64,000 nt of DNA from Ensifer sp. Root278 (GTDB taxonomy: Bacteria > Pseudomonadota > Alphaproteobacteria > Rhizobiales > Rhizobiaceae), in NCBI RefSeq assembly GCF_001429285.1, contig NZ_LMJJ01000023.1, positions 1 through 64,000 on the forward strand, in the 5' to 3' direction. This document shows positions 1 to 64,000 of the stretch, in pieces. The notes under the pieces were generated by a model. It had not been told where the DNA came from. It saw only the letters and a list, made by a program, of their open reading frames with translations, and searched no databases. Both the position numbers and the translations under genes were made by a program. How positions within the stretch are numbered: the first letter of the stretch is position 1; every line of letters begins with the position of its first letter.

Positions 1-236
1 TCAGCCTCAGCCAACCAGGGAAACTCTAGAGCGAAGGTCGTCGTCGCCAGCAGCGCCGCCGCCCTCGTCAGTGATCGGGCTTATAGACCCCCAGCCTCCA
101 AGACGTCAACAGGCTTTTTCAGGGCCCCGATAGAAATCTCACAACACGTTGAAAACAAAAAGAAATTTCTATTCACAGGCATAGGAGGCAAATTTTCGCC
201 CGGTTAAGCGGGCGAAAATCCATCGACACAGGCGGA
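1..236. other. Left-edge non-coding stretch
   Basis: No gene is supported here. An Ala-rich frame on the minus strand near positions 1-75 could be the N-terminus of a gene running off the left edge, but it has no ATG, GTG or TTG start and a stop lies just upstream in that frame. Positions 110-190 are AT-rich. A strong palindrome at 193-218, listed separately, follows the first gene on the minus strand. Confidence 0.4.
193..218. terminator. Hairpin downstream of mmsB
   Basis: A perfect 10-bp inverted repeat, TTTTCGCCCG at 193-202 and CGGGCGAAAA at 209-218, encloses a 6-nt loop. It lies 19 nt past the mmsB stop codon on the minus strand. Because the stem ends in A/T runs on both sides, it could terminate transcription in both directions. 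Confidence 0.7.
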
Positions 237-1133
237 TCAGCCGGCCTTTGCCTCATCGTTGCCGCGCAGCAACCGGATCAGGGCAGAAAAGTCCTCGCCA
301 CCATGACCGAGCTTCTCGAACATCGAATAGAGCTGGGCTGCCTGTGCACCCATCGGCGTCGTCGCACCCGCTGCACTTGCGGCCTGCTGCGACAGCTTCA
401 GGTCCTTCAGCATCAGGCTCGCGGCAAAGCCCGGCTTGTAGTCGTTGTTGGCGGGCGAGGTCGGGACCGGACCCGGCACCGGGCAATACGTCGTCAGAGA
501 CCAGCATTGGCCCGATGAGGTCGACGCCACGTCGAACAGGGCCTGGTGCGAAAGACCCAGCCGTTCCGCCAGCACAAAGGCTTCACAAACGCCGGCCATG
601 GAAATGCCGAGGATCATGTTGTTGCAGATCTTTGCCGCCTGGCCGGCGCCGACTCCGCCGCAATGGACGATCTTCTTGCCCATGGCGTCGAGCAATGGCT
701 TGCCGCGGGCGAATGCCTCGTCGCTGCCGCCGACCATGAAAGTCAGCGTGCCGGCCGCAGCACCGCCGGTTCCACCGGAGACGGGGGCATCGAGAGAGGG
801 GCAGCCGATCTTTTCCGAGAGCGCATGCGCCTTGCGGGCGCTATCGACGTCGATCGTCGAACTGTCGATCAGGAGCGTGCCCGGATCGACGAAGCCGAGG
901 AGTTCGTCCCAGACATAGAGGACATGGGCGCCGGCGGGCAGCATGGTGATCACGCATTCGGCGCCGCGCACCGCGTGCGCAATCGAGCCCGCGACGGAGA
1001 CCCCGGTTTTCGCCGCGGCGTTGCGCGAGGCTTCCGACAGGTCGAAACCGCTGACCGCATGGCCCGCCTTCACCAGATTGGCGGCCATCGGCCCGCCCAT
1101 ATTGCCGAGCCCGATAAAGGCGATCTTCGTCAT
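237..1133 (-). CDS. mmsB: 3-Hydroxyisobutyrate dehydrogenase
   Basis: This enzyme oxidises 3-hydroxyisobutyrate to methylmalonate semialdehyde with NAD in cytosolic valine degradation. The 298-aa protein opens with the Rossmann motif GLGNMGGPMAANL (residues 8-20). It carries the family's substrate-binding stretch DAPVSGG (115-121) and the catalytic lysine in GQAAKICNN (K168), and its length is normal for the family. The two genes upstream on the same strand encode the preceding valine-pathway steps, which separates it from other beta-hydroxyacid dehydrogenases such as tartronate semialdehyde reductase. The gap to the upstream gene is 58 nt, so co-transcription is likely. Confidence 0.92.
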   Translation of the reverse strand: MTKIAFIGLGNMGGPMAANLVKAGHAVSGFDLSEASRNAAAKTGVSVAGSIAHAVRGAECVITMLPAGAHVLYVWDELLGFVDPGTLLIDSSTIDVDSARKAHALSEKIGCPSLDAPVSGGTGGAAAGTLTFMVGGSDEAFARGKPLLDAMGKKIVHCGGVGAGQAAKICNNMILGISMAGVCEAFVLAERLGLSHQALFDVASTSSGQCWSLTTYCPVPGPVPTSPANNDYKPGFAASLMLKDLKLSQQAASAAGATTPMGAQAAQLYSMFEKLGHGGEDFSALIRLLRGNDEAKAG

Positions 1134-1191
1134 GTCATTCCTCCTCGCATTGAAACTCGGCCAAAACCGAACAGCGCCCCATCCTCAGGCG

Positions 1192-2244
1192 CTAAAACAG
1201 TGGCGGGTGATCCTTCCTGCCGAAACGCGACAGCAAGGCAGGTGTGACACCGGCCAGCGCCACCGACCATTTTGGATTGCGGTCCTTGTCGATCACCGCA
1301 GCACGCACACCTTCGTAGAAGTCGGGGTTACCAAGCATTCCGAGCGTCGCGGAATATTCCCGTTCGAGACATTCGTTCAGCGACGCGCTGCGGCGACCGG
1401 CGCGCAAGAGTTCGAGCGTCAGCTTCATGCTCAGCGCCGAACGCGAGTTGAGCAGCGCCAGCGTTTCCTTGGCGAAATCGGAACCATCAGCCTCGAGCGC
1501 CGCCACGATCTCTTCAACCGTATCAAAGGCGAAGCAGCGGTCGATCAGCGCAAAGTGGTTTTGAAGCGGCGTTGCCGGCGCTTCCGAAGCGTGCTTTGCA
1601 ATCACCGCGCTGACATCGGCGCTGCGTGCCGTCGGCGGCAGCGTGGCAAGATCAGCGGCGAGCGCTTCCAGCTTATCCGAGGCGACGAAACTATCTGCAA
1701 GCCGCGCATGGATGGCATCGGCTGCGACGATGTCCCGACCGGTGAGACCGAGATAGGTGCCGAATTCGCCGGGCGTCCTGGGAAGAAGCCAGGTGGCGCC
1801 AACGTCAGGGAAGTAGCCGATCCCGGTCTCCGGCATTGCAAGCCGGGTCCGCTCGGTGACGATGCGGTGGCTGCCATGGGCGGAAATCCCGACGCCGCCG
1901 CCCATGACGATGCCGTCCATGATCGCGATATAGGGTTTGCGGTAGCTGGAAATGCGGCTGTTGACGACGAATTCCTCGCGCCAAAACTGCGCACCTTCCT
2001 CCGGCCGTTCGCGTCCACTCTCGTAAATCATGCGGATATCGCCACCGGCGCAAAGCCCGCGCTCGCCCTCGCCGGTCACCAACACGGCGGCAACGGCCGG
2101 ATCATTTTCGAACTCGGTCAAAGCCGCGGCGATCAGCCGGATCATCGGCACGTTGAGGCTGTTCAATGCCCGGGTGCGGTTCAGCCGGATTCTGCCGATC
2201 GCTCCCCGCCGCTCGACGATGACTTCAGGCGCCTGCATGTCCAT
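1192..2244 (-). CDS. 3-Hydroxyisobutyryl-CoA hydrolase
   Basis: A crotonase-fold enzyme that should hydrolyse 3-hydroxyisobutyryl-CoA to free 3-hydroxyisobutyrate in valine catabolism. The 350-aa length fits the hydrolase branch better than ordinary enoyl-CoA hydratases of about 260 aa. Visible motifs are the oxyanion-hole segments GLCAGGD (63-69) and GIVMGGGVG (111-119), then MPETGIGYFPD with E139 and D147, the acidic residues typical of this hydrolase family. It sits between the acyl-CoA dehydrogenase and mmsB in pathway order. An unusual enoyl-CoA hydratase remains possible, but context and length favour the hydrolase. Confidence 0.9.
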   Translation of the reverse strand: MDMQAPEVIVERRGAIGRIRLNRTRALNSLNVPMIRLIAAALTEFENDPAVAAVLVTGEGERGLCAGGDIRMIYESGRERPEEGAQFWREEFVVNSRISSYRKPYIAIMDGIVMGGGVGISAHGSHRIVTERTRLAMPETGIGYFPDVGATWLLPRTPGEFGTYLGLTGRDIVAADAIHARLADSFVASDKLEALAADLATLPPTARSADVSAVIAKHASEAPATPLQNHFALIDRCFAFDTVEEIVAALEADGSDFAKETLALLNSRSALSMKLTLELLRAGRRSASLNECLEREYSATLGMLGNPDFYEGVRAAVIDKDRNPKWSVALAGVTPALLSRFGRKDHPPLF

Positions 2245-2267
2245 GAACGATCTTTCCTGTCTCTGGC

Positions 2268-3410
2268 CTATTTCCGGCCGATAAGCGAACGCGCAACGAT
2301 CAGGCGCATGATTTCGTTGGTGCCCTCGAGGATCTGGTGCACCCTAAGGTCCCTGACAATCTTTTCGACGCCATAATCGGCGAGATAGCCGTAGCCGCCG
2401 TGGAGCTGCAGGGCGTCATTGGCGACGGTAAAGCAGCGGTCGGTGACGAAGCGCTTGGCCATGGCGCAGAGTTTTGTCGCTTCAGGGTCGCCGGCATCAA
2501 GCGCGGATGCGGCGCGCCAGAGGAAGGTGCGGGCGATTTCGAGGTCGGTCGCCATGTCGGCGAGACGGAACTGCAGCGCCTGGAACTCGCCGATCGCCTT
2601 GCCAAAGGCCCGGCGCTCCTGGACATAAGCCAGCGCCTTTTCGAAGGCGGACTGGGCGCCACCGAGAGACGCGGCGGCAATGTTCAATCGCCCGCCATCG
2701 AGCCCGCCCATGGCGATCTTGAAGCCGTCGCCTTCCGCGCCGAGGCGGTTTTCCGCCGGCACGCGGACACCATCGAGCATGACGGCGCGGGTGGGCTGGA
2801 CGTGCCAGCCCATCTTTTTCTCATTGGCGCCGAATGTGAGGCCAGGTGCGTCCTTCTCGACCACGAAGGTGGAGATGCCTTTGGGGCCGTCCTCGCCGGT
2901 TCGCGCCATGATCACGTAAAGGCCGGACTCGCCGGCGCCCGAGATGAACTGCTTCTGGCCGGTCAGGACATAATCGTTGCCGTCCCTCACCGCCTTGGTC
3001 TTCAGCGCCGCTGCATCCGAGCCCGAGCCTGGCTCGGTCAGGCAGTAACTCGCCAGCACCTCCATGGTCAGCAGCCTCGGCAGCAGCCGCTGGCGCTGTT
3101 CGTCCGTGCCGTAGCGGTCGATCATGCCGGCGCACATGTTGTGGATCGAGACGAAGGAGGCGACGGCCGGGCAGCCGGTCGCGAGCGCCTCGATGATGAT
3201 CGCGGCATCGAGCCGCGTCAGTCCCGTGCCGCCGACATCGTCGCGGACATAAATGCCGGCCATTCCGAGCGCTGCGGCACCGCGCAACGTGTCAACCGGA
3301 AAATGCTTCTGCTGATCCCAGTCGATCGCGTGAGGGGCGATCTCGTCGCGGGCGAAATCGAGCGCCATCTGACGAATGGCCTCCTGCTCCTCCGACAGGC
3401 GAAAATCCAT
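2268..3410 (-). CDS. Acyl-CoA dehydrogenase (isobutyryl-CoA type)
   Basis: An FAD-dependent acyl-CoA dehydrogenase, most likely converting isobutyryl-CoA to methacrylyl-CoA in valine degradation. The protein begins MDFRLSEEQEAIRQMALDF and ends with the family's C-terminal segment QILEGTNEIMRLIVARSLI. The frame is open further upstream, but the start at 3410 has GGGAGG about 8 nt before it, whereas the alternative ATG at 3416 would be only 2 nt away, so I chose the 380-aa form. It ends 23 nt before the hydrolase gene. Substrate specificity comes from the operon; another short or branched-chain acyl-CoA is possible. Confidence 0.88.
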   Translation of the reverse strand: MDFRLSEEQEAIRQMALDFARDEIAPHAIDWDQQKHFPVDTLRGAAALGMAGIYVRDDVGGTGLTRLDAAIIIEALATGCPAVASFVSIHNMCAGMIDRYGTDEQRQRLLPRLLTMEVLASYCLTEPGSGSDAAALKTKAVRDGNDYVLTGQKQFISGAGESGLYVIMARTGEDGPKGISTFVVEKDAPGLTFGANEKKMGWHVQPTRAVMLDGVRVPAENRLGAEGDGFKIAMGGLDGGRLNIAAASLGGAQSAFEKALAYVQERRAFGKAIGEFQALQFRLADMATDLEIARTFLWRAASALDAGDPEATKLCAMAKRFVTDRCFTVANDALQLHGGYGYLADYGVEKIVRDLRVHQILEGTNEIMRLIVARSLIGRK

Positions 3411-3629
3411 ATGCATGTCCTCCCTGACCGCATACCTCTGCAGGTTTCCTTTAATCGTAACCGATAAAAGGGCAAAAACCTGCAGCAACCAAACGTGCCA
3501 CAGCGACCTTTGCGCGTTTCACAAGACGCGCGGCGCTGTAGGCGATGGAGGCCTAGTTACACCAAACTTTGTCCAGGCCCAGATGCAACTTCTCACAGGG
3601 GCTGTTCAAAAATGAACAGACCGTCGCAA

Positions 3630-5048
3630 TCAGCTCTCGCTTAGACGATACGGCAGAGCGCCGCGTAAGTCATGGTCCACGATCAGGCGGCGTTTCAATG
3701 GCGGTACCGCACGGCTCGCGCATTTCGTGCGTTCGCAGATCCGGCAGGAAATGCCGATCGGATCGAAGGCGGCGCGGTTGCCGAGGTCCATGTCGTCGGC
3801 GTAGACGAAGGCATCGGCATAGGAGACCTCGCAGCCAAGCGCCAGCGCGTAGCGCGGCTGCGCGGCGCGAAAGCCGCCACCGCCCTTAGTGATCTGGGTG
3901 GCGAGGCAGAGGTAGCGCACGCCGTCAGGCGTCTCGGCCAGTTGCCGGATGATCCGGCCCGGCGTCTCGAAGGCCTGGTGCACGTTCCAGAGCGGACAGG
4001 CTGCACCGAACCGGGCGAATTGCAGCTTCGCGGCGCTGTGGCGCTTGGTGATATTGCCCGCCCGGTCGATGCGGGCAAAGAAGATCGGTATGCCTTTCTG
4101 TCCCGGCCGCTGCAGGGTCGAGAGGCGGTGGCAGACCTGCTCCAGAGACGCGCCGAAGCGGGCGGCGAGCAATTCGATGTCGTGCCTCAAGTCGCGAGCG
4201 GCCTTCGAGAAGGCCTGGTAGGGCAGGATCAGCGCGCCGGCAAAATAGTTCTGCAGGCCGATGCGACAGATCTCATAGGCCTCTTCGGTGCGGAAGCCGG
4301 CACTACCGGCCACCCGATCGATCTCTTCGCGGGCATGAAGCTGGGCGATCTGCAGGGCGATCTGGAAGTCGCGCGTTGCTGCGGGCGCATAGGGATTGAG
4401 GGTCAGGATGCGGGCGCGCGGATCGAAGCGGCGGATCGCCTCGTCGCCGGCCGCTCCGCGCACGACCCGAACGCCGTGACGCTGTTCCAGATAGCTTGCC
4501 AGCGCCGCATGATTGTCGCCTTCGCCAAGCCCGAGCTCGCCCGCCAGCCGCTCGGCAAGCATGTCGATCTCGTGAATGTAGTTGTCGACGAAATGAAAGA
4601 AGTCGCGCACCTCTTCATACGGCGTGGTTTCGACAAATGAGGCCCCGCGGCCGATGGTGTCGTCAATGCTTGCGAGCTGCTCGCTGTTGCGGCGATAGGC
4701 CTGGTGGCAGGTGATCAGCGCATGTGCCAGTCCCGGGGCATTCTGCGCGACGAGCTTCAGTTCCTGCAGGCTTGCGGAATAGGTTTCAAACAAGGGATCG
4801 CTGAGGGCTTCCGAGAGCGCCGAGAGCAGACGATCGCCCTCCCCGGTCGAAAGCTCGGCGATATCGATCTGGAATTTTTCGGCGAGCGCTAAAAGCACTG
4901 CGGCTGAGACCGGCCGCTGGTTGTTCTCGATCTGGTTGAGGTAGCTGGTCGAGATGCCGATGCGTTCTGCAAATTGGCCTTGCGTCGCCTTGTTCGCCTC
5001 CCGCAGTTCCCTGACCTTGCGGCCGATATAGAGTTTGCCGATCGCCAT
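3630..5048 (-). CDS. Short-chain acyl-CoA-responsive regulator (ScfR/PccR/RamB family)
   Basis: A 472-aa regulator with an XRE-type helix-turn-helix at about residues 8-62 and the long C-terminal region of the ScfR family, which includes PccR of Rhodobacter and RamB of actinobacteria. A C-x2-C-x4-C cluster (CRICERTKC) near the C-terminus is a family trait. It is divergent from pccB and is probably the local sensor that induces propionyl-CoA assimilation. Tandem TTTGCAA-type boxes lie directly upstream of its own ATG, where bound protein would also repress the gene itself. No Shine-Dalgarno sequence is visible before the ATG, so the message may be poorly translated or leaderless. Confidence 0.85.
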   Translation of the reverse strand: MAIGKLYIGRKVRELREANKATQGQFAERIGISTSYLNQIENNQRPVSAAVLLALAEKFQIDIAELSTGEGDRLLSALSEALSDPLFETYSASLQELKLVAQNAPGLAHALITCHQAYRRNSEQLASIDDTIGRGASFVETTPYEEVRDFFHFVDNYIHEIDMLAERLAGELGLGEGDNHAALASYLEQRHGVRVVRGAAGDEAIRRFDPRARILTLNPYAPAATRDFQIALQIAQLHAREEIDRVAGSAGFRTEEAYEICRIGLQNYFAGALILPYQAFSKAARDLRHDIELLAARFGASLEQVCHRLSTLQRPGQKGIPIFFARIDRAGNITKRHSAAKLQFARFGAACPLWNVHQAFETPGRIIRQLAETPDGVRYLCLATQITKGGGGFRAAQPRYALALGCEVSYADAFVYADDMDLGNRAAFDPIGISCRICERTKCASRAVPPLKRRLIVDHDLRGALPYRLSES

Positions 5049-5049
5049 G

Positions 5050-5065
5050 TTTGCAACTTTGCAAT
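5050..5065. promoter_or_regulatory. Probable ScfR/PccR operator
   Basis: Two adjacent octamers, TTTGCAAC (5050-5057) and TTTGCAAT (5058-5065), sit between the divergent regulator and pccB. A weaker TTTGCACA follows at 5095-5102. TTTGCAAA-like repeats are the binding sites I recall for PccR and RamB. The pair begins 2 nt upstream of the regulator's ATG, a position suited to autorepression. Confidence 0.6.
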
Positions 5066-5205
5066 TTACGTTTCACAAATTTCTCTATTTCACATTTGCA
5101 CATGAAGAGACGTTTTTCCATGCCGTCTTCGACGCTATTGCGAAGCTCGAAGCGCCTCTGCACAATCGCTGAAAAAACAGGCACTGAAAAAACCGGGAGG
5201 GCACC

Positions 5206-6738
5206 ATGCGCGCCATACTAGAACAGGTCGAAGCCCGCCGGGCAGAAGCAAGAGCCGGCGGCGGCCAACGACGGATCGACGCCCAGCACGGCAAGGGTAA
5301 GCTGACGGCGCGCGAACGCATCGAGGTGCTGCTCGATGAAGGCTCGTTCGAAGAATACGACATGTACGTCACGCATCGCTGCGTCGATTTCGGCATGGAG
5401 AGCCAAAAGGTCGCGGGCGATGGCGTCGTCACCGGTTGGGGCACGATCAACGGCCGGCAGGTCTATGTCTTTTCTCAGGACTTCACCGTTCTCGGCGGCT
5501 CCCTGTCGGAAACCCACGCGCAGAAGATCTGCAAGATCATGGATATGGCGGTACGCAACGGGGCACCAGTCATCGGCCTCAACGACAGTGGCGGCGCCCG
5601 CATCCAGGAAGGCGTGGCCTCGCTTGCCGGTTACGCCGAGGTCTTCCGCCGCAATGCCGAAGCCTCCGGCGTCATTCCGCAGATCTCGGTCATCATGGGT
5701 CCCTGCGCCGGCGGCGCGGTCTATTCGCCGGCCATGACCGACTTCATCTTCATGGTTCGCGATTCATCCTACATGTTCGTGACCGGGCCGGATGTCGTGA
5801 AGACAGTGACGAACGAGATCGTCACTGCGGAAGAGCTCGGCGGCGCGCGCACGCATACGTCAAAGTCTTCGGTCGCCGACGGTGCGTATGAAAACGACAT
5901 CGAGGCACTGGAAGCGACCCGCCTGCTTTTCGATTTCCTGCCGCTCAACAACCGCGAAAAGCCGCCGGTCCGTCCCTTCCACGACGACCCGTCGCGGCTC
6001 GAAATGCGCCTTGACAGCCTGATCCCAGACAGCGCCGCCAAACCCTACGACATGAAGGAACTGATCCTGGCGCTTGCGGATGAAGGCGACTTCTTCGAAT
6101 TGCAGCAGAGCTTCGCCAGGAACATCATCACCGGCTTCATCCGCATGGAAGGCCAGACGGTCGGCGTCGTCGCCAACCAGCCGATGGTGCTTGCCGGCTG
6201 CCTCGACATCGACAGTTCGCGCAAGGCCGCCCGGTTCGTGCGCTTCTGCGATGCCTTCTCGATCCCGATCCTGACGCTGGTCGACGTGCCCGGCTTCCTG
6301 CCCGGCACCGCGCAGGAATATGGCGGCGTCATCAAGCATGGCGCCAAGCTGCTCTTTGCCTATAGCCAGGCGACCGTGCCGATGGTGACGCTGATTACCC
6401 GCAAAGCCTATGGCGGCGCCTATGACGTCATGGCCTCGAAACATATCGGCGCCGACGTCAATTATGCCTGGCCGACCGCCGAGATCGCCGTCATGGGTGC
6501 CAAGGGCGCCACCGAAATCCTCTACCGCTCGGAACTCGGCGACGTCGAGAAGATCGCCGCGCGCACGAAGGAGTACGAGGAGCGCTTCGCCAACCCGTTC
6601 GTGGCGGCAGAGCGTGGCTTCATCGACGAGGTGATCATGCCACATTCGTCGCGCCGACGCATCGCGCGTGCTTTTGCGTCTCTGCGCAACAAGCAGGTCG
6701 ATGTCCGCTGGCGCAAGCACGACACGATCCCACTCTGA
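5206..6738 (+). CDS. pccB: Propionyl-CoA carboxylase beta chain (carboxyltransferase)
   Basis: This is the carboxyltransferase subunit of biotin-dependent propionyl-CoA carboxylase, which makes methylmalonyl-CoA in the cytosol. At 510 aa it has the usual length and both crotonase-like halves. The acyl-CoA side shows [10 protein letters not shown] and [12 protein letters not shown]; the carboxybiotin side shows [12 protein letters not shown] and [19 protein letters not shown] lies 5 nt before the ATG. It begins the pccB-small membrane protein-pccA-bhbA block and is divergent from the ScfR-type regulator. An acetyl- or methylcrotonyl-CoA enzyme is less likely given the adjacent mutase. Confidence 0.95.
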
Positions 6739-6749
6739 TGGAGGCGACG

Positions 6750-7040
6750 ATGGAACGGGAGCCAGAGCGCATCATGACGCCGGAAGAAGCCAGGCGCGAC
6801 CACTGGTCGATGCTGCGCTATATGGCCGTCAATGCGCTGATCGGCGTGGCGATTGGCGCGCTCACGGCTGGCGTGCTGATCTGGCTCAATATCGGCGCCG
6901 TCGGCACCCACATCGTCCGTTCGACGAGCCCGGTTCTCGCCACCCTCATGGTTGTCCTGCCCTTCGCATTGCTTTTCGGTGGGGCCGCCGCGGCATCGTC
7001 GATCGCGCTTCTTCCCTATCGCCGCAAGTTCAAACGCTGA
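6750..7040 (+). CDS. Small two-helix membrane protein of the pcc operon
   Basis: A 96-aa protein with no function I recognise, between pccB and pccA. It has a charged N-terminus and two hydrophobic segments at about residues 25-50 and 60-88, ending in a basic tail (YRRKFKR), so it is probably an inner-membrane hairpin. An ATG at 6738 overlaps the pccB stop (TGATG), but GGAGG at 6740-6744 is 5 nt before the ATG at 6750, which I prefer. Coupling to pccB is likely with either start. It does not resemble the short epsilon subunits of actinobacterial acyl-CoA carboxylases. Confidence 0.7.
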   Translation: MEREPERIMTPEEARRDHWSMLRYMAVNALIGVAIGALTAGVLIWLNIGAVGTHIVRSTSPVLATLMVVLPFALLFGGAAAASSIALLPYRRKFKR

Positions 7041-7072
7041 CGCGCCGCCCCAAGGATTTGAAAGAGAAACAA

Positions 7073-9076
<2,004 letters not shown>

Positions 9077-9104
9077 TGAAAGCCGCAAAGCCATCCAGGC
9101 TTTG

Positions 9105-9218
9105 CCCCTCACCCTGACCCTCTCCCCGCAGGCGGGGAGAGGGAAGTTAAGCGCCGAGAGTGCGACGGCCCCCTTCTCCCGTTGTGACTGGGAGAAGGTC
9201 CCGGCAGGGGATGAGGGG
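9105..9218. repeat. RIME-like rhizobial intergenic mosaic element
   Basis: This 114-bp element fills most of the gap between pccA and bhbA. Its ends are CCCCTCA and TGAGGGG in inverted orientation. Inside are a perfect 12-bp stem, CCCTCTCCCCGC with GCGGGGAGAGGG (9118-9143), and a 9-bp stem, CCTTCTCCC with GGGAGAAGG (9172-9198). This architecture matches the mosaic elements I know from rhizobial intergenic regions. Its RNA hairpins could change stability or read-through between the two genes. Confidence 0.75.
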
Positions 9219-9251
9219 CTGATTGAGACAAGCAGAATGCGGAGCACGTCG

Positions 9252-11390
9252 ATGACCGAGAAAACCATCAAGGACTGGGAAGCGCTCGCCGAGAGAGAAC
9301 TCAAGGCGGCGCCCGAAAGCCTCACCTGGCAGACGCCCGAAGGAATCGCCGTGAAGCCCCTCTACACGGCGGGAGATCTCGACGGCATCGATTATCTCAC
9401 GTCGTTGCCCGGTTTCGAGCCTTTCGTGCGCGGCCCGCGCGCCACCATGTATGCCGGCCGTCCCTGGACGATCCGGCAATATGCCGGCTTCTCGACGGCG
9501 GAGGCCTCCAACGCCTTCTACCGGAAGAACCTTGCTGCCGGACAGAAGGGGCTCTCGGTCGCCTTCGACCTCGCAACCCATCGCGGCTATGACAGCGACC
9601 ACCCGCGCGTCGAGGGCGACGTCGGCAAGGCCGGTGTGGCGATCGACTCGGTTGAGGACATGAAGATCCTGTTCGACGGCATCCCGCTCGACGAGATGTC
9701 GGTGTCGATGACCATGAATGGCGCCGTCATCCCGATCCTCGCCTCCTTCATCGTCGCTGGCGAGGAGCAGGGTGTTTCGCGCGACAAGCTTTCAGGCACT
9801 ATCCAGAACGACATCCTCAAGGAGTTCATGGTCCGCAACACCTATATCTACCCGCCGGAACCCTCGATGCGCATCGTCGCCGATATCATCGAGTACACGG
9901 CCAGGGAGATGCCGAAATTCAACTCGATCTCGATCTCCGGCTATCACATGCAGGAGGCCGGCGCGACGCTGGTGCAGGAGCTTGCCTTCACGCTCGCCGA
10001 CGGGCGCGAATATGTACGGGCGGCGCTTGCCAAGGGGCTGAATGTCGACGAATTCGCCGGGCGGCTTTCCTTCTTCTTTGCCATCGGCATGAACTTCTTC
10101 ATGGAAGCCGCGAAGCTTCGCGCTGCGCGCCTGCTCTGGACCCGGATCATGAAGGAGTTCGAGCCGAAGAAGCCGTCGTCGCTGATGCTGCGCACCCATT
10201 GCCAGACCTCGGGCGTCTCGCTGCAGGAGCAGGATCCCTACAACAACATCGTCCGCACGGCCTTCGAGGCGATGTCCGCCGCTCTCGGTGGCACCCAGTC
10301 GCTGCACACCAATTCGTTCGACGAGGCGATCGCGCTGCCGACGGAGTTTTCCGCCCGCATCGCCCGCAACACGCAACTGATCCTGCAGCACGAGACCGGC
10401 GTGACCAAGGTCGTCGATCCGCTCGCCGGGTCCTACTATGTCGAAAGCCTGACCAACGAGCTCGCGGACAAAGCCTGGCTACTGATCGAGGAGGTCGAGG
10501 CGATGGGCGGCATGACCCGTGCGGTCAATGCCGGGCTGCCGAAGCGATTGATCGAAGAGGCGGCGACCCGTCGCCAGGCCGCCGTCGACAAGGGCGAGGA
10601 GATCATCGTTGGGGTCAACAAGTACCGCCTCGACAACGAGGAGCCGATCGACATTCTGGAGATCGACAACAGCGCCGTGCGCGCCGCGCAGATCCGCCGG
10701 ATCGAGGAAACCAAGCGTCGGCGCGACAGCGTCGAGGTCAAGAAGACCCTTACGGCGCTTGCTGAGATCGCATTGACAGGCGAAGGCAACCTGCTGGCCG
10801 CCGCCGTCGAGGCAGCGCGTGCCCGCGCCACCGTCGGCGAAATTTCCGATGCGATGCGTGGCGCCTTCGGCGACCACGCCGCGACGCCCAAGGTCGTCAG
10901 CAAGATCTACGGCAAGGCCTATGAAGGTGAGCCGGAGCTCGAGGTGCTCTCGGGGCGCCTCGACGAGGTCTCAGCAAAGCTCGGCCGCAAACCAAAAATA
11001 ATGGTCGCAAAGCTCGGCCAGGACGGCCACGACCGCGGCGCCAAAGTTATCGCCTCGGCCTTCGGCGATATCGGTTTCGACGTGCTTGCCGGCCCTCTTT
11101 TCCAGACCCCGGAAGAGGCCGCCGACATGGCGCTGGCCAGTAAGGTCAATGTCATCGGCGTCTCCTCGCTTGCCGCCGGCCACAAGACGTTGATGCCGCA
11201 GCTTGCAGAAGCCCTGAAGAAGCGCGGCGGCGAGGATGTCATCGTCATCTGCGGCGGCGTCATTCCGCGTCAGGACTATGACTACCTGATGGACAACGGC
11301 GTGTCGGCCGTCTTCGGTCCGGGCACCAATGTGCTCGACGCCGCACGCGCCGTGCTCGACCTGATCGAAGGCAAACGCCGCAATATCTGA
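9252..11390 (+). CDS. bhbA: Methylmalonyl-CoA mutase
   Basis: Adenosylcobalamin-dependent mutase that converts (R)-methylmalonyl-CoA to succinyl-CoA. The 712-aa single chain has the N-terminal TIM-barrel domain, with the substrate-tunnel region [15 protein letters not shown], and a C-terminal B12-binding domain whose DxHxxG motif (DGHDRG, His593) supplies the lower cobalt ligand. The frame is open back into the repeat element, but GGAG 7 nt upstream supports the ATG at 9252. The symbol bhbA follows the S. meliloti name. No methylmalonyl-CoA epimerase is encoded in this window. Confidence 0.95.
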
Positions 11391-11410
11391 CACGGCAAGG
11401 CGGAGGGTGT

Positions 11411-12733
11411 TTGGCTCTTCACCTGCCCCGTGCGGTTGTCGTCGCCGATTGGCGCAACTATGTTGTGGCCATGACGTCGATCGCCGAAGTGTTCGGACCC
11501 TTTGTCCTGATGGGGCGCCTCATCGCTCGCTTCTGGCCGCAGCTCCTCTTGATCGGGACCTGCGGCTACATCGTGCATGATCTCCTGATGCGTGCGGCAG
11601 TCTGGATCGGGCTGCAGCATCCGCTCGGTGGCATGGTGACGCTCTCCTTTGTCGTGCTGGCGAAGCTCGTCGTTATCGTCTTGATGTTCATGGCGCTTCG
11701 CCCCGGTTTGCCGGCACTCGAAGCGCTCCGCCAACAACCGGTGGCCACGCATGTCGAGACCACGGTGCCGAAAACCGATCGCAGGCTGCTCGCCGTCACC
11801 TCAGCCGCCATCCTGCCGTTCTTCGCCTATTACGCCGCCTGGGGTTTCCTCGGCGAGGCGGTGCGGGAATATTCGCGTTTGGCACTCGACGCCGTCGCCT
11901 TCGGCGAGAAGGGTGACTTCTTCGATATCCTGAAATCGCGCGGCGTCTTTATTTCGATCGCGTTGTGCTGGCTGGTGCGGTGGGGCGCAAAGCGCATGAG
12001 CAAGCGCAGCGAAACACCCTTCTGGCGACTGCTGGTCGTCGCGGCGGACGCGAGCTGGATCTTCATCGGGCTTTATGGCCTGTCGGTCTGGAAAGACCAG
12101 GTCATCACCTGGCTCGGCGCCGGCAGGCTTCTCAGCATGAACGGTTTCACCTTCACCGCCGTAGCGCATGCCGCCGAGACCTTCGTGCCGGTGGAACTGA
12201 GAAGACCCGATTGGAACACTGAGGCCGAGGGTCTGTTCTTCTATGCGCTTCTACCGATCATCTGGCTGGTCATGGCGGCGATCATCAATGGTTACGAGCT
12301 TTCGAGCCCGGAATCGCGCGCCAGGCCATCCTCGCCGCGGCCGCGGCGGGCCAGAACCTTTCGCAAGTGGATTGCCGATTTCCTCGACCACTTCGTCAGC
12401 GACTACCGCTCCCGCTACGCTCCGATATGGACCTGCCTGAAGCTGACGCTCGGTTCAGGGCTTGCGACGCTATTTGCCTTCATCATTGCCTACCGCGCCA
12501 TCGCCTGGCTTGGTGCCTGGATCTGGTATGCGGCGACGCGAACCCTCGGCATGGGCGACCTCGCGAGTTGGCAGCTTGTCTTCGATGCACTCAGCCTTTT
12601 CATCGGCAGCCCTAGCGATCTCGACGGTGGCATCGTGCTCGACGCCGTGCGCATCACCTTGTTGGCGGCGATGCTCGAACATGCGGTTTCCGGCCAGGCT
12701 GAGAAGAGCGAAATCAGCTACGCGTCTACTTGA
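11411..12733 (+). CDS. Polytopic membrane protein of unknown function
   Basis: I do not recognise this 440-aa protein. It has roughly eight hydrophobic segments, for example near residues 28-60, 70-95, 125-150, 170-190, 205-225, 275-295 and 345-375, separated by short loops, with an Arg/Ser/Pro-rich loop (SSPRPRRARTFRK) around residue 310. No transporter or enzyme motif is apparent. The start is uncertain: a TTG at 11411 follows GGAGGG, and the first in-frame ATG is at 11471. It lies 20 nt after bhbA, so it may be read from the pcc promoter, and its 3' end overlaps the convergent downstream gene by 8 nt. Confidence 0.7.
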   Translation: MALHLPRAVVVADWRNYVVAMTSIAEVFGPFVLMGRLIARFWPQLLLIGTCGYIVHDLLMRAAVWIGLQHPLGGMVTLSFVVLAKLVVIVLMFMALRPGLPALEALRQQPVATHVETTVPKTDRRLLAVTSAAILPFFAYYAAWGFLGEAVREYSRLALDAVAFGEKGDFFDILKSRGVFISIALCWLVRWGAKRMSKRSETPFWRLLVVAADASWIFIGLYGLSVWKDQVITWLGAGRLLSMNGFTFTAVAHAAETFVPVELRRPDWNTEAEGLFFYALLPIIWLVMAAIINGYELSSPESRARPSSPRPRRARTFRKWIADFLDHFVSDYRSRYAPIWTCLKLTLGSGLATLFAFIIAYRAIAWLGAWIWYAATRTLGMGDLASWQLVFDALSLFIGSPSDLDGGIVLDAVRITLLAAMLEHAVSGQAEKSEISYAST

Positions 12734-13253
12734 AGATCAGCGTTTCATCGCTTGCGCCCGGAAACTCAATCCTGAGCGAAAGATCCCGCGCCTCCGCGGG
12801 AACGATGAAGCTCTCGGCCATACGGACCGTGGCGCCAGTCTTGGCGTCGGTAAAGGCGAGCACACCGCAGCGCGGGCGTTCGGCCACCTCCGGATACATC
12901 TCCCGGACGATCGGCTCGGTCAGGGTGACGGGCTCAAAACGGCGCCCCTCACTGTCGATCAGCCGGACGCGGCAGGCTCCTTGCGACAGAACGGCCGGAT
13001 CGGTCGGCGACGCCTCGAATTCGGCGAGAATGACGCGCGCGTCATTGGTGCGCGGTAGCCGCCTCATGTCCAGAAGCTTCCACTGTCCACCGGCAAAGGC
13101 CTGCCCCGCTCCATCCTCGACGACGATCTCGGCCTTTTGGGTGGCAAGCCAATGCCCCTCTCGCAGGCTCTCCCACGCACGGACGACGAAGGCGAGCGGC
13201 AGTGCGACGACCAGCGCCAGCAGGCAGATCCAGAACGTGCGCTTCTCGCTCAT
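12726..13253 (-). CDS. Membrane-anchored exported protein, unknown function
   Basis: A 175-aa protein with one N-terminal membrane helix (residues 6-26) and a soluble, probably periplasmic domain. The domain has beta-rich stretches such as WKLLDMRRLP and CRVRLIDSEGRRFEP, with single cysteines in GACRVRL and RPRCGVL that could pair. GAGGAG precedes the ATG at a good distance. It is the last gene of a three-gene minus-strand operon of similar single-anchor proteins. No family is recognised. Confidence 0.65.
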   Translation of the reverse strand: MSEKRTFWICLLALVVALPLAFVVRAWESLREGHWLATQKAEIVVEDGAGQAFAGGQWKLLDMRRLPRTNDARVILAEFEASPTDPAVLSQGACRVRLIDSEGRRFEPVTLTEPIVREMYPEVAERPRCGVLAFTDAKTGATVRMAESFIVPAEARDLSLRIEFPGASDETLIFK

Positions 13254-13265
13254 GCCGGTGTCTCC

Positions 13266-13859
13266 TCAGCGCGCCGCCAACGTCCAGGGCGTGCCGCTGC
13301 TGCCGCGCGCAATGGTGACGGACGGCTTGATATCGGTCGGCTGCTTGTCGCCGAGCGTAATCCAAAGCTCCTCAGCAAGCGGCATCACCAGGCTGCGGGC
13401 GACGAGCAGCGTGCCTTTGTCAACGGCCGCTTCGGGAAGTTCGAAGGCAAGAAGTACCGGCCTCGGCAGGCCTGGTTCGAGCCTTTCCGTCGGCAGATAG
13501 CCGGGCACGGTCGAGAACCGCTGGCTGAGCTCGTAGCGCAAACCGTTGCCTGCCAGCCACTCCGCCGAGGTCAGCGTCATCGTTTCGGTTTTCGCGACGG
13601 CCGCGCCTTCGATGATGAGCCAGATGCCGGATGTCGAGTATTCCTTGATCCGCCCGAAGCTCTCGACCCTGACCTGGCGTGCCAGGTGCACATTGGCCGC
13701 GCCGAAGGCGAAGTCCCGGCTCTCGACCCGCTCGCCGACTGCACCACGAACGGCAATCGGTGCCGTGATATCGCCGTAGCCAGGCGTGCTGCTTCGCATC
13801 GCGTACAGCGCTGCGATTGCAGACACTGAGAGCAGCAGCGCGCGAAGAGCCGACATCAT
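13266..13859 (-). CDS. Exported protein, unknown function
   Basis: A 197-aa protein with an N-terminal signal or anchor helix (ALRALLLSVSAIAALYAM) and a predicted beta-rich extracytoplasmic domain (ESRDFAFGAANVHLARQ, WLIIEGAAVAKTE). It overlaps the upstream gene by 4 nt (ATGA) and lies 12 nt from the downstream one, so the three are almost certainly translated together. The middle part (GIWLIIEGAAVAK...TLTSAEWL) has the look of the immunoglobulin-like DUF4352 fold, but that is only an impression. Confidence 0.65.
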   Translation of the reverse strand: MMSALRALLLSVSAIAALYAMRSSTPGYGDITAPIAVRGAVGERVESRDFAFGAANVHLARQVRVESFGRIKEYSTSGIWLIIEGAAVAKTETMTLTSAEWLAGNGLRYELSQRFSTVPGYLPTERLEPGLPRPVLLAFELPEAAVDKGTLLVARSLVMPLAEELWITLGDKQPTDIKPSVTIARGSSGTPWTLAAR

Positions 13860-14455
13860 TGCTCCGACGATCCCGTATCTTGCGTGACTGCCAATTCGAC
13901 CACCGCGGCCTCGCCATCATCGAACCAGTTGGGCGCGCCGTAGAGGTTGTCACGCGGCTTGTAGATCTGTTTGCCGATGGACAGAGAAACCTTCTCCGGC
14001 TCCGGGCGATCCGCCGGCCATTCCCAGACCGCGATGAGCTTTTCCGGCATGTTTGGGTTGATGGCACTCGCGATCCATTTGTCCCTGGCGAGATAATAGA
14101 CCGGCTTCGGCGATGCGATGACTCGCTCGTCCTTGATCGCGATCAGGTTCATAAAGGCATTGCTGGTGGTGACCGATCGGTTGTCGAGTTCGATATCCAC
14201 CATCAGGAATCGCTTCGGCTCGAACGGCTTGGTTCCGGTCGGCGGCACGGAAGCCATGGTGGCGTCGTTGATCGTCACCCGCCACCGGCCGGTATCGATC
14301 GCCTCACCCTTGGCTGCGGTGACGGCAGGCACCGGATTCGCCGCATCATAGACTGCGGTCGCAAAGGAGACCGCAGCCGCAGCCATTCCGCCGATACCGG
14401 TGACCAGCATGATCAAAAGACGCTGCCTGATTTTCGATCGTTGCACGACCGGCAT
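13856..14455 (-). CDS. Membrane-anchored DUF4352-like protein
   Basis: A 199-aa protein with an N-terminal helix at about residues 12-35 (LLIMLVTGIGGMAAAAVSF) and a domain reading TGRWRVTINDAT...FLMVDIELDNRS, a pattern typical of DUF4352 or telomeric-repeat-factor-like beta-sandwich proteins. The frame extends upstream, but GGAGG 5 nt before the ATG at 14455 fixes this start. It is first in the three-gene operon. All three products have a single anchor and a beta-rich outer domain, which suggests one envelope complex, perhaps with the convergent polytopic protein at 11411. Confidence 0.65.
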   Translation of the reverse strand: MPVVQRSKIRQRLLIMLVTGIGGMAAAAVSFATAVYDAANPVPAVTAAKGEAIDTGRWRVTINDATMASVPPTGTKPFEPKRFLMVDIELDNRSVTTSNAFMNLIAIKDERVIASPKPVYYLARDKWIASAINPNMPEKLIAVWEWPADRPEPEKVSLSIGKQIYKPRDNLYGAPNWFDDGEAAVVELAVTQDTGSSEQ

Positions 14456-14573
14456 TTGTCCTCCGTCCGCCCCTTCGGATGTTGCAACCGGAAGATAGGG
14501 AGGTTCGCACGGAAAATCAAAACACGCGTATCGGGGCAAGCGTCTTTGTCGGCCCGCGTCAGGACATCAGCAC

Positions 14574-15026
14574 CTAGATCCGTTGCATCTCGATCGGCGC
14601 CGGCTGATGACGCCAGTTCGTAGCAGGCAGCCCTCTTTCGAAGGTCGCGCGAATGGACAATGGCCTGCCTGTTGCGTGCGAAACCACCATGAACATCTGC
14701 AATTCAGGGCCACGCCGAACGAACTGAATACCGAAATGCTTGCCGCCATAGGCGCCAGCGACTGTGGACTTCCACTGCCCGGTCCCTGCGGCAAGCTCGA
14801 GGTCCAAAAAGTTCTCGACGTTCATGACGGCTTGCCAGCCGTTGTTGCTCGTGACCGTCAGCAGGTCGCCATGTCTTACGATGCCGATGTAGCACTGATC
14901 GCAACGGCCGGCCGTCGAAGTCAGTTGCCGCCATTGCCCCGCAAACGCAGAGCCGTCCGCCCGCGCCGCGCCTGCAAGCGAAAAAGACAACAGGCAGACA
15001 ACACCGACTCCCCGGAGAAACTTCAC
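14574..15026 (-). CDS. Secreted hypothetical protein
   Basis: A 150-aa protein with a clear Sec signal peptide (MKFLRGVGVVCLLSFSLAGA, cleavage near ARA-D at residue 23). The mature part is about 127 aa and carries two cysteines in GRCDQCYIG that could form a disulphide or bind a ligand. The start is GTG at 15026 with GGGAG 7 nt upstream. It stands alone, about 120 nt downstream of which the three-gene membrane operon begins on the same strand. The pattern of a small exported beta-rich domain resembles lipocalin-like DUF2147 proteins, without firm motif support. Confidence 0.65.
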   Translation of the reverse strand: MKFLRGVGVVCLLSFSLAGAARADGSAFAGQWRQLTSTAGRCDQCYIGIVRHGDLLTVTSNNGWQAVMNVENFLDLELAAGTGQWKSTVAGAYGGKHFGIQFVRRGPELQMFMVVSHATGRPLSIRATFERGLPATNWRHQPAPIEMQRI

Positions 15027-15285
15027 ACTTCAACTCCCTGATTGTTCCCAGCCATCAGGCCGTTTGGAGCGTTGCCGACACATTCACTGATTGCATAATA
15101 CACACACAGCAACCCAGAAGAAAATAGTTGAGATGTCGGATGCTTTCCGACCGCTTTGCGGGCAGCTTGCCCCCGCATTGGCGCTTGCCTTCTTGCCGCG
15201 ACGGACGACAATCGAGTGGAGCGGAAAAGGGTGAAACCAGATCCCGTTTCGTCCTGTGTCCTCCGCTTCACCTGGGAGGCCTTCG

Positions 15286-15876
15286 ATGCGAAAACTGCAG
15301 TCGCAAGGGGTTCATCACATCACGCTCGTCGGCGCCGACCGACAGACGTCGATCGATTTCTGGGAGGGTCTTCTCGGCATGCCCTTCATTTTCGAGCAGC
15401 CGAATCTCGACCGGGCGAGCGAAAGCCATCTCTATTTCGACCCGGGCGATGGCCGCCTGATCACCATCTTCACCGACGAGAACCGCAAGCCCGATCCCGA
15501 GCGAACCCCGACGGACATCGGCTGTGTGCACCACATCGCCTTTGCCGTTTCGCGCGCGACCTTCACCCAAGCGGTGGAGCGGCTCGACGAGCGAAGTATC
15601 CGGCACAGCGGCGTCAAGGACCGCGGCTTCATGGACTCGATCTATTTCGAGGACCCGCTTGGGCTGCTGGTCGAGCTTGCCTCCTATCGCTTCGAGCCAC
15701 CACCGGGCCACAGCCACGCCGAGGTGCTGATGGAAGCACACAAGGTCAGGGTCGCACGCGGCGACTACAATATCGCCGAGGTGCACCTGGCCGATGCGAT
15801 CGAGACACTGATCGAGCGCGCACGGCCAACGCTGTCGTCCGACCGGGAGCCGAAGGATCCTTATCGGCCGCGATAA
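15286..15876 (+). CDS. VOC-superfamily (glyoxalase/dioxygenase-fold) metalloprotein
   Basis: A 196-aa vicinal-oxygen-chelate protein with two beta-alpha-beta-beta-beta modules. Likely metal ligands are the histidine in GVHHITL (about residue 9), the histidine in CVHHIAFAV, and the glutamate in LLVELAS. The ATG at 15286 has GGGAGG 6 nt upstream, better than the longer frame. The arrangement resembles PcpA/LinE-like ring-cleavage dioxygenases rather than glyoxalase I, but the substrate is unknown. The GST gene 93 nt downstream suggests a shared operon and a detoxification or aromatic-ring role. Confidence 0.8.
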   Translation: MRKLQSQGVHHITLVGADRQTSIDFWEGLLGMPFIFEQPNLDRASESHLYFDPGDGRLITIFTDENRKPDPERTPTDIGCVHHIAFAVSRATFTQAVERLDERSIRHSGVKDRGFMDSIYFEDPLGLLVELASYRFEPPPGHSHAEVLMEAHKVRVARGDYNIAEVHLADAIETLIERARPTLSSDREPKDPYRPR

Positions 15877-15969
15877 AGCGCGTCGTGGTCCACGCCTGTC
15901 GTTCAACGCACGCGACCGCGCCGGCGAGCGAGCCGGAACTGCGGGATCGCGAGCAAAGGGAGGAGTGAC

Positions 15970-16659
15970 ATGCCTGCAATCAAGCTCAACGTGATCAAGC
16001 CCAGCGTCAACAACATGACGGCGCGCGTCTTCCTGAGGGCAGCCAAGCTCGACTTCAGCGAACAGGATGTCTACGGCCAGACCCGGACGGCCGAATACCT
16101 GGCGAAGGCACCGTCGCATCTGACACCGATGGTGGAGACTGCGGACCTGCCCAAGGGAGCCCTATGGGAGAGTTGCGCGATCATGCAGTATCTCTGCAAC
16201 AAGCACGGGCTCGACGAATTCTATCCGAGGGACCCCGAGGCCCGCGCCATGATCGATAGCGCGATGTTCTATCTGATCGGCACCTTCTACCCCTATCTCG
16301 CCCGGGCCACCTATCCGGCACTGAACTTCCCGCTCTATCCGGGCGAAGTTGGTTGCAGCGATGCGGATGCGGAGACCAAGGAGAAGGCGCGCCGCGCAGC
16401 AGTCGAAGCGCTTGCCGAGCCGCTCGACGTCTTTCGGGCGTTCTATATCGGCGACAAACCCTTCATCGGTGGTTCCACCCCCTCGATCGCTGACATCAGG
16501 CTTGCGGCGACCCTCGAATTCCTGGCGGCAATCGACTACTCGCTGCCGGACTGGGCGAAGACCTACGTCGCCAACATGGAAAAGACGCTCGGCAATGCCT
16601 ACACCGAACCGGCGACCGATGTGCGCGGCTACATCAGTTACGTGAAGGCCCAAAGGTAG
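15970..16659 (+). CDS. Glutathione S-transferase family protein
   Basis: A 229-aa cytosolic protein with the GST layout: an N-terminal thioredoxin-like domain (residues 1-80, with the glutathione-binding segment around LWESCAIMQYLCNKHG) and an all-helical C-terminal domain containing FIGGSTPSIADIRLAATLEF, the usual N-capping-box region. GGGAGGAG precedes the ATG. It follows the VOC gene on the same strand. Its substrate cannot be told from sequence; isomerase or conjugating activity are both possible. Confidence 0.88.
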   Translation: MPAIKLNVIKPSVNNMTARVFLRAAKLDFSEQDVYGQTRTAEYLAKAPSHLTPMVETADLPKGALWESCAIMQYLCNKHGLDEFYPRDPEARAMIDSAMFYLIGTFYPYLARATYPALNFPLYPGEVGCSDADAETKEKARRAAVEALAEPLDVFRAFYIGDKPFIGGSTPSIADIRLAATLEFLAAIDYSLPDWAKTYVANMEKTLGNAYTEPATDVRGYISYVKAQR

Positions 16660-16687
16660 ACGCTCCGCCGGCTGCCACGTAGCAGGC

Positions 16688-17314
16688 TCATTGAACGAGA
16701 AGCACGATACCGGTTGCACCCAGCGCCAGCGTCCAGAGGCGATCGAAGTTGATCCACGCCGAGCGGAGTGCCGCAAGGCCGAGCCATTCGAAGACGGCGA
16801 GCGCGACCGCGGCGACGACGGCCAGCATTGCTGCGCCATGAACCGCAACGGCGGCGAGCGCGACGGGAAGCGAACCTGCGATTGCGAGATCCCCGGGACT
16901 ATCCGCCACGCAGAGGCTGAGGACCGCCGGCAGCAGCATCAGGCCCGCCCCGTGGCTCGTCGCCATCAGGAAGGACCAGAGGCCAAGGCCGGCCATGCTG
17001 GCGCGCATGCCAACTCTCACCCGATGGCGGTGTCCGTAAAGCGCGCCGTAGGCGGCGACGCTGAGTATGAGCAGCGCCGCGACAAGCCTGAAACTGTGCG
17101 GCTCCAGCGCCGCGCCGAATGTGACGACCACTGCCAGCGTCAGCGCGGCGGAGACGGCATGACCGGCAGCAATCGGAGCAAGTGACAACCACACGATCCG
17201 ACGGTCCTGGCGGTGAAGTCCGAGCGCCACGGCAAAGAGCCAGCCCATCGCCGGATTGATGCCGTGAAAGGCACCGAGGGCGGCAATCGAAAGCCACGGC
17301 CAGAACGTCGTCAT
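16688..17314 (-). CDS. Polytopic membrane protein paired with SBP56
   Basis: A 208-aa protein with about six membrane helices and short loops. The first helix ends in FHGINPAMGW, a His/Asn/Pro motif that recalls the HG-x-P or HxxxxD signatures of NicO/HupE-type metal transporters, and a second histidine lies in helix 5 (ATSHGAGLMLLP). It lies 33 nt downstream of the SBP56-family gene and is probably co-transcribed. I infer a metal-supply or substrate-transport role for the SBP56 partner; this is not established. Confidence 0.65.
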   Translation of the reverse strand: MTTFWPWLSIAALGAFHGINPAMGWLFAVALGLHRQDRRIVWLSLAPIAAGHAVSAALTLAVVVTFGAALEPHSFRLVAALLILSVAAYGALYGHRHRVRVGMRASMAGLGLWSFLMATSHGAGLMLLPAVLSLCVADSPGDLAIAGSLPVALAAVAVHGAAMLAVVAAVALAVFEWLGLAALRSAWINFDRLWTLALGATGIVLLVQ

Positions 17315-17347
17315 TCGCCCCGACAGGACTGCACGATCGTCCCCTCC

Positions 17348-18748
17348 CTACGGGTAGCAATAGGAGTCGGACGAGCAGTCACCGCCTTCGAGACGGACCT
17401 GATGCGGGCGATGGCCCTTCGGCCAGTCGACGAAGAAGTTTTCGTCGAAGGTGATGCCGCCACCGTCGGCGACGTCCAGTTTGACCATCCACCCGTCGAT
17501 ACCTTCGGGGTAGAACTGCGGATCGATGGCACCATAGAGCGAATTGGTGAAATAGACCCGCTTGCCGTCCCGGCTGATCTCCACCATCTGCGGCCCGCCA
17601 TTCAGCGCTCCGTTCTTGGCCTTCGGATGGGATGCACGCGAAACGATGCCGCCGATCCGCACACGGCCCGTCTCCTTCGGCGCAAAGGGGTCAGAAACGT
17701 CGTACTGGATCATGTCGCCGGTGCCCCAGCAGGAAACGTAGAGGAACCGGTCGTCCATCGACAGGTCGATATCGGTGACGAGCGGCGCGACAGCGCTGAA
17801 GCCCTTGAGCACGGGGGGCAGCAAATCCGGATCGGCCGGCTCCGCCGGTATCTCGATCACCTTCTTCACCGCCCATCGGTCGCCGTCGCGATACCAGGTC
17901 CAGATCGACGCCGAGAGGTCCTTGAGGCTGATGACGCAGCCGACGAAGCCATAGGCCTTGGTCGGATCATGCGCAGGCCGCAGCTCGAAGACGAGCTGGT
18001 GCTCCTCGCCGAAATCGATCTCCTGCAGGTGCTTGCGCTTGTGTAGGTCCCAGAAGTGCAGCCGGCGGCCATATTTCGAACCGAGCAGCACCTCGGGAAC
18101 CAGCCCGTTTTCGAACGTATCCGGCGTGCCCCATTCGCTGGTGATCAGCGTGTCATGGCCGAGATGCCACCAGAAATCATAGGCAAGCTTCTGCGGCCCA
18201 CGATCCATTTCCCATTGGCCGAGCACATCGAAACTCTGGTGGTCCAGCAGGAAGATGCCGCCGGGCGCCTTGCCGTCACGATCCGCGAGCGCGTTGATGT
18301 AGATGCCTTCGGGACCGCAATGGGTGGTGTGCAGCCGCGAATAATTTGCCTTCTCGGCAATTTCCGAAGGCTCGATCACCCGCACGATCTTCGGATTGCG
18401 CGGGTCCGGCTTGGTGTCGATGATGTGCAGACGGGAGGACCTCAACCCCGGCACTACCAGATAGCGGCGCTCGACATGCGGATGCGGCGCATTGGGGCAA
18501 AGACAGGAAGAGCAAGCATTCCAGCCGAAATGGTGCAGTTCGTCGCCGACGTTCGGCATGTCGACCTGGCCGACGATCTGCGAATAGCTTGGCGACGCCG
18601 GATCGACGTCGACGACCGCAATCGCATCCGGCCGCTTCCGCTCGGGATCGAACGCCGCCACATAGGCGAGCGTTTCCTTGGGAGCCTTGGCCGCCATGCG
18701 CGGTGATGGATAGAAGGAAGGATCGGGTCGCCACGTCGCCATTGCCAT
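17348..18748 (-). CDS. Selenium-binding protein 56 family (methanethiol-oxidase-like)
   Basis: A 466-aa beta-propeller protein of the SBP56/SELENBP1 family, whose characterised members oxidise methanethiol to formaldehyde, hydrogen sulphide and hydrogen peroxide. Family hallmarks are HHFGWNACSSCLCP near residue 75, the repeated propeller strands, and the conserved end ISRDGKRVYFTNSLYG...CSSDSYCYP. No signal peptide is present, so it is cytosolic unless exported with a partner. It forms a pair with the downstream membrane protein and has no SCO1/MauG-type neighbours as known for the Hyphomicrobium mtoX operon. Family membership is firm; the reaction is inferred. Confidence 0.85.
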   Translation of the reverse strand: MAMATWRPDPSFYPSPRMAAKAPKETLAYVAAFDPERKRPDAIAVVDVDPASPSYSQIVGQVDMPNVGDELHHFGWNACSSCLCPNAPHPHVERRYLVVPGLRSSRLHIIDTKPDPRNPKIVRVIEPSEIAEKANYSRLHTTHCGPEGIYINALADRDGKAPGGIFLLDHQSFDVLGQWEMDRGPQKLAYDFWWHLGHDTLITSEWGTPDTFENGLVPEVLLGSKYGRRLHFWDLHKRKHLQEIDFGEEHQLVFELRPAHDPTKAYGFVGCVISLKDLSASIWTWYRDGDRWAVKKVIEIPAEPADPDLLPPVLKGFSAVAPLVTDIDLSMDDRFLYVSCWGTGDMIQYDVSDPFAPKETGRVRIGGIVSRASHPKAKNGALNGGPQMVEISRDGKRVYFTNSLYGAIDPQFYPEGIDGWMVKLDVADGGGITFDENFFVDWPKGHRPHQVRLEGGDCSSDSYCYP

Positions 18749-18902
18749 TCTCCCCTACGAGAATTCTAAATGCGCGGTTCCTGATGCAGGTTCCGGTCAT
18801 GCGGCAAAAACGCGTCGGAAATGCGGCCTATCCGCCACATTTCCCCGATGGAGTGCTTGAGGCCGGGTGCGGATCCTGTCGCCGTGGGCAGCCGGCGGCG
18901 TT

Positions 18903-19658
18903 CTATGTCTCAATCCGCAGTTTCATTCGGTCAGCGGCAAATCGGGTACGGGAATACTCCACTGGAGAGCCGTCGAGATCGGCATTCAGCGATTGCGCCT
19001 CGAGCACGATCGCGCCCGGCGAGAGCTTCAGCATCGAAAGCTCCTCCGCGTCGGCATGCCGGGCGACAATCTCGGTCGAGGCGCGGACATAGTCATCCAA
19101 GCCGTGGGCGGCGAAGGCCTTGGTGACGGAATGCAACCGTTCGAATTCTTCGGCCATGCGCGGAAAACGATGCGCAGGATAATAGCTCGAGGATACCGAC
19201 AGCGGTCGGCCATCGCCGCTGCTGACGGTCCTGAGCTCGATCACCGTATCGCCCGGCGCAATGCCGAGTGCCTTTGCGATCTCGCCGTTTGCCGGCAATT
19301 CGCCGTGGCCGAGCAGCCTCGTGCCGATCTCCTTCACTTGGCGACCGAGCCCCTGCGAGAACCGCGTGCGCTTCGAGATCGGGTAGCTCACCCTTTCCTT
19401 GCGCTCGATCATCGTGCCGCGTCCCTGGACCGCGCGCACCAGTCCCTCTTCGGCAAGCGCCGCAAGCGCGCTTCTGACCGTGTGCCGGTTGACGCCGAAT
19501 TCGCCCGCAAGCACCGTCTCAGGCGGCACCATGCCGGCCGCATCGTAGTCGCCATTGCTGATTGCCAGGCGGATCCGGTCGGCGATCTGCCGCCACAGAG
19601 CGACGCCGGTCTGGCGCTCCACCACTTTTCGCATTGCCGTGTCTTTTCGCATTGGCAT
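18903..19658 (-). CDS. phnF: GntR/UTRA-family phosphonate regulator
   Basis: A 251-aa regulator with an N-terminal winged helix-turn-helix (GEFGVNRHTVRSALAALAEEGLV) and a C-terminal UTRA effector domain (residues 90-245). It is divergent from the C-P lyase operon, matching PhnF. The start is uncertain: the ATG at 19658 falls inside the Pho-box half-sites, and in-frame ATGs at 19652 and 19634 are alternatives, none with a good Shine-Dalgarno sequence. It probably represses or tunes phnG-L in response to a phosphonate-derived ligand. Confidence 0.85.
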   Translation of the reverse strand: MPMRKDTAMRKVVERQTGVALWRQIADRIRLAISNGDYDAAGMVPPETVLAGEFGVNRHTVRSALAALAEEGLVRAVQGRGTMIERKERVSYPISKRTRFSQGLGRQVKEIGTRLLGHGELPANGEIAKALGIAPGDTVIELRTVSSGDGRPLSVSSSYYPAHRFPRMAEEFERLHSVTKAFAAHGLDDYVRASTEIVARHADAEELSMLKLSPGAIVLEAQSLNADLDGSPVEYSRTRFAADRMKLRIET

Positions 19659-19700
19659 GTCACAAGCCTGTCATTTGCGGACGTTATGGAAAAGTATAAG
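19657..19700 (+). promoter_or_regulatory. Pho box and promoter of the phn operon
   Basis: Half-sites ATGTCAC (19657-19663) and CTGTCAT (19668-19674) are 4 nt apart, as in a canonical PhoB box. A weaker third repeat, GGACGTT (19679-19685), continues the 11-bp phase. A -10 hexamer TATAAG (19695-19700) stands 9 nt after the third repeat, the usual spacing for PhoB-activated promoters. The orientation drives phnG and suggests induction on phosphate starvation. Confidence 0.75.
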
Positions 19701-19739
19701 ATGTACAGTTGTCTAGATCAATAGACATTTGAGGTGAAA

Positions 19740-20210
19740 ATGATGGATGCGAAGCTGAAACAGGAAAGCCCGCCGGATCCGGCGCGCAAGAAAGCCATGG
19801 GACTGCTCGCTCGCGCGACCCTCGACGAGCTGAATGCTGCCTGGGAAGCGCTCGCCGACAAGCCGGACGTTCATCCGGTTCGCGGTCCGGAGACCGGCCT
19901 CGTCATGGTGCGTGGCCGCATCGGTGGCGGTGGCGATCCCTTCAACCTCGGCGAGGCGACGGTCTCGCGCGCGACCATCCGCCTTTCGAGCGGCGAGATC
20001 GGCCACGGGCAGCTGCTCGGTGCGGACCGGCAGCGCGCGCGGCTTGCAGCGATCTTCGACGCACTCGCCCAGCGCGAGGACGATCGCGCGAACGTCGATG
20101 CTCTGCTTCAACAAGTGGCGGACCGGCTGGCGCTGGAAGAACGCCGCAACGCCGAAGAGACTGCAGCAACCCGCGTCGACTTTTTCACCATGGTCCGGGG
20201 AGACGACTGA
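19740..20210 (+). CDS. phnG: C-P lyase core subunit PhnG
   Basis: A 156-aa subunit of the PhnGHIJ core complex. Together with PhnI, PhnH and PhnL it helps transfer the phosphonate to ribose of ATP in place of adenine. It has the typical PhnG length and motifs (RIGGGGDPFNLGEATVSRATI). GAGG at 19731-19734 is 5 nt from the ATG at 19740, so I did not use the GTG at 19734 where the frame opens. Its stop overlaps the phnH start (TGATG). Confidence 0.93.
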   Translation: MMDAKLKQESPPDPARKKAMGLLARATLDELNAAWEALADKPDVHPVRGPETGLVMVRGRIGGGGDPFNLGEATVSRATIRLSSGEIGHGQLLGADRQRARLAAIFDALAQREDDRANVDALLQQVADRLALEERRNAEETAATRVDFFTMVRGDD

Positions 20211-20818
20211 TGGCCAGCCAATCGCAGATTTACGCCGGCGCCTTCGCAGATCCAGTCTTTGCCGCCCAATCCGTCTTCCGCGACCTGATGGAGGGTTTTG
20301 CCCGCCCAGGCGCGATCAAGCAGCTTTCGGCCAAGAGCACGCCGCCCGCGCCGCTCGGCGCCGCGGCCGGCGCCGTGGCATTGACGCTTTGTGACCATGA
20401 CACGCCCGTCTGGCTGACGCCGTCGCTCGGGAAATCGGGCGTTCCGCAATGGATCGCTTTCCATACGGGCGCCGCAGTGACCGCCAGCAAGACCGAAGCC
20501 CGCTTCGCCTTCGTCGAAAAAAGCGCCGCCTTCCCAGGTTTCGACCAGTTCTCGCTCGGCACCCAGGAATACCCGGATCGTTCGACGACGCTCGTCATTG
20601 AAGTCGAGGCGCTGACCGGCGGCCGGGCACTCACCGCCAAGGGGCCCGGCATCAAGGACGAGACGGAAGTCGCCGTGAAGGGGCTGCCGGAAGTCTTCCT
20701 CGAATTCTGGACCGCCAACCGCGCAATCTTTCCGCGCGGCGTCGATCTCGTGCTGACGGCCGGAGAGGAACTGCTCTGCCTGCCGCGCACAACCCGTCTT
20801 TCGCTGAAGGAGGCGTGA
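20210..20818 (+). CDS. phnH: C-P lyase core subunit PhnH
   Basis: A 202-aa subunit of the C-P lyase core, a PLP-transferase-like fold without PLP that dimerises within the PhnGHIJ complex. Family features visible are YAGAFADPVFAAQSVFRDLM at the N-terminus and the central GALTLCDHD-like segment (AVALTLCDHDTPVWL). It overlaps phnG by 1 nt and lies 3 nt before phnI, as expected for translational coupling. Confidence 0.93.
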   Translation: MASQSQIYAGAFADPVFAAQSVFRDLMEGFARPGAIKQLSAKSTPPAPLGAAAGAVALTLCDHDTPVWLTPSLGKSGVPQWIAFHTGAAVTASKTEARFAFVEKSAAFPGFDQFSLGTQEYPDRSTTLVIEVEALTGGRALTAKGPGIKDETEVAVKGLPEVFLEFWTANRAIFPRGVDLVLTAGEELLCLPRTTRLSLKEA

Positions 20819-20821
20819 CCC

Positions 20822-21931
20822 ATGTATGTAGCCGTCAAGGGCGGGGAAGCCGCCATTGCCAATGCGCACCGCCTTCTCGCCGACCGCCGCCGCGGTGACC
20901 GAAACCTGCCCTCAATCACCATCGAACAGATAGTCGAGCAACTCGGACTTGCCGTCGACCGGGTGATGGCGGAAGCCTCGCTCTACGATCGCGCGCTTGC
21001 GGCTCTAGCAGTTCGCCAGGCACGCGGCGATATGATCGAAGCGATCTTCATCCTCCGCGCCTACCGCACGACGCTGCCGCGCTTTGGCTACTCCGAGCCG
21101 GTCGACACCGCCAACATGAAGATCGAGCGCCGCGTATCGGCGACCTACAAGGATCTGCCCGGTGGACAATTGCTGGGGCCGACCTTCGACTACACCCACC
21201 GCCTGCTCGATCCTTCGCTGATCGCCGACGAGACCGTCGCAGAGCCGGCGGTCAAGGAACCCGGCGAACACGTCATGCGCGTCTCCGACATTCTCGACGG
21301 CGAAGGCCTGATCGAGGGCGACGGCCAGATGCCCGAAGGTCATGTCATGGGCGACCTTACCCGCGAGCCGATGGAGTTTCCGATGGCCCGCGACCTGCGC
21401 CTGCAGGCGCTCGCCCGCGGCGACGAAGGCTTCCTGCTGGCGCTCGCCTATTCGACCCAGCGCGGCTATGGCCGCACCCATCCCTTCGTCGGCGAAGTGC
21501 GCATCGGCGAAGTGGAGGTCGAGCTCGATCTTCCGGAACTCGGCTTTGCCGTCTCGCTCGGCACGATCCGCGTCACCGAATGCCAGATGGTCAACCAGTT
21601 CATGGGTTCGGCCAAGCAGCCGCCTCAGTTCACCCGCGGCTACGGCCTCGTTTTCGGCCAGAGTGAACGTAAGGCGATGTCGATGTCGCTGGTCGACCGG
21701 GCGCTGAGAACCGACGAGTTCAGCGAGGACATCGTTGCGCCGGCCCAGGATCAGGAATTCGTCATCTCGCACGCCGACAACGTTCAGGCGACCGGCTTCG
21801 TCGAGCACCTGAAGCTGCCGCACTATGTCGACTTCCAGGCCGAACTGGACCTCGTCCGGCGCATGCGCCGCGACTACGAGGCGGCCAACGCCGGCGACAC
21901 GGCGAAGGAACAACGGGAGGCGGCCGAATGA
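20822..21931 (+). CDS. phnI: C-P lyase core subunit PhnI (nucleosidase-like)
   Basis: A 369-aa subunit that in E. coli removes adenine from ATP and, with PhnG, PhnH and PhnL, attaches the phosphonate. It begins MYVAVKGGEAAIANAHRLL, characteristic of PhnI, and contains the conserved segment YGRTHPFVGEVRIGEVEVE. The length is normal. The stop codon (ATGA) overlaps the ATG of an unusual 91-codon frame in the spacer before phnJ. Confidence 0.94.
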   Translation: MYVAVKGGEAAIANAHRLLADRRRGDRNLPSITIEQIVEQLGLAVDRVMAEASLYDRALAALAVRQARGDMIEAIFILRAYRTTLPRFGYSEPVDTANMKIERRVSATYKDLPGGQLLGPTFDYTHRLLDPSLIADETVAEPAVKEPGEHVMRVSDILDGEGLIEGDGQMPEGHVMGDLTREPMEFPMARDLRLQALARGDEGFLLALAYSTQRGYGRTHPFVGEVRIGEVEVELDLPELGFAVSLGTIRVTECQMVNQFMGSAKQPPQFTRGYGLVFGQSERKAMSMSLVDRALRTDEFSEDIVAPAQDQEFVISHADNVQATGFVEHLKLPHYVDFQAELDLVRRMRRDYEAANAGDTAKEQREAAE

Positions 21932-22203
21932 TCGGGCAAACCGCATGGACGCACGGTGACCGTTCAGTCGCCGCCGCCATCTCCACCGCCGCAATCGCCG
22001 CCACTGTCACCGGCAAAGACGACGCCGGCATCGCCGGAACCATCGTCCTTGCGCGCCTTGGCGTCCGGCTCGCGCCGGGCATTGCGGGCGGCCCAGAACA
22101 GGGCGGCCACCACCACCGCGACGATCACAACCACCCAGAAAACTATCTCGCTCAAATCCTGACCCCATCCGCGGTCGACACACTCAAGGGTAATCGGCGA
22201 TGA
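21928..22203 (+). CDS. Candidate linking ORF between phnI and phnJ
   Basis: This 91-codon frame overlaps phnI by 4 nt at its start and phnJ by 4 nt at its end, exactly as a coupled operon gene would. The product is Ala-rich with a His/Asp-rich patch (GGHHHRDDHNHPENY) and fits no C-P lyase protein I know. The His patch is the complement of a Val-rich run on the other strand, so it may be a by-product of an antisense membrane-protein frame. Whether it is real is open. Confidence 0.35.
   Translation: MIGQTAWTHGDRSVAAAISTAAIAATVTGKDDAGIAGTIVLARLGVRLAPGIAGGPEQGGHHHRDDHNHPENYLAQILTPSAVDTLKGNRR
21964..22155 (-). CDS. Candidate antisense small membrane protein
   Basis: A 63-codon minus-strand frame in the same spacer encodes a convincing single membrane helix (IVFWVVVIVAVVVAALFWAA), a basic stop-transfer patch (RNARREPDAKARK) and a Gly/Asp-rich tail (GGDCGGGDGGGD), a layout I have seen in small alphaproteobacterial proteins. 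Its only start is TTG at 22155, with AGGA just 1 nt away, which is too close to work well. Either this or the plus-strand frame may be real, probably not both. Confidence 0.35.
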   Translation of the reverse strand: MSEIVFWVVVIVAVVVAALFWAARNARREPDAKARKDDGSGDAGVVFAGDSGGDCGGGDGGGD

Positions 22204-23078
22204 ACGACCTTGCTACTTATAATTTCGCCTATCTGGACGAACAGACGAAACGCATGATCCGCCGCGCCATCCTGAAGGCGATCGCGATCCCCGGGTACCA
22301 GGTCCCCTTCGCCTCACGCGAAATGCCGATGCCCTATGGCTGGGGCACCGGCGGCGTCCAGGTCACCGCTTCGATCCTCGGGCCGGAAGACGTGCTGAAG
22401 GTCATCGACCAGGGCGCCGACGACACCACCAACGCCGTCTCGATCCGCGCCTTCTTCCAGAAGGTCGCCAATGTCGCCGTCACCACCCGGACAAAGGAGG
22501 CGACGATCATCCAGACGCGCCACCGTATTCCCGAGGAAAAGCTCTCGGAAGGCCAGACGCTCGTCTACCAGGTGCCGATCCCGGAACCCTTGCGCTTCCT
22601 CGAACCGCGCGAGACCGAAACACGCAAGATGCACGCGCTTGAGGAATACGGGCTGATGCATGTGAAGCTCTACGAGGACATCGCCCGCAACGGCCATATC
22701 GCCACGACCTATGCCTATCCGGTCAAGGTCGAGGGCCGTTACGTCATGGACCCTTCGCCGACACCGAAGTTCGACAATCCGAAGATGCACATGTCGGAGG
22801 CGCTGCAGTTGTTCGGCGCCGGCCGCGAAAAACGCATCTATGCGGTGCCACCCTACACCGACGTCGTCAGCCTCGACTTCGACGACCATCCGTTCGAGAT
22901 CCAGAGCTTCGACAAGCCCTGCGCACTCTGTGGTGCCGAGGACGTCTATCTCGACGAGGTCATCCTCGACGACAAGGGCGGGCGCATGTTCGTCTGCTCC
23001 GACACCGATCATTGCGAAGACCGCCGCGCCTGCGGCCATGCAGGTCACATGCTCGCCCGAAAGGAGGCCGCAGAATGA
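22200..23078 (+). CDS. phnJ: C-P lyase radical-SAM subunit PhnJ
   Basis: The subunit that breaks the carbon-phosphorus bond of ribose-1-methylphosphonate-5-phosphate using a 4Fe-4S cluster and S-adenosylmethionine. The 292-aa chain shows the exact PhnJ cysteine spacing C-x2-C-x21-C-x5-C (CALC, then CSDTDHC) in its C-terminal part and the glycine-rich PYGWGTGGVQVT segment. The ATG overlaps the stop of the linking frame, and the stop overlaps phnK (ATGA). Confidence 0.96.
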   Translation: MNDLATYNFAYLDEQTKRMIRRAILKAIAIPGYQVPFASREMPMPYGWGTGGVQVTASILGPEDVLKVIDQGADDTTNAVSIRAFFQKVANVAVTTRTKEATIIQTRHRIPEEKLSEGQTLVYQVPIPEPLRFLEPRETETRKMHALEEYGLMHVKLYEDIARNGHIATTYAYPVKVEGRYVMDPSPTPKFDNPKMHMSEALQLFGAGREKRIYAVPPYTDVVSLDFDDHPFEIQSFDKPCALCGAEDVYLDEVILDDKGGRMFVCSDTDHCEDRRACGHAGHMLARKEAAE

Positions 23079-23851
23079 GTACCCTCCCGCTTCTGAAAGT
23101 GAACGACGTCTCGAAGTTCTACGGAAGCCGCATCGGCTGCCGCAACGTCTCCTTCGAGCTTTACGCGGGCGAAGTGCTCGCCATCGTCGGCGAATCCGGC
23201 TCCGGCAAGACGACGTTGCTCTCGTGCCTCTCGACCCGGCTGATGCCGACCTCGGGTATCGTCGAGTACCATATGCGCGACGGTCAGTACCGTGATCTTG
23301 CCCGCATGGGCGAATCGGAACGCCGCTTCCTGATGCGCACCGACTGGGGCTTCGTTCATCAGAACCCGGCCGATGGCCTGCGCATGACGGTCTCGGCCGG
23401 CGCCAATGTCGGCGAACGACTGATGGCCGTCGGCGATCGTCACTATGGCAACATTCGCGCCACCGCCAGCGACTGGCTGGAGCGGGTGGAAATCGGCGTC
23501 GATCGCATCGACGACCAGCCGCGCGCCTTCTCCGGCGGCATGCGCCAGCGCCTGCAGATCGCCCGCAACCTCGTCACCTCCCCACGCCTCGTCTTCATGG
23601 ACGAGCCGACCGGCGGTCTCGACGTGTCGGTGCAGGCACGCTTGCTCGACCTGGTGCGCGGGCTCGTGCATGACCTCGGCCTTGCCGCTGTTATCGTCAC
23701 CCACGACCTTGCCGTCGCCCGCCTGCTTTCACACCGCATGATGGTGATGAAGGATGGCGCAGTCATCGAACAGGGACTGACCGACCGGGTGCTCGACGAT
23801 CCGCGCGAGCCCTATACCCAGCTCCTCGTCTCCTCGATCTTGCAGGTGTAA
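23075..23851 (+). CDS. phnK: C-P lyase ATPase PhnK
   Basis: A 258-aa ABC-type ATPase that binds the C-P lyase core through PhnJ. Motifs seen are Walker A (GESGSGKTT), the signature FSGGMRQRLQIARNL and Walker B (RLVFMDEPTGGLD). The start at 23075 overlaps the phnJ stop by 4 nt; the longer open frame upstream lies inside phnJ. It belongs to the dipeptide-transporter-like ATPase branch, but no permease genes are nearby, as expected for PhnK. Confidence 0.94.
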   Translation: MSTLPLLKVNDVSKFYGSRIGCRNVSFELYAGEVLAIVGESGSGKTTLLSCLSTRLMPTSGIVEYHMRDGQYRDLARMGESERRFLMRTDWGFVHQNPADGLRMTVSAGANVGERLMAVGDRHYGNIRATASDWLERVEIGVDRIDDQPRAFSGGMRQRLQIARNLVTSPRLVFMDEPTGGLDVSVQARLLDLVRGLVHDLGLAAVIVTHDLAVARLLSHRMMVMKDGAVIEQGLTDRVLDDPREPYTQLLVSSILQV

Positions 23852-23854
23852 ATC

Positions 23855-24562
23855 ATGGCTACGCCCCTCGTTGTTTCCGAAGTCGCAAAAAGCTTCACCA
23901 TGCACCTGCGCGACGGCGTCCGCCGGCCCGTCGTCGCCAACGTCTCCTTCTCGGTCAAGGCAGGCGAGTGCGTTGTTCTCGGCGGCCCCTCCGGCGTCGG
24001 CAAGAGCTCGATCCTGAAAATGCTCTACGGCAATTACGGCGTGGACGAAGGCCAGATCCTGATGGATCACGACGGCAAGCTGGTAAACCTGGCAACGGCC
24101 GAGCCGCGCACCGTGCTTGAGGTCCGGCGCACGACGCTCGGTTATGTCAGCCAGTTCCTGCGTGTCGTGCCCCGTGTCTCCGCTCTCGACATCGTCGCGG
24201 AACCCTTGCAGGCCCGCGGCACCCCGATCGAAGAGGCGCGTGCGCACGCGGCGGAACTCTTAAGCAAGCTCAACCTGCCGCGCGAACTCTGGAGCCTGCC
24301 ACCAGCCACCTTCTCCGGCGGCGAGCAGCAGCGCGTCAACATCGCCCGCGGCTTCATCACCGACCACAGGATCCTGCTGCTCGACGAGCCGACCGCATCG
24401 CTCGACGCCAAGAACAGGGCCGTCGTCGTCGAACTGATCGCTGAGAAGAAGGCGAAGGGTACGGCGCTGATCGGCATCTTCCACGATGAGGAGGTCCGCG
24501 ACGCCGTTGCCGACCGCATTCTCGACGTCTCGGCCTTCTCGCCGCGAAAGGCTGCCGCATGA
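23855..24562 (+). CDS. phnL: C-P lyase ATPase PhnL
   Basis: A 235-aa second ABC-type ATPase of the C-P lyase complex, needed with PhnGHI for forming the ribose phosphonate intermediate. It has Walker A ([10 protein letters not shown]), the signature [15 protein letters not shown] and Walker B ([12 protein letters not shown]). It starts 3 nt after phnK and its stop overlaps the next gene by 4 nt (ATGA). Confidence 0.94.
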
Positions 24563-25173
24563 GCCAGAAGCTTGGGCTCGAGCCCTTCATCCATCCGACG
24601 GCGAGCGTCAACAATTCGACGTTCGGCCGCTATACTGAAGTGCAGGAGCGTTCGCGGCTCGACGAGGTCGAGTTCGGCGACTATTCCTACATCATGCAGG
24701 ACGGCTCGATCTGGTGCGCGACGATCGGCAAGTTCGTCAACATCGCCGCCGCCGTGCGCATCAACGCCACCAATCATCCGACCTGGCGCGCGACGCTGCA
24801 CCACTTCACCTACCGCGCACCGAACTATTGGGATGATACCGAACTCGACCACGACCTCTTCGCCTGGCGACGATCGAACCGGGTGACGATCGGTCACGAC
24901 GTCTGGATCGGCCACGGCGCCACCATCCTGCCTGGCGTCACCGTCGGCAATGGCGCGGTGATCGGCGCCGGCGCCGTCGTCTCCAAGGATGTCGAGCCCT
25001 ACACCATCGTCGGCGGCGTCCCCGCGAAGCTCATCCGCAGCCGTTTCAACGAAGGTATTGGCGAGCGGTTGGACACGCTCGCCTGGTGGGACTGGGACCA
25101 CCAGCGCCTGCGCCGCGCGCTTGACGATTTCCGCGAACTGACGGCCGAGGAATTTCTGGTGCGCTACGCATAA
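24559..25173 (+). CDS. Hexapeptide-repeat acyltransferase of phosphonate operons
   Basis: A 204-aa left-handed beta-helix protein with hexapeptide repeats ([34 protein letters not shown]) and the C-terminal [13 protein letters not shown] typical of the xenobiotic acetyltransferase group. Such proteins recur in alphaproteobacterial phn operons and are sometimes labelled phosphonate metabolism transferases; their reaction is not firmly known. It overlaps phnL by 4 nt and is the last gene before a strong hairpin, so the operon ends here without phnM or phnN. Confidence 0.85.
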
Positions 25174-25180
25174 GTGATCA

Positions 25181-25204
25181 GGCGCCGAGCGCAGGTTCGG
25201 CGCC
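25181..25204 (+). terminator. Terminator of the phn operon
   Basis: A perfect 8-bp stem, GGCGCCGA (25181-25188) and TCGGCGCC (25197-25204), with an 8-nt loop begins 7 nt after the stop of the hexapeptide transferase gene. No long T-run follows (CTCTCG), so it may act with Rho or as a bidirectional barrier to the convergent gene at 25229. Confidence 0.65.
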
Positions 25205-25228
25205 CTCTCGAGCTGAGAACGAGGCGAT

Positions 25229-25825
25229 CTACGGCCCGTTCACCAGTCTCAGAATCAACTGGTGGATATTGCCGCCGTCGGTGAGCTCAACCTGGTCGAA
25301 GTCGCGGCTGCGCTGGCGTTGTGCCTGCGAGAGCGCGCCGAGGCGCTTGGTCATTTCGGTCCTGATCTTGCGGCACTTCGGATCATCGGGGACGGTGAGC
25401 CCCAAGGTCGCGCCTTCGATCGCGCGCACCATTTCCTTGATGAAATCCCCGTGCACGAGTTCGTGCTTGCGCACCCCGTCGATGAAGATGTCCCAATTTT
25501 CGCGTGTGCCCGCAGGCAGAGGCTTCGCGGGCTTCGGCAGGGTATAGGTGATGATCAGCTTCGGCTTTGCCGTCGTCAGCACGCAGGCGCCTGCCTGTTC
25601 TTCGTACTTCCGCGTCCAGGTCAGCTTGAAATTGGTATGGGCGATCGCCCGGCCAATTCCGGCCTTCGGCCCGCGCTCGCCGATCGAAGCATAAAGGCCC
25701 GCGCCCGTCTGCCCTTCGATGACATAGGGCGCTTCCTTCTCGACCGCCAGCCACTCGGCAAACGCACTGCGCGGCGTGGACGCGAGGCAAAGGGCAACCA
25801 CGCCCAGACAAAGGCTTTTGTTCAA
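25229..25825 (-). CDS. Secreted DUF922-family protein, putative metallopeptidase
   Basis: A 198-aa protein with a signal peptide (LCLGVVALCLASTPRSAFA, cleavage before EW) and the motif RKHELVHGDFIKEM, in which HELVH is a zincin-type HExxH. This is the DUF922 family, proposed to be Zn-dependent proteases; activity is not established to my knowledge. The frame is open about 35 codons upstream, but TTG at 25825 has GAGG 6 nt before it and puts the signal peptide at the N-terminus. It stands alone, convergent with the phn operon. Confidence 0.75.
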   Translation of the reverse strand: MNKSLCLGVVALCLASTPRSAFAEWLAVEKEAPYVIEGQTGAGLYASIGERGPKAGIGRAIAHTNFKLTWTRKYEEQAGACVLTTAKPKLIITYTLPKPAKPLPAGTRENWDIFIDGVRKHELVHGDFIKEMVRAIEGATLGLTVPDDPKCRKIRTEMTKRLGALSQAQRQRSRDFDQVELTDGGNIHQLILRLVNGP

Positions 25826-25915
25826 TCCAAACCTCGACGTTCGCCCCTTACGGCGCACAACTCTACCAGCCTTCCTTAAACGGGAATCGGCGGATGGCAA
25901 CAGTTCAAGTGCAAA

Positions 25916-25946
25916 GGCACCGCAGCCCAATCTGAGCCGCGGTGCC
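25916..25946. terminator. Hairpin after the DUF992 gene
   Basis: GGCACCGC (25916-25923) pairs with GCGGTGCC (25939-25946), extended by GC pairs inside the loop. It is about 65 nt downstream of the DUF992 gene stop on the minus strand and upstream of the DUF922 gene. No T-run follows, so its strength is uncertain. Confidence 0.5.
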
Positions 25947-26011
25947 CTTGTCGTTTATCCGATCGTGTCGAGCCAGTTGCGGGAGGGGTCAACAGGCCGA
26001 CGATAACGACC

Positions 26012-26536
26012 TTAGTTGACGGCAGTCAGCGTCATCGATGTGCCGGTGGCCGCAAGGTTGAGGCCGATCTGCCCGGTCACGCTGACCGTCTGCAGATGGA
26101 TCGAACCGGAAGTGCCGCCAACGAGGATGTTGGCGCCAATGCCGGCGCCGACAGTCGCTTCGGCGGTTGCACCCTGATAGAGGCCACCGAGCGAGCCGCG
26201 GTGGTAGCCAGCGGTAGGCGCGAATACGGCCCAGATCAGGCGGCTTTGAGTCGTGAAGCCGACATCGACGCCCATCTTGCGGATGGCGCCGGCGTAATGG
26301 TCAGAAGCCTCAGCCCCCATCGTCGAGCGGAAGACGCAATCGACTTCCTTGGCAGAACCGAGCACATAGCCGACGCCGCCGGCGATGTTGCAATCGAGGT
26401 AGCCGATCTTGACGCCGTTGCTGGTGTCCGGCTCCGGTTGCGGTTGTACTGTCGCGAGATCGGCTGCGTTTGCGGCCATCGCGCCAGCGAGAACCAGAGA
26501 CGCTGCGGACACCTTCACGGCAAAACTCTTTTTCAT
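26012..26536 (-). CDS. Secreted DUF992-family protein
   Basis: A 174-aa exported protein with a typical signal peptide (MKKSFAVKVSAASLVLAGAM, cleavage at ANA-AD) and a mature domain beginning around VKIGYLDCNIAGGVGYVLGS, the pattern of DUF992 proteins common in rhizobia. Two cysteines (LDCNI and VDCVF) could form a disulphide. The rest is Gly/Ala/Thr-rich and likely beta-structured, so a periplasmic or surface location is plausible. Function is unknown. A long (AG)n tract lies about 290 nt upstream of its start. Confidence 0.8.
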   Translation of the reverse strand: MKKSFAVKVSAASLVLAGAMAANAADLATVQPQPEPDTSNGVKIGYLDCNIAGGVGYVLGSAKEVDCVFRSTMGAEASDHYAGAIRKMGVDVGFTTQSRLIWAVFAPTAGYHRGSLGGLYQGATAEATVGAGIGANILVGGTSGSIHLQTVSVTGQIGLNLAATGTSMTLTAVN

Positions 26537-26913
<377 letters not shown>

Positions 26914-28632
26914 TCAGGCCTTCGCCGATTGCAGCAGGAACCCGCCGGCAATTCGCGCCGTCAACGCCAGCGAGACGGCGCCGGCGTCGGGGTGACCGAT
27001 GCTCTTTTCGGCGAGCGGACGGGCGCGGCCAAGCTTCGGCGTCAGGCTGGAAGTCGCCTCTGCGGCGGCGGTCGCGGCCTTGGCGGCAGCCTGCCACGCC
27101 TCGATCAGACGCTTGCCGGCGGCAAACTCACGCTCCAGGGTTTCGACAAAGGGCACCAGCGCATCGACGAGAGTCTTGTCGCCGACGCGTGCACGGCCGA
27201 GGCGCGTGACGCCATCGAGGGCGCGGCGTGCGCCATCGACGATGGTGGCGTCCGAGGGCGCCGTCTCGTCGTCGAAAGCATTGCTCCACGAACGCAGCAA
27301 CAGACCCCAGATCGCACCCGACGTGCCGCCGGCGCGATCCGCCCAGGCATCGCCCGCCGCTGCCAGGACGCTTGCAGCGCCGGCGCCGGCCGCGACCGCC
27401 GTCTTTGCCGCCTCGTCGGCTGCGGCGGAACCGCGGCGCATGCCCTGACCGTGGTCGCCATCACCGGCGAAGGCGTCGATACGGCCGAGTTCGTCTTCCG
27501 CCTCCTTCAACGCTTCGGCAATCTCGCCAATCAGTCGGGCAATGCACTTGCCGCTCTCCTTCGAAGCATCGGATGCGGGGGCAAACATCTGCGGGCCGTC
27601 CTCGACCTTGATCTCTTCGGTCGCGGGCTCGGCCGCGATGATCGCGCCCTTGCGCAGCACCGGCGCATCGCACGGCGCGCGCCAATAGGTCTCAAGCTCA
27701 TCGTTCAGCCACATCAGCGTTAGCGAGCAGCCCTGCATGTCCAGGCTGGTGACGAATTCGCCGCATTCGGGATCGACGATCTCGAGGCCGGCCGCCTTCA
27801 GTTCCTTCTCGACCGCGACCCAAAGCACGAAGAGTTCCTCGTATTTCGTCGAGCCGAGACCGTTCAGGACAGGCGCAACTTTGCGGACATCCGCCGGGCG
27901 TTCGGCCAGCAGCTTGCCGACCAGAAGCTTGGCGAACTCGCTCGCCGAAACCATCTTTTCTTCGCAGATGCCCGGCTCGCCGTGGATGCCGAGGCCAAGC
28001 GCCATCTCGCCCTTCGGCACGGCAAAGAGCGGTGCCTTGGCGCCCGGAAGCGTACAGCCGCCAAAGGCCACGCCGAAAGAAACGGTGCGGTCGTTGGCAA
28101 GGCGAGTGACGCGCTCGACCTGATCCAGGTTAAGGCCGGCTTCGGCAGCAGCGCCCGCGATCTTGAAGACCACGAGGTCGCCGGCAATACCGCGGCGCTT
28201 GGAAGGCGTTTCAGCGGAAGCGCTGGCAACGTCGTCCGTCACCGGCACGATGCGCACGTCGATGCCTTCAGCGCGCAGGCGCTCGGCAGCGACGCCGAAG
28301 TTCAGGACGTCACCGGCGTAGTTGCCGAAACCGAGCAGCACGCCACCGCCCTGATCGGCCTGGCGGCAGACGCGGGCAACGGCCGCGGTCGAGGGAGAAG
28401 CGAAGACATCGCCGGCAACGGCGGCATCCGCCATGCCCGGGCCGACATAGCCGGCAAAAGCGGGGTAGTGCCCGGAGCCGCCGCCGATGACGACAGCGAC
28501 CTTGCCCTTCGGCACCTGGGTCGAGCGAACGACACCGCCCTTCACGAGACGGACGTTGCGCGCGTAAATCGAACTGAAGCCGGCAAGCGCGGTCGTGGCG
28601 AACTCTTCCGGTGCGTCAAAGATTGTGGTCAT
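26914..28632 (-). CDS. DhaK-DhaL fused kinase (dihydroxyacetone-kinase family)
   Basis: A 572-aa ATP-dependent kinase of the DAK family. The N-terminal DhaK domain has GGGSGHYP (51-58) and H217 in GIHGEPG, the residue that binds the keto substrate covalently. The C-terminal DhaL domain has D386 and D391-G-D393-H-G, the aspartates that bind Mg-ATP. It is the single-chain ATP type, not the PTS-coupled type. The neighbours are a TIM-barrel isomerase-like protein, a tricarboxylate-type transporter and a PdxA homologue, not glycerol genes, so the substrate is more likely a ketotetrose such as erythrulose or a related sugar-acid intermediate than dihydroxyacetone. Confidence 0.88.
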   Translation of the reverse strand: MTTIFDAPEEFATTALAGFSSIYARNVRLVKGGVVRSTQVPKGKVAVVIGGGSGHYPAFAGYVGPGMADAAVAGDVFASPSTAAVARVCRQADQGGGVLLGFGNYAGDVLNFGVAAERLRAEGIDVRIVPVTDDVASASAETPSKRRGIAGDLVVFKIAGAAAEAGLNLDQVERVTRLANDRTVSFGVAFGGCTLPGAKAPLFAVPKGEMALGLGIHGEPGICEEKMVSASEFAKLLVGKLLAERPADVRKVAPVLNGLGSTKYEELFVLWVAVEKELKAAGLEIVDPECGEFVTSLDMQGCSLTLMWLNDELETYWRAPCDAPVLRKGAIIAAEPATEEIKVEDGPQMFAPASDASKESGKCIARLIGEIAEALKEAEDELGRIDAFAGDGDHGQGMRRGSAAADEAAKTAVAAGAGAASVLAAAGDAWADRAGGTSGAIWGLLLRSWSNAFDDETAPSDATIVDGARRALDGVTRLGRARVGDKTLVDALVPFVETLEREFAAGKRLIEAWQAAAKAATAAAEATSSLTPKLGRARPLAEKSIGHPDAGAVSLALTARIAGGFLLQSAKA

Positions 28633-28645
28633 CGCGTCTCTTCCC

Positions 28646-29584
28646 TTATTCGCGAGGCAGAATGCGCCTCAGATAGTCCCGGTTGGCAGCGCTGACGGAG
28701 AGGCCGTCGCCGCCGTAATGTTCGCAGAGGAACGGGCTGTTGAAGCCGTGGGCAAGCGCCATTCGGATCGCGGCGCGGTAGTTGATCACACCGAACTCCA
28801 GCGGCGCAGGATGGGTAACGATCAGGCCCGACGTTTCGTCCTCGGTGCGGTAGTAGTTCTTGACGTGCCAATACTTCGCGAAGGGAGCAACCTTGGCCAT
28901 CATCTGCTGCCAGTGCTCGACCGGACGGTGCAGGCGAACGAGGTTGCCCAGATCGGCATTGATGCCGACGTTCGGCAAGCCGACATCGGTGACGAAGCGC
29001 ACGGCACTGTCGGCCGAGCCGATATAGGTATCCTCGTACATTTCGAGCGCCAGCTCGATGCCGAGTTCCTCGGCATGACGGCCAAGATCACGAATACGCT
29101 GAACGGCCTTCTGCCAGGTGGCGGGCTCGTCGGGGTTCTTGACGCCATCGACGGTCCAGAACCACAGCGCCTTCTTCTGCGCGTCAGTCAGCGGGCCAAA
29201 AAAGCCGAAGGAAACGGAGCCCGCACCGATGGCGGCCGCTGTTTCAATGACCCGGTGGCCGTAGGCAAGATACTCGTCGCCATGCTCCGGGTCGATCACG
29301 CTGCGCCGCGCAGTCGAGATCGCCGGCATGGTGAGGCCGAGGTCATGGGCGAGCTTGACGAAGCTGTCGAGCCGATCCGGCGAAAGGTCAGCAAGCCGGA
29401 TCCAGCTGTCGGTGGGGTCGAGTTCGGTGAAGCCGGCATCGACCACATCGGCGAGCGTTTCTGCCCATTGCTCGACCGATTGCTCCTGCACCGAACTGCC
29501 GTCGGCCAGCACGTTTGGATATTGGATCATGGCGGCCGCGATCGGCCAGGTTTCACGGGTCCATTTGCGCGATGTGTTCGCCAT
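28646..29584 (-). CDS. Xylose-isomerase-like TIM-barrel protein
   Basis: A 312-aa protein of the AP-endonuclease-2/xylose isomerase-like TIM-barrel superfamily. Candidate metal ligands are the glutamate in LALEMYEDT, the aspartate in GINADLGN, the histidine in YWHVKNYY and the glutamate in FLCEHYGGDG. The family includes sugar epimerases, hydroxypyruvate isomerase-like enzymes and 3-oxo-isoapionate decarboxylase, which supplies L-erythrulose to a DAK kinase in apionate pathways. It lies 13 nt before the DAK kinase gene. The ATG at 29584 is preceded by GAGGA; the longer frame is not supported. The exact reaction is unknown. Confidence 0.8.
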   Translation of the reverse strand: MANTSRKWTRETWPIAAAMIQYPNVLADGSSVQEQSVEQWAETLADVVDAGFTELDPTDSWIRLADLSPDRLDSFVKLAHDLGLTMPAISTARRSVIDPEHGDEYLAYGHRVIETAAAIGAGSVSFGFFGPLTDAQKKALWFWTVDGVKNPDEPATWQKAVQRIRDLGRHAEELGIELALEMYEDTYIGSADSAVRFVTDVGLPNVGINADLGNLVRLHRPVEHWQQMMAKVAPFAKYWHVKNYYRTEDETSGLIVTHPAPLEFGVINYRAAIRMALAHGFNSPFLCEHYGGDGLSVSAANRDYLRRILPRE

Positions 29585-29628
29585 GACCTTCCTCGTCGTC
29601 TCTGGATGTTGGGGGTGCGGCGGCTCCG

Positions 29629-31167
29629 TCAAGCCGCCGCGCTGCCGTCACCATGCGGGGCATCCGCATTATGCTTGCGCTTGCGAACCAGGCCGATCAG
29701 CCCGAAGACAAGCGGCGACAGCAGGAGTGCAAGAGCGAGCGCCATCAGAGAGGAAACCAGCGGGTTCGACCAGAAGATATCGAGGGTGCCGCCTGAAAGC
29801 AGCATCGACTGGCGGAAGGCATCCTCGGCCTTGTCGCCGAGCACCATGGCAAGCACCAGCGGCGCCAGCGGGTACTCGAGCTTCTTGAAGACATAGCCGA
29901 GCACGCCGAAGCCGATGACCAGGAAGATGTCGGAGACCGAGTTTGCCACCTGGTAGGCGCCGGAGAAGATGACGGCGACGATAATCGGGCCAATGATCGC
30001 AAAGGGCACGCGCAGGATCGAGGCGTAGAGCGGCACGGTGGCGATCACCAGGAACACGGCGACGACGTTGCCGAGATACATCGAGGCAATCAGGCCCCAG
30101 ACGAAGTCCGGCCGCTCGGTAAAGAGCATCGGGCCGGGCGTCAGACCCCAGATCATCAGGCCGCCCATCATGACGGCGGCCGTTGCCGAGCCGGGAACGC
30201 CGAGCGCCAGCATCGGCAGCAGCGCCGAGGTACCGGCGGAGTGGTCGGCGGTTTCCGGTGCCACGACGCCACGCGGATCGCCCTTGCCGAACTTCGACTT
30301 GTCGCGCGCCGAGCGACGGGCAACGCCGTAGCTCATGAAAGAGGCCGCCGTCGGGCCGGCAGGCGTGATGCCCATCCAGATGCCGATGATCGTCGAGCGC
30401 AGGATCGTGAACCAGTAGCGTGGGATCTCGATCAACGTGCGGCCGATCTCGACGAGCTTGACGCGCGCCTTGATGCCCTCGAATCGCAGGCCTTCTTCCG
30501 TGGTCAGCAAGAGTTCGCCGATGCCGAAGAGGCCCATGACGGCGATCAGGAAGCTGACGCCCTTGATCAGGGTCGGGATATCGAAGGTAAGCCGCAGGTC
30601 ACCGGAGATCGTGTCCATGCCGACGGAGGCAAGCGCAAAGCCGAGCATCATCGACACGAGCGTCTTGAACGGCGATTGCGCACCCATGGAAATGAAGCTG
30701 GCGAAGGCCAGGAAATAGACCGCGAAATATTCCGGGGACGAAAAGCGAAGCGCGAAGTTCGCGACCCAGCCGGAGAGCAGCGTGATCATGACGACGCCGG
30801 CGAGCGCGCCGATGCCGGCAGACACGAAGGCGAGCGTCAGCGCCCGGCTTGCCTGCCCGGCTTTCGCCATCGGATAGCCGTCGAAGGTCGTCGCGACCGA
30901 CGAAGGTTCGCCGGGAATGTTGAAGAGGATCGATGTGGTCGACCCGCCGAAGAGTGCGCCCCAGTACATGCAGGAGAGCAGGATGATGGCGGAGATCGGA
31001 TCCATCGAGAAGGTCAGCGGCAACAGCAGCGACACGCCGTTCGGCGCGCCGAGGCCCGGCAGCACGCCGACGAGAATGCCGAGCGTGACGCCGACCATCA
31101 TCAGCAGGATATGGTTCCAGCTGAGGATGTGGCCGAAGCCATCGATCAGAAGACCGATATTTTCCAT
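29629..31167 (-). CDS. tctA: Tripartite tricarboxylate transporter large membrane subunit (TctA)
   Basis: The 512-aa TctA component, with about 11-12 membrane helices, forms the main channel of a binding-protein-dependent secondary transporter for carboxylates. Typical motifs are GVLPGLGAPNGVSLLLPLTF near residue 35 and the central GITPAGPTAASFMSYGVARR, the duplicated PGxGxxxG signatures of the family. GGGAGG precedes the ATG at 31167, so the much longer open frame is not used. It lies 34 nt after tctB in the same operon. The ligand is an organic acid; the context suggests a sugar acid. Confidence 0.92.
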   Translation of the reverse strand: MENIGLLIDGFGHILSWNHILLMMVGVTLGILVGVLPGLGAPNGVSLLLPLTFSMDPISAIILLSCMYWGALFGGSTTSILFNIPGEPSSVATTFDGYPMAKAGQASRALTLAFVSAGIGALAGVVMITLLSGWVANFALRFSSPEYFAVYFLAFASFISMGAQSPFKTLVSMMLGFALASVGMDTISGDLRLTFDIPTLIKGVSFLIAVMGLFGIGELLLTTEEGLRFEGIKARVKLVEIGRTLIEIPRYWFTILRSTIIGIWMGITPAGPTAASFMSYGVARRSARDKSKFGKGDPRGVVAPETADHSAGTSALLPMLALGVPGSATAAVMMGGLMIWGLTPGPMLFTERPDFVWGLIASMYLGNVVAVFLVIATVPLYASILRVPFAIIGPIIVAVIFSGAYQVANSVSDIFLVIGFGVLGYVFKKLEYPLAPLVLAMVLGDKAEDAFRQSMLLSGGTLDIFWSNPLVSSLMALALALLLSPLVFGLIGLVRKRKHNADAPHGDGSAAA

Positions 31168-31201
31168 GTCATTCCTCCCGGGAAAGCGTGGGCGGTCGGG
31201 A

Positions 31202-31702
31202 TCAGTAGATCCCGAACCAGGCCTCGACCGGTCCCTTGAGCAGGGGAACCTTGAAGCCGATCTCGAATACGATGAAGAAGAACAGCGAAACGGCGACGCC
31301 GGACGGCAACGCGATCCACCATTTGTAGCGCCCCTGGAAGAGCATCGTGCCGGCGATGTAGAGCGCCGTGCCGACATAGAGGCCGAGCCAGGCGGAAACG
31401 CCGGCAAAGGCGATCAGCGGCAACAGAAACGACGAGACCACCTTGGCACGGTGACCGTCGATGAAGATCTCACCCGTGCCGCGATGCTTGACGAAAGCGT
31501 GGATCGCATTCACGGCGCTTCCGAGAAGGATCAGAAGGCCGACATAGAAGGGAAAATAACCGGCTTCCGGCCCGAATTCGGTCCATCCCGCACCGATATC
31601 GAGGGACCCGTAGCAGACCGCCGCGCCAAAGGCGCCGGTCAGCGCAGCAACGCCAAGCTCAACCGCGAAGCGGGAGACCCCATTCGCACCGTTCTCGCTC
31701 AT
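31202..31702 (-). CDS. tctB: Tripartite tricarboxylate transporter small membrane subunit (TctB)
   Basis: A 166-aa protein with four predicted helices and little sequence conservation, as usual for TctB. It sits between the binding-protein gene and tctA, in standard order. The hydrophobic segments LGVAALTGAFGAAVCYGSL, FPFYVGLLILLGSAVNAI, FLLPLIAFAGVSAWLGLYVG and a final WIALPSGVAVSLFFFIVFEI support the topology. Confidence 0.88.
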   Translation of the reverse strand: MSENGANGVSRFAVELGVAALTGAFGAAVCYGSLDIGAGWTEFGPEAGYFPFYVGLLILLGSAVNAIHAFVKHRGTGEIFIDGHRAKVVSSFLLPLIAFAGVSAWLGLYVGTALYIAGTMLFQGRYKWWIALPSGVAVSLFFFIVFEIGFKVPLLKGPVEAWFGIY

Positions 31703-31727
31703 GATCGTGACCTTTCAAAGCGAATGA

Positions 31728-31747
31728 CGGGTGCCCGAAGGCACCCG
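31728..31747 (-). promoter_or_regulatory. UUCG-capped hairpin between tctC and tctB
   Basis: On the minus strand CGGGTGCC and GGCACCCG form an 8-bp stem closed by a TTCG tetraloop, 16 nt past the tctC stop and 25 nt before tctB. Its position suits partial termination or protection of the tctC message from 3' decay, giving more binding protein than membrane subunits. Confidence 0.65.
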
Positions 31748-31763
31748 CCTCAATGTCCTGCCC

Positions 31764-32750
31764 TTAGTTGGCGAGCCAGCCTTCGCGCTTCAGCACTTCG
31801 CCGACAGCAGCGCCGTCCATCTCGATGGCGGCCTTGAAATCGTCGCCAGCGATGTAGGAGGGGGACTGCGAGGTGTCGGCGAGGTACTTCGCCCATTCCG
31901 GCGTTTCCGAAACCTTGCGCATCAGGTCCGCATAGAACTTGACCACATCCTGGTCAACGCCGGCCGGCAGCCAGACGGTGCGCGGCATCGAGTAGTTGTC
32001 GATGGCGATGCCCGATTCCTTGCAGGTCGGAATATCGCTCCAGCCCTTGTCACCGGCGACCTTGGCGTCGTTCGAAAGCTTGACGCTCTTGAAGACGCAG
32101 AGCGGCTTGACCATGCCGGCCTGCCACTGGCCGAGGTTTTCGCTCGGGTTGTTGACGTTGGCGTCGAGATGTTCGCCGGCAAGCTGGACGGCCGCTTCAC
32201 CGCCGCTCTTGAACGGGATGTAGTTGATCGTAGCACCAGTCACCTCGTTGATCATCGAGGTGAGGATCTGGTCGACGTCCTTGGACTGACTGCCGCCGAT
32301 CTTCAGGCCGCCTTCCTTCGCCTTGGCCGCAAAGTCGGCCGCCGTGTTGTAGGTGGCCTTGCCGTTGACCCAGAGAACGAATTCGTCGGAAGCGAGCGCC
32401 GCGACCGGGGTCAGGTCTTCAGCCTTGTACGGCACCTTGGCGCGAACCGGCAGCAGGTAGGCATTGTTCGTGCCGAAAGCGAGTTTGTAAGCGTCGCCCT
32501 TGTTGGTCGCCGTGTAGACGAAACCTTCGGCGCCGCCGGCGCTGCCCTTGTTGGTAACGACGACCGGAGCCTTCATCAGCTCGTACTTGCCGATGATCGC
32601 CTGGATCGTGCGGGCGAAGATGTCGGTGCCGCCACCGGGACCTGCCGTGACGACGAATTCAACCGGGCGATCGGGTTCGAAGGCTGCGGCCGGAGCAGCA
32701 ACGCCGAAGACGGCTGCCATGATGCATGCGATGGAGACGGTATTCTTCAA
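31764..32750 (-). CDS. tctC: Tripartite tricarboxylate transporter periplasmic binding protein (TctC)
   Basis: A 328-aa periplasmic binding protein of the Bug/TctC family. The signal peptide (MKNTVSIACIMAAVFGVAAP, cleavage at AAA-FEP) is followed by the family's typical opening PDRPVEFVVTAGPGGGTDIF, whose glycine loop contacts the carboxylate of the ligand. It lies between the PdxA homologue and tctB. The ligand is not predictable beyond a small carboxylic acid. Confidence 0.93.
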   Translation of the reverse strand: MKNTVSIACIMAAVFGVAAPAAAFEPDRPVEFVVTAGPGGGTDIFARTIQAIIGKYELMKAPVVVTNKGSAGGAEGFVYTATNKGDAYKLAFGTNNAYLLPVRAKVPYKAEDLTPVAALASDEFVLWVNGKATYNTAADFAAKAKEGGLKIGGSQSKDVDQILTSMINEVTGATINYIPFKSGGEAAVQLAGEHLDANVNNPSENLGQWQAGMVKPLCVFKSVKLSNDAKVAGDKGWSDIPTCKESGIAIDNYSMPRTVWLPAGVDQDVVKFYADLMRKVSETPEWAKYLADTSQSPSYIAGDDFKAAIEMDGAAVGEVLKREGWLAN

Positions 32751-32825
32751 GTCGGGTCCTCCCGTTTTGTGGTTCTGTGGCGCAAGACCTCCTCCTGCGC
32801 CGTTATTGCGTGAAAGCGTGCGAAA

Positions 32826-33869
32826 TCAGGCGGCAGCCTTGAGAGCCGCCTTTTTCTTCGCCATGCGCACGGCGAGCAGCAGCGCTTCGCGGCTGGCGCC
32901 GACGTCGGCAATGCCCTTGCCGGCGATGTCGTAGGCCGTGCCGTGGGCCGGCGTGCAGAGCGCGAAAGGCAAGCCGCCCATCATGGTCACGCCCTTGTCG
33001 AAGCCCATCAGCTTCATCGCGATCTGGCCCTGGTCGTGATACATGGTGAGGACGGCGTTGTAGCCTTCCTTCAGCGCGCGACCGAAAACGGTATCGGCCG
33101 GGAAAGGTCCCTCGACGTTGAAGCCGAGTGCCTTCGCCTTTTCGACCGCCGGTTCGATGATGTCGATCTCTTCCATGCCGAAGCTGCCGCCGTCGCCGGC
33201 GTGCGGGTTGAGACCGGCAACCGCGATCTTCGCCTCTTCATAACCCGCCTCCGTGAGGCAGGCCCGGGTCAGCTCCAGCTCGGCGATGATACCGTCGACC
33301 GAGAGGTTGTCAGCCACGTCCTTGAGTGGAATGTGCGAGGTGACGCGGGCATTCCAGACCTTCTCGAGGACGTTGAACTCGCGAACCTTGCCGGTGAAGC
33401 CGAGAACGTCTGCGACGAAACGGATCTCGTCGTCATAGCCCGGATAGGCAAAGCGCATGGCCTTCTTGTTGAACGGCGTGAAGCAGACGGCGTCGGCCTT
33501 GCCCGTCTGCGCCAACTCGAGCGCCGTGCGGAAGTTCCGGGTGGCGAAAGTCCCGCCGGCGAGCGTCGCCTCGCCGCGAACCACGTCAGCAGGATCGAGG
33601 TGTGCGAGATCGACGAAAACGTGACGCGACGTTCCTGATTTGTCGAGGTCTTCGAGGGTCGAAGGCTCGAGGTCGAGCGTAACGCCTGCAGCCTTTGCGC
33701 CCTCATCCAGAATCCGGCGATCGCCGATGGTGATGATGTGCGCGGCTTCGCGGATATCGGAAAGCCCCAGCAGCTTTGCCGTGAGTTCCGGGCTGATACC
33801 CGCCGGATCGCCCATGGCGAGCGCGATGACAGGACGCGCGCCGTTACCGGCAACACCGTTGGTCGTCAT
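32826..33869 (-). CDS. PdxA-family dehydrogenase (PdxA2-like)
   Basis: A 347-aa NAD-dependent dehydrogenase of the 4-hydroxythreonine-4-phosphate dehydrogenase family. Metal-binding histidines are visible in TSHIPLKD, GLNPHAGDGG and MYHDQGQIAMK. Catabolic PdxA2 paralogues oxidise and decarboxylate 4-phospho-D-threonate or -erythronate to dihydroxyacetone phosphate. Here it heads a transporter/kinase operon and is divergent from a GntR regulator, so a catabolic role fits better than pyridoxine synthesis. The usual DUF1537 tetronate kinase partner is absent; the DhaK-DhaL kinase may replace it. The ATG at 33869 has GGAGG 9 nt upstream. Confidence 0.87.
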   Translation of the reverse strand: MTTNGVAGNGARPVIALAMGDPAGISPELTAKLLGLSDIREAAHIITIGDRRILDEGAKAAGVTLDLEPSTLEDLDKSGTSRHVFVDLAHLDPADVVRGEATLAGGTFATRNFRTALELAQTGKADAVCFTPFNKKAMRFAYPGYDDEIRFVADVLGFTGKVREFNVLEKVWNARVTSHIPLKDVADNLSVDGIIAELELTRACLTEAGYEEAKIAVAGLNPHAGDGGSFGMEEIDIIEPAVEKAKALGFNVEGPFPADTVFGRALKEGYNAVLTMYHDQGQIAMKLMGFDKGVTMMGGLPFALCTPAHGTAYDIAGKGIADVGASREALLLAVRMAKKKAALKAAA

Positions 33870-33917
33870 GTGAGATGTCCTCCGCTTCATACTTCCGATC
33901 GCTGTCATACGTTATTC

Positions 33918-33960
33918 AAAATTCTGCATCAAGTCTTTTGTATTCTGTATGCAGCATTTT
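33918..33960. promoter_or_regulatory. Inverted repeat, likely GntR operator
   Basis: AAAATTCTGCAT (33918-33929) and ATGCAGCATTTT (33949-33960) are inverted copies matching at 11 of 12 positions, 19 nt apart. They lie in the AT-rich region between the pdxA-like gene and the divergent FCD-type GntR regulator. This is the natural place for the regulator to control both directions. Confidence 0.55.
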
Positions 33961-34072
33961 CTGTTGACGACGGAAGAGCCGATCTCCATGCTTTAATGAG
34001 ACAGCGCTGATTCAATCGGCGCGAACGGGAACAGACGGTCGACGCCCTGTCGCCAGACGCAGAAGAAAAACA

Positions 34073-34759
34073 ATGAACGAAATCACATCTCTGGAGAGAC
34101 GGCCGGATGGCGGCCCTGGTCCGATCAGGCGCACGGCGCTGCACGACACGCTGGTCAGCCACCTGCGCGATATGATCATTGAAGGCGATCTATTGCCCGG
34201 AACCCGCCTGCACGAAGGTCAGCTTGGCGAACAGCTGGGCGTGTCGCGCACGCCGCTACGCGAGGCCATCAAGTATCTGGCAAGCGAAGGGCTGGTGGAG
34301 CTCGTTCCGAGCCGCGGTGCCGTCGTCAAGCGCTTCAGCGCCAAGGACGTGCACGACATGTTGACGGTCCTGCAGACGCTGGAAGAACTCGCCGGCAAGC
34401 TCGCCTGCGAGGCGGCAAGCGATGCCGGCATCGCCGAGGTGCGCGCGCTGCACGATGAGATGGTCCAGCGCTACAAGGCCGGCGACCGGCTGCAGTATTA
34501 CAAGCTCAACCAGCAGATCCATTCGGCGATCGTTCAGCTCGCAGCAAATGCTGCGCTGGCCGATATGCATGCCGTTCTGCAGACGCGGCTGAAGCGCATC
34601 CGCTTCATCGGCCACGAGGGGCCGGAAAAATGGGCCGCGGCCGTCTCAGAACATGAGGAGATGGTCGTGGCGCTCGAAGCCCGTAACAAGGCAAAGCTTT
34701 CCGAGGTGCTCGGCCGCCACCTGATGAACGCTTGGGAAAGGGTGCGCGACGCCGTGTAG
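34073..34759 (+). CDS. GntR-family (FCD) transcriptional regulator
   Basis: A 228-aa regulator with an N-terminal winged helix (EQLGVSRTPLREAIKYLASEGLVEL) and an all-helical FCD effector domain. Metal and ligand residues of FCD proteins are suggested by the histidines in ALHDEMVQ, NQQIHSAIV and HEEMVVALE. It is divergent from the pdxA2/tct/DAK operon and probably represses it until a pathway intermediate binds. An inverted repeat in the shared promoter region is the likely operator. Confidence 0.88.
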   Translation: MNEITSLERRPDGGPGPIRRTALHDTLVSHLRDMIIEGDLLPGTRLHEGQLGEQLGVSRTPLREAIKYLASEGLVELVPSRGAVVKRFSAKDVHDMLTVLQTLEELAGKLACEAASDAGIAEVRALHDEMVQRYKAGDRLQYYKLNQQIHSAIVQLAANAALADMHAVLQTRLKRIRFIGHEGPEKWAAAVSEHEEMVVALEARNKAKLSEVLGRHLMNAWERVRDAV

Positions 34760-34761
34760 CA

Positions 34762-34801
34762 GGCAACGCCGCCGACGCATGAGAGCCCCGTCGGCGCTGC
34801 C
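34762..34801. terminator. Bidirectional terminator between convergent genes
   Basis: GGCAACGCCGCCGACG pairs with CGTCGGCGCTGCC, with small bulges, around a 10-nt loop. It starts 3 nt after the GntR gene stop and ends 10 nt before the stop of the convergent small gene. Confidence 0.6.
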
Positions 34802-34810
34802 TTGCGCCGG

Positions 34811-35104
34811 TCAGAATTTCGAGTATGCGTTGGCAACGGCCTTTGCGTTTCCGTTCCCTGCCTGCTTCTGCAGGGCCAGAAGAGCGTCTCGCAGCGCAGG
34901 GTTCGCCGTGATGTTCCTGTTTGCCAACAAATCCGCACTTGAGAACGTGGAGAGGAGACCACCCAATCCCGGCAGTCCGCTCCGGCCGGTCAGGGCGCTT
35001 GGCAGATTCTTCACGGCGTTCAACTGCGCCATGCTGATGCTCTGCAACGGGATCTTCTTCGTCACTGCGATCGAGCTGACCGCCTTACCTATGCCACCAA
35101 ACAT
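34811..35104 (-). CDS. Small hypothetical protein
   Basis: A 97-aa protein without a recognised family. The ATG at 35104 has a near-perfect AAGGAGG 5 nt upstream, strong evidence that it is translated from there and not from the longer frame. There is no signal peptide. The sequence is Gly/Ser/Ala/Leu-rich with a flexible middle (TGRSGLPGLGGLLSTF) and a helical C-terminus (ALRDALLALQKQAGNG). It stands alone between the GntR gene and the ABC transporter. Confidence 0.65.
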   Translation of the reverse strand: MFGGIGKAVSSIAVTKKIPLQSISMAQLNAVKNLPSALTGRSGLPGLGGLLSTFSSADLLANRNITANPALRDALLALQKQAGNGNAKAVANAYSKF

Positions 35105-35306
35105 ACTTCCCTCCTTGTAAAGTCCAGCCCGGCGTAGCGCATTTGGGCAATTCGCAACCATTGCGCGCACAACCTTTACAAGAGGAGTCGTTGCTAAATT
35201 CACCTTTCCGGAACTGGTACTTTAGTTAAGTTTTCGACATCGCTTTTGCCTGCCCGCACCACCGCGGCGTGGACAAGCTCAACCAGGAAAGATTCGCGTC
35301 GGACGA

Positions 35307-36023
35307 TCAATGAAGGCCGCCGACCCCCAATAGCCGCTCAACCGCGCCATGATCCTTGGCGAGCGCATCCGGCGTTCCGCTCCAGGCGATGCGCCCGCGC
35401 TCGAGCACGATCACCTGATCGGCAAAGTCGAGGGCGCTCTGGATCCGTTGTTCGACCAGCAGGATGGTCATGCCGCCGGTCTTCGCCAGTTCGGCAAAGG
35501 CCTTCATCAGTTCCTCGCAGATGACGGGTGCCAGCCCCTCCAGCGGTTCATCGAGCAGAAGGATCGAGGGCCGCCCGAGGATCGAGCGCGCCGTCGACAA
35601 CATCTGCTGCTCGCCGCCGGAAAGCTGGCTGCCGAGGTTTCTTCGCCGCTCGTGAAGCCGCGGAAACATGTCGTAGGCTTCCTGGATGGCGCTCTTCGGA
35701 CGGTTCTTGAGCCCGACGAACAGGTTCTCCTCGACGGTCAGCGTCGGGAAGACGCAGCGCGCCTGCGGCACGAAACCAAGACCCTGCATGGCGCGCGAGG
35801 CGCTCGGCAGCGCGGTCACATCGGTACCGCCCATGCGGATGCGTCCGTCATAGCGCCGCGTCTGGCCGGCAAGCGTCGCAAGCAGGGTCGTCTTGCCCAT
35901 GCCATTGCGGCCAAGAACGGCAAGGCGGGCGCCCGCCGGAACGGCAAAGGACACGCCTTCGAGCACGCGCGTCGGACCGTAGCCCGCGGACAGGTTTTCC
36001 ACCTCAAGCGGCGTGGCTGGCAT
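35307..36023 (-). CDS. livF: Branched-chain-type ABC transporter ATPase (LivF-like)
   Basis: A 238-aa ATPase of the LivF group with Walker A (GRNGMGKTT), the signature LSGGEQQMLSTARSI and Walker B (ILLLDEPLEGLAP). GGGGAG lies 8 nt before the ATG at 36023, and an ATG two codons upstream is closer than ideal. The start overlaps the end of livG. It is the last gene of a five-gene set (binding protein, two permeases, two ATPases). The substrate is an amino acid or amide; the nearby dgdA suggests an alpha,alpha-dialkyl amino acid. Confidence 0.9.
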   Translation of the reverse strand: MPATPLEVENLSAGYGPTRVLEGVSFAVPAGARLAVLGRNGMGKTTLLATLAGQTRRYDGRIRMGGTDVTALPSASRAMQGLGFVPQARCVFPTLTVEENLFVGLKNRPKSAIQEAYDMFPRLHERRRNLGSQLSGGEQQMLSTARSILGRPSILLLDEPLEGLAPVICEELMKAFAELAKTGGMTILLVEQRIQSALDFADQVIVLERGRIAWSGTPDALAKDHGAVERLLGVGGLH

Positions 36024-36771
36024 TGGCATAGCTCCCCAGATAGGCTTCCCGCACACGTGGATCCTTCGTCACGTCGGACGGCGAACCGTCAAAGATGATC
36101 GCGCCCGCAGCCAGAACAATCACGCGCTTGGCAAAGCGGAAGACGAGATCCATGTCGTGCTCGATCATCAGCACGGCGAGATCGGCTGGCAGATCGGCCA
36201 GGGCCTGCTCGATACGGCCGGTATCGCTTTGCGGCACGCCGGCGGCGGGCTCATCGAGCAGCAACACCTTGGGCTTCAGTGCCAGCGCAACGGCAAGCTC
36301 CAGGAGACGCTGCTGCCCGTAGGCAATCTCGCTCACCTTGCGGTGCATCAGTTCCTTGAGACCGAGCTTGCCGAGAAGTTCCTGGACCTCGACCATGACA
36401 TCGGGCATGCCGAGAAAATTGCCGAAGAGGCGGCCGGCACGACCGTCGCGCTGAAGCACGGCAAGCGCAACGTGCTCAGCTGGCGTCATGTCGGCAAAAA
36501 GCCGCGTCACCTGGAATGAGCGGACAAGGCCTCGCCGCACGCGGCCGATGGCGTCGACGCCGGTCACGGGCTCGCCGGCAATGCGCACTTCGCCGGAGTC
36601 AGGCCGAAGATTACCGGTAACGAGATTGACGAACGTCGTCTTGCCGGCGCCGTTCGGCCCGATCAGCGCCACCCGGTCTCCCGGCGCCATGCTGAGGCTG
36701 ACATCATTGGTGACTGCAAGCCCGCCGAAGGCGCGCTTCAAGTTGCGGACTTCGAAGATCGGCTGCATCAT
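36004..36771 (-). CDS. livG: Branched-chain-type ABC transporter ATPase (LivG-like)
   Basis: A 255-aa ATPase of the LivG group. It shows Walker A (GPNGAGKTT), a degenerate signature region around SEIAYGQQRLLELAVAL instead of the usual LSGGQQ, as is common in LivG, and Walker B (VLLLDEPAAGVP). Its ATG overlaps the livM stop (ATGA), with GGGAGG 4 nt upstream. The frame is open far upstream inside livM, but homology begins at 36771. Confidence 0.9.
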   Translation of the reverse strand: MMQPIFEVRNLKRAFGGLAVTNDVSLSMAPGDRVALIGPNGAGKTTFVNLVTGNLRPDSGEVRIAGEPVTGVDAIGRVRRGLVRSFQVTRLFADMTPAEHVALAVLQRDGRAGRLFGNFLGMPDVMVEVQELLGKLGLKELMHRKVSEIAYGQQRLLELAVALALKPKVLLLDEPAAGVPQSDTGRIEQALADLPADLAVLMIEHDMDLVFRFAKRVIVLAAGAIIFDGSPSDVTKDPRVREAYLGSYANASHAA

Positions 36772-37772
36772 TTGGCCTCCCGGCGGCGGGCAACGAGAGC
36801 GGCGGCGGTGCCATAGAGGCCCTTCGGCGCGAACAGCACGACGGCGATCAACAGCGCCCCGACCATCGTCAGCCAATGGAACGGATTGGCAGCCGAGACA
36901 ACATCTTCGAAGAACATGAAGACGACCGTGCCGGTGAGTGCGCCGAACAGCGAACCGGTGCCGCCGAGAACGAGCATGACGAGGCTCTCCGCCGACATGT
37001 TGAAGGAGAGGCTGTCGAGGCCGACGACCTGGGTTGAGATCGCGTTCAGCGCGCCGCCGACGCCGGCAACGGCGCCGGATATGACATACATTTTCGTCAG
37101 CGCGATCTTCGGCGACGCGCCCATGGAGCGGATGCGGACCGGATCTTCCTTGATGCCACGGCACAGCATGCCGAAGGGCGAACGCACGATCAGCCGCAAC
37201 AGCAAGAAGACGATGGCGAGCAACACGACGCCGAAGACGTAGGCCGTGCGGCCCCAGAGGTCGAACTCATAGAGGCCGAGGAGCGCCGTCGGCGCGATCC
37301 CGGAAAGGCCGTCGCTACCGCCGGTCCAGGACGATGCCTTGTTGGCGAACTCGTGGAAAAGGTGGATAAGCGCGATCGACAAAACCAATTGCGGAAGACC
37401 GTGAGCGCGCAGGATGACGACGCCGCAGACGAGCCCAGCCACCGCGCCGGCCACGATGCCGAAGGCCAGCATCGCCAGCGGATCGTTGATGCCGTAATGC
37501 GCCGAAGCGATACCCGCTGCATAGGCGCCGGCGCCGAAGAGGGCAGCGTGCCCGAGCGTCGCGACGCCGCAATAGCCGGTGACGAGATCCAGCGACAGCA
37601 CCAGAAGTGCTGCGGCGATGATCCGGGTCAGAAGCGCCAGATTGTTGGGAAAGAGGAAATAGCCGATCACCGCGACCAGCAGGATGATCGCCAAGCCGAT
37701 GAGGTCTCCACCGCCGAAACGCCGGCGCGCTGGGGATGCGGCAATCATGTCGTTCGTCGTCGTCATGGTCAT
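36768..37772 (-). CDS. livM: Branched-chain-type ABC transporter permease (LivM-like)
   Basis: A 334-aa permease with about eight to ten helices. It contains the LivM signature region GYCGVATLGHAALFGAGAYA and the later GLDSLSFNMSAESLVMLVLG and GTGSLFGALTGTVVFMFFED that contact the ATPases. The start overlaps livH by 4 nt; an ATG two codons later is an alternative. It pairs with LivH to form the channel. Confidence 0.92.
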   Translation of the reverse strand: MTMTTTNDMIAASPARRRFGGGDLIGLAIILLVAVIGYFLFPNNLALLTRIIAAALLVLSLDLVTGYCGVATLGHAALFGAGAYAAGIASAHYGINDPLAMLAFGIVAGAVAGLVCGVVILRAHGLPQLVLSIALIHLFHEFANKASSWTGGSDGLSGIAPTALLGLYEFDLWGRTAYVFGVVLLAIVFLLLRLIVRSPFGMLCRGIKEDPVRIRSMGASPKIALTKMYVISGAVAGVGGALNAISTQVVGLDSLSFNMSAESLVMLVLGGTGSLFGALTGTVVFMFFEDVVSAANPFHWLTMVGALLIAVVLFAPKGLYGTAAALVARRREAK

Positions 37773-38635
37773 CCCTTGGCCCTCCCGGCGAGCCCGCGCG
37801 GAAAGACGCAGATGATCGCGATCACGGCCAGATAGAAGAAGAACTCGCCGAATTCCGGCATGAGATAGCGACCGGTCGTATCGATCGCGCCGAGCAGCAG
37901 GCAGGCGACGAGCGCACCCGGGATCGACCCGGCACCGCCGACGGAGACGACGACCAGGAAGGTCACCATGTAGCGCAGCGCATAATAGGGCTCGACCGGA
38001 AGCAACTCGGCGCCGACGACGCCGCCGAAGGCGGCGAGCCCGACGGCAACCGCAAAGCTCACGGCATAGACGATCTCCGTGCGCACCCCGAGGGCGGCAG
38101 CCATCGCCGCATTGTCGACCGAGGCACGCAGCTTCACGCCAAAGGCGGTCTTTTCGATCGCGTACCAGAGGCCGGCGGCAACCGCGAGGCCGCAGACGAT
38201 TGCGAAGATGCGGTGCGTGGCGATCGCCCGGAAACCGAGATCCACCGATCCCTGCAATTCGCTCGGCAATGGCACCGTCTTCAACGTCGGGCCGAAGACG
38301 TAGTTGGCGATGCCGATGATGCAGAAGGTGATGCCGATGGTCATCAGCACCTGGGTCAGTTCCGGCGCGCCATAGATGCGCCGGTAGAGCAGTCGTTCGA
38401 TGGGCACGGCAATGACGATGGTGCCGAAGATCGCAAGCAGCACGGCAAAGCCATAGGCAAGGCCAAGATCGCGCGCCGCATAGGAGGCGATGTAGCCACC
38501 GATCATGGCAAAGGCGCCGTGCGCAAGATTGACCACGCGCATCAGGCCCATGGTCACCGAAAGGCCGATGGAGATGACGAAGAGCACCATGCCATAGGCA
38601 AGGGCATCGATCGCAATGCTGAGGACGGTTTGCAT
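37769..38635 (-). CDS. livH: Branched-chain-type ABC transporter permease (LivH-like)
   Basis: A 288-aa permease with about eight helices, with LivH hallmarks GLMRVVNLAHGAFAMIGGYI near the N-terminus and VSVGGAGSIPGALVACLLLG near the C-terminus. Homology begins at the ATG at 38635; the frame upstream is not supported. The gap to the binding-protein gene is 184 nt and holds a strong hairpin. Confidence 0.92.
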   Translation of the reverse strand: MQTVLSIAIDALAYGMVLFVISIGLSVTMGLMRVVNLAHGAFAMIGGYIASYAARDLGLAYGFAVLLAIFGTIVIAVPIERLLYRRIYGAPELTQVLMTIGITFCIIGIANYVFGPTLKTVPLPSELQGSVDLGFRAIATHRIFAIVCGLAVAAGLWYAIEKTAFGVKLRASVDNAAMAAALGVRTEIVYAVSFAVAVGLAAFGGVVGAELLPVEPYYALRYMVTFLVVVSVGGAGSIPGALVACLLLGAIDTTGRYLMPEFGEFFFYLAVIAIICVFPRGLAGRAKG

Positions 38636-38790
38636 GGGGCTATCCGTGCCCTTTCTTCCAGTTTTTGCTGCGCCGGATTCGGGGCGCATTATATGCGCGG
38701 AGCGCTACTCCTGCGCCAGCACTGTGACGTCGCGGGGCGGGCACATGGCTTCGTTCATGGGCGCCGCCGATCAGCGCATCATCGGTGTCG

Positions 38791-38809
38791 GCGGGCGCTG
38801 TGCGCCCGC
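38791..38809 (-). promoter_or_regulatory. Hairpin after the binding-protein gene
   Basis: GCGGGCGC (38791-38798) and GCGCCCGC (38802-38809) form a perfect 8-bp stem with a 3-nt loop 10 nt past the stop of the periplasmic binding protein gene. It may attenuate read-through into livH or stabilise the upstream message. Confidence 0.6.
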
Positions 38810-38819
38810 GCCAACCTGC

Positions 38820-39992
38820 CTACTTCAGCGCAGCGAGACCGGGGTCGCCCTGCTTCTCGAAGGTCTGGATTTCCTTGTTGTAGTAGGTGCCGTCATCAGC
38901 CTTGGCGACTTCGCGCAGGTAGATGTTTTGCGTGATGTGGCGTGATTCCGGATCGATCGTCACGGGGCCGCGCGGGCTCGTCCAGGAGAGACCCTTTACG
39001 GCCTCCACTGCCTTGGCCGCATCCTGCTCGCCACCGGTCGCCTCGATCATCTTGTAGATGACGTGCATGCCGTCATAGGCACCGACCGAAGGGAACGAGA
39101 GTTCGGCCGGGTTGCCGATCGCCTTGCCGGCTGCTTCGACGAAGGCCTTGTTCTCAGGCGAGTCATGCGAAACCGCGTAGTGGAAGGTCGTCTGGATGCC
39201 GAGCGCCGCTTCGCCTAGTGCCGGCAGGTCGGATTCCTGCGTCAGGTCGCCGGGGGCGAAGAACTTGATGCCGCCGTCCTTCAGGCCGTTCTCCTTGAAG
39301 GCCTTGACGAAACCGAGCGTCGTCGGACCGGACGGCAGGAAGGCGAACACGCCCTCGGCGCCCGAATCCTTGATGCGCTGCATGATCGGCGAGAAATCAT
39401 TGGTCGCGAGCGGCATGCGGATCGCCTCGACGACCTGACCGCCGGCCGCCTCGAAACCCGCCTTGAAGGCGTTCTCGGCATCGACGCCCGGGCCGTAATC
39501 GCTGACGACGGAGATCACTTTGGAAACGCCTGCGTCCTTCGCGACCTTGGCGATCGGCGTCGAGGTCTGCCATGTGGTGAACGAGGTGCGCACGACGAGC
39601 GGGCTCTTCGTGACGATCGCCGAGGTTGCCGCATTCATGATGACGAGCGGCACATTCGCCTGGGTGAGCAGCGGCGTTACCGCCATCGCGTCCGGCGTGA
39701 AGTAGAAGCCGGCGAGATATTGCACGCCTTCCTTGACCACCAGTTCCTGTGCCAGCGCCTTCGCCTGGGCCGGATCGGCCTGCGGCACGTCGCGATAGAT
39801 GATCTCGATATCGTCGTCGCCGACCTTGCTGCCGTTCAGCGCCATATAGGCATCGATGCCGGCCTTGAAGTTCTTGCCCTGAAGCGCGAACGGACCGGAG
39901 AATGGCCCGACAACACCGATCTTGATCGTGTCGGCATAGGCCGCGCCGCTCATTGCCAAAGCCGCGATCGCAGCCAGAATCATCCGTTTCAT
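38820..39992 (-). CDS. livK: Periplasmic amino-acid/amide binding protein (LivK-like)
   Basis: A 390-aa periplasmic binding protein of the branched-chain (type I, Peripla_BP_6) family. The signal peptide (MKRMILAAIAALAMSGAAYA) is followed by DTIKIGVVGPFSGPFALQGK, the typical opening strand and ligand loop. GGGAGG lies upstream of the ATG at 39992. The ligand is uncertain: families with this layout bind branched amino acids, amides, aromatic acids or sugar-like compounds. Position next to dgdA suggests 2-aminoisobutyrate or isovaline as candidates. Confidence 0.9.
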   Translation of the reverse strand: MKRMILAAIAALAMSGAAYADTIKIGVVGPFSGPFALQGKNFKAGIDAYMALNGSKVGDDDIEIIYRDVPQADPAQAKALAQELVVKEGVQYLAGFYFTPDAMAVTPLLTQANVPLVIMNAATSAIVTKSPLVVRTSFTTWQTSTPIAKVAKDAGVSKVISVVSDYGPGVDAENAFKAGFEAAGGQVVEAIRMPLATNDFSPIMQRIKDSGAEGVFAFLPSGPTTLGFVKAFKENGLKDGGIKFFAPGDLTQESDLPALGEAALGIQTTFHYAVSHDSPENKAFVEAAGKAIGNPAELSFPSVGAYDGMHVIYKMIEATGGEQDAAKAVEAVKGLSWTSPRGPVTIDPESRHITQNIYLREVAKADDGTYYNKEIQTFEKQGDPGLAALK

Positions 39993-40360
39993 GTTTCCTC
40001 CCTGCGACGCCGATCGCTCCCGAACCCGCATCGTCCTCACAAACCCCGTTGATTTGATAGGCGTCAACTTGCCATGCCAAACGGTGATGTAAAAATGAAA
40101 TATGGGGCCAAAATCATAATCGGGGAGTTATGTTTCCTGCGAGTTCGGATCCAGCCGCCAAGAGCGTATTTGACGGCGATGCGCGCGACGTCAACGAAAC
40201 CGGGATGGCGGGATCGCGCCTTTCGGCCACAGGATCGTATCCACGATGGCTTTGGCGCCATGCCTCAACCTGCCAGCGGGACAGGCCAACCCGCACCAGG
40301 CTTCCGATGCGGGTTAGACGGTATCTTGGGGTGACCAACAAAATCTGCGCACGCGCGCAT
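39993..40360. other. Intergenic region before the liv operon
   Basis: This 368-nt gap lies between the dgdA stop and the livK start, both on the minus strand. It is AT-rich around 40075-40130, where the liv promoter probably lies, and otherwise shows no coding frame or strong hairpin that I trust. Thus liv expression need not depend on dgdA. Confidence 0.4.
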
Positions 40361-41695
<1,335 letters not shown>

Positions 41696-41747
41696 TCAAT
41701 GGCTAGCGGGCATTTCTTCCTCAGGCAAATTGATAGTATTCCGCTCC

Positions 41748-41768
41748 GATATTGGATATTTTGATATC
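41748..41768. promoter_or_regulatory. LysR-type T-N11-A operator before dgdR-like gene
   Basis: GATAT (41748-41752) and its inverse ATATC (41764-41768) are separated by exactly 11 nt, the LysR-box geometry. The right arm ends directly against the ATG at 41769. Bound protein would cover the start region of its own gene and sit in the divergent dgdA promoter. Confidence 0.6.
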
Positions 41769-42617
41769 ATGAGAAATCTCGATCTTGCCTTGCTTCGAAA
41801 TTTCGCCGTCATCGCGCGGACGGGCTCAATCAGCCTTGCTTCCCAGCAGGTCGGGCGAACGCAATCGACGCTCAGCATGCAAATGCAGCGGCTGGAGGAC
41901 TTTCTCGAGCAGGCGCTCTTCCATCGCACCGGATCCGGCGTGCGGCTGACCGCGGCCGGCGAAAAGCTGCTGGCCCATGCCGAACATCTTCTCGCCGGGC
42001 ACGATGAGATCCTGGCGGAGATGGAAGGCAAAGGTCTCAAAGGCTCCGTGACCCTGGGCTGTCCGGAAGACTATTCGATCGCTTTCCTTCCCGGGATCAT
42101 CGAGCGCTTTCTCGATCAGCACCCGGAGGTCGAATTGCGTATGGTCTGCGCACCGACCACGGAACTGCGCCCCATGTTGCTGCGGCGGCAAATCGACCTG
42201 GCGCTCGTTTCAATAGCCGATGCTTCAAACGGCGAGGTCATTCGTACCGAAGACTTCGTGTGGGTCGGCAAGGCTGCAGAACCGGAGATCCTCGACCGTG
42301 TGGCTCTGCCCCTGGCCTTGTCAGCCCCGACGACACTCGACTACCGGGCAGCCTGTGACGCTATGGAGGCGGTCAATCGCCGGTACCGCGTCGCCTTTGC
42401 GAGCAACAGCCTTGCCGGTCTCATCGCATTTGCCCGATCCGGCCATGCGATCAGCGTCCTGACGCGAACCGCCGTTCCCTCCGATCTGCACATCATTTCG
42501 GCCGGATTGCCGAAGCTCCCGACGATCGGCATCGCGCTCGAATTTGCCGAGCCTCGCCCGTCATCCGCGGTGATGGCGCTTGCGGACCACGTAAGAGCCG
42601 TGTTGCCCACTATTTGA
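41769..42617 (+). CDS. dgdR: LysR-family regulator of dgdA
   Basis: A 282-aa LysR regulator with the N-terminal winged helix (FAVIARTGSISLASQQVGRTQSTLSMQMQRLE) and a periplasmic-binding-like effector domain. Divergence from dgdA over a 97-nt gap matches the dgdR-dgdA pair of Burkholderia. The frame is open upstream into dgdA, but LysR homology begins at this ATG. No Shine-Dalgarno sequence precedes it; the operator abuts the start, so the message may be leaderless. The name is by position and family, not by detailed alignment. Confidence 0.82.
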   Translation: MRNLDLALLRNFAVIARTGSISLASQQVGRTQSTLSMQMQRLEDFLEQALFHRTGSGVRLTAAGEKLLAHAEHLLAGHDEILAEMEGKGLKGSVTLGCPEDYSIAFLPGIIERFLDQHPEVELRMVCAPTTELRPMLLRRQIDLALVSIADASNGEVIRTEDFVWVGKAAEPEILDRVALPLALSAPTTLDYRAACDAMEAVNRRYRVAFASNSLAGLIAFARSGHAISVLTRTAVPSDLHIISAGLPKLPTIGIALEFAEPRPSSAVMALADHVRAVLPTI

Positions 42618-42635
42618 CGGTGTCGCGCGGGGTGG

Positions 42636-44069
42636 TCACCACCGAGAGCCGTCGACCAGTTTGAGCGCGGTGGTTCCCAGGAGCGTGGCTGCCGCCCGCA
42701 GCGCACCGGTTTCATATCCTGAGAACCCGAGGATGAGGCCTTCGGCATCGCTTCGCTGCATGAAGGTTTCGGATAGAAGAACCGCGTCGATTTTCGCTTC
42801 CGCCCGGATCAATTGCGACAGGCCCGGCGCGAGCCCGTCGCGCGGACGGACGATCATGTGAAGGCCCTGCTCCGGAACATCCGGGCACAGTGTTGCCCGG
42901 GATGTGACGCTGACAATTTCAGCCAGTTGATCACGGGCGACACGATAGCGCCTCTGGCTCTTGCGCAAATGGGACGCGACCGAACCATCCGCCAGGAGAT
43001 CGGCCACGGCGTTCTGCAGGAAAACCGGCATGAACCGGTCGAAGGCGGCGCGCCGCTTGAGGACCCGCTCCAATGCTTCTGGAGGCAGCACCAGGTAACC
43101 CAGCCGCAACCCCGGAAACAGCGTCTTGGCGAAGGTTCCGAGATAGACGACACGGTCCGGCGCAAGCCCCGCCAGCGCCGTCAGTGGTGGACCCGAATAG
43201 CGGAACTCGCTGTCGTAGTCGTCCTCGAAGATCCAGGCGCCGGTCGCGTCAGCCCATTCGATCAGCGCCGCACGTCGGTCCATCGCCATTTTCACGCCGG
43301 TCGGAAACTGGTGCGAAGGGGTGACATAGGCAGCCCTGGCGAGAGGGTTTCGCGCAAGACCCGCTGCAACATCGATCCCTGCCCCGTCGACCGGCACCGG
43401 CACAGGCCGCACACCTGCTGCCATGAGTGTCGAGCGCGACACGCCATAGCCGGGCTCTTCGACCCAAGCCCAATCTCCGGGCGCAAGCAGTGCGTCGACG
43501 CAGAGCCTCAGCCCGTGCTGGGTGCCACTGACGATCACCACACAGCCTGGATCGCAGCGGATGCCTCGGTTGACGGCCAGGAAGTCTGCGATCTGTCGGC
43601 GCAAGTGCAAGCTGCCGCGCGGGTCGCCATAGGCAAGGTCGTCGACGCTCGCCTCCGCGATATGGCGCCGGGTGGCCGCAGCCAGCCGTGCAACAAAAGC
43701 CGGCTCCACATGGGTCTGGCCGAGAGCGAAGGGCGGCCGGCCGCCAAAGGCCAGCGGGATATCCGGCGCCGCGGCAACGGATGGCGGTGTCGGCAGGCTG
43801 GACGAGACATAGGTGCCCGAGCCGTGGCGGGCCTCGATCAGCCCGTCGCTCGCGAGATGCTCATAGGCCGCAACAATCATATTGCGGCCTATGCCAAGTT
43901 GGGCGGCCAGCTCGCGGCTCGACGGCAGACGGGAGCCGGGCGCCAGCAAGCCGTCGACGATGGCGGCACGTAACCCACTATGGACCCGAAGCGCCTGGTT
44001 GCGAATCGAGCGATCGAGTTCGATCGGCGGGAAGGCCGATCCCTGTCTTGGAAGAGAAGTGGTTGGCAT
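42636..44069 (-). CDS. MocR/PdxR-type regulator (GntR plus aminotransferase domain)
   Basis: A 477-aa fusion of a GntR winged helix (residues 20-88, ELAAQLGIGRNMIVAAYEHLASDGLIEARHG in parts) and a fold-type I aminotransferase-like domain. The latter has a PLP-site region around YLGTFAKTLFPGLRLGYLV, where the lysine would bind PLP. Such proteins sense PLP or PLP-amino-acid adducts. It is divergent from a gene for an FMN-binding, PNPOx-fold protein over a 79-nt gap, the usual arrangement of a MocR regulator with its single target. It ends 18 nt from the convergent dgdR-like gene. Confidence 0.87.
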   Translation of the reverse strand: MPTTSLPRQGSAFPPIELDRSIRNQALRVHSGLRAAIVDGLLAPGSRLPSSRELAAQLGIGRNMIVAAYEHLASDGLIEARHGSGTYVSSSLPTPPSVAAAPDIPLAFGGRPPFALGQTHVEPAFVARLAAATRRHIAEASVDDLAYGDPRGSLHLRRQIADFLAVNRGIRCDPGCVVIVSGTQHGLRLCVDALLAPGDWAWVEEPGYGVSRSTLMAAGVRPVPVPVDGAGIDVAAGLARNPLARAAYVTPSHQFPTGVKMAMDRRAALIEWADATGAWIFEDDYDSEFRYSGPPLTALAGLAPDRVVYLGTFAKTLFPGLRLGYLVLPPEALERVLKRRAAFDRFMPVFLQNAVADLLADGSVASHLRKSQRRYRVARDQLAEIVSVTSRATLCPDVPEQGLHMIVRPRDGLAPGLSQLIRAEAKIDAVLLSETFMQRSDAEGLILGFSGYETGALRAAATLLGTTALKLVDGSRW

Positions 44070-44148
44070 GAAGCTAACGAAAGTGGACCTATTTCAAACC
44101 AGTCTGCTCATGCGAACCTTCAGGATGCAAGCCTGAAAGGAACCAGCC

Positions 44149-44880
44149 GTGACCGAACATTCCACGCCCGCCTACCCCGTCGATACGGTCAACCGCGTCA
44201 AGCGCCGCCATGATCGTGGTTTCTACGACCACGAGACGGTGCACAGGCTGCTCGACGCGGCGGCACTCGCCCACGTCGCCTATGTCATCGACGGCCAACC
44301 TTTCTGCACACCGACGCTCTTCTGGCGTGAAGGGCGGCACCTCTACTGGCACGGCAGCAGCGCCAGCCGCATGCTGCGCAACCTGTCCGCGGGCGAGCCG
44401 GCCTGCCTGACCGTCACACACCTCGACAGCCTCGTGCTTGCCCGCTCCGGCTTCAACCATTCGGCCGATTACCGCTCGGTCATGGCTTTCGGAACCGCCC
44501 GCCTGGTCGAGGACCAGGAGGAGAAACTGCGTGCCCTGACGATGATGGTGGACCGGCTCTTTCCGGACCGCACCGCGACGCTGCGCCAGAGCACTGCTCA
44601 AGAGATCAAGGCGACCGCTGTCATCGTCATGGAAATCGAACGGGCCTCGGCAAAGATCAGGGCCAAGGGTATCGCCGACGATGAGGAGGACTACGATCTG
44701 CCTGTTTATGCGGAGCGCCTTCCCGTGCACACCGTTCTGGGCGCACCCGAACCCTGCTCGCGCTTGCCGCACGGCGTCGTGCGGCCCGAGACGCTTTCTC
44801 CCTATCGATTGGGTCGCCCGCTGGAAGAGGCGCTAACGGAAGCCTACATCGCCGCCTATGCCAACCAAGCAGACGACTAA
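44149..44880 (+). CDS. Pyridoxamine 5'-phosphate oxidase-fold flavoprotein
   Basis: A 243-aa protein of the split-barrel PNPOx-like/NimA family that binds FMN. The N-terminal part has RVKRRHDRGFYDHETVHRLL and AHVAYVIDGQPFCTPTLFWR, followed by YWHGSSASRMLRNL, typical of the flavin-site loops in this group. The start is GTG at 44149 with AAGGA 8 nt upstream. It is divergent from the MocR-type regulator, so a link to vitamin B6 or flavin handling is possible. The reaction is unknown; family members include heme-degrading, nitro-reducing and pyridoxamine-oxidising enzymes. Confidence 0.82.
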   Translation: MTEHSTPAYPVDTVNRVKRRHDRGFYDHETVHRLLDAAALAHVAYVIDGQPFCTPTLFWREGRHLYWHGSSASRMLRNLSAGEPACLTVTHLDSLVLARSGFNHSADYRSVMAFGTARLVEDQEEKLRALTMMVDRLFPDRTATLRQSTAQEIKATAVIVMEIERASAKIRAKGIADDEEDYDLPVYAERLPVHTVLGAPEPCSRLPHGVVRPETLSPYRLGRPLEEALTEAYIAAYANQADD

Positions 44881-44919
44881 CGACGCTCTGTCCTTGTTTC
44901 CCGAAAGTGTTGCGCCGCT

Positions 44920-46011
44920 CTATCGCTTTGCCTGCGCGGCCCGGACGGGCCAACCGGAGGTGGTTTCGCGAACCACCAAAGGCCCGTCGACCTTTATGGT
45001 CATCGGACGCATGTGTTTTCCGTGGATCGCCATGTCGATCAGGATCTCGGCGGCCCTCTGTCCCATCTCGTAGTTGGGCAGTACCAGCGTCGAGAGCGGC
45101 GGATGGGTGTAGCGCGCCAGTTCCTGGTCGTCGTAGCCCATGACCGAGAGATCAACGGGTACACGAAGCCCCTTCTCCTGTGCCGCCTCCATCGCGCCGA
45201 TCGCCATAAGATCGTTGCCGCAGAAGATAGCGGTCGGCGGGTTCGGCATGGAGAGCAGGTCCAGCCCAGCCTCGTAACCGCGTAGCGGCAGCCAGTCGCC
45301 ATCGCGCACAAGCGTCTCGTCGAAGGCGATGTCGGCGGAAGCGAGCGCCTGCTTATAGCCTTTCAGGCGGTCCATGGCCGCGTCCATCCAGCTTTCACCA
45401 TTGATGAAGCCGATGCGCTTGTGACCGAGCGCCGTCAGATGCGCCGTGGCGGCAAAACCGCCGGCGACCTCGCCCGGCACGACCGCCACATGTTGGCGCG
45501 GATCGCAGTAGCAATTGAGAAGCACGGTCGGAAGCGGCGCCAGCGCCTTGGGCACGGCAACCTTGCGGGTGAAGATCGTCGCGTAGATGACGCCGGCGAT
45601 CGAGGGATCTCTCAGCACCGAGCGCAGCACCGCCTCTTCGAGCTCCGGGTTGGAGCGAGTGACATGCGCCGACACCAGCATGCCCTGCTCGAAGGCATAG
45701 TCGCGGATGCCGTCGAGGCTGACGACCGGGTGCGGACTGGTCGAGATTTCGTCGACGATGAAGGCGATCGTGTCTTTTTCGACGGCGGGGGCCGCTGCAA
45801 CCGCGCCGCGGGTGGCCGGCAATTTATAACCTATTTTATGAGCAGCCTCGCGCACCTTCTGCTGCGTTTCCTGGGAGATGCGCGAACCCGACATCTCATT
45901 GAGCACCAGAGAGACGCTTGACTGGGAAACACCAGCTATCCTGGCGACATCCGTCATCGTTGGGCGCCCTTCGCCCTTTTTATCCAGATTCCGCCCGTTT
46001 CCCTTGGCCAT
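44920..46011 (-). CDS. LacI-family repressor
   Basis: A 363-aa regulator with an N-terminal LacI helix-turn-helix and hinge ([20 protein letters not shown]) and a periplasmic-binding-protein-like sugar domain. GGAGAG precedes the ATG. It is divergent from the sugar ABC transporter genes and very probably represses them; a perfect palindrome in the shared region (46185-46199) overlaps the transporter promoter. The inducer is likely the transported sugar. Confidence 0.88.
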
Positions 46012-46025
46012 GCGTACTCTCCACC

Positions 46026-46123
46026 CTACAGCGCCGCGCGTCTATGAGACGCGCAAAGGTCGCTGTAGCTCTTTGAATTGCTGCATGTTTTTGTCCTCGG
46101 TTCCGATCAAAGGAAACATGCAG
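46026..46123. repeat. Palindromic intergenic element, copy 1
   Basis: About 98 bp with two nested hairpins. The first has CTACAGCG pairing with CGCTGTAG around an inner GCGCGTCT/AGACGCGC stem. The second has CTGCATGTTT pairing with AAACATGCAG. Copies 2 and 3 lie at 47380 and 59346. The loop sequences vary between copies while the stems are kept, which suggests selection on structure. I recognise this element from sinorhizobial genomes but do not recall an official name with certainty. Confidence 0.85.
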
Positions 46124-46178
46124 TCGAGCGTGCATCGCACTGCACGCGGGCTATTGCAAGTGCTCATAATTTTTTGCC

Positions 46179-46206
46179 TTGACTGCTAATATTATTAGCG
46201 CAAGAT
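46179..46206 (+). promoter_or_regulatory. Promoter with LacI-type operator for the sugar ABC operon
   Basis: A -35 element TTGACT (46179-46184) is followed directly by the perfect 15-bp palindrome GCTAATATTATTAGC (46185-46199), which fills the spacer, and a -10-like CAAGAT (46201-46206). A repressor on this site would block RNA polymerase. It serves the binding-protein gene starting at 46280. Confidence 0.7.
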
Positions 46207-46279
46207 TTGACGATGTGAAGCGCAAAAACGCTCATGTCCGGTAGAGAAGCACCGGCCAATCTGGGAGGAGAACCCGATT

Positions 46280-47260
46280 ATGACCACGATTTCCCGTCGC
46301 ACCTTCATGCTTGCGGCAACGGCCGTCGGCGCGCTCGCCCTTGCGGGTGTCGCGATCGCCGAAGTGCCGAAGCTTGAGCAGAAGGACAAATACAAGGTCG
46401 GCTTCGCGCAGACCGAATCCAACAATCCCTGGCGCATCGCCCAGACGAACAGCATGAAGGCCGAGGCCGAGAAGCTCGGGTTCCAGCTCGTCTACACGGA
46501 TGCCGCCGGCTCCGCCGCCAAACAGGTCGCCGACGTCAACTCGATGATCGCGCAGGGCGTCGACGTGATCTTCCTCGCGCCCCGCGAAGAAAAACCGCTG
46601 ATCCCCGCCGTCATGGCCGCCAAGAAGGCTGGCATCCCTGTGATCCTGCTCGACCGTTCCGTCGATCCGTCGCTTGCCAAGGCCGGCGAAGACTATCTGA
46701 CCTTCATCGGCTCGAACTTCGTCGAGGAAGGCAAACGTGTCGCCGAGTGGCTGGTGAAGAACGCCAACGGCAAATCGAAGATCATCGAACTTGAAGGCAC
46801 GACCGGGTCGTCGCCCGCCAACGACCGCAAGAAGGGCTTTGACGAGGCGATCAAGGCGGCCGGCGGCTTTGAGATCGTTGCTTCGCAGACCGGCGACTTC
46901 GCCCGTGACAAGGGAAGGCAGGTGGCCGAAGCCCTGCTTCAGGCCCATCCCGATGCGGACGTGATCTACGCCCATAATGACGAGATGGCGATCGGCGCGA
47001 TTGCCGCGCTCGAAGCAGCCGGCAAGGTGCCCGGGAAGGACGTTCTCGTTCTGTCGATCGATGGCGGCAAGGAAGCCGTGCAGGCGGTTGTCGATGGCAA
47101 GATCGCCGCGGTCGTCGAGTGCAACCCGCGCTTCGGGCCGAAGGCCTTCGAGACAATGATGCGTTACGCCAAGGGCGAAAAAATCGACCCGATGATCATC
47201 AACGACGACAAGTTCTACGACGCCTCCAATGCGGCCGCAGAACTCGCCAACGCCTATTGA
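46280..47260 (+). CDS. Sugar ABC transporter periplasmic binding protein (YtfQ-like)
   Basis: A 326-aa binding protein of the ribose/galactofuranose type. The signal peptide carries SRRTF followed by a hydrophobic stretch (MLAATAVGALALAGVAIA), so export by the Tat system is likely. The mature domain begins KYKVGFAQTESNNPWRIAQT, very like YtfQ. GGGAGGAG precedes the ATG. The operon has one ATPase with two domains and two permeases, the YtfQRT-YjfF composition used for galactofuranose in E. coli. The actual sugar is not certain. Confidence 0.9.
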   Translation: MTTISRRTFMLAATAVGALALAGVAIAEVPKLEQKDKYKVGFAQTESNNPWRIAQTNSMKAEAEKLGFQLVYTDAAGSAAKQVADVNSMIAQGVDVIFLAPREEKPLIPAVMAAKKAGIPVILLDRSVDPSLAKAGEDYLTFIGSNFVEEGKRVAEWLVKNANGKSKIIELEGTTGSSPANDRKKGFDEAIKAAGGFEIVASQTGDFARDKGRQVAEALLQAHPDADVIYAHNDEMAIGAIAALEAAGKVPGKDVLVLSIDGGKEAVQAVVDGKIAAVVECNPRFGPKAFETMMRYAKGEKIDPMIINDDKFYDASNAAAELANAY

Positions 47261-47280
47261 TACCATCTCCCGAGCCTATG

Positions 47281-47316
47281 CCGGCCGATCGGAACAACCG
47301 CATCGGCCGGTTTTTT
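47281..47316 (+). terminator. Rho-independent terminator after the binding-protein gene
   Basis: CCGGCCGAT (47281-47289) pairs perfectly with ATCGGCCGG (47302-47310), followed by six T residues (47311-47316). It is the strongest intrinsic terminator in the window and separates the binding-protein gene from the ATPase and permease genes. Confidence 0.9.
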
Positions 47317-47379
47317 GACCGCGACAGTGCCAGGCATGACCTTCGGCCGGTTCACGTGTAGGCTGAGAGCGCTCACCCT

Positions 47380-47483
47380 CTACAGCGCCGCGCGTCTTAT
47401 CGGACGCGCAAAGGTCGCTGTAGCGCTTTGAATTGCTGCATGTTTTTATCCCTTAATCGGCTACGATTAAGGGAAACATGCAG
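47380..47483. repeat. Palindromic intergenic element, copy 2
   Basis: About 104 bp, the second copy of the element at 46026, placed between the terminator and the ATPase gene. Here the second hairpin is longer, with CCCTTAATCG pairing with CGATTAAGGG inside CTGCATGTTT/AAACATGCAG. It ends 36 nt before the ATPase start. Confidence 0.85.
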
Positions 47484-47518
47484 AGGGGCGGCGGATGGCG
47501 AAGATAGGGAGGAGACCC

Positions 47519-49009
47519 ATGCTTCTGTCCATGCAGGGCATTTCCAAAGCATTCGCCGGAGTGCCGGCGCTGAAGTCCGCCTCGCTTGAAGTCGAAGCGG
47601 CGGAGGTCATGGCGCTCGTCGGCCAGAACGGCGCGGGCAAATCAACGCTGATCAAGATCCTGACTGGCGTCTATCGCCGGGACGAAGGCAGCATCACTTT
47701 CGACGGCCACGATGTCGACTTCGCAATGCCGGCAAAGGCGCAGGCAGCCGGCATCGCGACGATCTACCAGGAAATCAATCTCGCTCCGCAGCGGTCTGTG
47801 GCGGAGAACATCTACCTCTCCCGCGAGCCGAAACGTTTCGGGATGATCGACCATACGGCCATGCGGCGTGGTGCCGAGGCCGTGCTGAAGACTTTCAACC
47901 TTGCGATCGATGTCGACCGTCCCGTCGCACATTTTGATGCCGCGACACGGCAGATGGTGGCGATTGCTCGTGCTGTGACACAGAGCGCCCGCCTCGTCAT
48001 CATGGACGAGCCGACCTCCTCGCTCGACGAGCGCGAGGTCGCCATCCTCTTCGAGACGATCCGCACGCTAAAGCGCTCCGGCGTCGCCGTCATCTTCATC
48101 GGCCACCGGCTCGACGAACTCTATGAAATCTGTGACCGCGTGACGATCATGCGCGACGGGCAGACCGTGGCCAAAAGCCCGATGGCGGACATGCCGAAAA
48201 TGGCGCTGGTGCGTCACATGCTCGGCAAGGAGCTTGCCGCCTTCCAGGCGATCGCGCCCGAAGACATCGCGCTGGAACGGCCCGTCCGCCTCGAACTCGA
48301 CAAGGCCGGCGCGGGTGTGCGCGTGCGCGACGTCAGCCTTGCCGTACGTGAGGGCGAGATCTCGGGCCTTGCAGGCCTGCTCGGCTCCGGCCGCACAGAA
48401 ACGGCGCGCCTGATTTTCGGAGCCGACAAGATGGACCGCGGCGCGATCCGCATGCAAGGGCAGGATCGCACCTACCGCGAACCGGCGGATGCCATCGCCG
48501 ACGGCATCGGTCTCGTTTCCGAAGACCGCAAGATCGACGGCATCGTGCCCGACATGAGCATCCGCGAGAACATGACGCTGGCCCTGCTGCCGAAGCTCAA
48601 GAAGGCAGGCATCGTCGACCGCGCGCGGCAGGACGAGATCGTCAGCCGCTATATCCGCGCCCTCGGTGTCAAGTGCACCTCCCCCGATCAGCCGATCAAG
48701 GAGCTTTCCGGCGGCAACCAGCAAAAGGTGCTGCTCGCCCGCTGGCTTGCCACCGATCCGCGGGTGCTGATCGTCGACGAACCGACGCGCGGCATCGACA
48801 TCGGCGCCAAGTCGGAAATCCTGAAACTCTTGCGCAGCCTCGCCGACGAGGGGTTGAGCGTGCTGATGATCTCCTCCGAACTCGAGGAACTTCTCGCCGC
48901 CGCCGACCGCGTGACGGTGCTCAGCGACGGTATGTCCGTGGCGACCTTGCCGCGCAAGGATTTGAGCGAGACGGCGCTGCTTGCCGCCATGGCCCACCAG
49001 GAAGAATGA
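47519..49009 (+). CDS. Sugar ABC transporter ATPase with two nucleotide-binding domains (YtfR-like)
   Basis: A 496-aa duplicated ATPase of the ribose/galactose type. Domain 1 has Walker A GQNGAGKST and Walker B LVIMDEPTSSLD. Domain 2 has the degenerate loop GLLGSGRTE, the signature LSGGNQQKVLLARWL and VLIVDEPTRGID. The start at 47519 has GGGAGGAG upstream, better than the frame's earlier ATG at 47495. It energises the two permeases encoded downstream. Confidence 0.93.
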   Translation: MLLSMQGISKAFAGVPALKSASLEVEAAEVMALVGQNGAGKSTLIKILTGVYRRDEGSITFDGHDVDFAMPAKAQAAGIATIYQEINLAPQRSVAENIYLSREPKRFGMIDHTAMRRGAEAVLKTFNLAIDVDRPVAHFDAATRQMVAIARAVTQSARLVIMDEPTSSLDEREVAILFETIRTLKRSGVAVIFIGHRLDELYEICDRVTIMRDGQTVAKSPMADMPKMALVRHMLGKELAAFQAIAPEDIALERPVRLELDKAGAGVRVRDVSLAVREGEISGLAGLLGSGRTETARLIFGADKMDRGAIRMQGQDRTYREPADAIADGIGLVSEDRKIDGIVPDMSIRENMTLALLPKLKKAGIVDRARQDEIVSRYIRALGVKCTSPDQPIKELSGGNQQKVLLARWLATDPRVLIVDEPTRGIDIGAKSEILKLLRSLADEGLSVLMISSELEELLAAADRVTVLSDGMSVATLPRKDLSETALLAAMAHQEE

Positions 49010-49010
49010 C

Positions 49011-50021
49011 ATGACGACGATCGAGACCCCTGCCCCACAGCCATCGGGAGCCCTTTCGTCCGGCAGCCGGTTAATGACGTTGGCCGGCCGCTACGGCACC
49101 TTCGTCGCCTTCCTTGCGCTGATCCTCTTCAACGTTGCCGTCACGCCGAACTTCCTCTCCTTGCAGACGCTGAACGTGAACCTGACCCAGGTCGCCACCA
49201 TCGTCATCGTCGCGACCGGCATGACGCTCGTCATCGCCACCGGCGGCATCGACCTTTCCGTCGGCTCGCTGATGGCGATAGCCGGGGCGCTGGCACCAAT
49301 GATCTTCATGGGCCAGTTCTGGCAGGTCGAAAGCATGGGGTTCGCAGTGGCGCTGGCCTTCCTTCTGCCGGTCGTGGTCGCCGGCCTGTTCGGCCTGTTC
49401 AACGGGTTCCTCGTCACGCGCTTTTCGATCCAGCCGATCATCGCGACCCTCGTCCTTTTCATCGCCGGCCGTGGCATCGCCCAGGTGATGACCAACGGCA
49501 ATCTGCAGGTCTTCAAGAACGCGGGCTTCCAGTTCATCGCACTCGGCCGGATCGCCGGTATCCCGGCCCAGGTCTTACTGATGATCGTCATTGTCGCCGC
49601 CGCCTGGGCGATGATCCGCTACACCGTCATCGGCCGGCAGATCATCGCCGTCGGCGGCAACGAGAAGGCAGCCCGCCTGGCCGGCATACCGGTGAAGCGC
49701 GTCAAGCTCTTCGTCTACATGCTGAGCGGCGCGCTTGCCGGCGTGGCCGGCCTGATCGTGGTTGCGCGCAATTCCGCAAGCGACGCGAACCTCGTTGGCC
49801 TTGGCATGGAGCTCGATGCCATCGCTGCGGTCGCCGTCGGCGGCACGCTGCTGACCGGCGGGCGGGCCAATATCGTCGGTACTGTGCTCGGCGCCCTCGT
49901 CATTCAGCTTGTGCGCTACACGCTGCTTGCGAATGGCGTGCCGGACGCGGCCGCCCTCATCGTCAAGGCCGGGCTGATCATCACGGCCGTCTTCATCCAG
50001 CAACGCGCCGGCAGGCACTAG
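49011..50021 (+). CDS. Sugar ABC transporter permease (YtfT-like)
   Basis: A 336-aa BPD_transp_2-family permease with 8-10 helices. The hallmark ATGMTLVIATGGIDLSVGSL is followed by VTRFSIQPIIATL and the C-terminal GGTLLTGGRANIVGTVLGAL that meets the ATPase. It begins 1 nt after the ATPase stop. The next gene encodes a second, different permease, as in the YtfT/YjfF pair. Confidence 0.92.
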   Translation: MTTIETPAPQPSGALSSGSRLMTLAGRYGTFVAFLALILFNVAVTPNFLSLQTLNVNLTQVATIVIVATGMTLVIATGGIDLSVGSLMAIAGALAPMIFMGQFWQVESMGFAVALAFLLPVVVAGLFGLFNGFLVTRFSIQPIIATLVLFIAGRGIAQVMTNGNLQVFKNAGFQFIALGRIAGIPAQVLLMIVIVAAAWAMIRYTVIGRQIIAVGGNEKAARLAGIPVKRVKLFVYMLSGALAGVAGLIVVARNSASDANLVGLGMELDAIAAVAVGGTLLTGGRANIVGTVLGALVIQLVRYTLLANGVPDAAALIVKAGLIITAVFIQQRAGRH

Positions 50022-50032
50022 AGGCGACCCTG

Positions 50033-51016
50033 ATGCAACCGATCCTTCGCCTCTTCATGGTCAAGAACACCAGTGACCTCGCCCGGCTCGGCGTCATCCT
50101 CGCACTTGCCGGCCTCATTCTTTTCGGGGCGCTGCGCTACGACAACTTCCTGTCGCCCTACAACATCCTGAGTTTCCTTCGCTACAACTCGATGTTCGCG
50201 CTGATTGCACTTGGCATGGCCTTCGTCATCATCACCGGCGGCATCGATCTCTCGGTCGGCGGCACCGCGGCGATGGCGAGCGTGGTGGCGGCGCTGCTCT
50301 CGCCCTATCATTGGGCGGCCGGGCTTGTGGGCGGCATGGCGGCCGGTCTCGCCGTCGGCGCGCTCAACGGCTTCATCATCACCAAGATGCGCATTCAGCC
50401 CTTCATCGCCACGCTTGCGACCATGCTGGCCGCCTACGGCACCGGCCTGCTGATGGCCAACAACCAGTCGGTTTCCGTTTCCTACGACACCGGCTTCACC
50501 GTGATCGGCCAGGACGACTTCCTCGGCTTCCCGATCCCCGCCTGGATCGCGCTTGCGGCCTATGTCCTCGGTTGGATCGTGCTCGAAAAACTGCCGATTG
50601 GCCGGCATATCCTGGCAATCGGCGACGGTGAGGCGACGGCCGGCCTGATGGGCCTGAAAGTCGAACGCGCGCTCACCGGCGTCTATCTCGCCTCGGGCAC
50701 ACTCGCCGGTCTTGCCGGCGTCATCCTCGCCTCGCAGTTCGGCGCGGGCCAACCGACCGAAGGCGTGGGCTGGGAGCTCTTCGCCATCGCCTCCGTCGTC
50801 GTCGGCGGCACGCTGCTGTCAGGCGGTTCGGGCTCGGTCGGAGCAACGCTGGCCGGCGCTTTGCTGCTCGCCATGGTGTTCAACATCCTGAACTTCGAAA
50901 ACGGTCTCGGCTGGATATCGCTCTCCGCCTACTGGCAATCGGTCATCCGCGGCGCCTTCCTGCTCGTCGTAGTCGTGCTTCAGGCCAAGCTGATGGCACG
51001 GCACCGGAGTGCCTAG
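50033..51016 (+). CDS. Sugar ABC transporter permease (YjfF-like)
   Basis: A 327-aa second BPD_transp_2-family permease with the same hallmarks (AFVIITGGIDLSVGGTAAMA, ITKMRIQPFIATLATML, GGTLLSGGSGSVGATLAGAL). It follows the first permease by 11 nt. The heterodimeric channel matches galactofuranose-type transporters. It is the last gene of the operon; no sugar kinase or isomerase gene follows, so catabolic genes lie elsewhere. Confidence 0.92.
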   Translation: MQPILRLFMVKNTSDLARLGVILALAGLILFGALRYDNFLSPYNILSFLRYNSMFALIALGMAFVIITGGIDLSVGGTAAMASVVAALLSPYHWAAGLVGGMAAGLAVGALNGFIITKMRIQPFIATLATMLAAYGTGLLMANNQSVSVSYDTGFTVIGQDDFLGFPIPAWIALAAYVLGWIVLEKLPIGRHILAIGDGEATAGLMGLKVERALTGVYLASGTLAGLAGVILASQFGAGQPTEGVGWELFAIASVVVGGTLLSGGSGSVGATLAGALLLAMVFNILNFENGLGWISLSAYWQSVIRGAFLLVVVVLQAKLMARHRSA

Positions 51017-51192
51017 ACCGGCGACCAGAACCTGTTCGACAACACGGCTCGGCGGCTTCCGCCCAGCTTGCCCCGGCCCAGGAAGGAGCGAAGGGCTTGG
51101 ACGTCCCGATCGCCGGGACGGTTGACTATCGCGCGTCCAGCCTTTCTGAATGCCTCTCGTCAAAGTGGAAATGACTGCATCGGACCACCTGC

Positions 51193-52677
51193 ATGAATGA
51201 GATACGTCACCCGAATGAAACGACCGCGACGGCGGCCTCTCTCTCGGAGCCGGAGAAGAACGTCATCATCGGGGGAGTCCTTCTCGCGATGCTTCTGGCC
51301 GCACTCGACCAGACGATCGTGGCGCCCGCCATGCCTACGATCGGCAAGGCCCTCGGACACAGCGACTATCTGCCCTGGGTCGTGACGGCCTATCTCCTGA
51401 CCGCGACGGCCATGGCGCCTCTTTATGGCAAGATCTCCGATATTCACGGGCGACGGCCGACGATCTTCGCTGCCGTAATCATCTTCCTTGCGGGGTCGCT
51501 GATAAGCGCGCTGGCGCCGAACATGCTGACGCTGATCATCGGCCGTGCGGTTCAGGGCCTGGGCGGCGGCGGTCTCTTCGCCCTCTCGCAAACGGTGATC
51601 GGCGACCTCGTTCCTCCACGCGAGCGCGCACGCTACGCCGCCTGGATATCCGGAACATGGGCGGTGGCAAGCATCGCCGGGCCGCTGCTGGGTGGCACCT
51701 TCGCCGAGCATCTCCACTGGTCATTGATTTTCTGGATCAACATCCCGCTCGGCCTTGCGGCCCTGGCGATCATCAGCAATCCGTTGAAGAAACTGCCTGT
51801 TATAACCAGGGCGCACCGGATCGATGGAGCAGGTGCCACATTGCTCGTCGCCGCAACTGCGCTTCTGCTGCTGGCGCTGAATTGGGGCGGCAGCCGCTAT
51901 GCATGGATTTCGCCGGCGATCGCCGGTTTGCTCGGCTGTTCGGCGCTTCTCTGGGGTGCGTTCGCCTTGCGCCTCCGGCGCGTGACCGAGCCTCTGATTT
52001 CGCTCGAAGTGCTCAGCAATCCGATCGTGCGTTATGGAACCCTGGCGATGTTTCTGGCGCAGGGTGCCAATGTCGGCCTTTCGGTCTATCTGCCGGTCTA
52101 CGCGCAGTCGTTCCATGGCCTCTCCGCCGGTGGCTCGGGGCTGATCATGCTCGGCCTGTTGCTCGGCACCGTATTCGGAGCAACGACCAGCGCGCGGACG
52201 ATACCGCGCCTCGTCCACTACAAGCGAATGGCGCTCGTCGGCAGCATCCTCAGCTTCCTCTGCCTGGCGGCGCTCGCCGCTCTCGCCGGGCGAACAAACC
52301 TATCGGTGCTGGTGCTATTGACCTCGGGCGCAGGCTTCGGCTCCGGCATGACGTTTCCGGTCGCGACCATTTCCGTGCAAAACGCCGTCGACCAGGCGCA
52401 TCTCGGCGTTGCAACCGGCGTCCTGACCTTCGTGCGATCGCTCGGCGGCGCCCTTGGTGTCGCGATCCTCGGGGCGATCGCGCTCGGCAATGGCCTGCCG
52501 CTGGGTGGTGAAGCCATTCAGGCAATCAGTGCAACGACCGCCTCGGCACTGCCATTCGCCTATATTTTCGCCGCTTGCACCGCGGCGATGGTGCTGTCGC
52601 TCGCGATGTTCCATCTGATGCCGGAAAAGCCGCTGCGCGGCCGCGCCGAAACAGAGATACCCGCCGCCATCGATTAG
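51193..52677 (+). CDS. MFS multidrug exporter, DHA2 (14-helix) family
   Basis: A 494-aa major-facilitator protein of the EmrB/QacA group, expected to export lipophilic compounds by proton antiport. Seen are LAALDQTIVAPAMPTIGKAL with the helix-1 acidic residue (motif D1), the loop motif APLYGKISDIHGRRP, and GRAVQGLGGGGLFALSQ. About 14 helices fit the length. It stands alone, with no membrane-fusion (EmrA) partner or regulator beside it, and ends at a bidirectional terminator. Confidence 0.9.
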   Translation: MNEIRHPNETTATAASLSEPEKNVIIGGVLLAMLLAALDQTIVAPAMPTIGKALGHSDYLPWVVTAYLLTATAMAPLYGKISDIHGRRPTIFAAVIIFLAGSLISALAPNMLTLIIGRAVQGLGGGGLFALSQTVIGDLVPPRERARYAAWISGTWAVASIAGPLLGGTFAEHLHWSLIFWINIPLGLAALAIISNPLKKLPVITRAHRIDGAGATLLVAATALLLLALNWGGSRYAWISPAIAGLLGCSALLWGAFALRLRRVTEPLISLEVLSNPIVRYGTLAMFLAQGANVGLSVYLPVYAQSFHGLSAGGSGLIMLGLLLGTVFGATTSARTIPRLVHYKRMALVGSILSFLCLAALAALAGRTNLSVLVLLTSGAGFGSGMTFPVATISVQNAVDQAHLGVATGVLTFVRSLGGALGVAILGAIALGNGLPLGGEAIQAISATTASALPFAYIFAACTAAMVLSLAMFHLMPEKPLRGRAETEIPAAID

Positions 52678-52752
52678 TGGCACCGCAGAAAGCGCGCGGG
52701 CGTTTACCAATCGGTGAGACAGGGCCCGTTTTCAGATCGCCCGATGACAGAG

Positions 52753-52785
52753 CGAAGGCGCCCCGGAGTTGCCGCGGCGCCTTCG
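52753..52785. terminator. Bidirectional terminator between MFS and cyclase genes
   Basis: CGAAGGCGCC (52753-52762) and GGCGCCTTCG (52776-52785) form a perfect 10-bp stem with a 13-nt loop; TCGTTTG follows on the plus strand. It lies between two convergent genes, 76 nt after the MFS stop and 55 nt before the cyclase stop. Confidence 0.8.
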
Positions 52786-52839
52786 TCGTTTGATCGTTCG
52801 GCTGGCTCTTCCTCTCAAGCAAGAGCTTTCAGGAAAAGA

Positions 52840-53826
52840 CTAGCGCAGCGGGAAGGCGACGGGGCGGATCGGTGCGGCATCGGCCCCGCGGAACTTGAGC
52901 GACGCGCCGACAAAGGCGAACTCGTAAATCCGGTCCTTCGACAACTCTTCGAGATTGATGAGCTCGATGATCGGCGCGCCCTGTTGGGCCAGTAGATAGG
53001 TGTGGACCGGGATGTAGTTGTTTTCGGTTTCTGCCGGAAACGCTTCGAAGCTCAGGTTGTCGGCACCGACGACCATGGCGCCGCCGTCTTCGACCAGGAA
53101 CTTCGCCGCATCGATGCTCAGCCCGGGCGGGTTGCTCATATAGGCGGACTTGTCTTCGTAGTGCTGCATGCGCCCCGTGCGGATCAGCGCCACGTCGCCT
53201 TGCTGGAGCTTGACGCCCTGGCTGTCGAGCGCCTCCTGCAGGTCCTTGCGGGTGATGCGGTAGTTCTCCGGCAGCATCTGCATGCCCTTCGCCGCCGCGA
53301 CATCGATCAGGACGCCGCGCGCAACGATCGGCGGCAGTTTCTCCGCGCCGGTGACGGTCCAGCCCTGGTCTCCCAGGTGATCGGCTGCCGCATAACCGTT
53401 CCATATCTTGCCGTTCAGGCCGAAGTGGTTCAGCGCATCGATATGCGTGCCCATATGCGCGTACATCGAAACGGCCGAACCGGAGTAACTGACGTGCTGG
53501 TTCATCTCCTTGCCGACTTTCATCGGGTCAGAAACCGTTGTGCCGTGCGGCGTGTGTGTCATCCACATCTGGTATGGCGGGTCGCCGGCCGCCTCCCAGC
53601 TTGGCATGCCGATGAAATACTCCACCGCGAGGTCGTAGGACTTGGCACCCTCGATACGCGACAGGATCGCAGCGCGCGAGGTGGGCGTAATCAGGTTGAG
53701 GCGCCCGATCTCGTCCTTCGGCCCCCAGGGGCTCTTGCCGACCTCCTGCGCGAAGGCCGCGCTCCCCAGCAATCCGGCCACGAGAGAGACCGCCACTGTG
53801 CGGCTGAACGTTGCGGTGTTGAACAT
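52840..53826 (-). CDS. Secreted cyclase-family (kynurenine-formamidase-like) hydrolase
   Basis: A 328-aa protein of the metal-dependent cyclase family with the active-site motif HMGTHID (HxGTHxD), followed by DALNHFGLNGKIWNGY. An N-terminal signal peptide (VAVSLVAGLLGSAAFA, cleavage before QEV) makes it periplasmic, unlike cytosolic KynB, and it is longer than KynB. AAGGAG 6 nt before the ATG at 53826 fixes the start. It is divergent from a LysR gene that probably controls it. The substrate is unknown, possibly an amide or lactone. Confidence 0.87.
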   Translation of the reverse strand: MFNTATFSRTVAVSLVAGLLGSAAFAQEVGKSPWGPKDEIGRLNLITPTSRAAILSRIEGAKSYDLAVEYFIGMPSWEAAGDPPYQMWMTHTPHGTTVSDPMKVGKEMNQHVSYSGSAVSMYAHMGTHIDALNHFGLNGKIWNGYAAADHLGDQGWTVTGAEKLPPIVARGVLIDVAAAKGMQMLPENYRITRKDLQEALDSQGVKLQQGDVALIRTGRMQHYEDKSAYMSNPPGLSIDAAKFLVEDGGAMVVGADNLSFEAFPAETENNYIPVHTYLLAQQGAPIIELINLEELSKDRIYEFAFVGASLKFRGADAAPIRPVAFPLR

Positions 53827-53941
53827 GGTGAACTCCTTTTTCTGCATTGCCTGAACATCAGGAAGCTGAGCTCACTTTATTGCTGGCGGCATCGCGAATA
53901 ATCAGCGATATGGAGAATAGATATTTTACTCTGGAGAAATT

Positions 53942-54838
53942 ATGGATCTGCTGGCGGCCATGCGGGCGTTTCGGCGCGTCGTCGAGCTTCAAAGCTTCAA
54001 CAGGGCGGCCGAAGAGCTCAGACAATCGAATGCGTCGATCAGCAAGCAGATCCGGCAACTCGAGCAACGCCTCGGCACCGTGCTCATTCTGCGCACCACC
54101 CGGCGCATGAGCCTCTCGGAGACCGGGCGTGGTTATTTCGCCGAGTGCTGCAGGCTCCTCGACGAACTCGACCAGTTGGAGCGTTCGACATCGGGCGAGG
54201 CCGGAGAGATCAATAGCCGGCTGCGGATCAACGCCCCCCTCTCCTTCGGGCTGACGGTCCTTGCGCCGATGCTCGCCCGCTTCATGGCGCTGCATCCGCA
54301 GTTGAAGGTCGACATGACGCTCGACGATCATGTACTCGACGTCGTCTCGGAGGGGTTCGATGTCTCGATCCGCGTGCGCGCAGCACTTGCGGATTCATCA
54401 CTGATTGCCAAGCGGCTCGGCGAGGTCGAACAAATCATCTGCGCCGCGCCCGCCTATCTGTCGGCCAGGGGTACGCCGGCAAGCGTGAGCGAGCTCAAGA
54501 ACCACGATTGCCTCAGCTACCGGCTCGCCGACCAGCCGGGAAGCTGGATCGTGGAAGGTCCCGACGGCGGGTCGAGCATCGAACTGCCAGCACGCTTCGT
54601 CGTCGACAACAGCCTGATGCTGAGCGAGATGGTCCAGGCCGGCATCGGTATCGGCGCCTTGCCATCCTTCATCGCCAACCCGCTGCTCGCCCAAGGCAAG
54701 CTCGTGCGGATTCTGCCGCAACACAAACTTGCTGAGCGCGGCATCTATATCGTCTATCCAACCAATCGATTGCTGCTGCCGAAGGTAAGGGCGTTTGCCG
54801 ATTTCTTCGCCGGCGAGATCCGGCTGGCCGGGTTCTAG
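53942..54838 (+). CDS. LysR-family transcriptional regulator
   Basis: A 298-aa LysR regulator of the common AaeR/DsdC-like branch. The N-terminal helix-turn-helix reads FRRVVELQSFNRAAEELRQS, and the effector domain contains LRINAPLSFGLTVLAPMLAR. GGAGAAATT precedes the ATG. It is divergent from the secreted cyclase gene over 115 AT-rich nt, the standard arrangement for a LysR regulator and its target. Confidence 0.9.
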   Translation: MDLLAAMRAFRRVVELQSFNRAAEELRQSNASISKQIRQLEQRLGTVLILRTTRRMSLSETGRGYFAECCRLLDELDQLERSTSGEAGEINSRLRINAPLSFGLTVLAPMLARFMALHPQLKVDMTLDDHVLDVVSEGFDVSIRVRAALADSSLIAKRLGEVEQIICAAPAYLSARGTPASVSELKNHDCLSYRLADQPGSWIVEGPDGGSSIELPARFVVDNSLMLSEMVQAGIGIGALPSFIANPLLAQGKLVRILPQHKLAERGIYIVYPTNRLLLPKVRAFADFFAGEIRLAGF

Positions 54839-55019
54839 GGCGGAAGGTCGCCGGCCCACACGCCCCCATCGCGCCGCCCGAATGAATACCGTCACAGTTG
54901 TTACTCCCGCCATTTGATCCGCGGTGCCAAACTACCCTCGATGACGGCACGATAACCTGCATCCCGGCGCTCCGGCCCGCGCGACGCAGGCTTCGTCTAA
55001 AACGAGGAGATTGAAAGCC

Positions 55020-55814
55020 ATGACCAAGACAGTCGAGAATGGGCAGGCAACCGACCAGCCAGCCATGCAGAAGCCGCAGGTGGTCTCGCAACAGGCCTGG
55101 GAAGAGGCACGCCAGAACCTGCTCGTCAGGGAGAAAGCACACACGCATGCTCGCGATGCGCTTGCTGCGGAGCGCCGGCGCATGCCGTGGATGGCGGTCA
55201 CGAAGGAATATGTCTTCGAGGGCCCCGAGGGCAAGGAAAGCTTGCTTGACCTCTTTGCCGGCCGGCATCAGTTGATCGTCTACCGCGCCTTCTACGAGCC
55301 GGGCGTCTATGGCTGGCCCGAGCATGCCTGCCGCGGCTGCTCCATGGTCGCCGACCAGGTTGCCCACCTTGCCCATCTCAACGCCCGTGACACCACTCTG
55401 GTCTTCGCGTCGCGGGCGCCGCAGGCCGATATTGCCAGGCTGAAGGCGCGCATGGGCTGGACGATGCCCTGGTATACCATCACCGACAGCTTCGACCTCG
55501 ATTTCGGCGTCGACGAGTGGCACGGCCACAACGTGTTCTTCCGCGACGGCGATCGGCTGTTTCGTACCTACTTCATCAACAACCGCGGTGACGAGCAGAT
55601 GGGCGGCACCTGGAACTATCTCGACATCACCCCGCTCGGCCGACAGGAAGTCTGGGAGGACTCTCCCGAAGGCTATCCCCAGACGCCGACCTACAAGTGG
55701 TGGAACTGGAACGACAGCTATGTCGAAGGCGCCGCTCCCGATCGGCGCTGGGTCGAGGTCTCGGACGCGGGCGAGGCAGCGATGCGAAACCAGGACGCGG
55801 GCTCGGTGCGATGA
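55020..55814 (+). CDS. DUF899 thioredoxin-like protein
   Basis: A 264-aa protein of the DUF899 family, which has a thioredoxin-like fold related to peroxiredoxins. Typical family stretches are LLVREKAHTHARDALAAERR and YGWPEHACRGCSMVADQVAH, where the pair CRGC is a potential redox centre, then ITDSFDLDFGVDEWHGHNVF. GAGGAG precedes the ATG. Its stop overlaps the next gene (ATGA). Function in the family is not established; the motif suggests redox chemistry in the cytosol. Confidence 0.83.
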   Translation: MTKTVENGQATDQPAMQKPQVVSQQAWEEARQNLLVREKAHTHARDALAAERRRMPWMAVTKEYVFEGPEGKESLLDLFAGRHQLIVYRAFYEPGVYGWPEHACRGCSMVADQVAHLAHLNARDTTLVFASRAPQADIARLKARMGWTMPWYTITDSFDLDFGVDEWHGHNVFFRDGDRLFRTYFINNRGDEQMGGTWNYLDITPLGRQEVWEDSPEGYPQTPTYKWWNWNDSYVEGAAPDRRWVEVSDAGEAAMRNQDAGSVR

Positions 55815-56080
55815 GCGCGAGCCTCTCTGCGAGCGCGCGGGAGGTCCACCGGACGGCAGCACGGAGGGCGGCCGATGGGCTCGCCCTCGCAGCGTCGCCG
55901 ACCTTCGCGCTCATGGCGATTTCGACCGGCGCATGGGGCGCCGACGTCGGGCAGATGTTATGTGCCGGCGAGCAGGGACTGCAGTTCGGCGGGATGACCG
56001 TGATGTACATCTTCATGAGCGTCTTCCACCTGACCCCATGGTTACGGCTTCTCCAAACCGGCAAGCGCGAAGCAGCCTAG
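55811..56080 (+). CDS. Small membrane protein coupled to the DUF899 gene
   Basis: An 89-aa protein starting in the ATGA overlap with the DUF899 gene, so the two are translated together. It has two hydrophobic segments (GLALAASPTFALMAISTG and FGGMTVMYIFMSVFHLTPWL) and a single cysteine (QMLCAGEQG). No family is recognised. The tight coupling suggests it works with the DUF899 protein, for example as its membrane electron or substrate partner; that is inference. Confidence 0.65.
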   Translation: MSASLSASAREVHRTAARRAADGLALAASPTFALMAISTGAWGADVGQMLCAGEQGLQFGGMTVMYIFMSVFHLTPWLRLLQTGKREAA

Positions 56081-56382
56081 AGGAGGCCGGTCGACATATC
56101 CCCCGGACAAGGCATCTCATCGGCCCTACTTGAAGGCGAAGTGGGGCCAATGTTGCAGACACTCAAAAGGTGTGGAAACGACCGGGACCATATGTCCCTG
56201 ATATCGGCGAATGGGCATGCTGTTGATTCTGAGAGGTCGTGACCTCTTTGGATTGAAGCGGGGAACGGCTTCCGCAAAGCAGATCCGGCCGCCCACCAAC
56301 AGCATTGTCTGTAATGGCTGCCGCTTAATGCCGCGCGAAAACGGTTCCGATAGCAGTATTTGATCGAATCGGGATAACGAAC
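56081..56382. other. Intergenic region without a supported gene
   Basis: About 300 nt with no frame I trust. Two short palindromes are visible, GGGACCATATGTCCC near 56191 and GAGGTCGTGACCTC near 56232; they could be protein sites or weak hairpins. The promoter of the following gene is probably in the right part. Confidence 0.4.
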
Positions 56383-56736
56383 TTGAGTGTTGCAACACCT
56401 CAGCCGACGCCAACACGTTTCAAGCTGCGCCTGGTGCCATCGCTGGTCGGCGCCCTCCTCTGCGCCGCCGCCCTTGCGTCGTCGCTATACTATCTGGTTG
56501 GTCCCCAAAACATTTCCTCGGAAGTGGCGGCGATCGATCCGTCAGGGGCTCCGACAGGAGCAGGCGCTTCCCCGAACCAGCCGAGCTTCGAGATCCTTTA
56601 CAGCAACGGTGATCAGGGTCTGATGGTTTACGAGGGCTACGTCTATGTCGTGCGACTCGGCGACAAGTTGCCGAACGGCCGTCGCATGATCGGTTTCCAA
56701 AAACGGGACGGAAACTGGAACGCGGTGACGCTTTGA
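56383..56736 (+). CDS. Single-helix anchored protein with GspC/PilP-like C-terminus
   Basis: A 117-aa protein with a basic N-terminus, one membrane helix at residues 18-40 (LVPSLVGALLCAAALASSLY) and a small periplasmic domain. The domain ends VYVVRLGDKLPNGRRMIGFQ and a final NWNAVTL, a pattern that reminds me of the homology region of secretion-system clamp proteins (GspC, PilP), without firm support. The start is TTG at 56383 with a weak ribosome site. Next downstream is an orphan SpoA-domain gene, which strengthens the secretion-apparatus impression. Confidence 0.6.
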   Translation: MSVATPQPTPTRFKLRLVPSLVGALLCAAALASSLYYLVGPQNISSEVAAIDPSGAPTGAGASPNQPSFEILYSNGDQGLMVYEGYVYVVRLGDKLPNGRRMIGFQKRDGNWNAVTL

Positions 56737-56891
56737 GGCCTTCTGCTGGCCGCGCGTTGTGGATGTTAACTGTTTGTTAACGCTCGCTTGCGAGGCAGGA
56801 GGAACCCCCATTTAGCCACGGTTGCCACCCAGGGCGAACTGGCGCAACTCTTTGTTAAAGAGTCGTGAATCAGTGCTTTGGATGGTGCAGA

Positions 56892-57212
56892 ATGATTAAC
56901 AAGAAGCTACAGGATGAACTGGTCGAGCTCGATGAGAGACCTGCGCTCGAGAGCCGCTCGGTGATGAGCGAACGGGCGGTCCAGGGCATCCCGCTCGCGA
57001 TCGAGGCGGTCATCGGTCGCGCCAGGCTGACGGTCTCTCAGATTTCGAAACTCCACCCTGATGATACGATCCATCTCGACCGCGATTTCGGCGATCCGGT
57101 CGAACTCAAGGTCAACGGCATGGTCATCGGCCGAGGGGAAATCGTCTATGACGAATCCAGCAACGCCGTCGGCATCAGGATCATCGATATATCGCCGATC
57201 GCGCAGCGCTAG
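56892..57212 (+). CDS. Orphan SpoA (FliN/SctQ C-terminal) domain protein
   Basis: A 106-aa protein made almost entirely of one SpoA domain. The core LAIEAVIGRARLTVSQISKL and DPVELKVNGMVIGRGEIVYD is the classic FliN/SctQ pattern. Full FliN proteins belong to flagellar C-rings and SctQ to type III secretion, but no other flagellar or type III gene is visible here apart from the weak hint in the preceding small protein. It could be a second FliN-like switch component acting elsewhere, or a remnant. The ATG at 56892 gives a compact domain; an upstream extension is not supported. Confidence 0.82.
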   Translation: MINKKLQDELVELDERPALESRSVMSERAVQGIPLAIEAVIGRARLTVSQISKLHPDDTIHLDRDFGDPVELKVNGMVIGRGEIVYDESSNAVGIRIIDISPIAQR

Positions 57213-57478
57213 TTTCAAGTTCGCGCCTTCCGCGCCGGAGAGACGCGCAGGCCCTTTTCTTCCGGCATTGATCCGGTCTCCACGCGGTTCCGTCGATTGC
57301 CTGTGGATCAACAACCAGAACGCGCAAGAGTTAATAGGTTGTTAGGACATACCGAACAATTTTAGCCGCACAGGCAAAGCCTATCCTCTTTTAATTCGCG
57401 TCCGAGAGCCTTCTTCGGTGTGCCGGCTGGCAGACCGATCCCATAGCTTCGGGTGGCTTAGATCTGGATGCGTTCGGA

Positions 57479-59245
57479 ATGACATTGATCTCTCTCGCCG
57501 TCCGGCTGAAAAGCCGGGCACATTTTTCCCTGAAACGAAACGTCAGTGGCAAAAGCGGAGCGGTCGTCGGCATCACCTTGGGCCGGAGAACGCAGGCAAG
57601 GCAACGGCTTGGCATCATCATCGCCGGCTTTGCCGTGATCTTTCTGGTGATCATGGGGCGACTGGTCCAGTACGGACTGGAAAGACCTGTCGAGACGGCG
57701 TGGATCAACTACACCAACCACGCTGTGGCCTCCCGCCCTGACATCGTCGATCGGCATGGAGAACTGCTGGCGACCGACGTCAACATGGTGTCGCTCTATG
57801 CCGAACCACGAACGATCGTCGATGCGGACGAAGTCGTCGAGAAGCTCGCGACCGTCATTCCCAATCTCGACTGGCGCGATACGCACCGGAAGCTGCGATC
57901 CGGCACCGCCTTCCAGTGGTTGCGGCGACAGCTCACGCCGCGCCAGCAGGCAGACATATTGGCACTCGGCATTCCCGGCATCGGCTTCCGGCCGGAAAAG
58001 CGGCGCTTTTATCCGGGCGGATCGACGGCCTCGCATATCCTCGGGCATGTCAACGTCGACAATCAGGGCCTGCAGGGCATGGAGCGCTACATCGATCAGC
58101 AAGGACTTGCCGATCTCCGGGCGGCGGGATTGACCGGCAACACCCCGCTCGAGCCGGTCAAGCTCTCGATCGACCTTCGCGTTCAGAGCATCGTTCGGGA
58201 AGCGGTTGCGCGCGCCATGATCGACTACCAGGCGGAAGCCGCCGGTGCCGTGGTCTTAGATGTGGAGACGGGAGAAGTTATCGCGATGGCTTCGGTGCCC
58301 GACTACGATCCGAACCAGCCTTCGCGCACGCTGCCGGATGGCAATATCGACAAGGAATACGAAAAGGGCTGGTTCAACCGGATGAGCAATGCGACGTTCG
58401 AGATGGGCTCGACGTTCAAAAGCTTCACCCTGGCAATGGGACTGGACGCCGGCAAGATCAGCCTCAACTCCGTGGTCGATGCATCGCGCCCCATCCGCAT
58501 GGGCGGCTTCACCATCAAGGATTTTCGCGGCAAGTATCGCCCCCTCACCATTCCCGAGGTCTTTCAGTATTCATCCAATATCGGAACCGCCGCGGTCGCC
58601 GATATGGTTGGCATCGAGGGACATCAGACCTTTCTCACCAGGCTTTGGCTTCTTTCCAGGATGGAGACCGAGCTGCCGGGTGTCGCAACGCCCACGCAGC
58701 CCCGGAGCTGGAAGAAGATCAATTCGGTGACCATATCCTTCGGACACGGCGTTGCGACCACGCCGCTGCAAACCGCGGTCGCCGCGGCCGCTCTGCTGAA
58801 CGGCGGCACCCTGATCTCTCCGACGTTCCTTCCGCGATCCCCCGAGACGGCGAAGGCACAGGCTCAGCAAGTCCTGCAGCCGACGACGAGCGCCGACATG
58901 CGCTACCTTTACAACCGCAACGGCCAGCTGGGCTCCGGCCGCCACGCCCAGGTGCCCGGCTTCCATGTCGGAGGAAAGACGGGCACAGCGGACAAGGTCA
59001 TCAACGGCCGATACGCCACAAACCTCAATTTCAACGCGTTTCTCGCCGGCTTTCCCATGGACAACCCGCGCTACATCGTCCTTTCGATCGTCGATGCGCC
59101 GCTGACGGGCGAGAGAGGCGGCCGTCAGGCAGCGCACACGGCGGCGCCCGTCGTCAGAGAGATCATCAGTCGCGCCGGTTCCTTCCTCGGCGTCCAGCCC
59201 CGCTTTGGACCCGAGCGCGAACCGCATCTGGTGGCGGACTTCTAA
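57479..59245 (+). CDS. Peptidoglycan transpeptidase (FtsI/PBP2-type class B PBP)
   Basis: A 588-aa class B penicillin-binding protein. A short cytoplasmic tail and one membrane helix (residues 45-60) precede a dimerisation domain (SRPDIVDRHGELLATDVN) and the transpeptidase domain, with the nucleophile in S311-T-F-K314, S365-S-N367 and K500-T-G502 all in place. It resembles FtsI most, but it lies outside a division gene cluster: no murE, ftsL or mraW is nearby. It is therefore probably an additional or specialised septal/elongation enzyme carried on the second replicon, and is predicted to be active. Confidence 0.88.
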   Translation: MTLISLAVRLKSRAHFSLKRNVSGKSGAVVGITLGRRTQARQRLGIIIAGFAVIFLVIMGRLVQYGLERPVETAWINYTNHAVASRPDIVDRHGELLATDVNMVSLYAEPRTIVDADEVVEKLATVIPNLDWRDTHRKLRSGTAFQWLRRQLTPRQQADILALGIPGIGFRPEKRRFYPGGSTASHILGHVNVDNQGLQGMERYIDQQGLADLRAAGLTGNTPLEPVKLSIDLRVQSIVREAVARAMIDYQAEAAGAVVLDVETGEVIAMASVPDYDPNQPSRTLPDGNIDKEYEKGWFNRMSNATFEMGSTFKSFTLAMGLDAGKISLNSVVDASRPIRMGGFTIKDFRGKYRPLTIPEVFQYSSNIGTAAVADMVGIEGHQTFLTRLWLLSRMETELPGVATPTQPRSWKKINSVTISFGHGVATTPLQTAVAAAALLNGGTLISPTFLPRSPETAKAQAQQVLQPTTSADMRYLYNRNGQLGSGRHAQVPGFHVGGKTGTADKVINGRYATNLNFNAFLAGFPMDNPRYIVLSIVDAPLTGERGGRQAAHTAAPVVREIISRAGSFLGVQPRFGPEREPHLVADF

Positions 59246-59345
59246 AGCGGTTTACGGAAAGAAGGCGGTGACGCGGATCGGGAATGGACGCATCGCCGCA
59301 CCCACCACCCTTGGCTTCATGCCTCGGCAAGGCTATGTCCATGTC

Positions 59346-59448
59346 CTACAGCGCCGCGCGTCTCGTTAGACGCGCTAAGGTCGCTGTAGCACTTTGACGT
59401 GCTGCATGTTTTTGCCCTTTGATCGGGCACGATTAAAGGAAACATGCA
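59346..59448. repeat. Palindromic intergenic element, copy 3
   Basis: About 103 bp, the third copy of the element at 46026 and 47380, here 35 nt upstream of the HSD10-like dehydrogenase gene. The right end reads AACATGCAC instead of AACATGCAG. An ATG inside the repeat at 59444 is in frame with the gene but is unlikely to be its start. Confidence 0.85.
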
Positions 59449-59482
59449 CGAACGACACGATCCGGTACGGGAGGAGCCTCAG

Positions 59483-60250
59483 ATGCTGATCGATGGAAAA
59501 GTCTTTATCGTGACCGGTGGCGGTTCGGGCCTCGGCGCAGCCGTCGCGCGGCGGCTGCATGGCGAGGGTGCCCGTGTGGTTCTTGCCGACGTCAACGCCG
59601 AGGCCGGACAGAAGATGGCCGAGGAACTTGGCAGCAACGCCCTCTTCCAGAAGACGGATGTCACCAACGAAGCGGATGGCGCCGCCGCCGTTGCAGCAGC
59701 TCTGGATCGCTTCGGCCATCTCCAAGGACTGGTGAACTGTGCGGGCATCGCGCCGGGCGAAAAGGTGCTCGGCCGCGACGGCCCGCATCGCCTCGAAAGC
59801 TTTTCGCGCGCGGTCGGCATCAACCTCATCGGTACGTTCAACATGCTGCGGCTCGCCTCCGAAGCAATCCAGCGGGAAGAGCCCGGCGAGGACGGCGAAC
59901 GGGGCGTGATCGTCAACACCGCATCGGTTGCCGCCTTCGACGGCCAGATCGGCCAGGCGGCCTATGCCGCATCCAAAGGCGGCGTCGTCTCGATGACGTT
60001 GCCGATCGCCCGTGAGCTTGCACGCTATGGCATCCGTGTCGTCGCCATTGCACCGGGCATCTTCGAAACGCCGATGATGGCGGGCATGCCGCAGGAAGTG
60101 CAGGATTCGCTCGGCAAGAGCGTGCCCTTCCCGCAGCGCCTCGGCAAACCCGAGGAGTTTGCGGCCCTCGTGCAGCACATCTGCGAGAACCGCATGCTAA
60201 ATGGCGAAGTCATCCGCCTCGACGGCGCACTGCGCATGGGCGCGCGCTGA
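59483..60250 (+). CDS. 3-Hydroxyacyl-CoA dehydrogenase type II (HSD10-like SDR)
   Basis: A 255-aa short-chain dehydrogenase that closely resembles human HSD17B10 in length and sequence, with the cofactor motif TGGGSGLG (11-18), [20 protein letters not shown] and the catalytic YAASK. That enzyme oxidises 2-methyl-3-hydroxybutyryl-CoA in isoleucine breakdown. GGGAGGAG 6 nt upstream selects the ATG at 59483 over the one inside the repeat. Its products would end in propionyl-CoA, which the pcc/bhbA genes of this window consume. Confidence 0.88.
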
Positions 60251-60316
60251 CAGGATCAGCACCGGCGCCTCGCTCGCACTCAATCGGGCGCGGCGCCAAG
60301 CCTTTACCAAGGCAGA

Positions 60317-60991
60317 TCAGGCGGCTTGATCGACCATCCTGACGACATAGGCGCAGCGGCGGGCGCCGGCGAGGATGTGCTCGGCGCGCTCGACCTCGAC
60401 CCCGGGGCCAAGCACTGCGCGGAACACGCTCAACTCCGCCCGACAGAACCCCTGGCAGCTCGTCGCGGCGGCGCAAATCGGACAATGGTTCTCGACGAAC
60501 AGCAGCGTGCCGTCACCGGGATCCTCGTAAGCCGCCATATAGCCTTCCTGAGATCGCAACCGCACCAGTTCGTCCACCCGCTCGCGCAGGCTCTTCTTGT
60601 CACTCATCGCCGCGCTGTAGTTCTCCCGCGTCTCGTTCTCCCGTGCCGCGATCAGCCGATCGATCGCCGCCTCGCCGAGCGTCTGCCGGATCGTCCTCAA
60701 CAGCTGGACGGTCAGCTCCGCATGCGTGTCGGGAAACTCAGCGTGTCCAAGTGCGGTCAGCCCCCAGAATTGCGACGGACGACCGACGCCTTTCGCCTCC
60801 GACCACGATAGGACGAAGCCATCCTCGGCAAGGCGGACGAGCTGCTGCCGGACGGCCTCGCCGGTAATCGTCAGACGCTTGCCCAGTGCCGCCGCCGTTT
60901 GCGGGCCATGCAGCTTCAGCGCCAGCATAATGCGCTCTCCCGGCGTGCGGCCGCTGCTTTGCTCCGGATTTAACAAGTGATCGCTTGACAT
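60317..60991 (-). CDS. SufR-like Fe-S transcriptional regulator
   Basis: A 224-aa regulator with an N-terminal winged helix (AAALGKRLTITGEAVRQQLV) and a C-terminal cysteine cluster, HCPICAAATSCQGFCRAEL (C-x2-C-x5-C-x3-C), as in SufR-type repressors that sense Fe-S or redox state. The frame is open upstream, but the ATG at 60991 gives a family-like N-terminus. It is divergent from a superoxide dismutase gene, now truncated, which was probably its target. It is intact although its target is broken, so loss of the target looks recent or the regulator has other targets. Confidence 0.82.
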   Translation of the reverse strand: MSSDHLLNPEQSSGRTPGERIMLALKLHGPQTAAALGKRLTITGEAVRQQLVRLAEDGFVLSWSEAKGVGRPSQFWGLTALGHAEFPDTHAELTVQLLRTIRQTLGEAAIDRLIAARENETRENYSAAMSDKKSLRERVDELVRLRSQEGYMAAYEDPGDGTLLFVENHCPICAAATSCQGFCRAELSVFRAVLGPGVEVERAEHILAGARRCAYVVRMVDQAA

Positions 60992-61094
60992 ATTCCCGCG
61001 CGCAGATTTACAAAGAATTGTCTTGCTAAATACACTCTCATCCATTCGCAGACAAGTGATCCGTCGAGAGTGTCCCGCCCGCAAAGGTTTGATC

Positions 61095-61400
61095 ATGGCC
61101 TTCGAACTTCCCGCCCTTCCCTATGCACCCGCAGCACTCGCTGAAAACGGCATGAGCGCCGAGACGATCGAATTCCACCACGGCAAGCACCACCAAGCCT
61201 ATGTCACGGCGCTGAACGGCTTCGTCGAGAAGGACGCATCGCTTGCCGGCCTGTCGCTCGAGGAGATCATTCGTCTCAGCCACGGCAAGGCGGAACTGGC
61301 GCCGGTCTTCAACAATGCCGGCCAACACTGGAACCATATCCTCTTCTGGAAAAGCCTTTCGCCCAAGGGTGGCCAGATCCCAGGCGCGCTCGAAAACGCA
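61095..61400 (+). pseudogene. sodB: Fe/Mn superoxide dismutase, N-terminal half only
   Basis: The first 102 residues of an Fe/Mn superoxide dismutase are well conserved: MAFELPALPYAPAALAENGM, H28 in EFHHGKHHQAY and H81 in NAGQHWNHILFW are two of the four metal ligands. Homology stops at GALENA (about 61400), and the rest, with the Asp and the last His ligand, is missing. Beyond that point the open frame is simply the antisense of a truncated hydrolase gene. AAAGG lies 7 nt before the ATG. The product cannot be an active enzyme. Confidence 0.88.
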
Positions 61401-61972
61401 GGGTGCAGACCGACAGCGGCACCAGGGCCGACCGCCGAGAGCACCTGGGCCTTGGTGAAGACTTCGGCATCCGGGCCGATGCCCACTTCCAGATATTGCG
61501 ACCAGACGCCCTCCTCCTGGAGCGCTGCCTTGACGCGGGCTGCTTCCGCCGAGCCGGGCTTCAGGTTGCGCAGGCTGTCACCGATGACGGCGGTGACGCG
61601 GCTGCGGATCGCTTCGGCGCGGGACGCATCGCCCGCCGCCCTCTCCTCGATGACGCGCTCGATCATCGAGCGCGCGAAGGTGACGCCACAGGCCTTCACT
61701 GCCTGCAGGTCCGAGGGCGCGATGAGATGGAGGGTCGATGCATCCGCTTTCCGCGCGAGACACTCTTCAAGCGAGGCAAGCCGCTCGCCGGCTACGGAGC
61801 GCACATGCGCGACCGGATCCGGGAGCTCAAGCAGGTCGCGCATCGTCGGCGTTGCCTTCGAGGTGATGTCGAACAGAGCGCCGTCGCGGATCGTGACAAG
61901 CGACGGCCCGCCGAGATCGGGACGCCAGACGCGGCCGACAAAAGTGCCCTTGCCAAACGCTGTATCGGTCAT
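61401..61972 (-). pseudogene. Fumarylacetoacetate-hydrolase-family gene, N-terminal half only
   Basis: The minus strand encodes a normal start (MTDTAFGKGTFVGRVWRPDL, with GGAGG 9 nt upstream of 61972) and about 190 residues of a fumarylacetoacetate-hydrolase-family protein of the roughly 390-aa sugar-acid dehydratase-like type, including GVTFARSMIERVIEE. Homology ends at AAVGLHP, at the same point (61400/61401) where the dismutase ends on the other strand. The catalytic metal-binding C-terminal domain is lost. The frame continues only as antisense of sodB. Confidence 0.82.
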
Positions 61973-62217
61973 GCCGCCCATCCTCCGTGCGCACTCTATT
62001 TCTTGCAGCCGAGAAGGGAGATGTAAAGCCGACGGCAGCGCGCAAGCGTCCCTTGGGTTGTAGCGTCCGGAACATTGCATATTTTCACGCGTTTACGGTT
62101 ACGCCACGCGCCCTCCGGGCGCCCTTGTCGCTTCGCGACGGCGCGAAATCCGCTGCCTACGGCTGCCCGGAAGGTTCAGGAGCAGTCGCCTGAGGCCAGG
62201 AGGACGCCAAGAAAAGG

Positions 62218-62697
62218 ATGAACGCAATGAACCAGCACGAAGAGTTCAAGGAAAAGCCGGTGATCGATCCGGTGACAGGGCAGCCTCTGCCGCAGACGCA
62301 AGCGCAGATGAGCGATGTGCCTCCGGCCCGGTCGGGGCGCAGCAACTGGCCGATCGTCATCATCCTGCTCGCCGGTCTGGTGTTGGCGCTGATCGCCTGG
62401 CTGCCGGCTGAACTGAGCCGGGATACCGCCGATACCGCGGCACCGCCGCCGACTACGGACCAGCCGGCAACGGGTCAGGCAACTCCGGACACGACGGCAC
62501 CGGGTACCGCGACACCAGGCACGACGGGTCGGGTTACTCCGCCGGCCGATAGCAGCACGGCGCCCTCTGGTGAAACGACGACCCAGCCGGCGCCCGAAGC
62601 GACGCCGCAGCAAGGCACCCCGACGCCCGAAACGCAGGGTTCGACCCCGAACTCGACGCCGGGCACAACTCCCGGCATGACCCAGCCGGCACAGTAA
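62218..62697 (+). CDS. Membrane-anchored Pro/Thr-rich low-complexity protein
   Basis: A 159-aa protein: a short cytoplasmic N-terminus with DPVTGQPLPQTQAQ, one membrane helix (WPIVIILLAGLVLALIAWL, residues 44-62) and a long outer tail very rich in Pro, Thr, Ala, Gln and Ser with imperfect TPG-type repeats. The tail is likely disordered and may span the periplasm or be modified. Function is unknown; a second ATG at 62227 is an alternative start. A hairpin terminator follows the gene. Confidence 0.7.
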   Translation: MNAMNQHEEFKEKPVIDPVTGQPLPQTQAQMSDVPPARSGRSNWPIVIILLAGLVLALIAWLPAELSRDTADTAAPPPTTDQPATGQATPDTTAPGTATPGTTGRVTPPADSSTAPSGETTTQPAPEATPQQGTPTPETQGSTPNSTPGTTPGMTQPAQ

Positions 62698-62715
62698 CGG
62701 CTGACCGACGGCCTT

Positions 62716-62739
62716 GGCTGGAGGGCTCTCCCTCCGGCC
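62716..62739. terminator. Terminator between convergent genes
   Basis: GGCTGGAGGG (62716-62725) pairs with CCCTCCGGCC (62730-62739) with one G-T pair and a 4-nt loop. It starts 19 nt after the Pro/Thr-rich gene and lies 36 nt past the end of the convergent TetR gene. Confidence 0.75.
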
Positions 62740-62774
62740 ATTGACGCTTTAAGACAAGCGCTCAGTTCGGCCGC

Positions 62775-63395
62775 TCAGTTCGGCTTGATCGATGCCGCGA
62801 CCATGGCGTCCCAGCCGGCGGCGGCGCAGTCGGCGATCGCCATCAAGGTTTCCCGTGTTGCCCCATCGCGCGCCTCGATCGACATTCCATGCTGGAGCGA
62901 GGCGACATAGGCCGCGATTGCTGCGCACGGCGTGCCCTCAGGCAGATCGCCGTCCGCGACACCACGCTCGAACCGCCGCTCCAGTGCGACCTGCTTTTCA
63001 AGCCGGTGCACCTTCAACGCGTCACAGACCTCCGGATCCCCGCCCGCCATCTGCGGCGCCGAAAGCACGACCATGCAGCCGCGCGGTTCGCCGCCGCGGG
63101 TGAAGTTCTCGGCGGTGCGCCTCAGAAGGTCATGTACCGCCGCCTTGGCCGTTGGAGCCGTTTCCAGCTCATCCCAGATGCCGGCACCGTCCGTCCGGCC
63201 ATAGAGATCGACCGCCTCGATGAAGAGCTGTGCCTTGCTGCCGAAGGCCGCGTAGAGGCTCGGCGGTTTCAGCCCCATCGCCTGGGTCAGATCGGTTAGC
63301 GACGTGTTGTCGTAGCCCTTGTCCCAGAAGAGCCGCATGGCGCTGGCGAGCGCCTCCTCTCGGGAAAAATTGCGTGGACGGCCGCGGCTCGACAT
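62775..63395 (-). CDS. TetR/AcrR-family repressor
   Basis: A 206-aa regulator with the TetR helix-turn-helix (KGYDNTSLTDLTQAMGLKPP followed by SLYAAFGSKAQLF) and a C-terminal ligand domain with a single Cys-Met segment (EPRGCMVVLSAPQM), characteristic of the TetR_C_16-like AcrR group. It is divergent from an SDR gene. Two copies of a 16-bp palindrome flank the shared promoter, so it probably represses both genes and responds to an electrophile or aldehyde. Confidence 0.9.
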   Translation of the reverse strand: MSSRGRPRNFSREEALASAMRLFWDKGYDNTSLTDLTQAMGLKPPSLYAAFGSKAQLFIEAVDLYGRTDGAGIWDELETAPTAKAAVHDLLRRTAENFTRGGEPRGCMVVLSAPQMAGGDPEVCDALKVHRLEKQVALERRFERGVADGDLPEGTPCAAIAAYVASLQHGMSIEARDGATRETLMAIADCAAAGWDAMVAASIKPN

Positions 63396-63411
63396 GGGAG
63401 TAATTCCTTTC

Positions 63412-63427
63412 TGTATCGATCAATACA
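63412..63427. promoter_or_regulatory. TetR operator O1
   Basis: TGTATCGATCAATACA is a near-perfect palindrome located 17 nt upstream of the tetR start. A second copy lies at 63469, 57 nt away centre to centre. Confidence 0.7.
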
Positions 63428-63435
63428 TAAATCGC

Positions 63436-63466
63436 TTGACAGCGGCTGGCAAGTCGTCCCTTTATA
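63436..63466 (+). promoter_or_regulatory. Promoter of the SDR gene
   Basis: TTGACA (63436-63441) is a consensus -35, followed after 19 nt by TTTATA (63461-63466) as -10. The spacing is slightly long. The second operator begins 3 nt after the -10, so repressor binding would block initiation. Confidence 0.55.
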
Positions 63467-63468
63467 TA

Positions 63469-63484
63469 TGTATCGATCACTACA
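63469..63484. promoter_or_regulatory. TetR operator O2
   Basis: TGTATCGATCACTACA repeats O1 with one difference (C for A at position 12). It overlaps the expected transcription start of the SDR gene. Confidence 0.7.
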
Positions 63485-63499
63485 GATATGGAGAAACCA

Positions 63500-64000
63500 G
63501 TGACGAGTTTGAAAAACAAGGTGGCTCTGGTGACGGGTGGTAGCCGCGGCATCGGCGCGGCGATCGCAAAACGCCTGGCGGATGAAGGCGCAGCCGTCGC
63601 GGTGACCTACAGCCAGTCCAAGGCAAAGGCTGAGGCACTGGTAGCGGAGATCACCAAGGGCGGCGGCAGGGCGCTGGCGATCCAGGCGGACAACCGCGAT
63701 CCGGACGCGGTCGAGGCTGCTGTCGGCGCGGTTGCCGAGAAGCACGGCCGCATCGACATCCTCGTCAACAATGCCGGCGTGTTCGATGCCGGAACGGTGA
63801 CGGAGGTGACTGCGGACGACTTTGACCGGACGATGGACGTCAATGTAAAGGCGGTGTTCCTTGCGACGCGTGCTGCAGCAGCGCACATGCCCGAGGGTGG
63901 ACGCGTCATCTCGATCGGCAGCAACCTCGCCCAACGCGTTCCATGGCCCGGCATGAGCCTTTACGTGCTGAGCAAGAGTGCGCTCGTCGGCTTCACCAAG
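63500..64000 (+). CDS. Short-chain dehydrogenase/reductase (partial, runs off the window)
   Basis: The first 167 residues of a classical SDR (3-oxoacyl-ACP reductase-like), cut by the window's right edge. The cofactor motif TGGSRGIG, the NNAG motif (ILVNNAG) and the active-site YVLSK near the edge are all present. GGAG at 63490-63493 is 6 nt from GTG at 63500, my chosen start; an ATG at 63488 in frame lacks a ribosome site. Control by the divergent TetR through two operators suggests a stress or detoxification reductase rather than housekeeping fatty-acid synthesis. Confidence 0.85.
   Translation, partial: MTSLKNKVALVTGGSRGIGAAIAKRLADEGAAVAVTYSQSKAKAEALVAEITKGGGRALAIQADNRDPDAVEAAVGAVAEKHGRIDILVNNAGVFDAGTVTEVTADDFDRTMDVNVKAVFLATRAAAAHMPEGGRVISIGSNLAQRVPWPGMSLYVLSKSALVGFTK

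Follow-up and report, generated by a model that had tools for sequence, protein, structure and literature searches.

Which acid is taken up and degraded by a compact operon of Ensifer sp. Root278, and in what order do its enzymes act? The operon lies in the window, the 64,000-nucleotide stretch of DNA that was analysed, where six genes on the minus strand and a divergent regulator occupy positions 26914..34759 in the order gntR|pdxA-tctCBA-TIM-DAK. A preliminary description had read them as a sugar-acid uptake-and-degradation unit of six co-directional genes and a divergent FCD regulator, with gaps of 13-75 nt. The coordinates and Pfam assignments bear out this arrangement, and the proposed role is supported. 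The features are listed below; the Pfam scores quoted for the operon proteins all exceed the curated cut-offs.

26914..28632, minus strand: DAK, DhaK-DhaL fusion kinase, proposed L-erythrulose kinase; PF02733 (Dak1) 376.1 bits, PF02734 (Dak2) 162.2 bits
28646..29584, minus strand: TIM, xylose-isomerase-like TIM barrel, proposed 3-oxo-acid decarboxylase forming L-erythrulose; PF01261 (AP_endonuc_2) 102.1 bits
29629..31167, minus strand: tctA, large transporter subunit; PF01970 472.2 bits
31202..31702, minus strand: tctB, small transporter subunit; PF07331 63.4 bits
31726..31749, minus strand: stem-loop of 10 pairs between tctC and tctB, from a terminator-type scan
31764..32750, minus strand: tctC, periplasmic receptor of a tripartite tricarboxylate transporter; PF03401 91.3 bits
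32826..33908, minus strand: pdxA-like dehydrogenase; PF04166 282.5 bits against a cut-off of 27
33918..33960, no strand assigned: probable operator between gntR and pdxA, an imperfect inverted repeat AAAATgCTGCAT-N19-ATGCAGaATTTT
34073..34759, plus strand: gntR, divergent FCD-type GntR regulator; PF00392 66.4 bits, PF07729 84.6 bits

The gaps measure 75 nt (pdxA-tctC), 61 nt (tctC-tctB), 34 nt (tctB-tctA), 44 nt (tctA-TIM) and 13 nt (TIM-DAK). The tctA start is a choice among candidate starts, the pdxA-like gene may really begin at an internal ATG at 33890 or 33869, and the longer open reading frame called for TIM probably starts too early, the matches to its relatives beginning near the internal ATG at 29584. 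TctA, TctB and TctC domains within one operon identify the transporter as a tripartite tricarboxylate system. By Pfam, neither a lactonase nor an apiose dehydrogenase is among the six operon genes. The DUF1537 kinase gene is absent from the operon, as the preliminary description had said, and the genome's two copies lie elsewhere, on contigs C10 and C43. The gene set is not a chance assembly: all 16 same-genus genomes (this one included) carry TIM, none of the remaining 45 in that sample does, and a draw of 397 genomes across the phylum contained 5 with the gene, again counting this one. PdxA, TctA and DAK are all found near TIM at 59 of 88 TIM loci. The operon also occurs in named root-nodule symbionts, and Sinorhizobium meliloti 1021 has its copies of the PdxA-like, TIM and DAK genes at L100. 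With TIM in every same-genus genome sampled, the acid used may be one that is common in plants or soil. The openly licensed literature searched (CC0/CC BY/CC BY-SA) yielded no published substrate assignment for the gene set.

The order of steps hinges on the PdxA-like dehydrogenase. By model it is not a PdxA2, contrary to its earlier label PdxA2-like: the protein scores 197.3 bits with the PdxA2 model NF002891 (cut-off 583), and its operon is without a DUF1537 partner; the PdxA equivalog model TIGR00557 is also missed (255.7 against 290.35 bits). The substrate residues of PdxA are H136, T137, K274, N283 and R292 (the UniProt list), and its metal ligands are H166, H211 and H266. In 60 of 60 rows of the branch to which the window protein belongs, four of the substrate residues are replaced (H136 by E, T137 by I or L, N283 by T, and R292 by L, I or V), with K274 and the three metal ligands retained, whereas the phosphate-using PdxA/PdxA2-type rows keep all eight residues in 8 of 8 cases. 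A short signature thus marks the branch: DE[IL] stands for GHT, T for N283, and for R292 a small hydrophobic residue, which is L, I or V. The same four residues are lost, and K274 is kept, in the terephthalate-diol dehydrogenase TphB (structures 4aty, 8zj3 and 8zhy), where the PdxA fold serves an unphosphorylated hydroxy acid. TphB differs in being 27-28% identical to the window protein, and in having aromatic-ring dioxygenase neighbours in two plasmid relatives where the window operon has sugar-acid genes. Because of this parallel loss, the PdxA-like enzyme probably acts before phosphorylation, taking a phosphate-free sugar acid and oxidising its C3, and the branch as a whole seems to have switched to such substrates. 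It ranges over alpha- and betaproteobacteria, and in the PdxA tree 21 branch rows split from 10 others with support 100/100, a descriptive result only in view of a long-branch warning. Structure comparisons of PdxA and TIM confirmed the folds and were uninformative on substrates. Annotated copies of the branch bear a vitamin B6 enzyme name. If the branch does act on free sugar acids, such annotations would change, and the residue signature would mark the proteins concerned.

The keto-sugar DAK type with His217 claimed for the kinase is confirmed: Dak1 and Dak2 domains occur together with the covalent histidine, H55 and H217 are conserved in 68 of 68 rows covering >500 residues, and NF011049 is passed (760.2 against 492 bits). 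Of the 88 loci, 71 have a DAK gene near TIM. A script placed it immediately downstream and on the same strand in 70 of these, and by its coordinates the 71st (L132, minus strand) is arranged in the same way. No DAK was found near TIM at the other 17 loci, where some contigs end early, and this counts against our preferred reading.

For TIM two named identities were rejected. The OtnI model NF043033, with which YgbM scores 394.5 bits, gave no match at E 0.001. The genome's own EryC-like protein on contig C40, which carries PF01261 and owes its name to gene order, gave a best BLASTP segment of 17 residues (E 5.0), and no relative of it was found at any of the 88 TIM loci. An NCBIfam scan matched no OiaC-named model to TIM. 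A TIM-barrel protein of Mycobacterium smegmatis, 5tnv, has an entry title that gives no function, and its code was not found in the openly licensed literature searched.

The neighbours of TIM suggest what the kinase might be given. A hydroxy-acid dehydrogenase is present near it at 83 of 88 loci (PdxA-like at 64, DenD-like at 16 and 3HCDH at 15, some loci having two). Of the five remaining loci, Streptomyces L105 encodes a HIBADH-type protein; in actinobacteria the same TIM-DAK core stands behind other dehydrogenases. At 9 of 88 loci, from seven lineages, a TpiA-like protein and/or RpiB is encoded inside the TIM-DAK gene run, and two of the nine are Ensifer/Sinorhizobium copies of the window operon. 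RpiB is found at 9 of 88 loci, where 0.36 would be expected (30 copies, 24 genomes, 138.7 Mb, hand-summed), and TpiA-like proteins likewise at 9 of 88. The order is PdxA-TctCBA-TIM-DAK-Tpi2-RpiB at L031 and L037 and PdxA-MFS-Tpi2-RpiB-TIM-DAK at L096; seven Tpi2/RpiB-type genes were scanned, and Pfam confirmed the identity of all seven. According to PMC10733421, LerK, LerI and DerI convert L-erythrulose to erythrose 4-phosphate. The earlier suggestion of a likely link to OiaC/LerK-type chemistry is supported.

Most likely the operon lets a sugar acid enter metabolism by a non-phosphorylative route. The acid most likely has five carbons and may be a pentonate or a branched compound like isoapionate. 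The sequences themselves show which genes are present and conserved, which residues PdxA has lost and that TIM-DAK is linked to the erythrulose isomerases; the individual reactions, the carbon number and the acid's identity are what we infer. TctCBA would import the acid, which the PdxA-like enzyme would oxidise at C3 in its free form, yielding a 3-oxo (beta-keto) acid. Decarboxylation by the TIM barrel, a metal-dependent enzyme, would then give L-erythrulose, DAK would form L-erythrulose-1-phosphate, and TpiA-like and RpiB-like isomerases of the LerI/DerI type would yield D-erythrose-4-phosphate for central metabolism, with GntR controlling the gene set from one operator. We put this sequence of reactions at slightly short of an even chance. 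The wider proposal, that the PdxA branch with the above signature is a non-phosphorylative sugar-acid 3-dehydrogenase opening an undescribed route in which a xylose-isomerase-like decarboxylase links a five-carbon acid to L-erythrulose and on to erythrose-4-phosphate, is offered more tentatively. Most operon copies, the window's included, are without the isomerases, which counts against this reading; in the window genome a TpiA-like and an RpiB-like isomerase lie elsewhere, at C40:280506-281712, unlinked to the operon. A Tpi2-RpiB pair is in any case expected in rhizobia for tetritol use, which counts against it too; the linkage counts come from TIM loci.

The missing isomerases would be of no consequence if the acid had four carbons. 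A tetronate oxidised by the PdxA-like, DenD or 3HCDH dehydrogenase could be decarboxylated, or isomerised and decarboxylated, by TIM to dihydroxyacetone, from which DAK would make DHAP, and the window operon would be self-sufficient. Such an acid is favoured by four-carbon acid genes near TIM (OtnK at 6, OtnC at 5, LtnD at 2 and OtnI at 2 of 88 loci) and by DenD-like partners, 3 of 3 tested passing the D-erythronate dehydrogenase cut-off (NF043036). LtnD-OtnK-OtnC-OtnI adjoins DenD-MFS-TIM-DAK in two Gluconacetobacter, a Paracoccus TOH operon has genes annotated as 3-oxo-tetronate kinase and aldolase, OtnK and OtnC occur together at L071 and L074 (one Rhizobium, one Rhizobiales), and a DUF1537 kinase is lacking from 3 of the 16 genomes with TIM, so that TIM does not require it. 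The window genome, however, already has four-carbon acid genes elsewhere: C10 carries DenD, OtnC, LtnD, Hyi/OtnI and OtnK-like genes, and on C43 a DUF1537 kinase lies close to a PdxA that has phosphate-type residues. DAK also misses the ATP-type glycerone-kinase equivalog TIGR02361 (387.6 against 574.95 bits). DHAP needs neither Tpi2 nor RpiB, and their position inside TIM-DAK clusters at nine loci favours erythrulose; we regard the four-carbon route as rather unlikely.

The division of labour could also differ. The core residue pattern of TIM is that of ketose 3-epimerases, which counts against a decarboxylase, and EryC epimerises erythrulose 1-phosphates. The products of PdxA and PdxA2 lose CO2, and TphB decarboxylates its own product, to go by the title of a structure entry, so TIM would be left without a decarboxylase's task. 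The PdxA-like enzyme would then oxidise and decarboxylate alone to D-erythrulose, and TIM would convert D- to L-erythrulose, or the 1-phosphates, ahead of DAK and the isomerases. TIM is nevertheless retained beside 3HCDH or HIBADH-type dehydrogenases, among which we know of no decarboxylases; its identity to epimerases is 11-19% (in a structure comparison outside whose listing other families are possible), and it has no BLAST similarity to the genome's EryC-like protein. We consider this rather unlikely. The preliminary description had TIM isomerise or decarboxylate, DAK phosphorylate and the PdxA-like enzyme oxidise the phosphorylated acid last, an order that PF04166 membership and the PdxA2 precedent would allow. 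It is not supported, as the residue losses shared with TphB make oxidation most likely the first step. DAK-type kinases, moreover, act on ketoses and are not known to accept acids that have yet to be oxidised at the C3 hydroxyl. That order is now very improbable.

Among known systems, the preferred five-carbon reading resembles the D-apionate route, which reportedly (Carter et al. 2018) runs ApnO-OiaC-LerK-LerI-DerI: there a 3-oxo acid is decarboxylated to L-erythrulose, which a DAK-type LerK and then LerI and DerI process, as is proposed here. The window operon differs in using PdxA-like oxidation and TctCBA, with no lactonase or apiose dehydrogenase. The cited portions of PMC11747546 and PMC6302742 mention only phosphorylative apiose branches. 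A DRL-type protein (PF21135) is found near TIM at 12 of 88 loci and may be an ApnO-like oxidoisomerase. Two of these proteins were run against NCBIfam and neither was assigned a family; a search of the window's genome gave no hit, its controls likewise giving none. The D-threonate pathway is said to employ DtnK (DUF1537) and PdxA2 (Zhang et al. 2016), and shares with the proposal the PdxA fold and C3 oxidation of a sugar acid. It differs in its DUF1537 kinase and in the residues H136, T137, N283 and R292, the usual-residue PdxA and DUF1537 kinase of C43 being separate from the operon. The study of Zhang et al. 2016 is cited in PMC9997740. The L-threonate/D-erythronate pathway, as outlined in PMC12540250 and PMC10580937, uses LtnD or DenD, OtnI, OtnK and OtnC, and is alike in sugar-acid uptake, a dehydrogenase, a xylose-isomerase-like TIM protein and a decarboxylation; the window differs in a TIM that fails the OtnI model and in a kinase of the DAK type.

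The probable operator contains the 10-mer AATGCTGCAT, which occurs in 50 of 55 gntR-pdxA regions, the window's included. With <=3 mismatches allowed, the operator pattern has one site in the genome and a reversed control none; shuffles of the window gave 0 matches. Scanning for sigma-70 promoters gave a single site in the region, the level of shuffled sequence, and none at the operator. Terminator-like sites number 9 in the region, compared with 6.8 for shuffled sequence. Among relatives, 26 of 47 tctC-tctB gaps hold a perfect stem of at least 7 pairs, and the operon's stem-loop in this gap is a possible stabiliser of the tctC mRNA.

The putative uptake and degradation operon of Ensifer sp. 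Root278 lies on contig C23 of a 7.1 Mb genome whose closest named relatives are Ensifer/Sinorhizobium. As the preliminary description had it, genes for a PdxA-like dehydrogenase, the tripartite transporter TctCBA, a xylose-isomerase-like TIM-barrel protein (TIM) and a DhaK-DhaL fusion kinase (DAK) are present on the minus strand at 26914..33908 with gntR divergent, and the expected domains exceed the Pfam cut-offs. The intergenic gaps along the operon are 75, 61, 34, 44 and 13 nt, and the TIM start is most likely 29584 rather than 29632, because the matches of relatives begin close to 29584.

The TIM neighborhood has parts that persist and parts that vary. The best 80 of 491 relatives in a named-genome scan entered the survey, which therefore covers closer relatives, and eight loci were added (Streptomyces, Arthrobacter, two Paracoccus plasmids and four further genomes of the phylum); contig ends cut some of the 88. 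PdxA is found near TIM in 64, DAK in 71 and TctA in 61 of these, and all three together in 59. Wherever DAK is present (71 loci), it is the gene directly downstream of TIM in the same orientation, as established by script for 70 loci and from coordinates for L132. The accompanying dehydrogenase varies: it is PdxA-like in, among others, Rhizobiaceae, Brucellaceae, Aurantimonadaceae and Paracoccus, DenD-like in Asaia, Acidisoma, Propionivibrio and Gluconacetobacter, a 3HCDH enzyme in Arthrobacter and two genomes of another class, and of the HIBADH type, with a GntP permease, in Streptomyces. PdxA, DenD or 3HCDH is close to TIM in 83/88 loci, and none of the three in L027 (a cut contig), L057, L079, L094 and L105. 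With DAK constant behind TIM and the dehydrogenase type variable, the likely substrate of TIM is what a hydroxy-acid dehydrogenase releases, and its likely product is the substrate of DAK.

The order of steps is also suggested by the PdxA-like enzyme. Residues 136, 137, 274, 283 and 292 (E. coli numbering) are the substrate residues of PdxA as listed in UniProt; the enzyme carries H, T, N and R at 136, 137, 283 and 292. The alignment comprised 60 rows out of 80 loci, restricted to matches covering >75% of the query; positions 136, 137 and 283 are E, I and T in 60/60 PdxA-like rows, and 292 is L in 59 and I in one, with K274 and H166/H211/H266 retained throughout. All eight residues are intact in 8/8 PdxA or PdxA2-type rows (E. 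coli, contigs C34 and C43 of the same Ensifer genome, 2hi1, 6e85, 4jqp, Pantoea and R. leguminosarum). The four residues are lost, or fall in a gap, in two plasmid proteins called dihydrodiol-dehydrogenase-like from their dioxygenase neighbors, and at these positions the terephthalate-diol dehydrogenases of known structure (4aty and 8zj3/8zhy) align with Y, P, A, and F or L. Terephthalate-diol dehydrogenases use acids without phosphate. Judged from these residues, the PdxA-like branch would oxidize an unphosphorylated acid and thus act ahead of the kinase. The same pattern extends to more distant members in Methylobacterium, Paraburkholderia, Burkholderia, Paracoccus and one genome of another class; two of these carry L at 137 and one carries V at 292.

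A likely fate of the kinase product is suggested by two isomerase families. RpiB-like and TpiA-like (Tpi2) proteins each occur in 9/88 loci; for RpiB, scattered copies would give 0.36 of 88 loci, a figure derived from 30 copies in 24 genomes whose sizes, summed by hand, total 138.7 Mb. One or both lie within the TIM-DAK gene run in nine loci, representing seven lineages (Ensifer/Sinorhizobium, Gluconacetobacter, an Accumulibacter MAG, an Acetobacteraceae MAG, Arthrobacter, Streptomyces and one further genome):

L031, L037 (Sinorhizobium/Ensifer): PdxA-TctCBA-TIM-DAK-Tpi2-RpiB
L094: RpiB-Tpi2-TIM-DAK
L096: PdxA-MFS-Tpi2-RpiB-TIM-DAK
L092, L099: DenD-MFS-TIM-DAK-RpiB-3HCDH-Tpi2-MFS-FMN dehydrogenase
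L138: TIM-DAK-RpiB-3HCDH-MFS-Tpi2
L105: TIM-DAK-RpiB
L132: TIM-DAK-Tpi2-3HCDH

Outside these nine, L068 has a Tpi2/RpiB pair nearby on the opposite strand. Pfam confirms the identity of all seven genes scanned from these loci. TpiA-like and RpiB-like proteins perform the LerI and DerI steps in bacteria such as Brucella. LerK is an L-erythrulose 1-kinase, and LerI and DerI convert L-erythrulose-1-phosphate to erythrose-4-phosphate (PMC10733421). In the Ensifer genome itself a Tpi2/RpiB pair is located at C40:280506-281712, where an FGGY kinase, a class II aldolase and an EryC-like protein are also encoded. RpiB is present in 24/24 TIM genomes examined, and lies within about 4 kb of a TpiA-like gene in 22/24 by eye count, both figures being confined to TIM-carrying genomes.

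This linkage, together with the LerI/DerI chemistry, leads to the proposed route, in which a C5 acid would be oxidized to a 3-oxo acid, TIM would decarboxylate this to L-erythrulose and CO2, DAK would form L-erythrulose-1-phosphate, and isomerization would give erythrose-4-phosphate. That DAK feeds an L-erythrulose node (or its phosphate route) is reasonably probable; the full C5-acid route, with TIM as decarboxylase, is more tentative, at slightly under an even chance. A C4 alternative, in which a tetronate is oxidized, TIM yields dihydroxyacetone and DAK yields DHAP, is kept alive by neighbors that are C4-acid genes by name: OtnK is close to TIM in 6/88 loci (L065, L071, L074, L092, L099, L137), OtnC in 5/88 (L071, L074, L089, L092, L099), and LtnD and OtnI in 2/88 (L092, L099). 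It is also kept alive by the three DenD-like partners tested, all of which exceed the D-erythronate dehydrogenase cut-off, and by the absence of a DUF1537 kinase from 3/16 TIM genomes.

The operon is an extra route in this genome, since separate sugar-acid loci are found on C10 (DenD, OtnC, LtnD, Hyi/OtnI and OtnK-like genes) and C43 (a DUF1537 kinase and a PdxA with the usual residues). The closest described route is presumably ApnO-OiaC-LerK-LerI-DerI, for D-apionate; were TIM to be an OiaC, only the entry by a PdxA-like enzyme, the transporter and the regulator would be left as novel.

The gntR-pdxA gap contains an imperfect inverted repeat, AAAATgCTGCAT-N19-ATGCAGaATTTT, and the 10-mer AATGCTGCAT is found in 50/55 comparable regions, the window counted. 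With <=3 mismatches allowed, a 25-mer of the predicted operator occurs once in the genome and its reversed control at 0 sites. The natural reading is a local FCD-GntR switch that would act through one predicted operator. A further element lies within the operon:

31726-31749 of the window: stem-loop between tctC and tctB

A perfect stem of at least 7 pairs occurs in 26/47 tctC-tctB gaps of relatives, and the stem-loop may favor receptor mRNA.

TIM is found in 16/16 same-genus genomes (this one counted), in 0/45 other genomes of the same sample, and in 5/397 genomes drawn from the phylum (this one counted).

Several smaller observations accompany these loci. At window 26823-26869, 44 nt past the DAK stop codon, there is a perfect dinucleotide repeat, (AG)23.5; a 24-nt CT/AG tract was found in 0/141 loci searched. 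Beyond the end of DAK, the ORFs at 22200-25173 may, judging from their position, be C-P lyase (phosphonate) genes, and in S. meliloti RCAM1115 the operon likewise adjoins an acetyltransferase and phnL-phnG. Same-branch PdxA genes in M. nodulans (L101 7004-9059) and P. graminis (L102 7980-13768) adjoin amidohydrolase-family and MFS genes, the latter also with an L-rhamnonate-dehydratase-like gene nearby; no TIM was among the matches listed for the plasmids of these organisms, and these enzymes probably handle other sugar acids. In L129 (8171-11619) and L130 (9040-10988), from another proteobacterial class, TIM is paired with a 3HCDH enzyme, and DAK was not found near TIM; L129 has a GntP permease ahead of TIM. 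Operon genes are fragmented or absent in some Ochrobactrum/Brucella-type contigs (L057 7900-9400, L062 6873-7861, L088 4909-12658), through either decay or sequencing error. Finally, eight Rhizobium-type loci (L068, L069, L071, L072, L074, L075, L076, L103) have a second unit that is encoded on the other strand from PdxA-TIM-DAK. It comprises TctABC and DRL (family PF21135, from annotation or BLAST match, and absent from the L103 listing) and, in some of the loci, a second same-branch PdxA or OtnK/OtnC.
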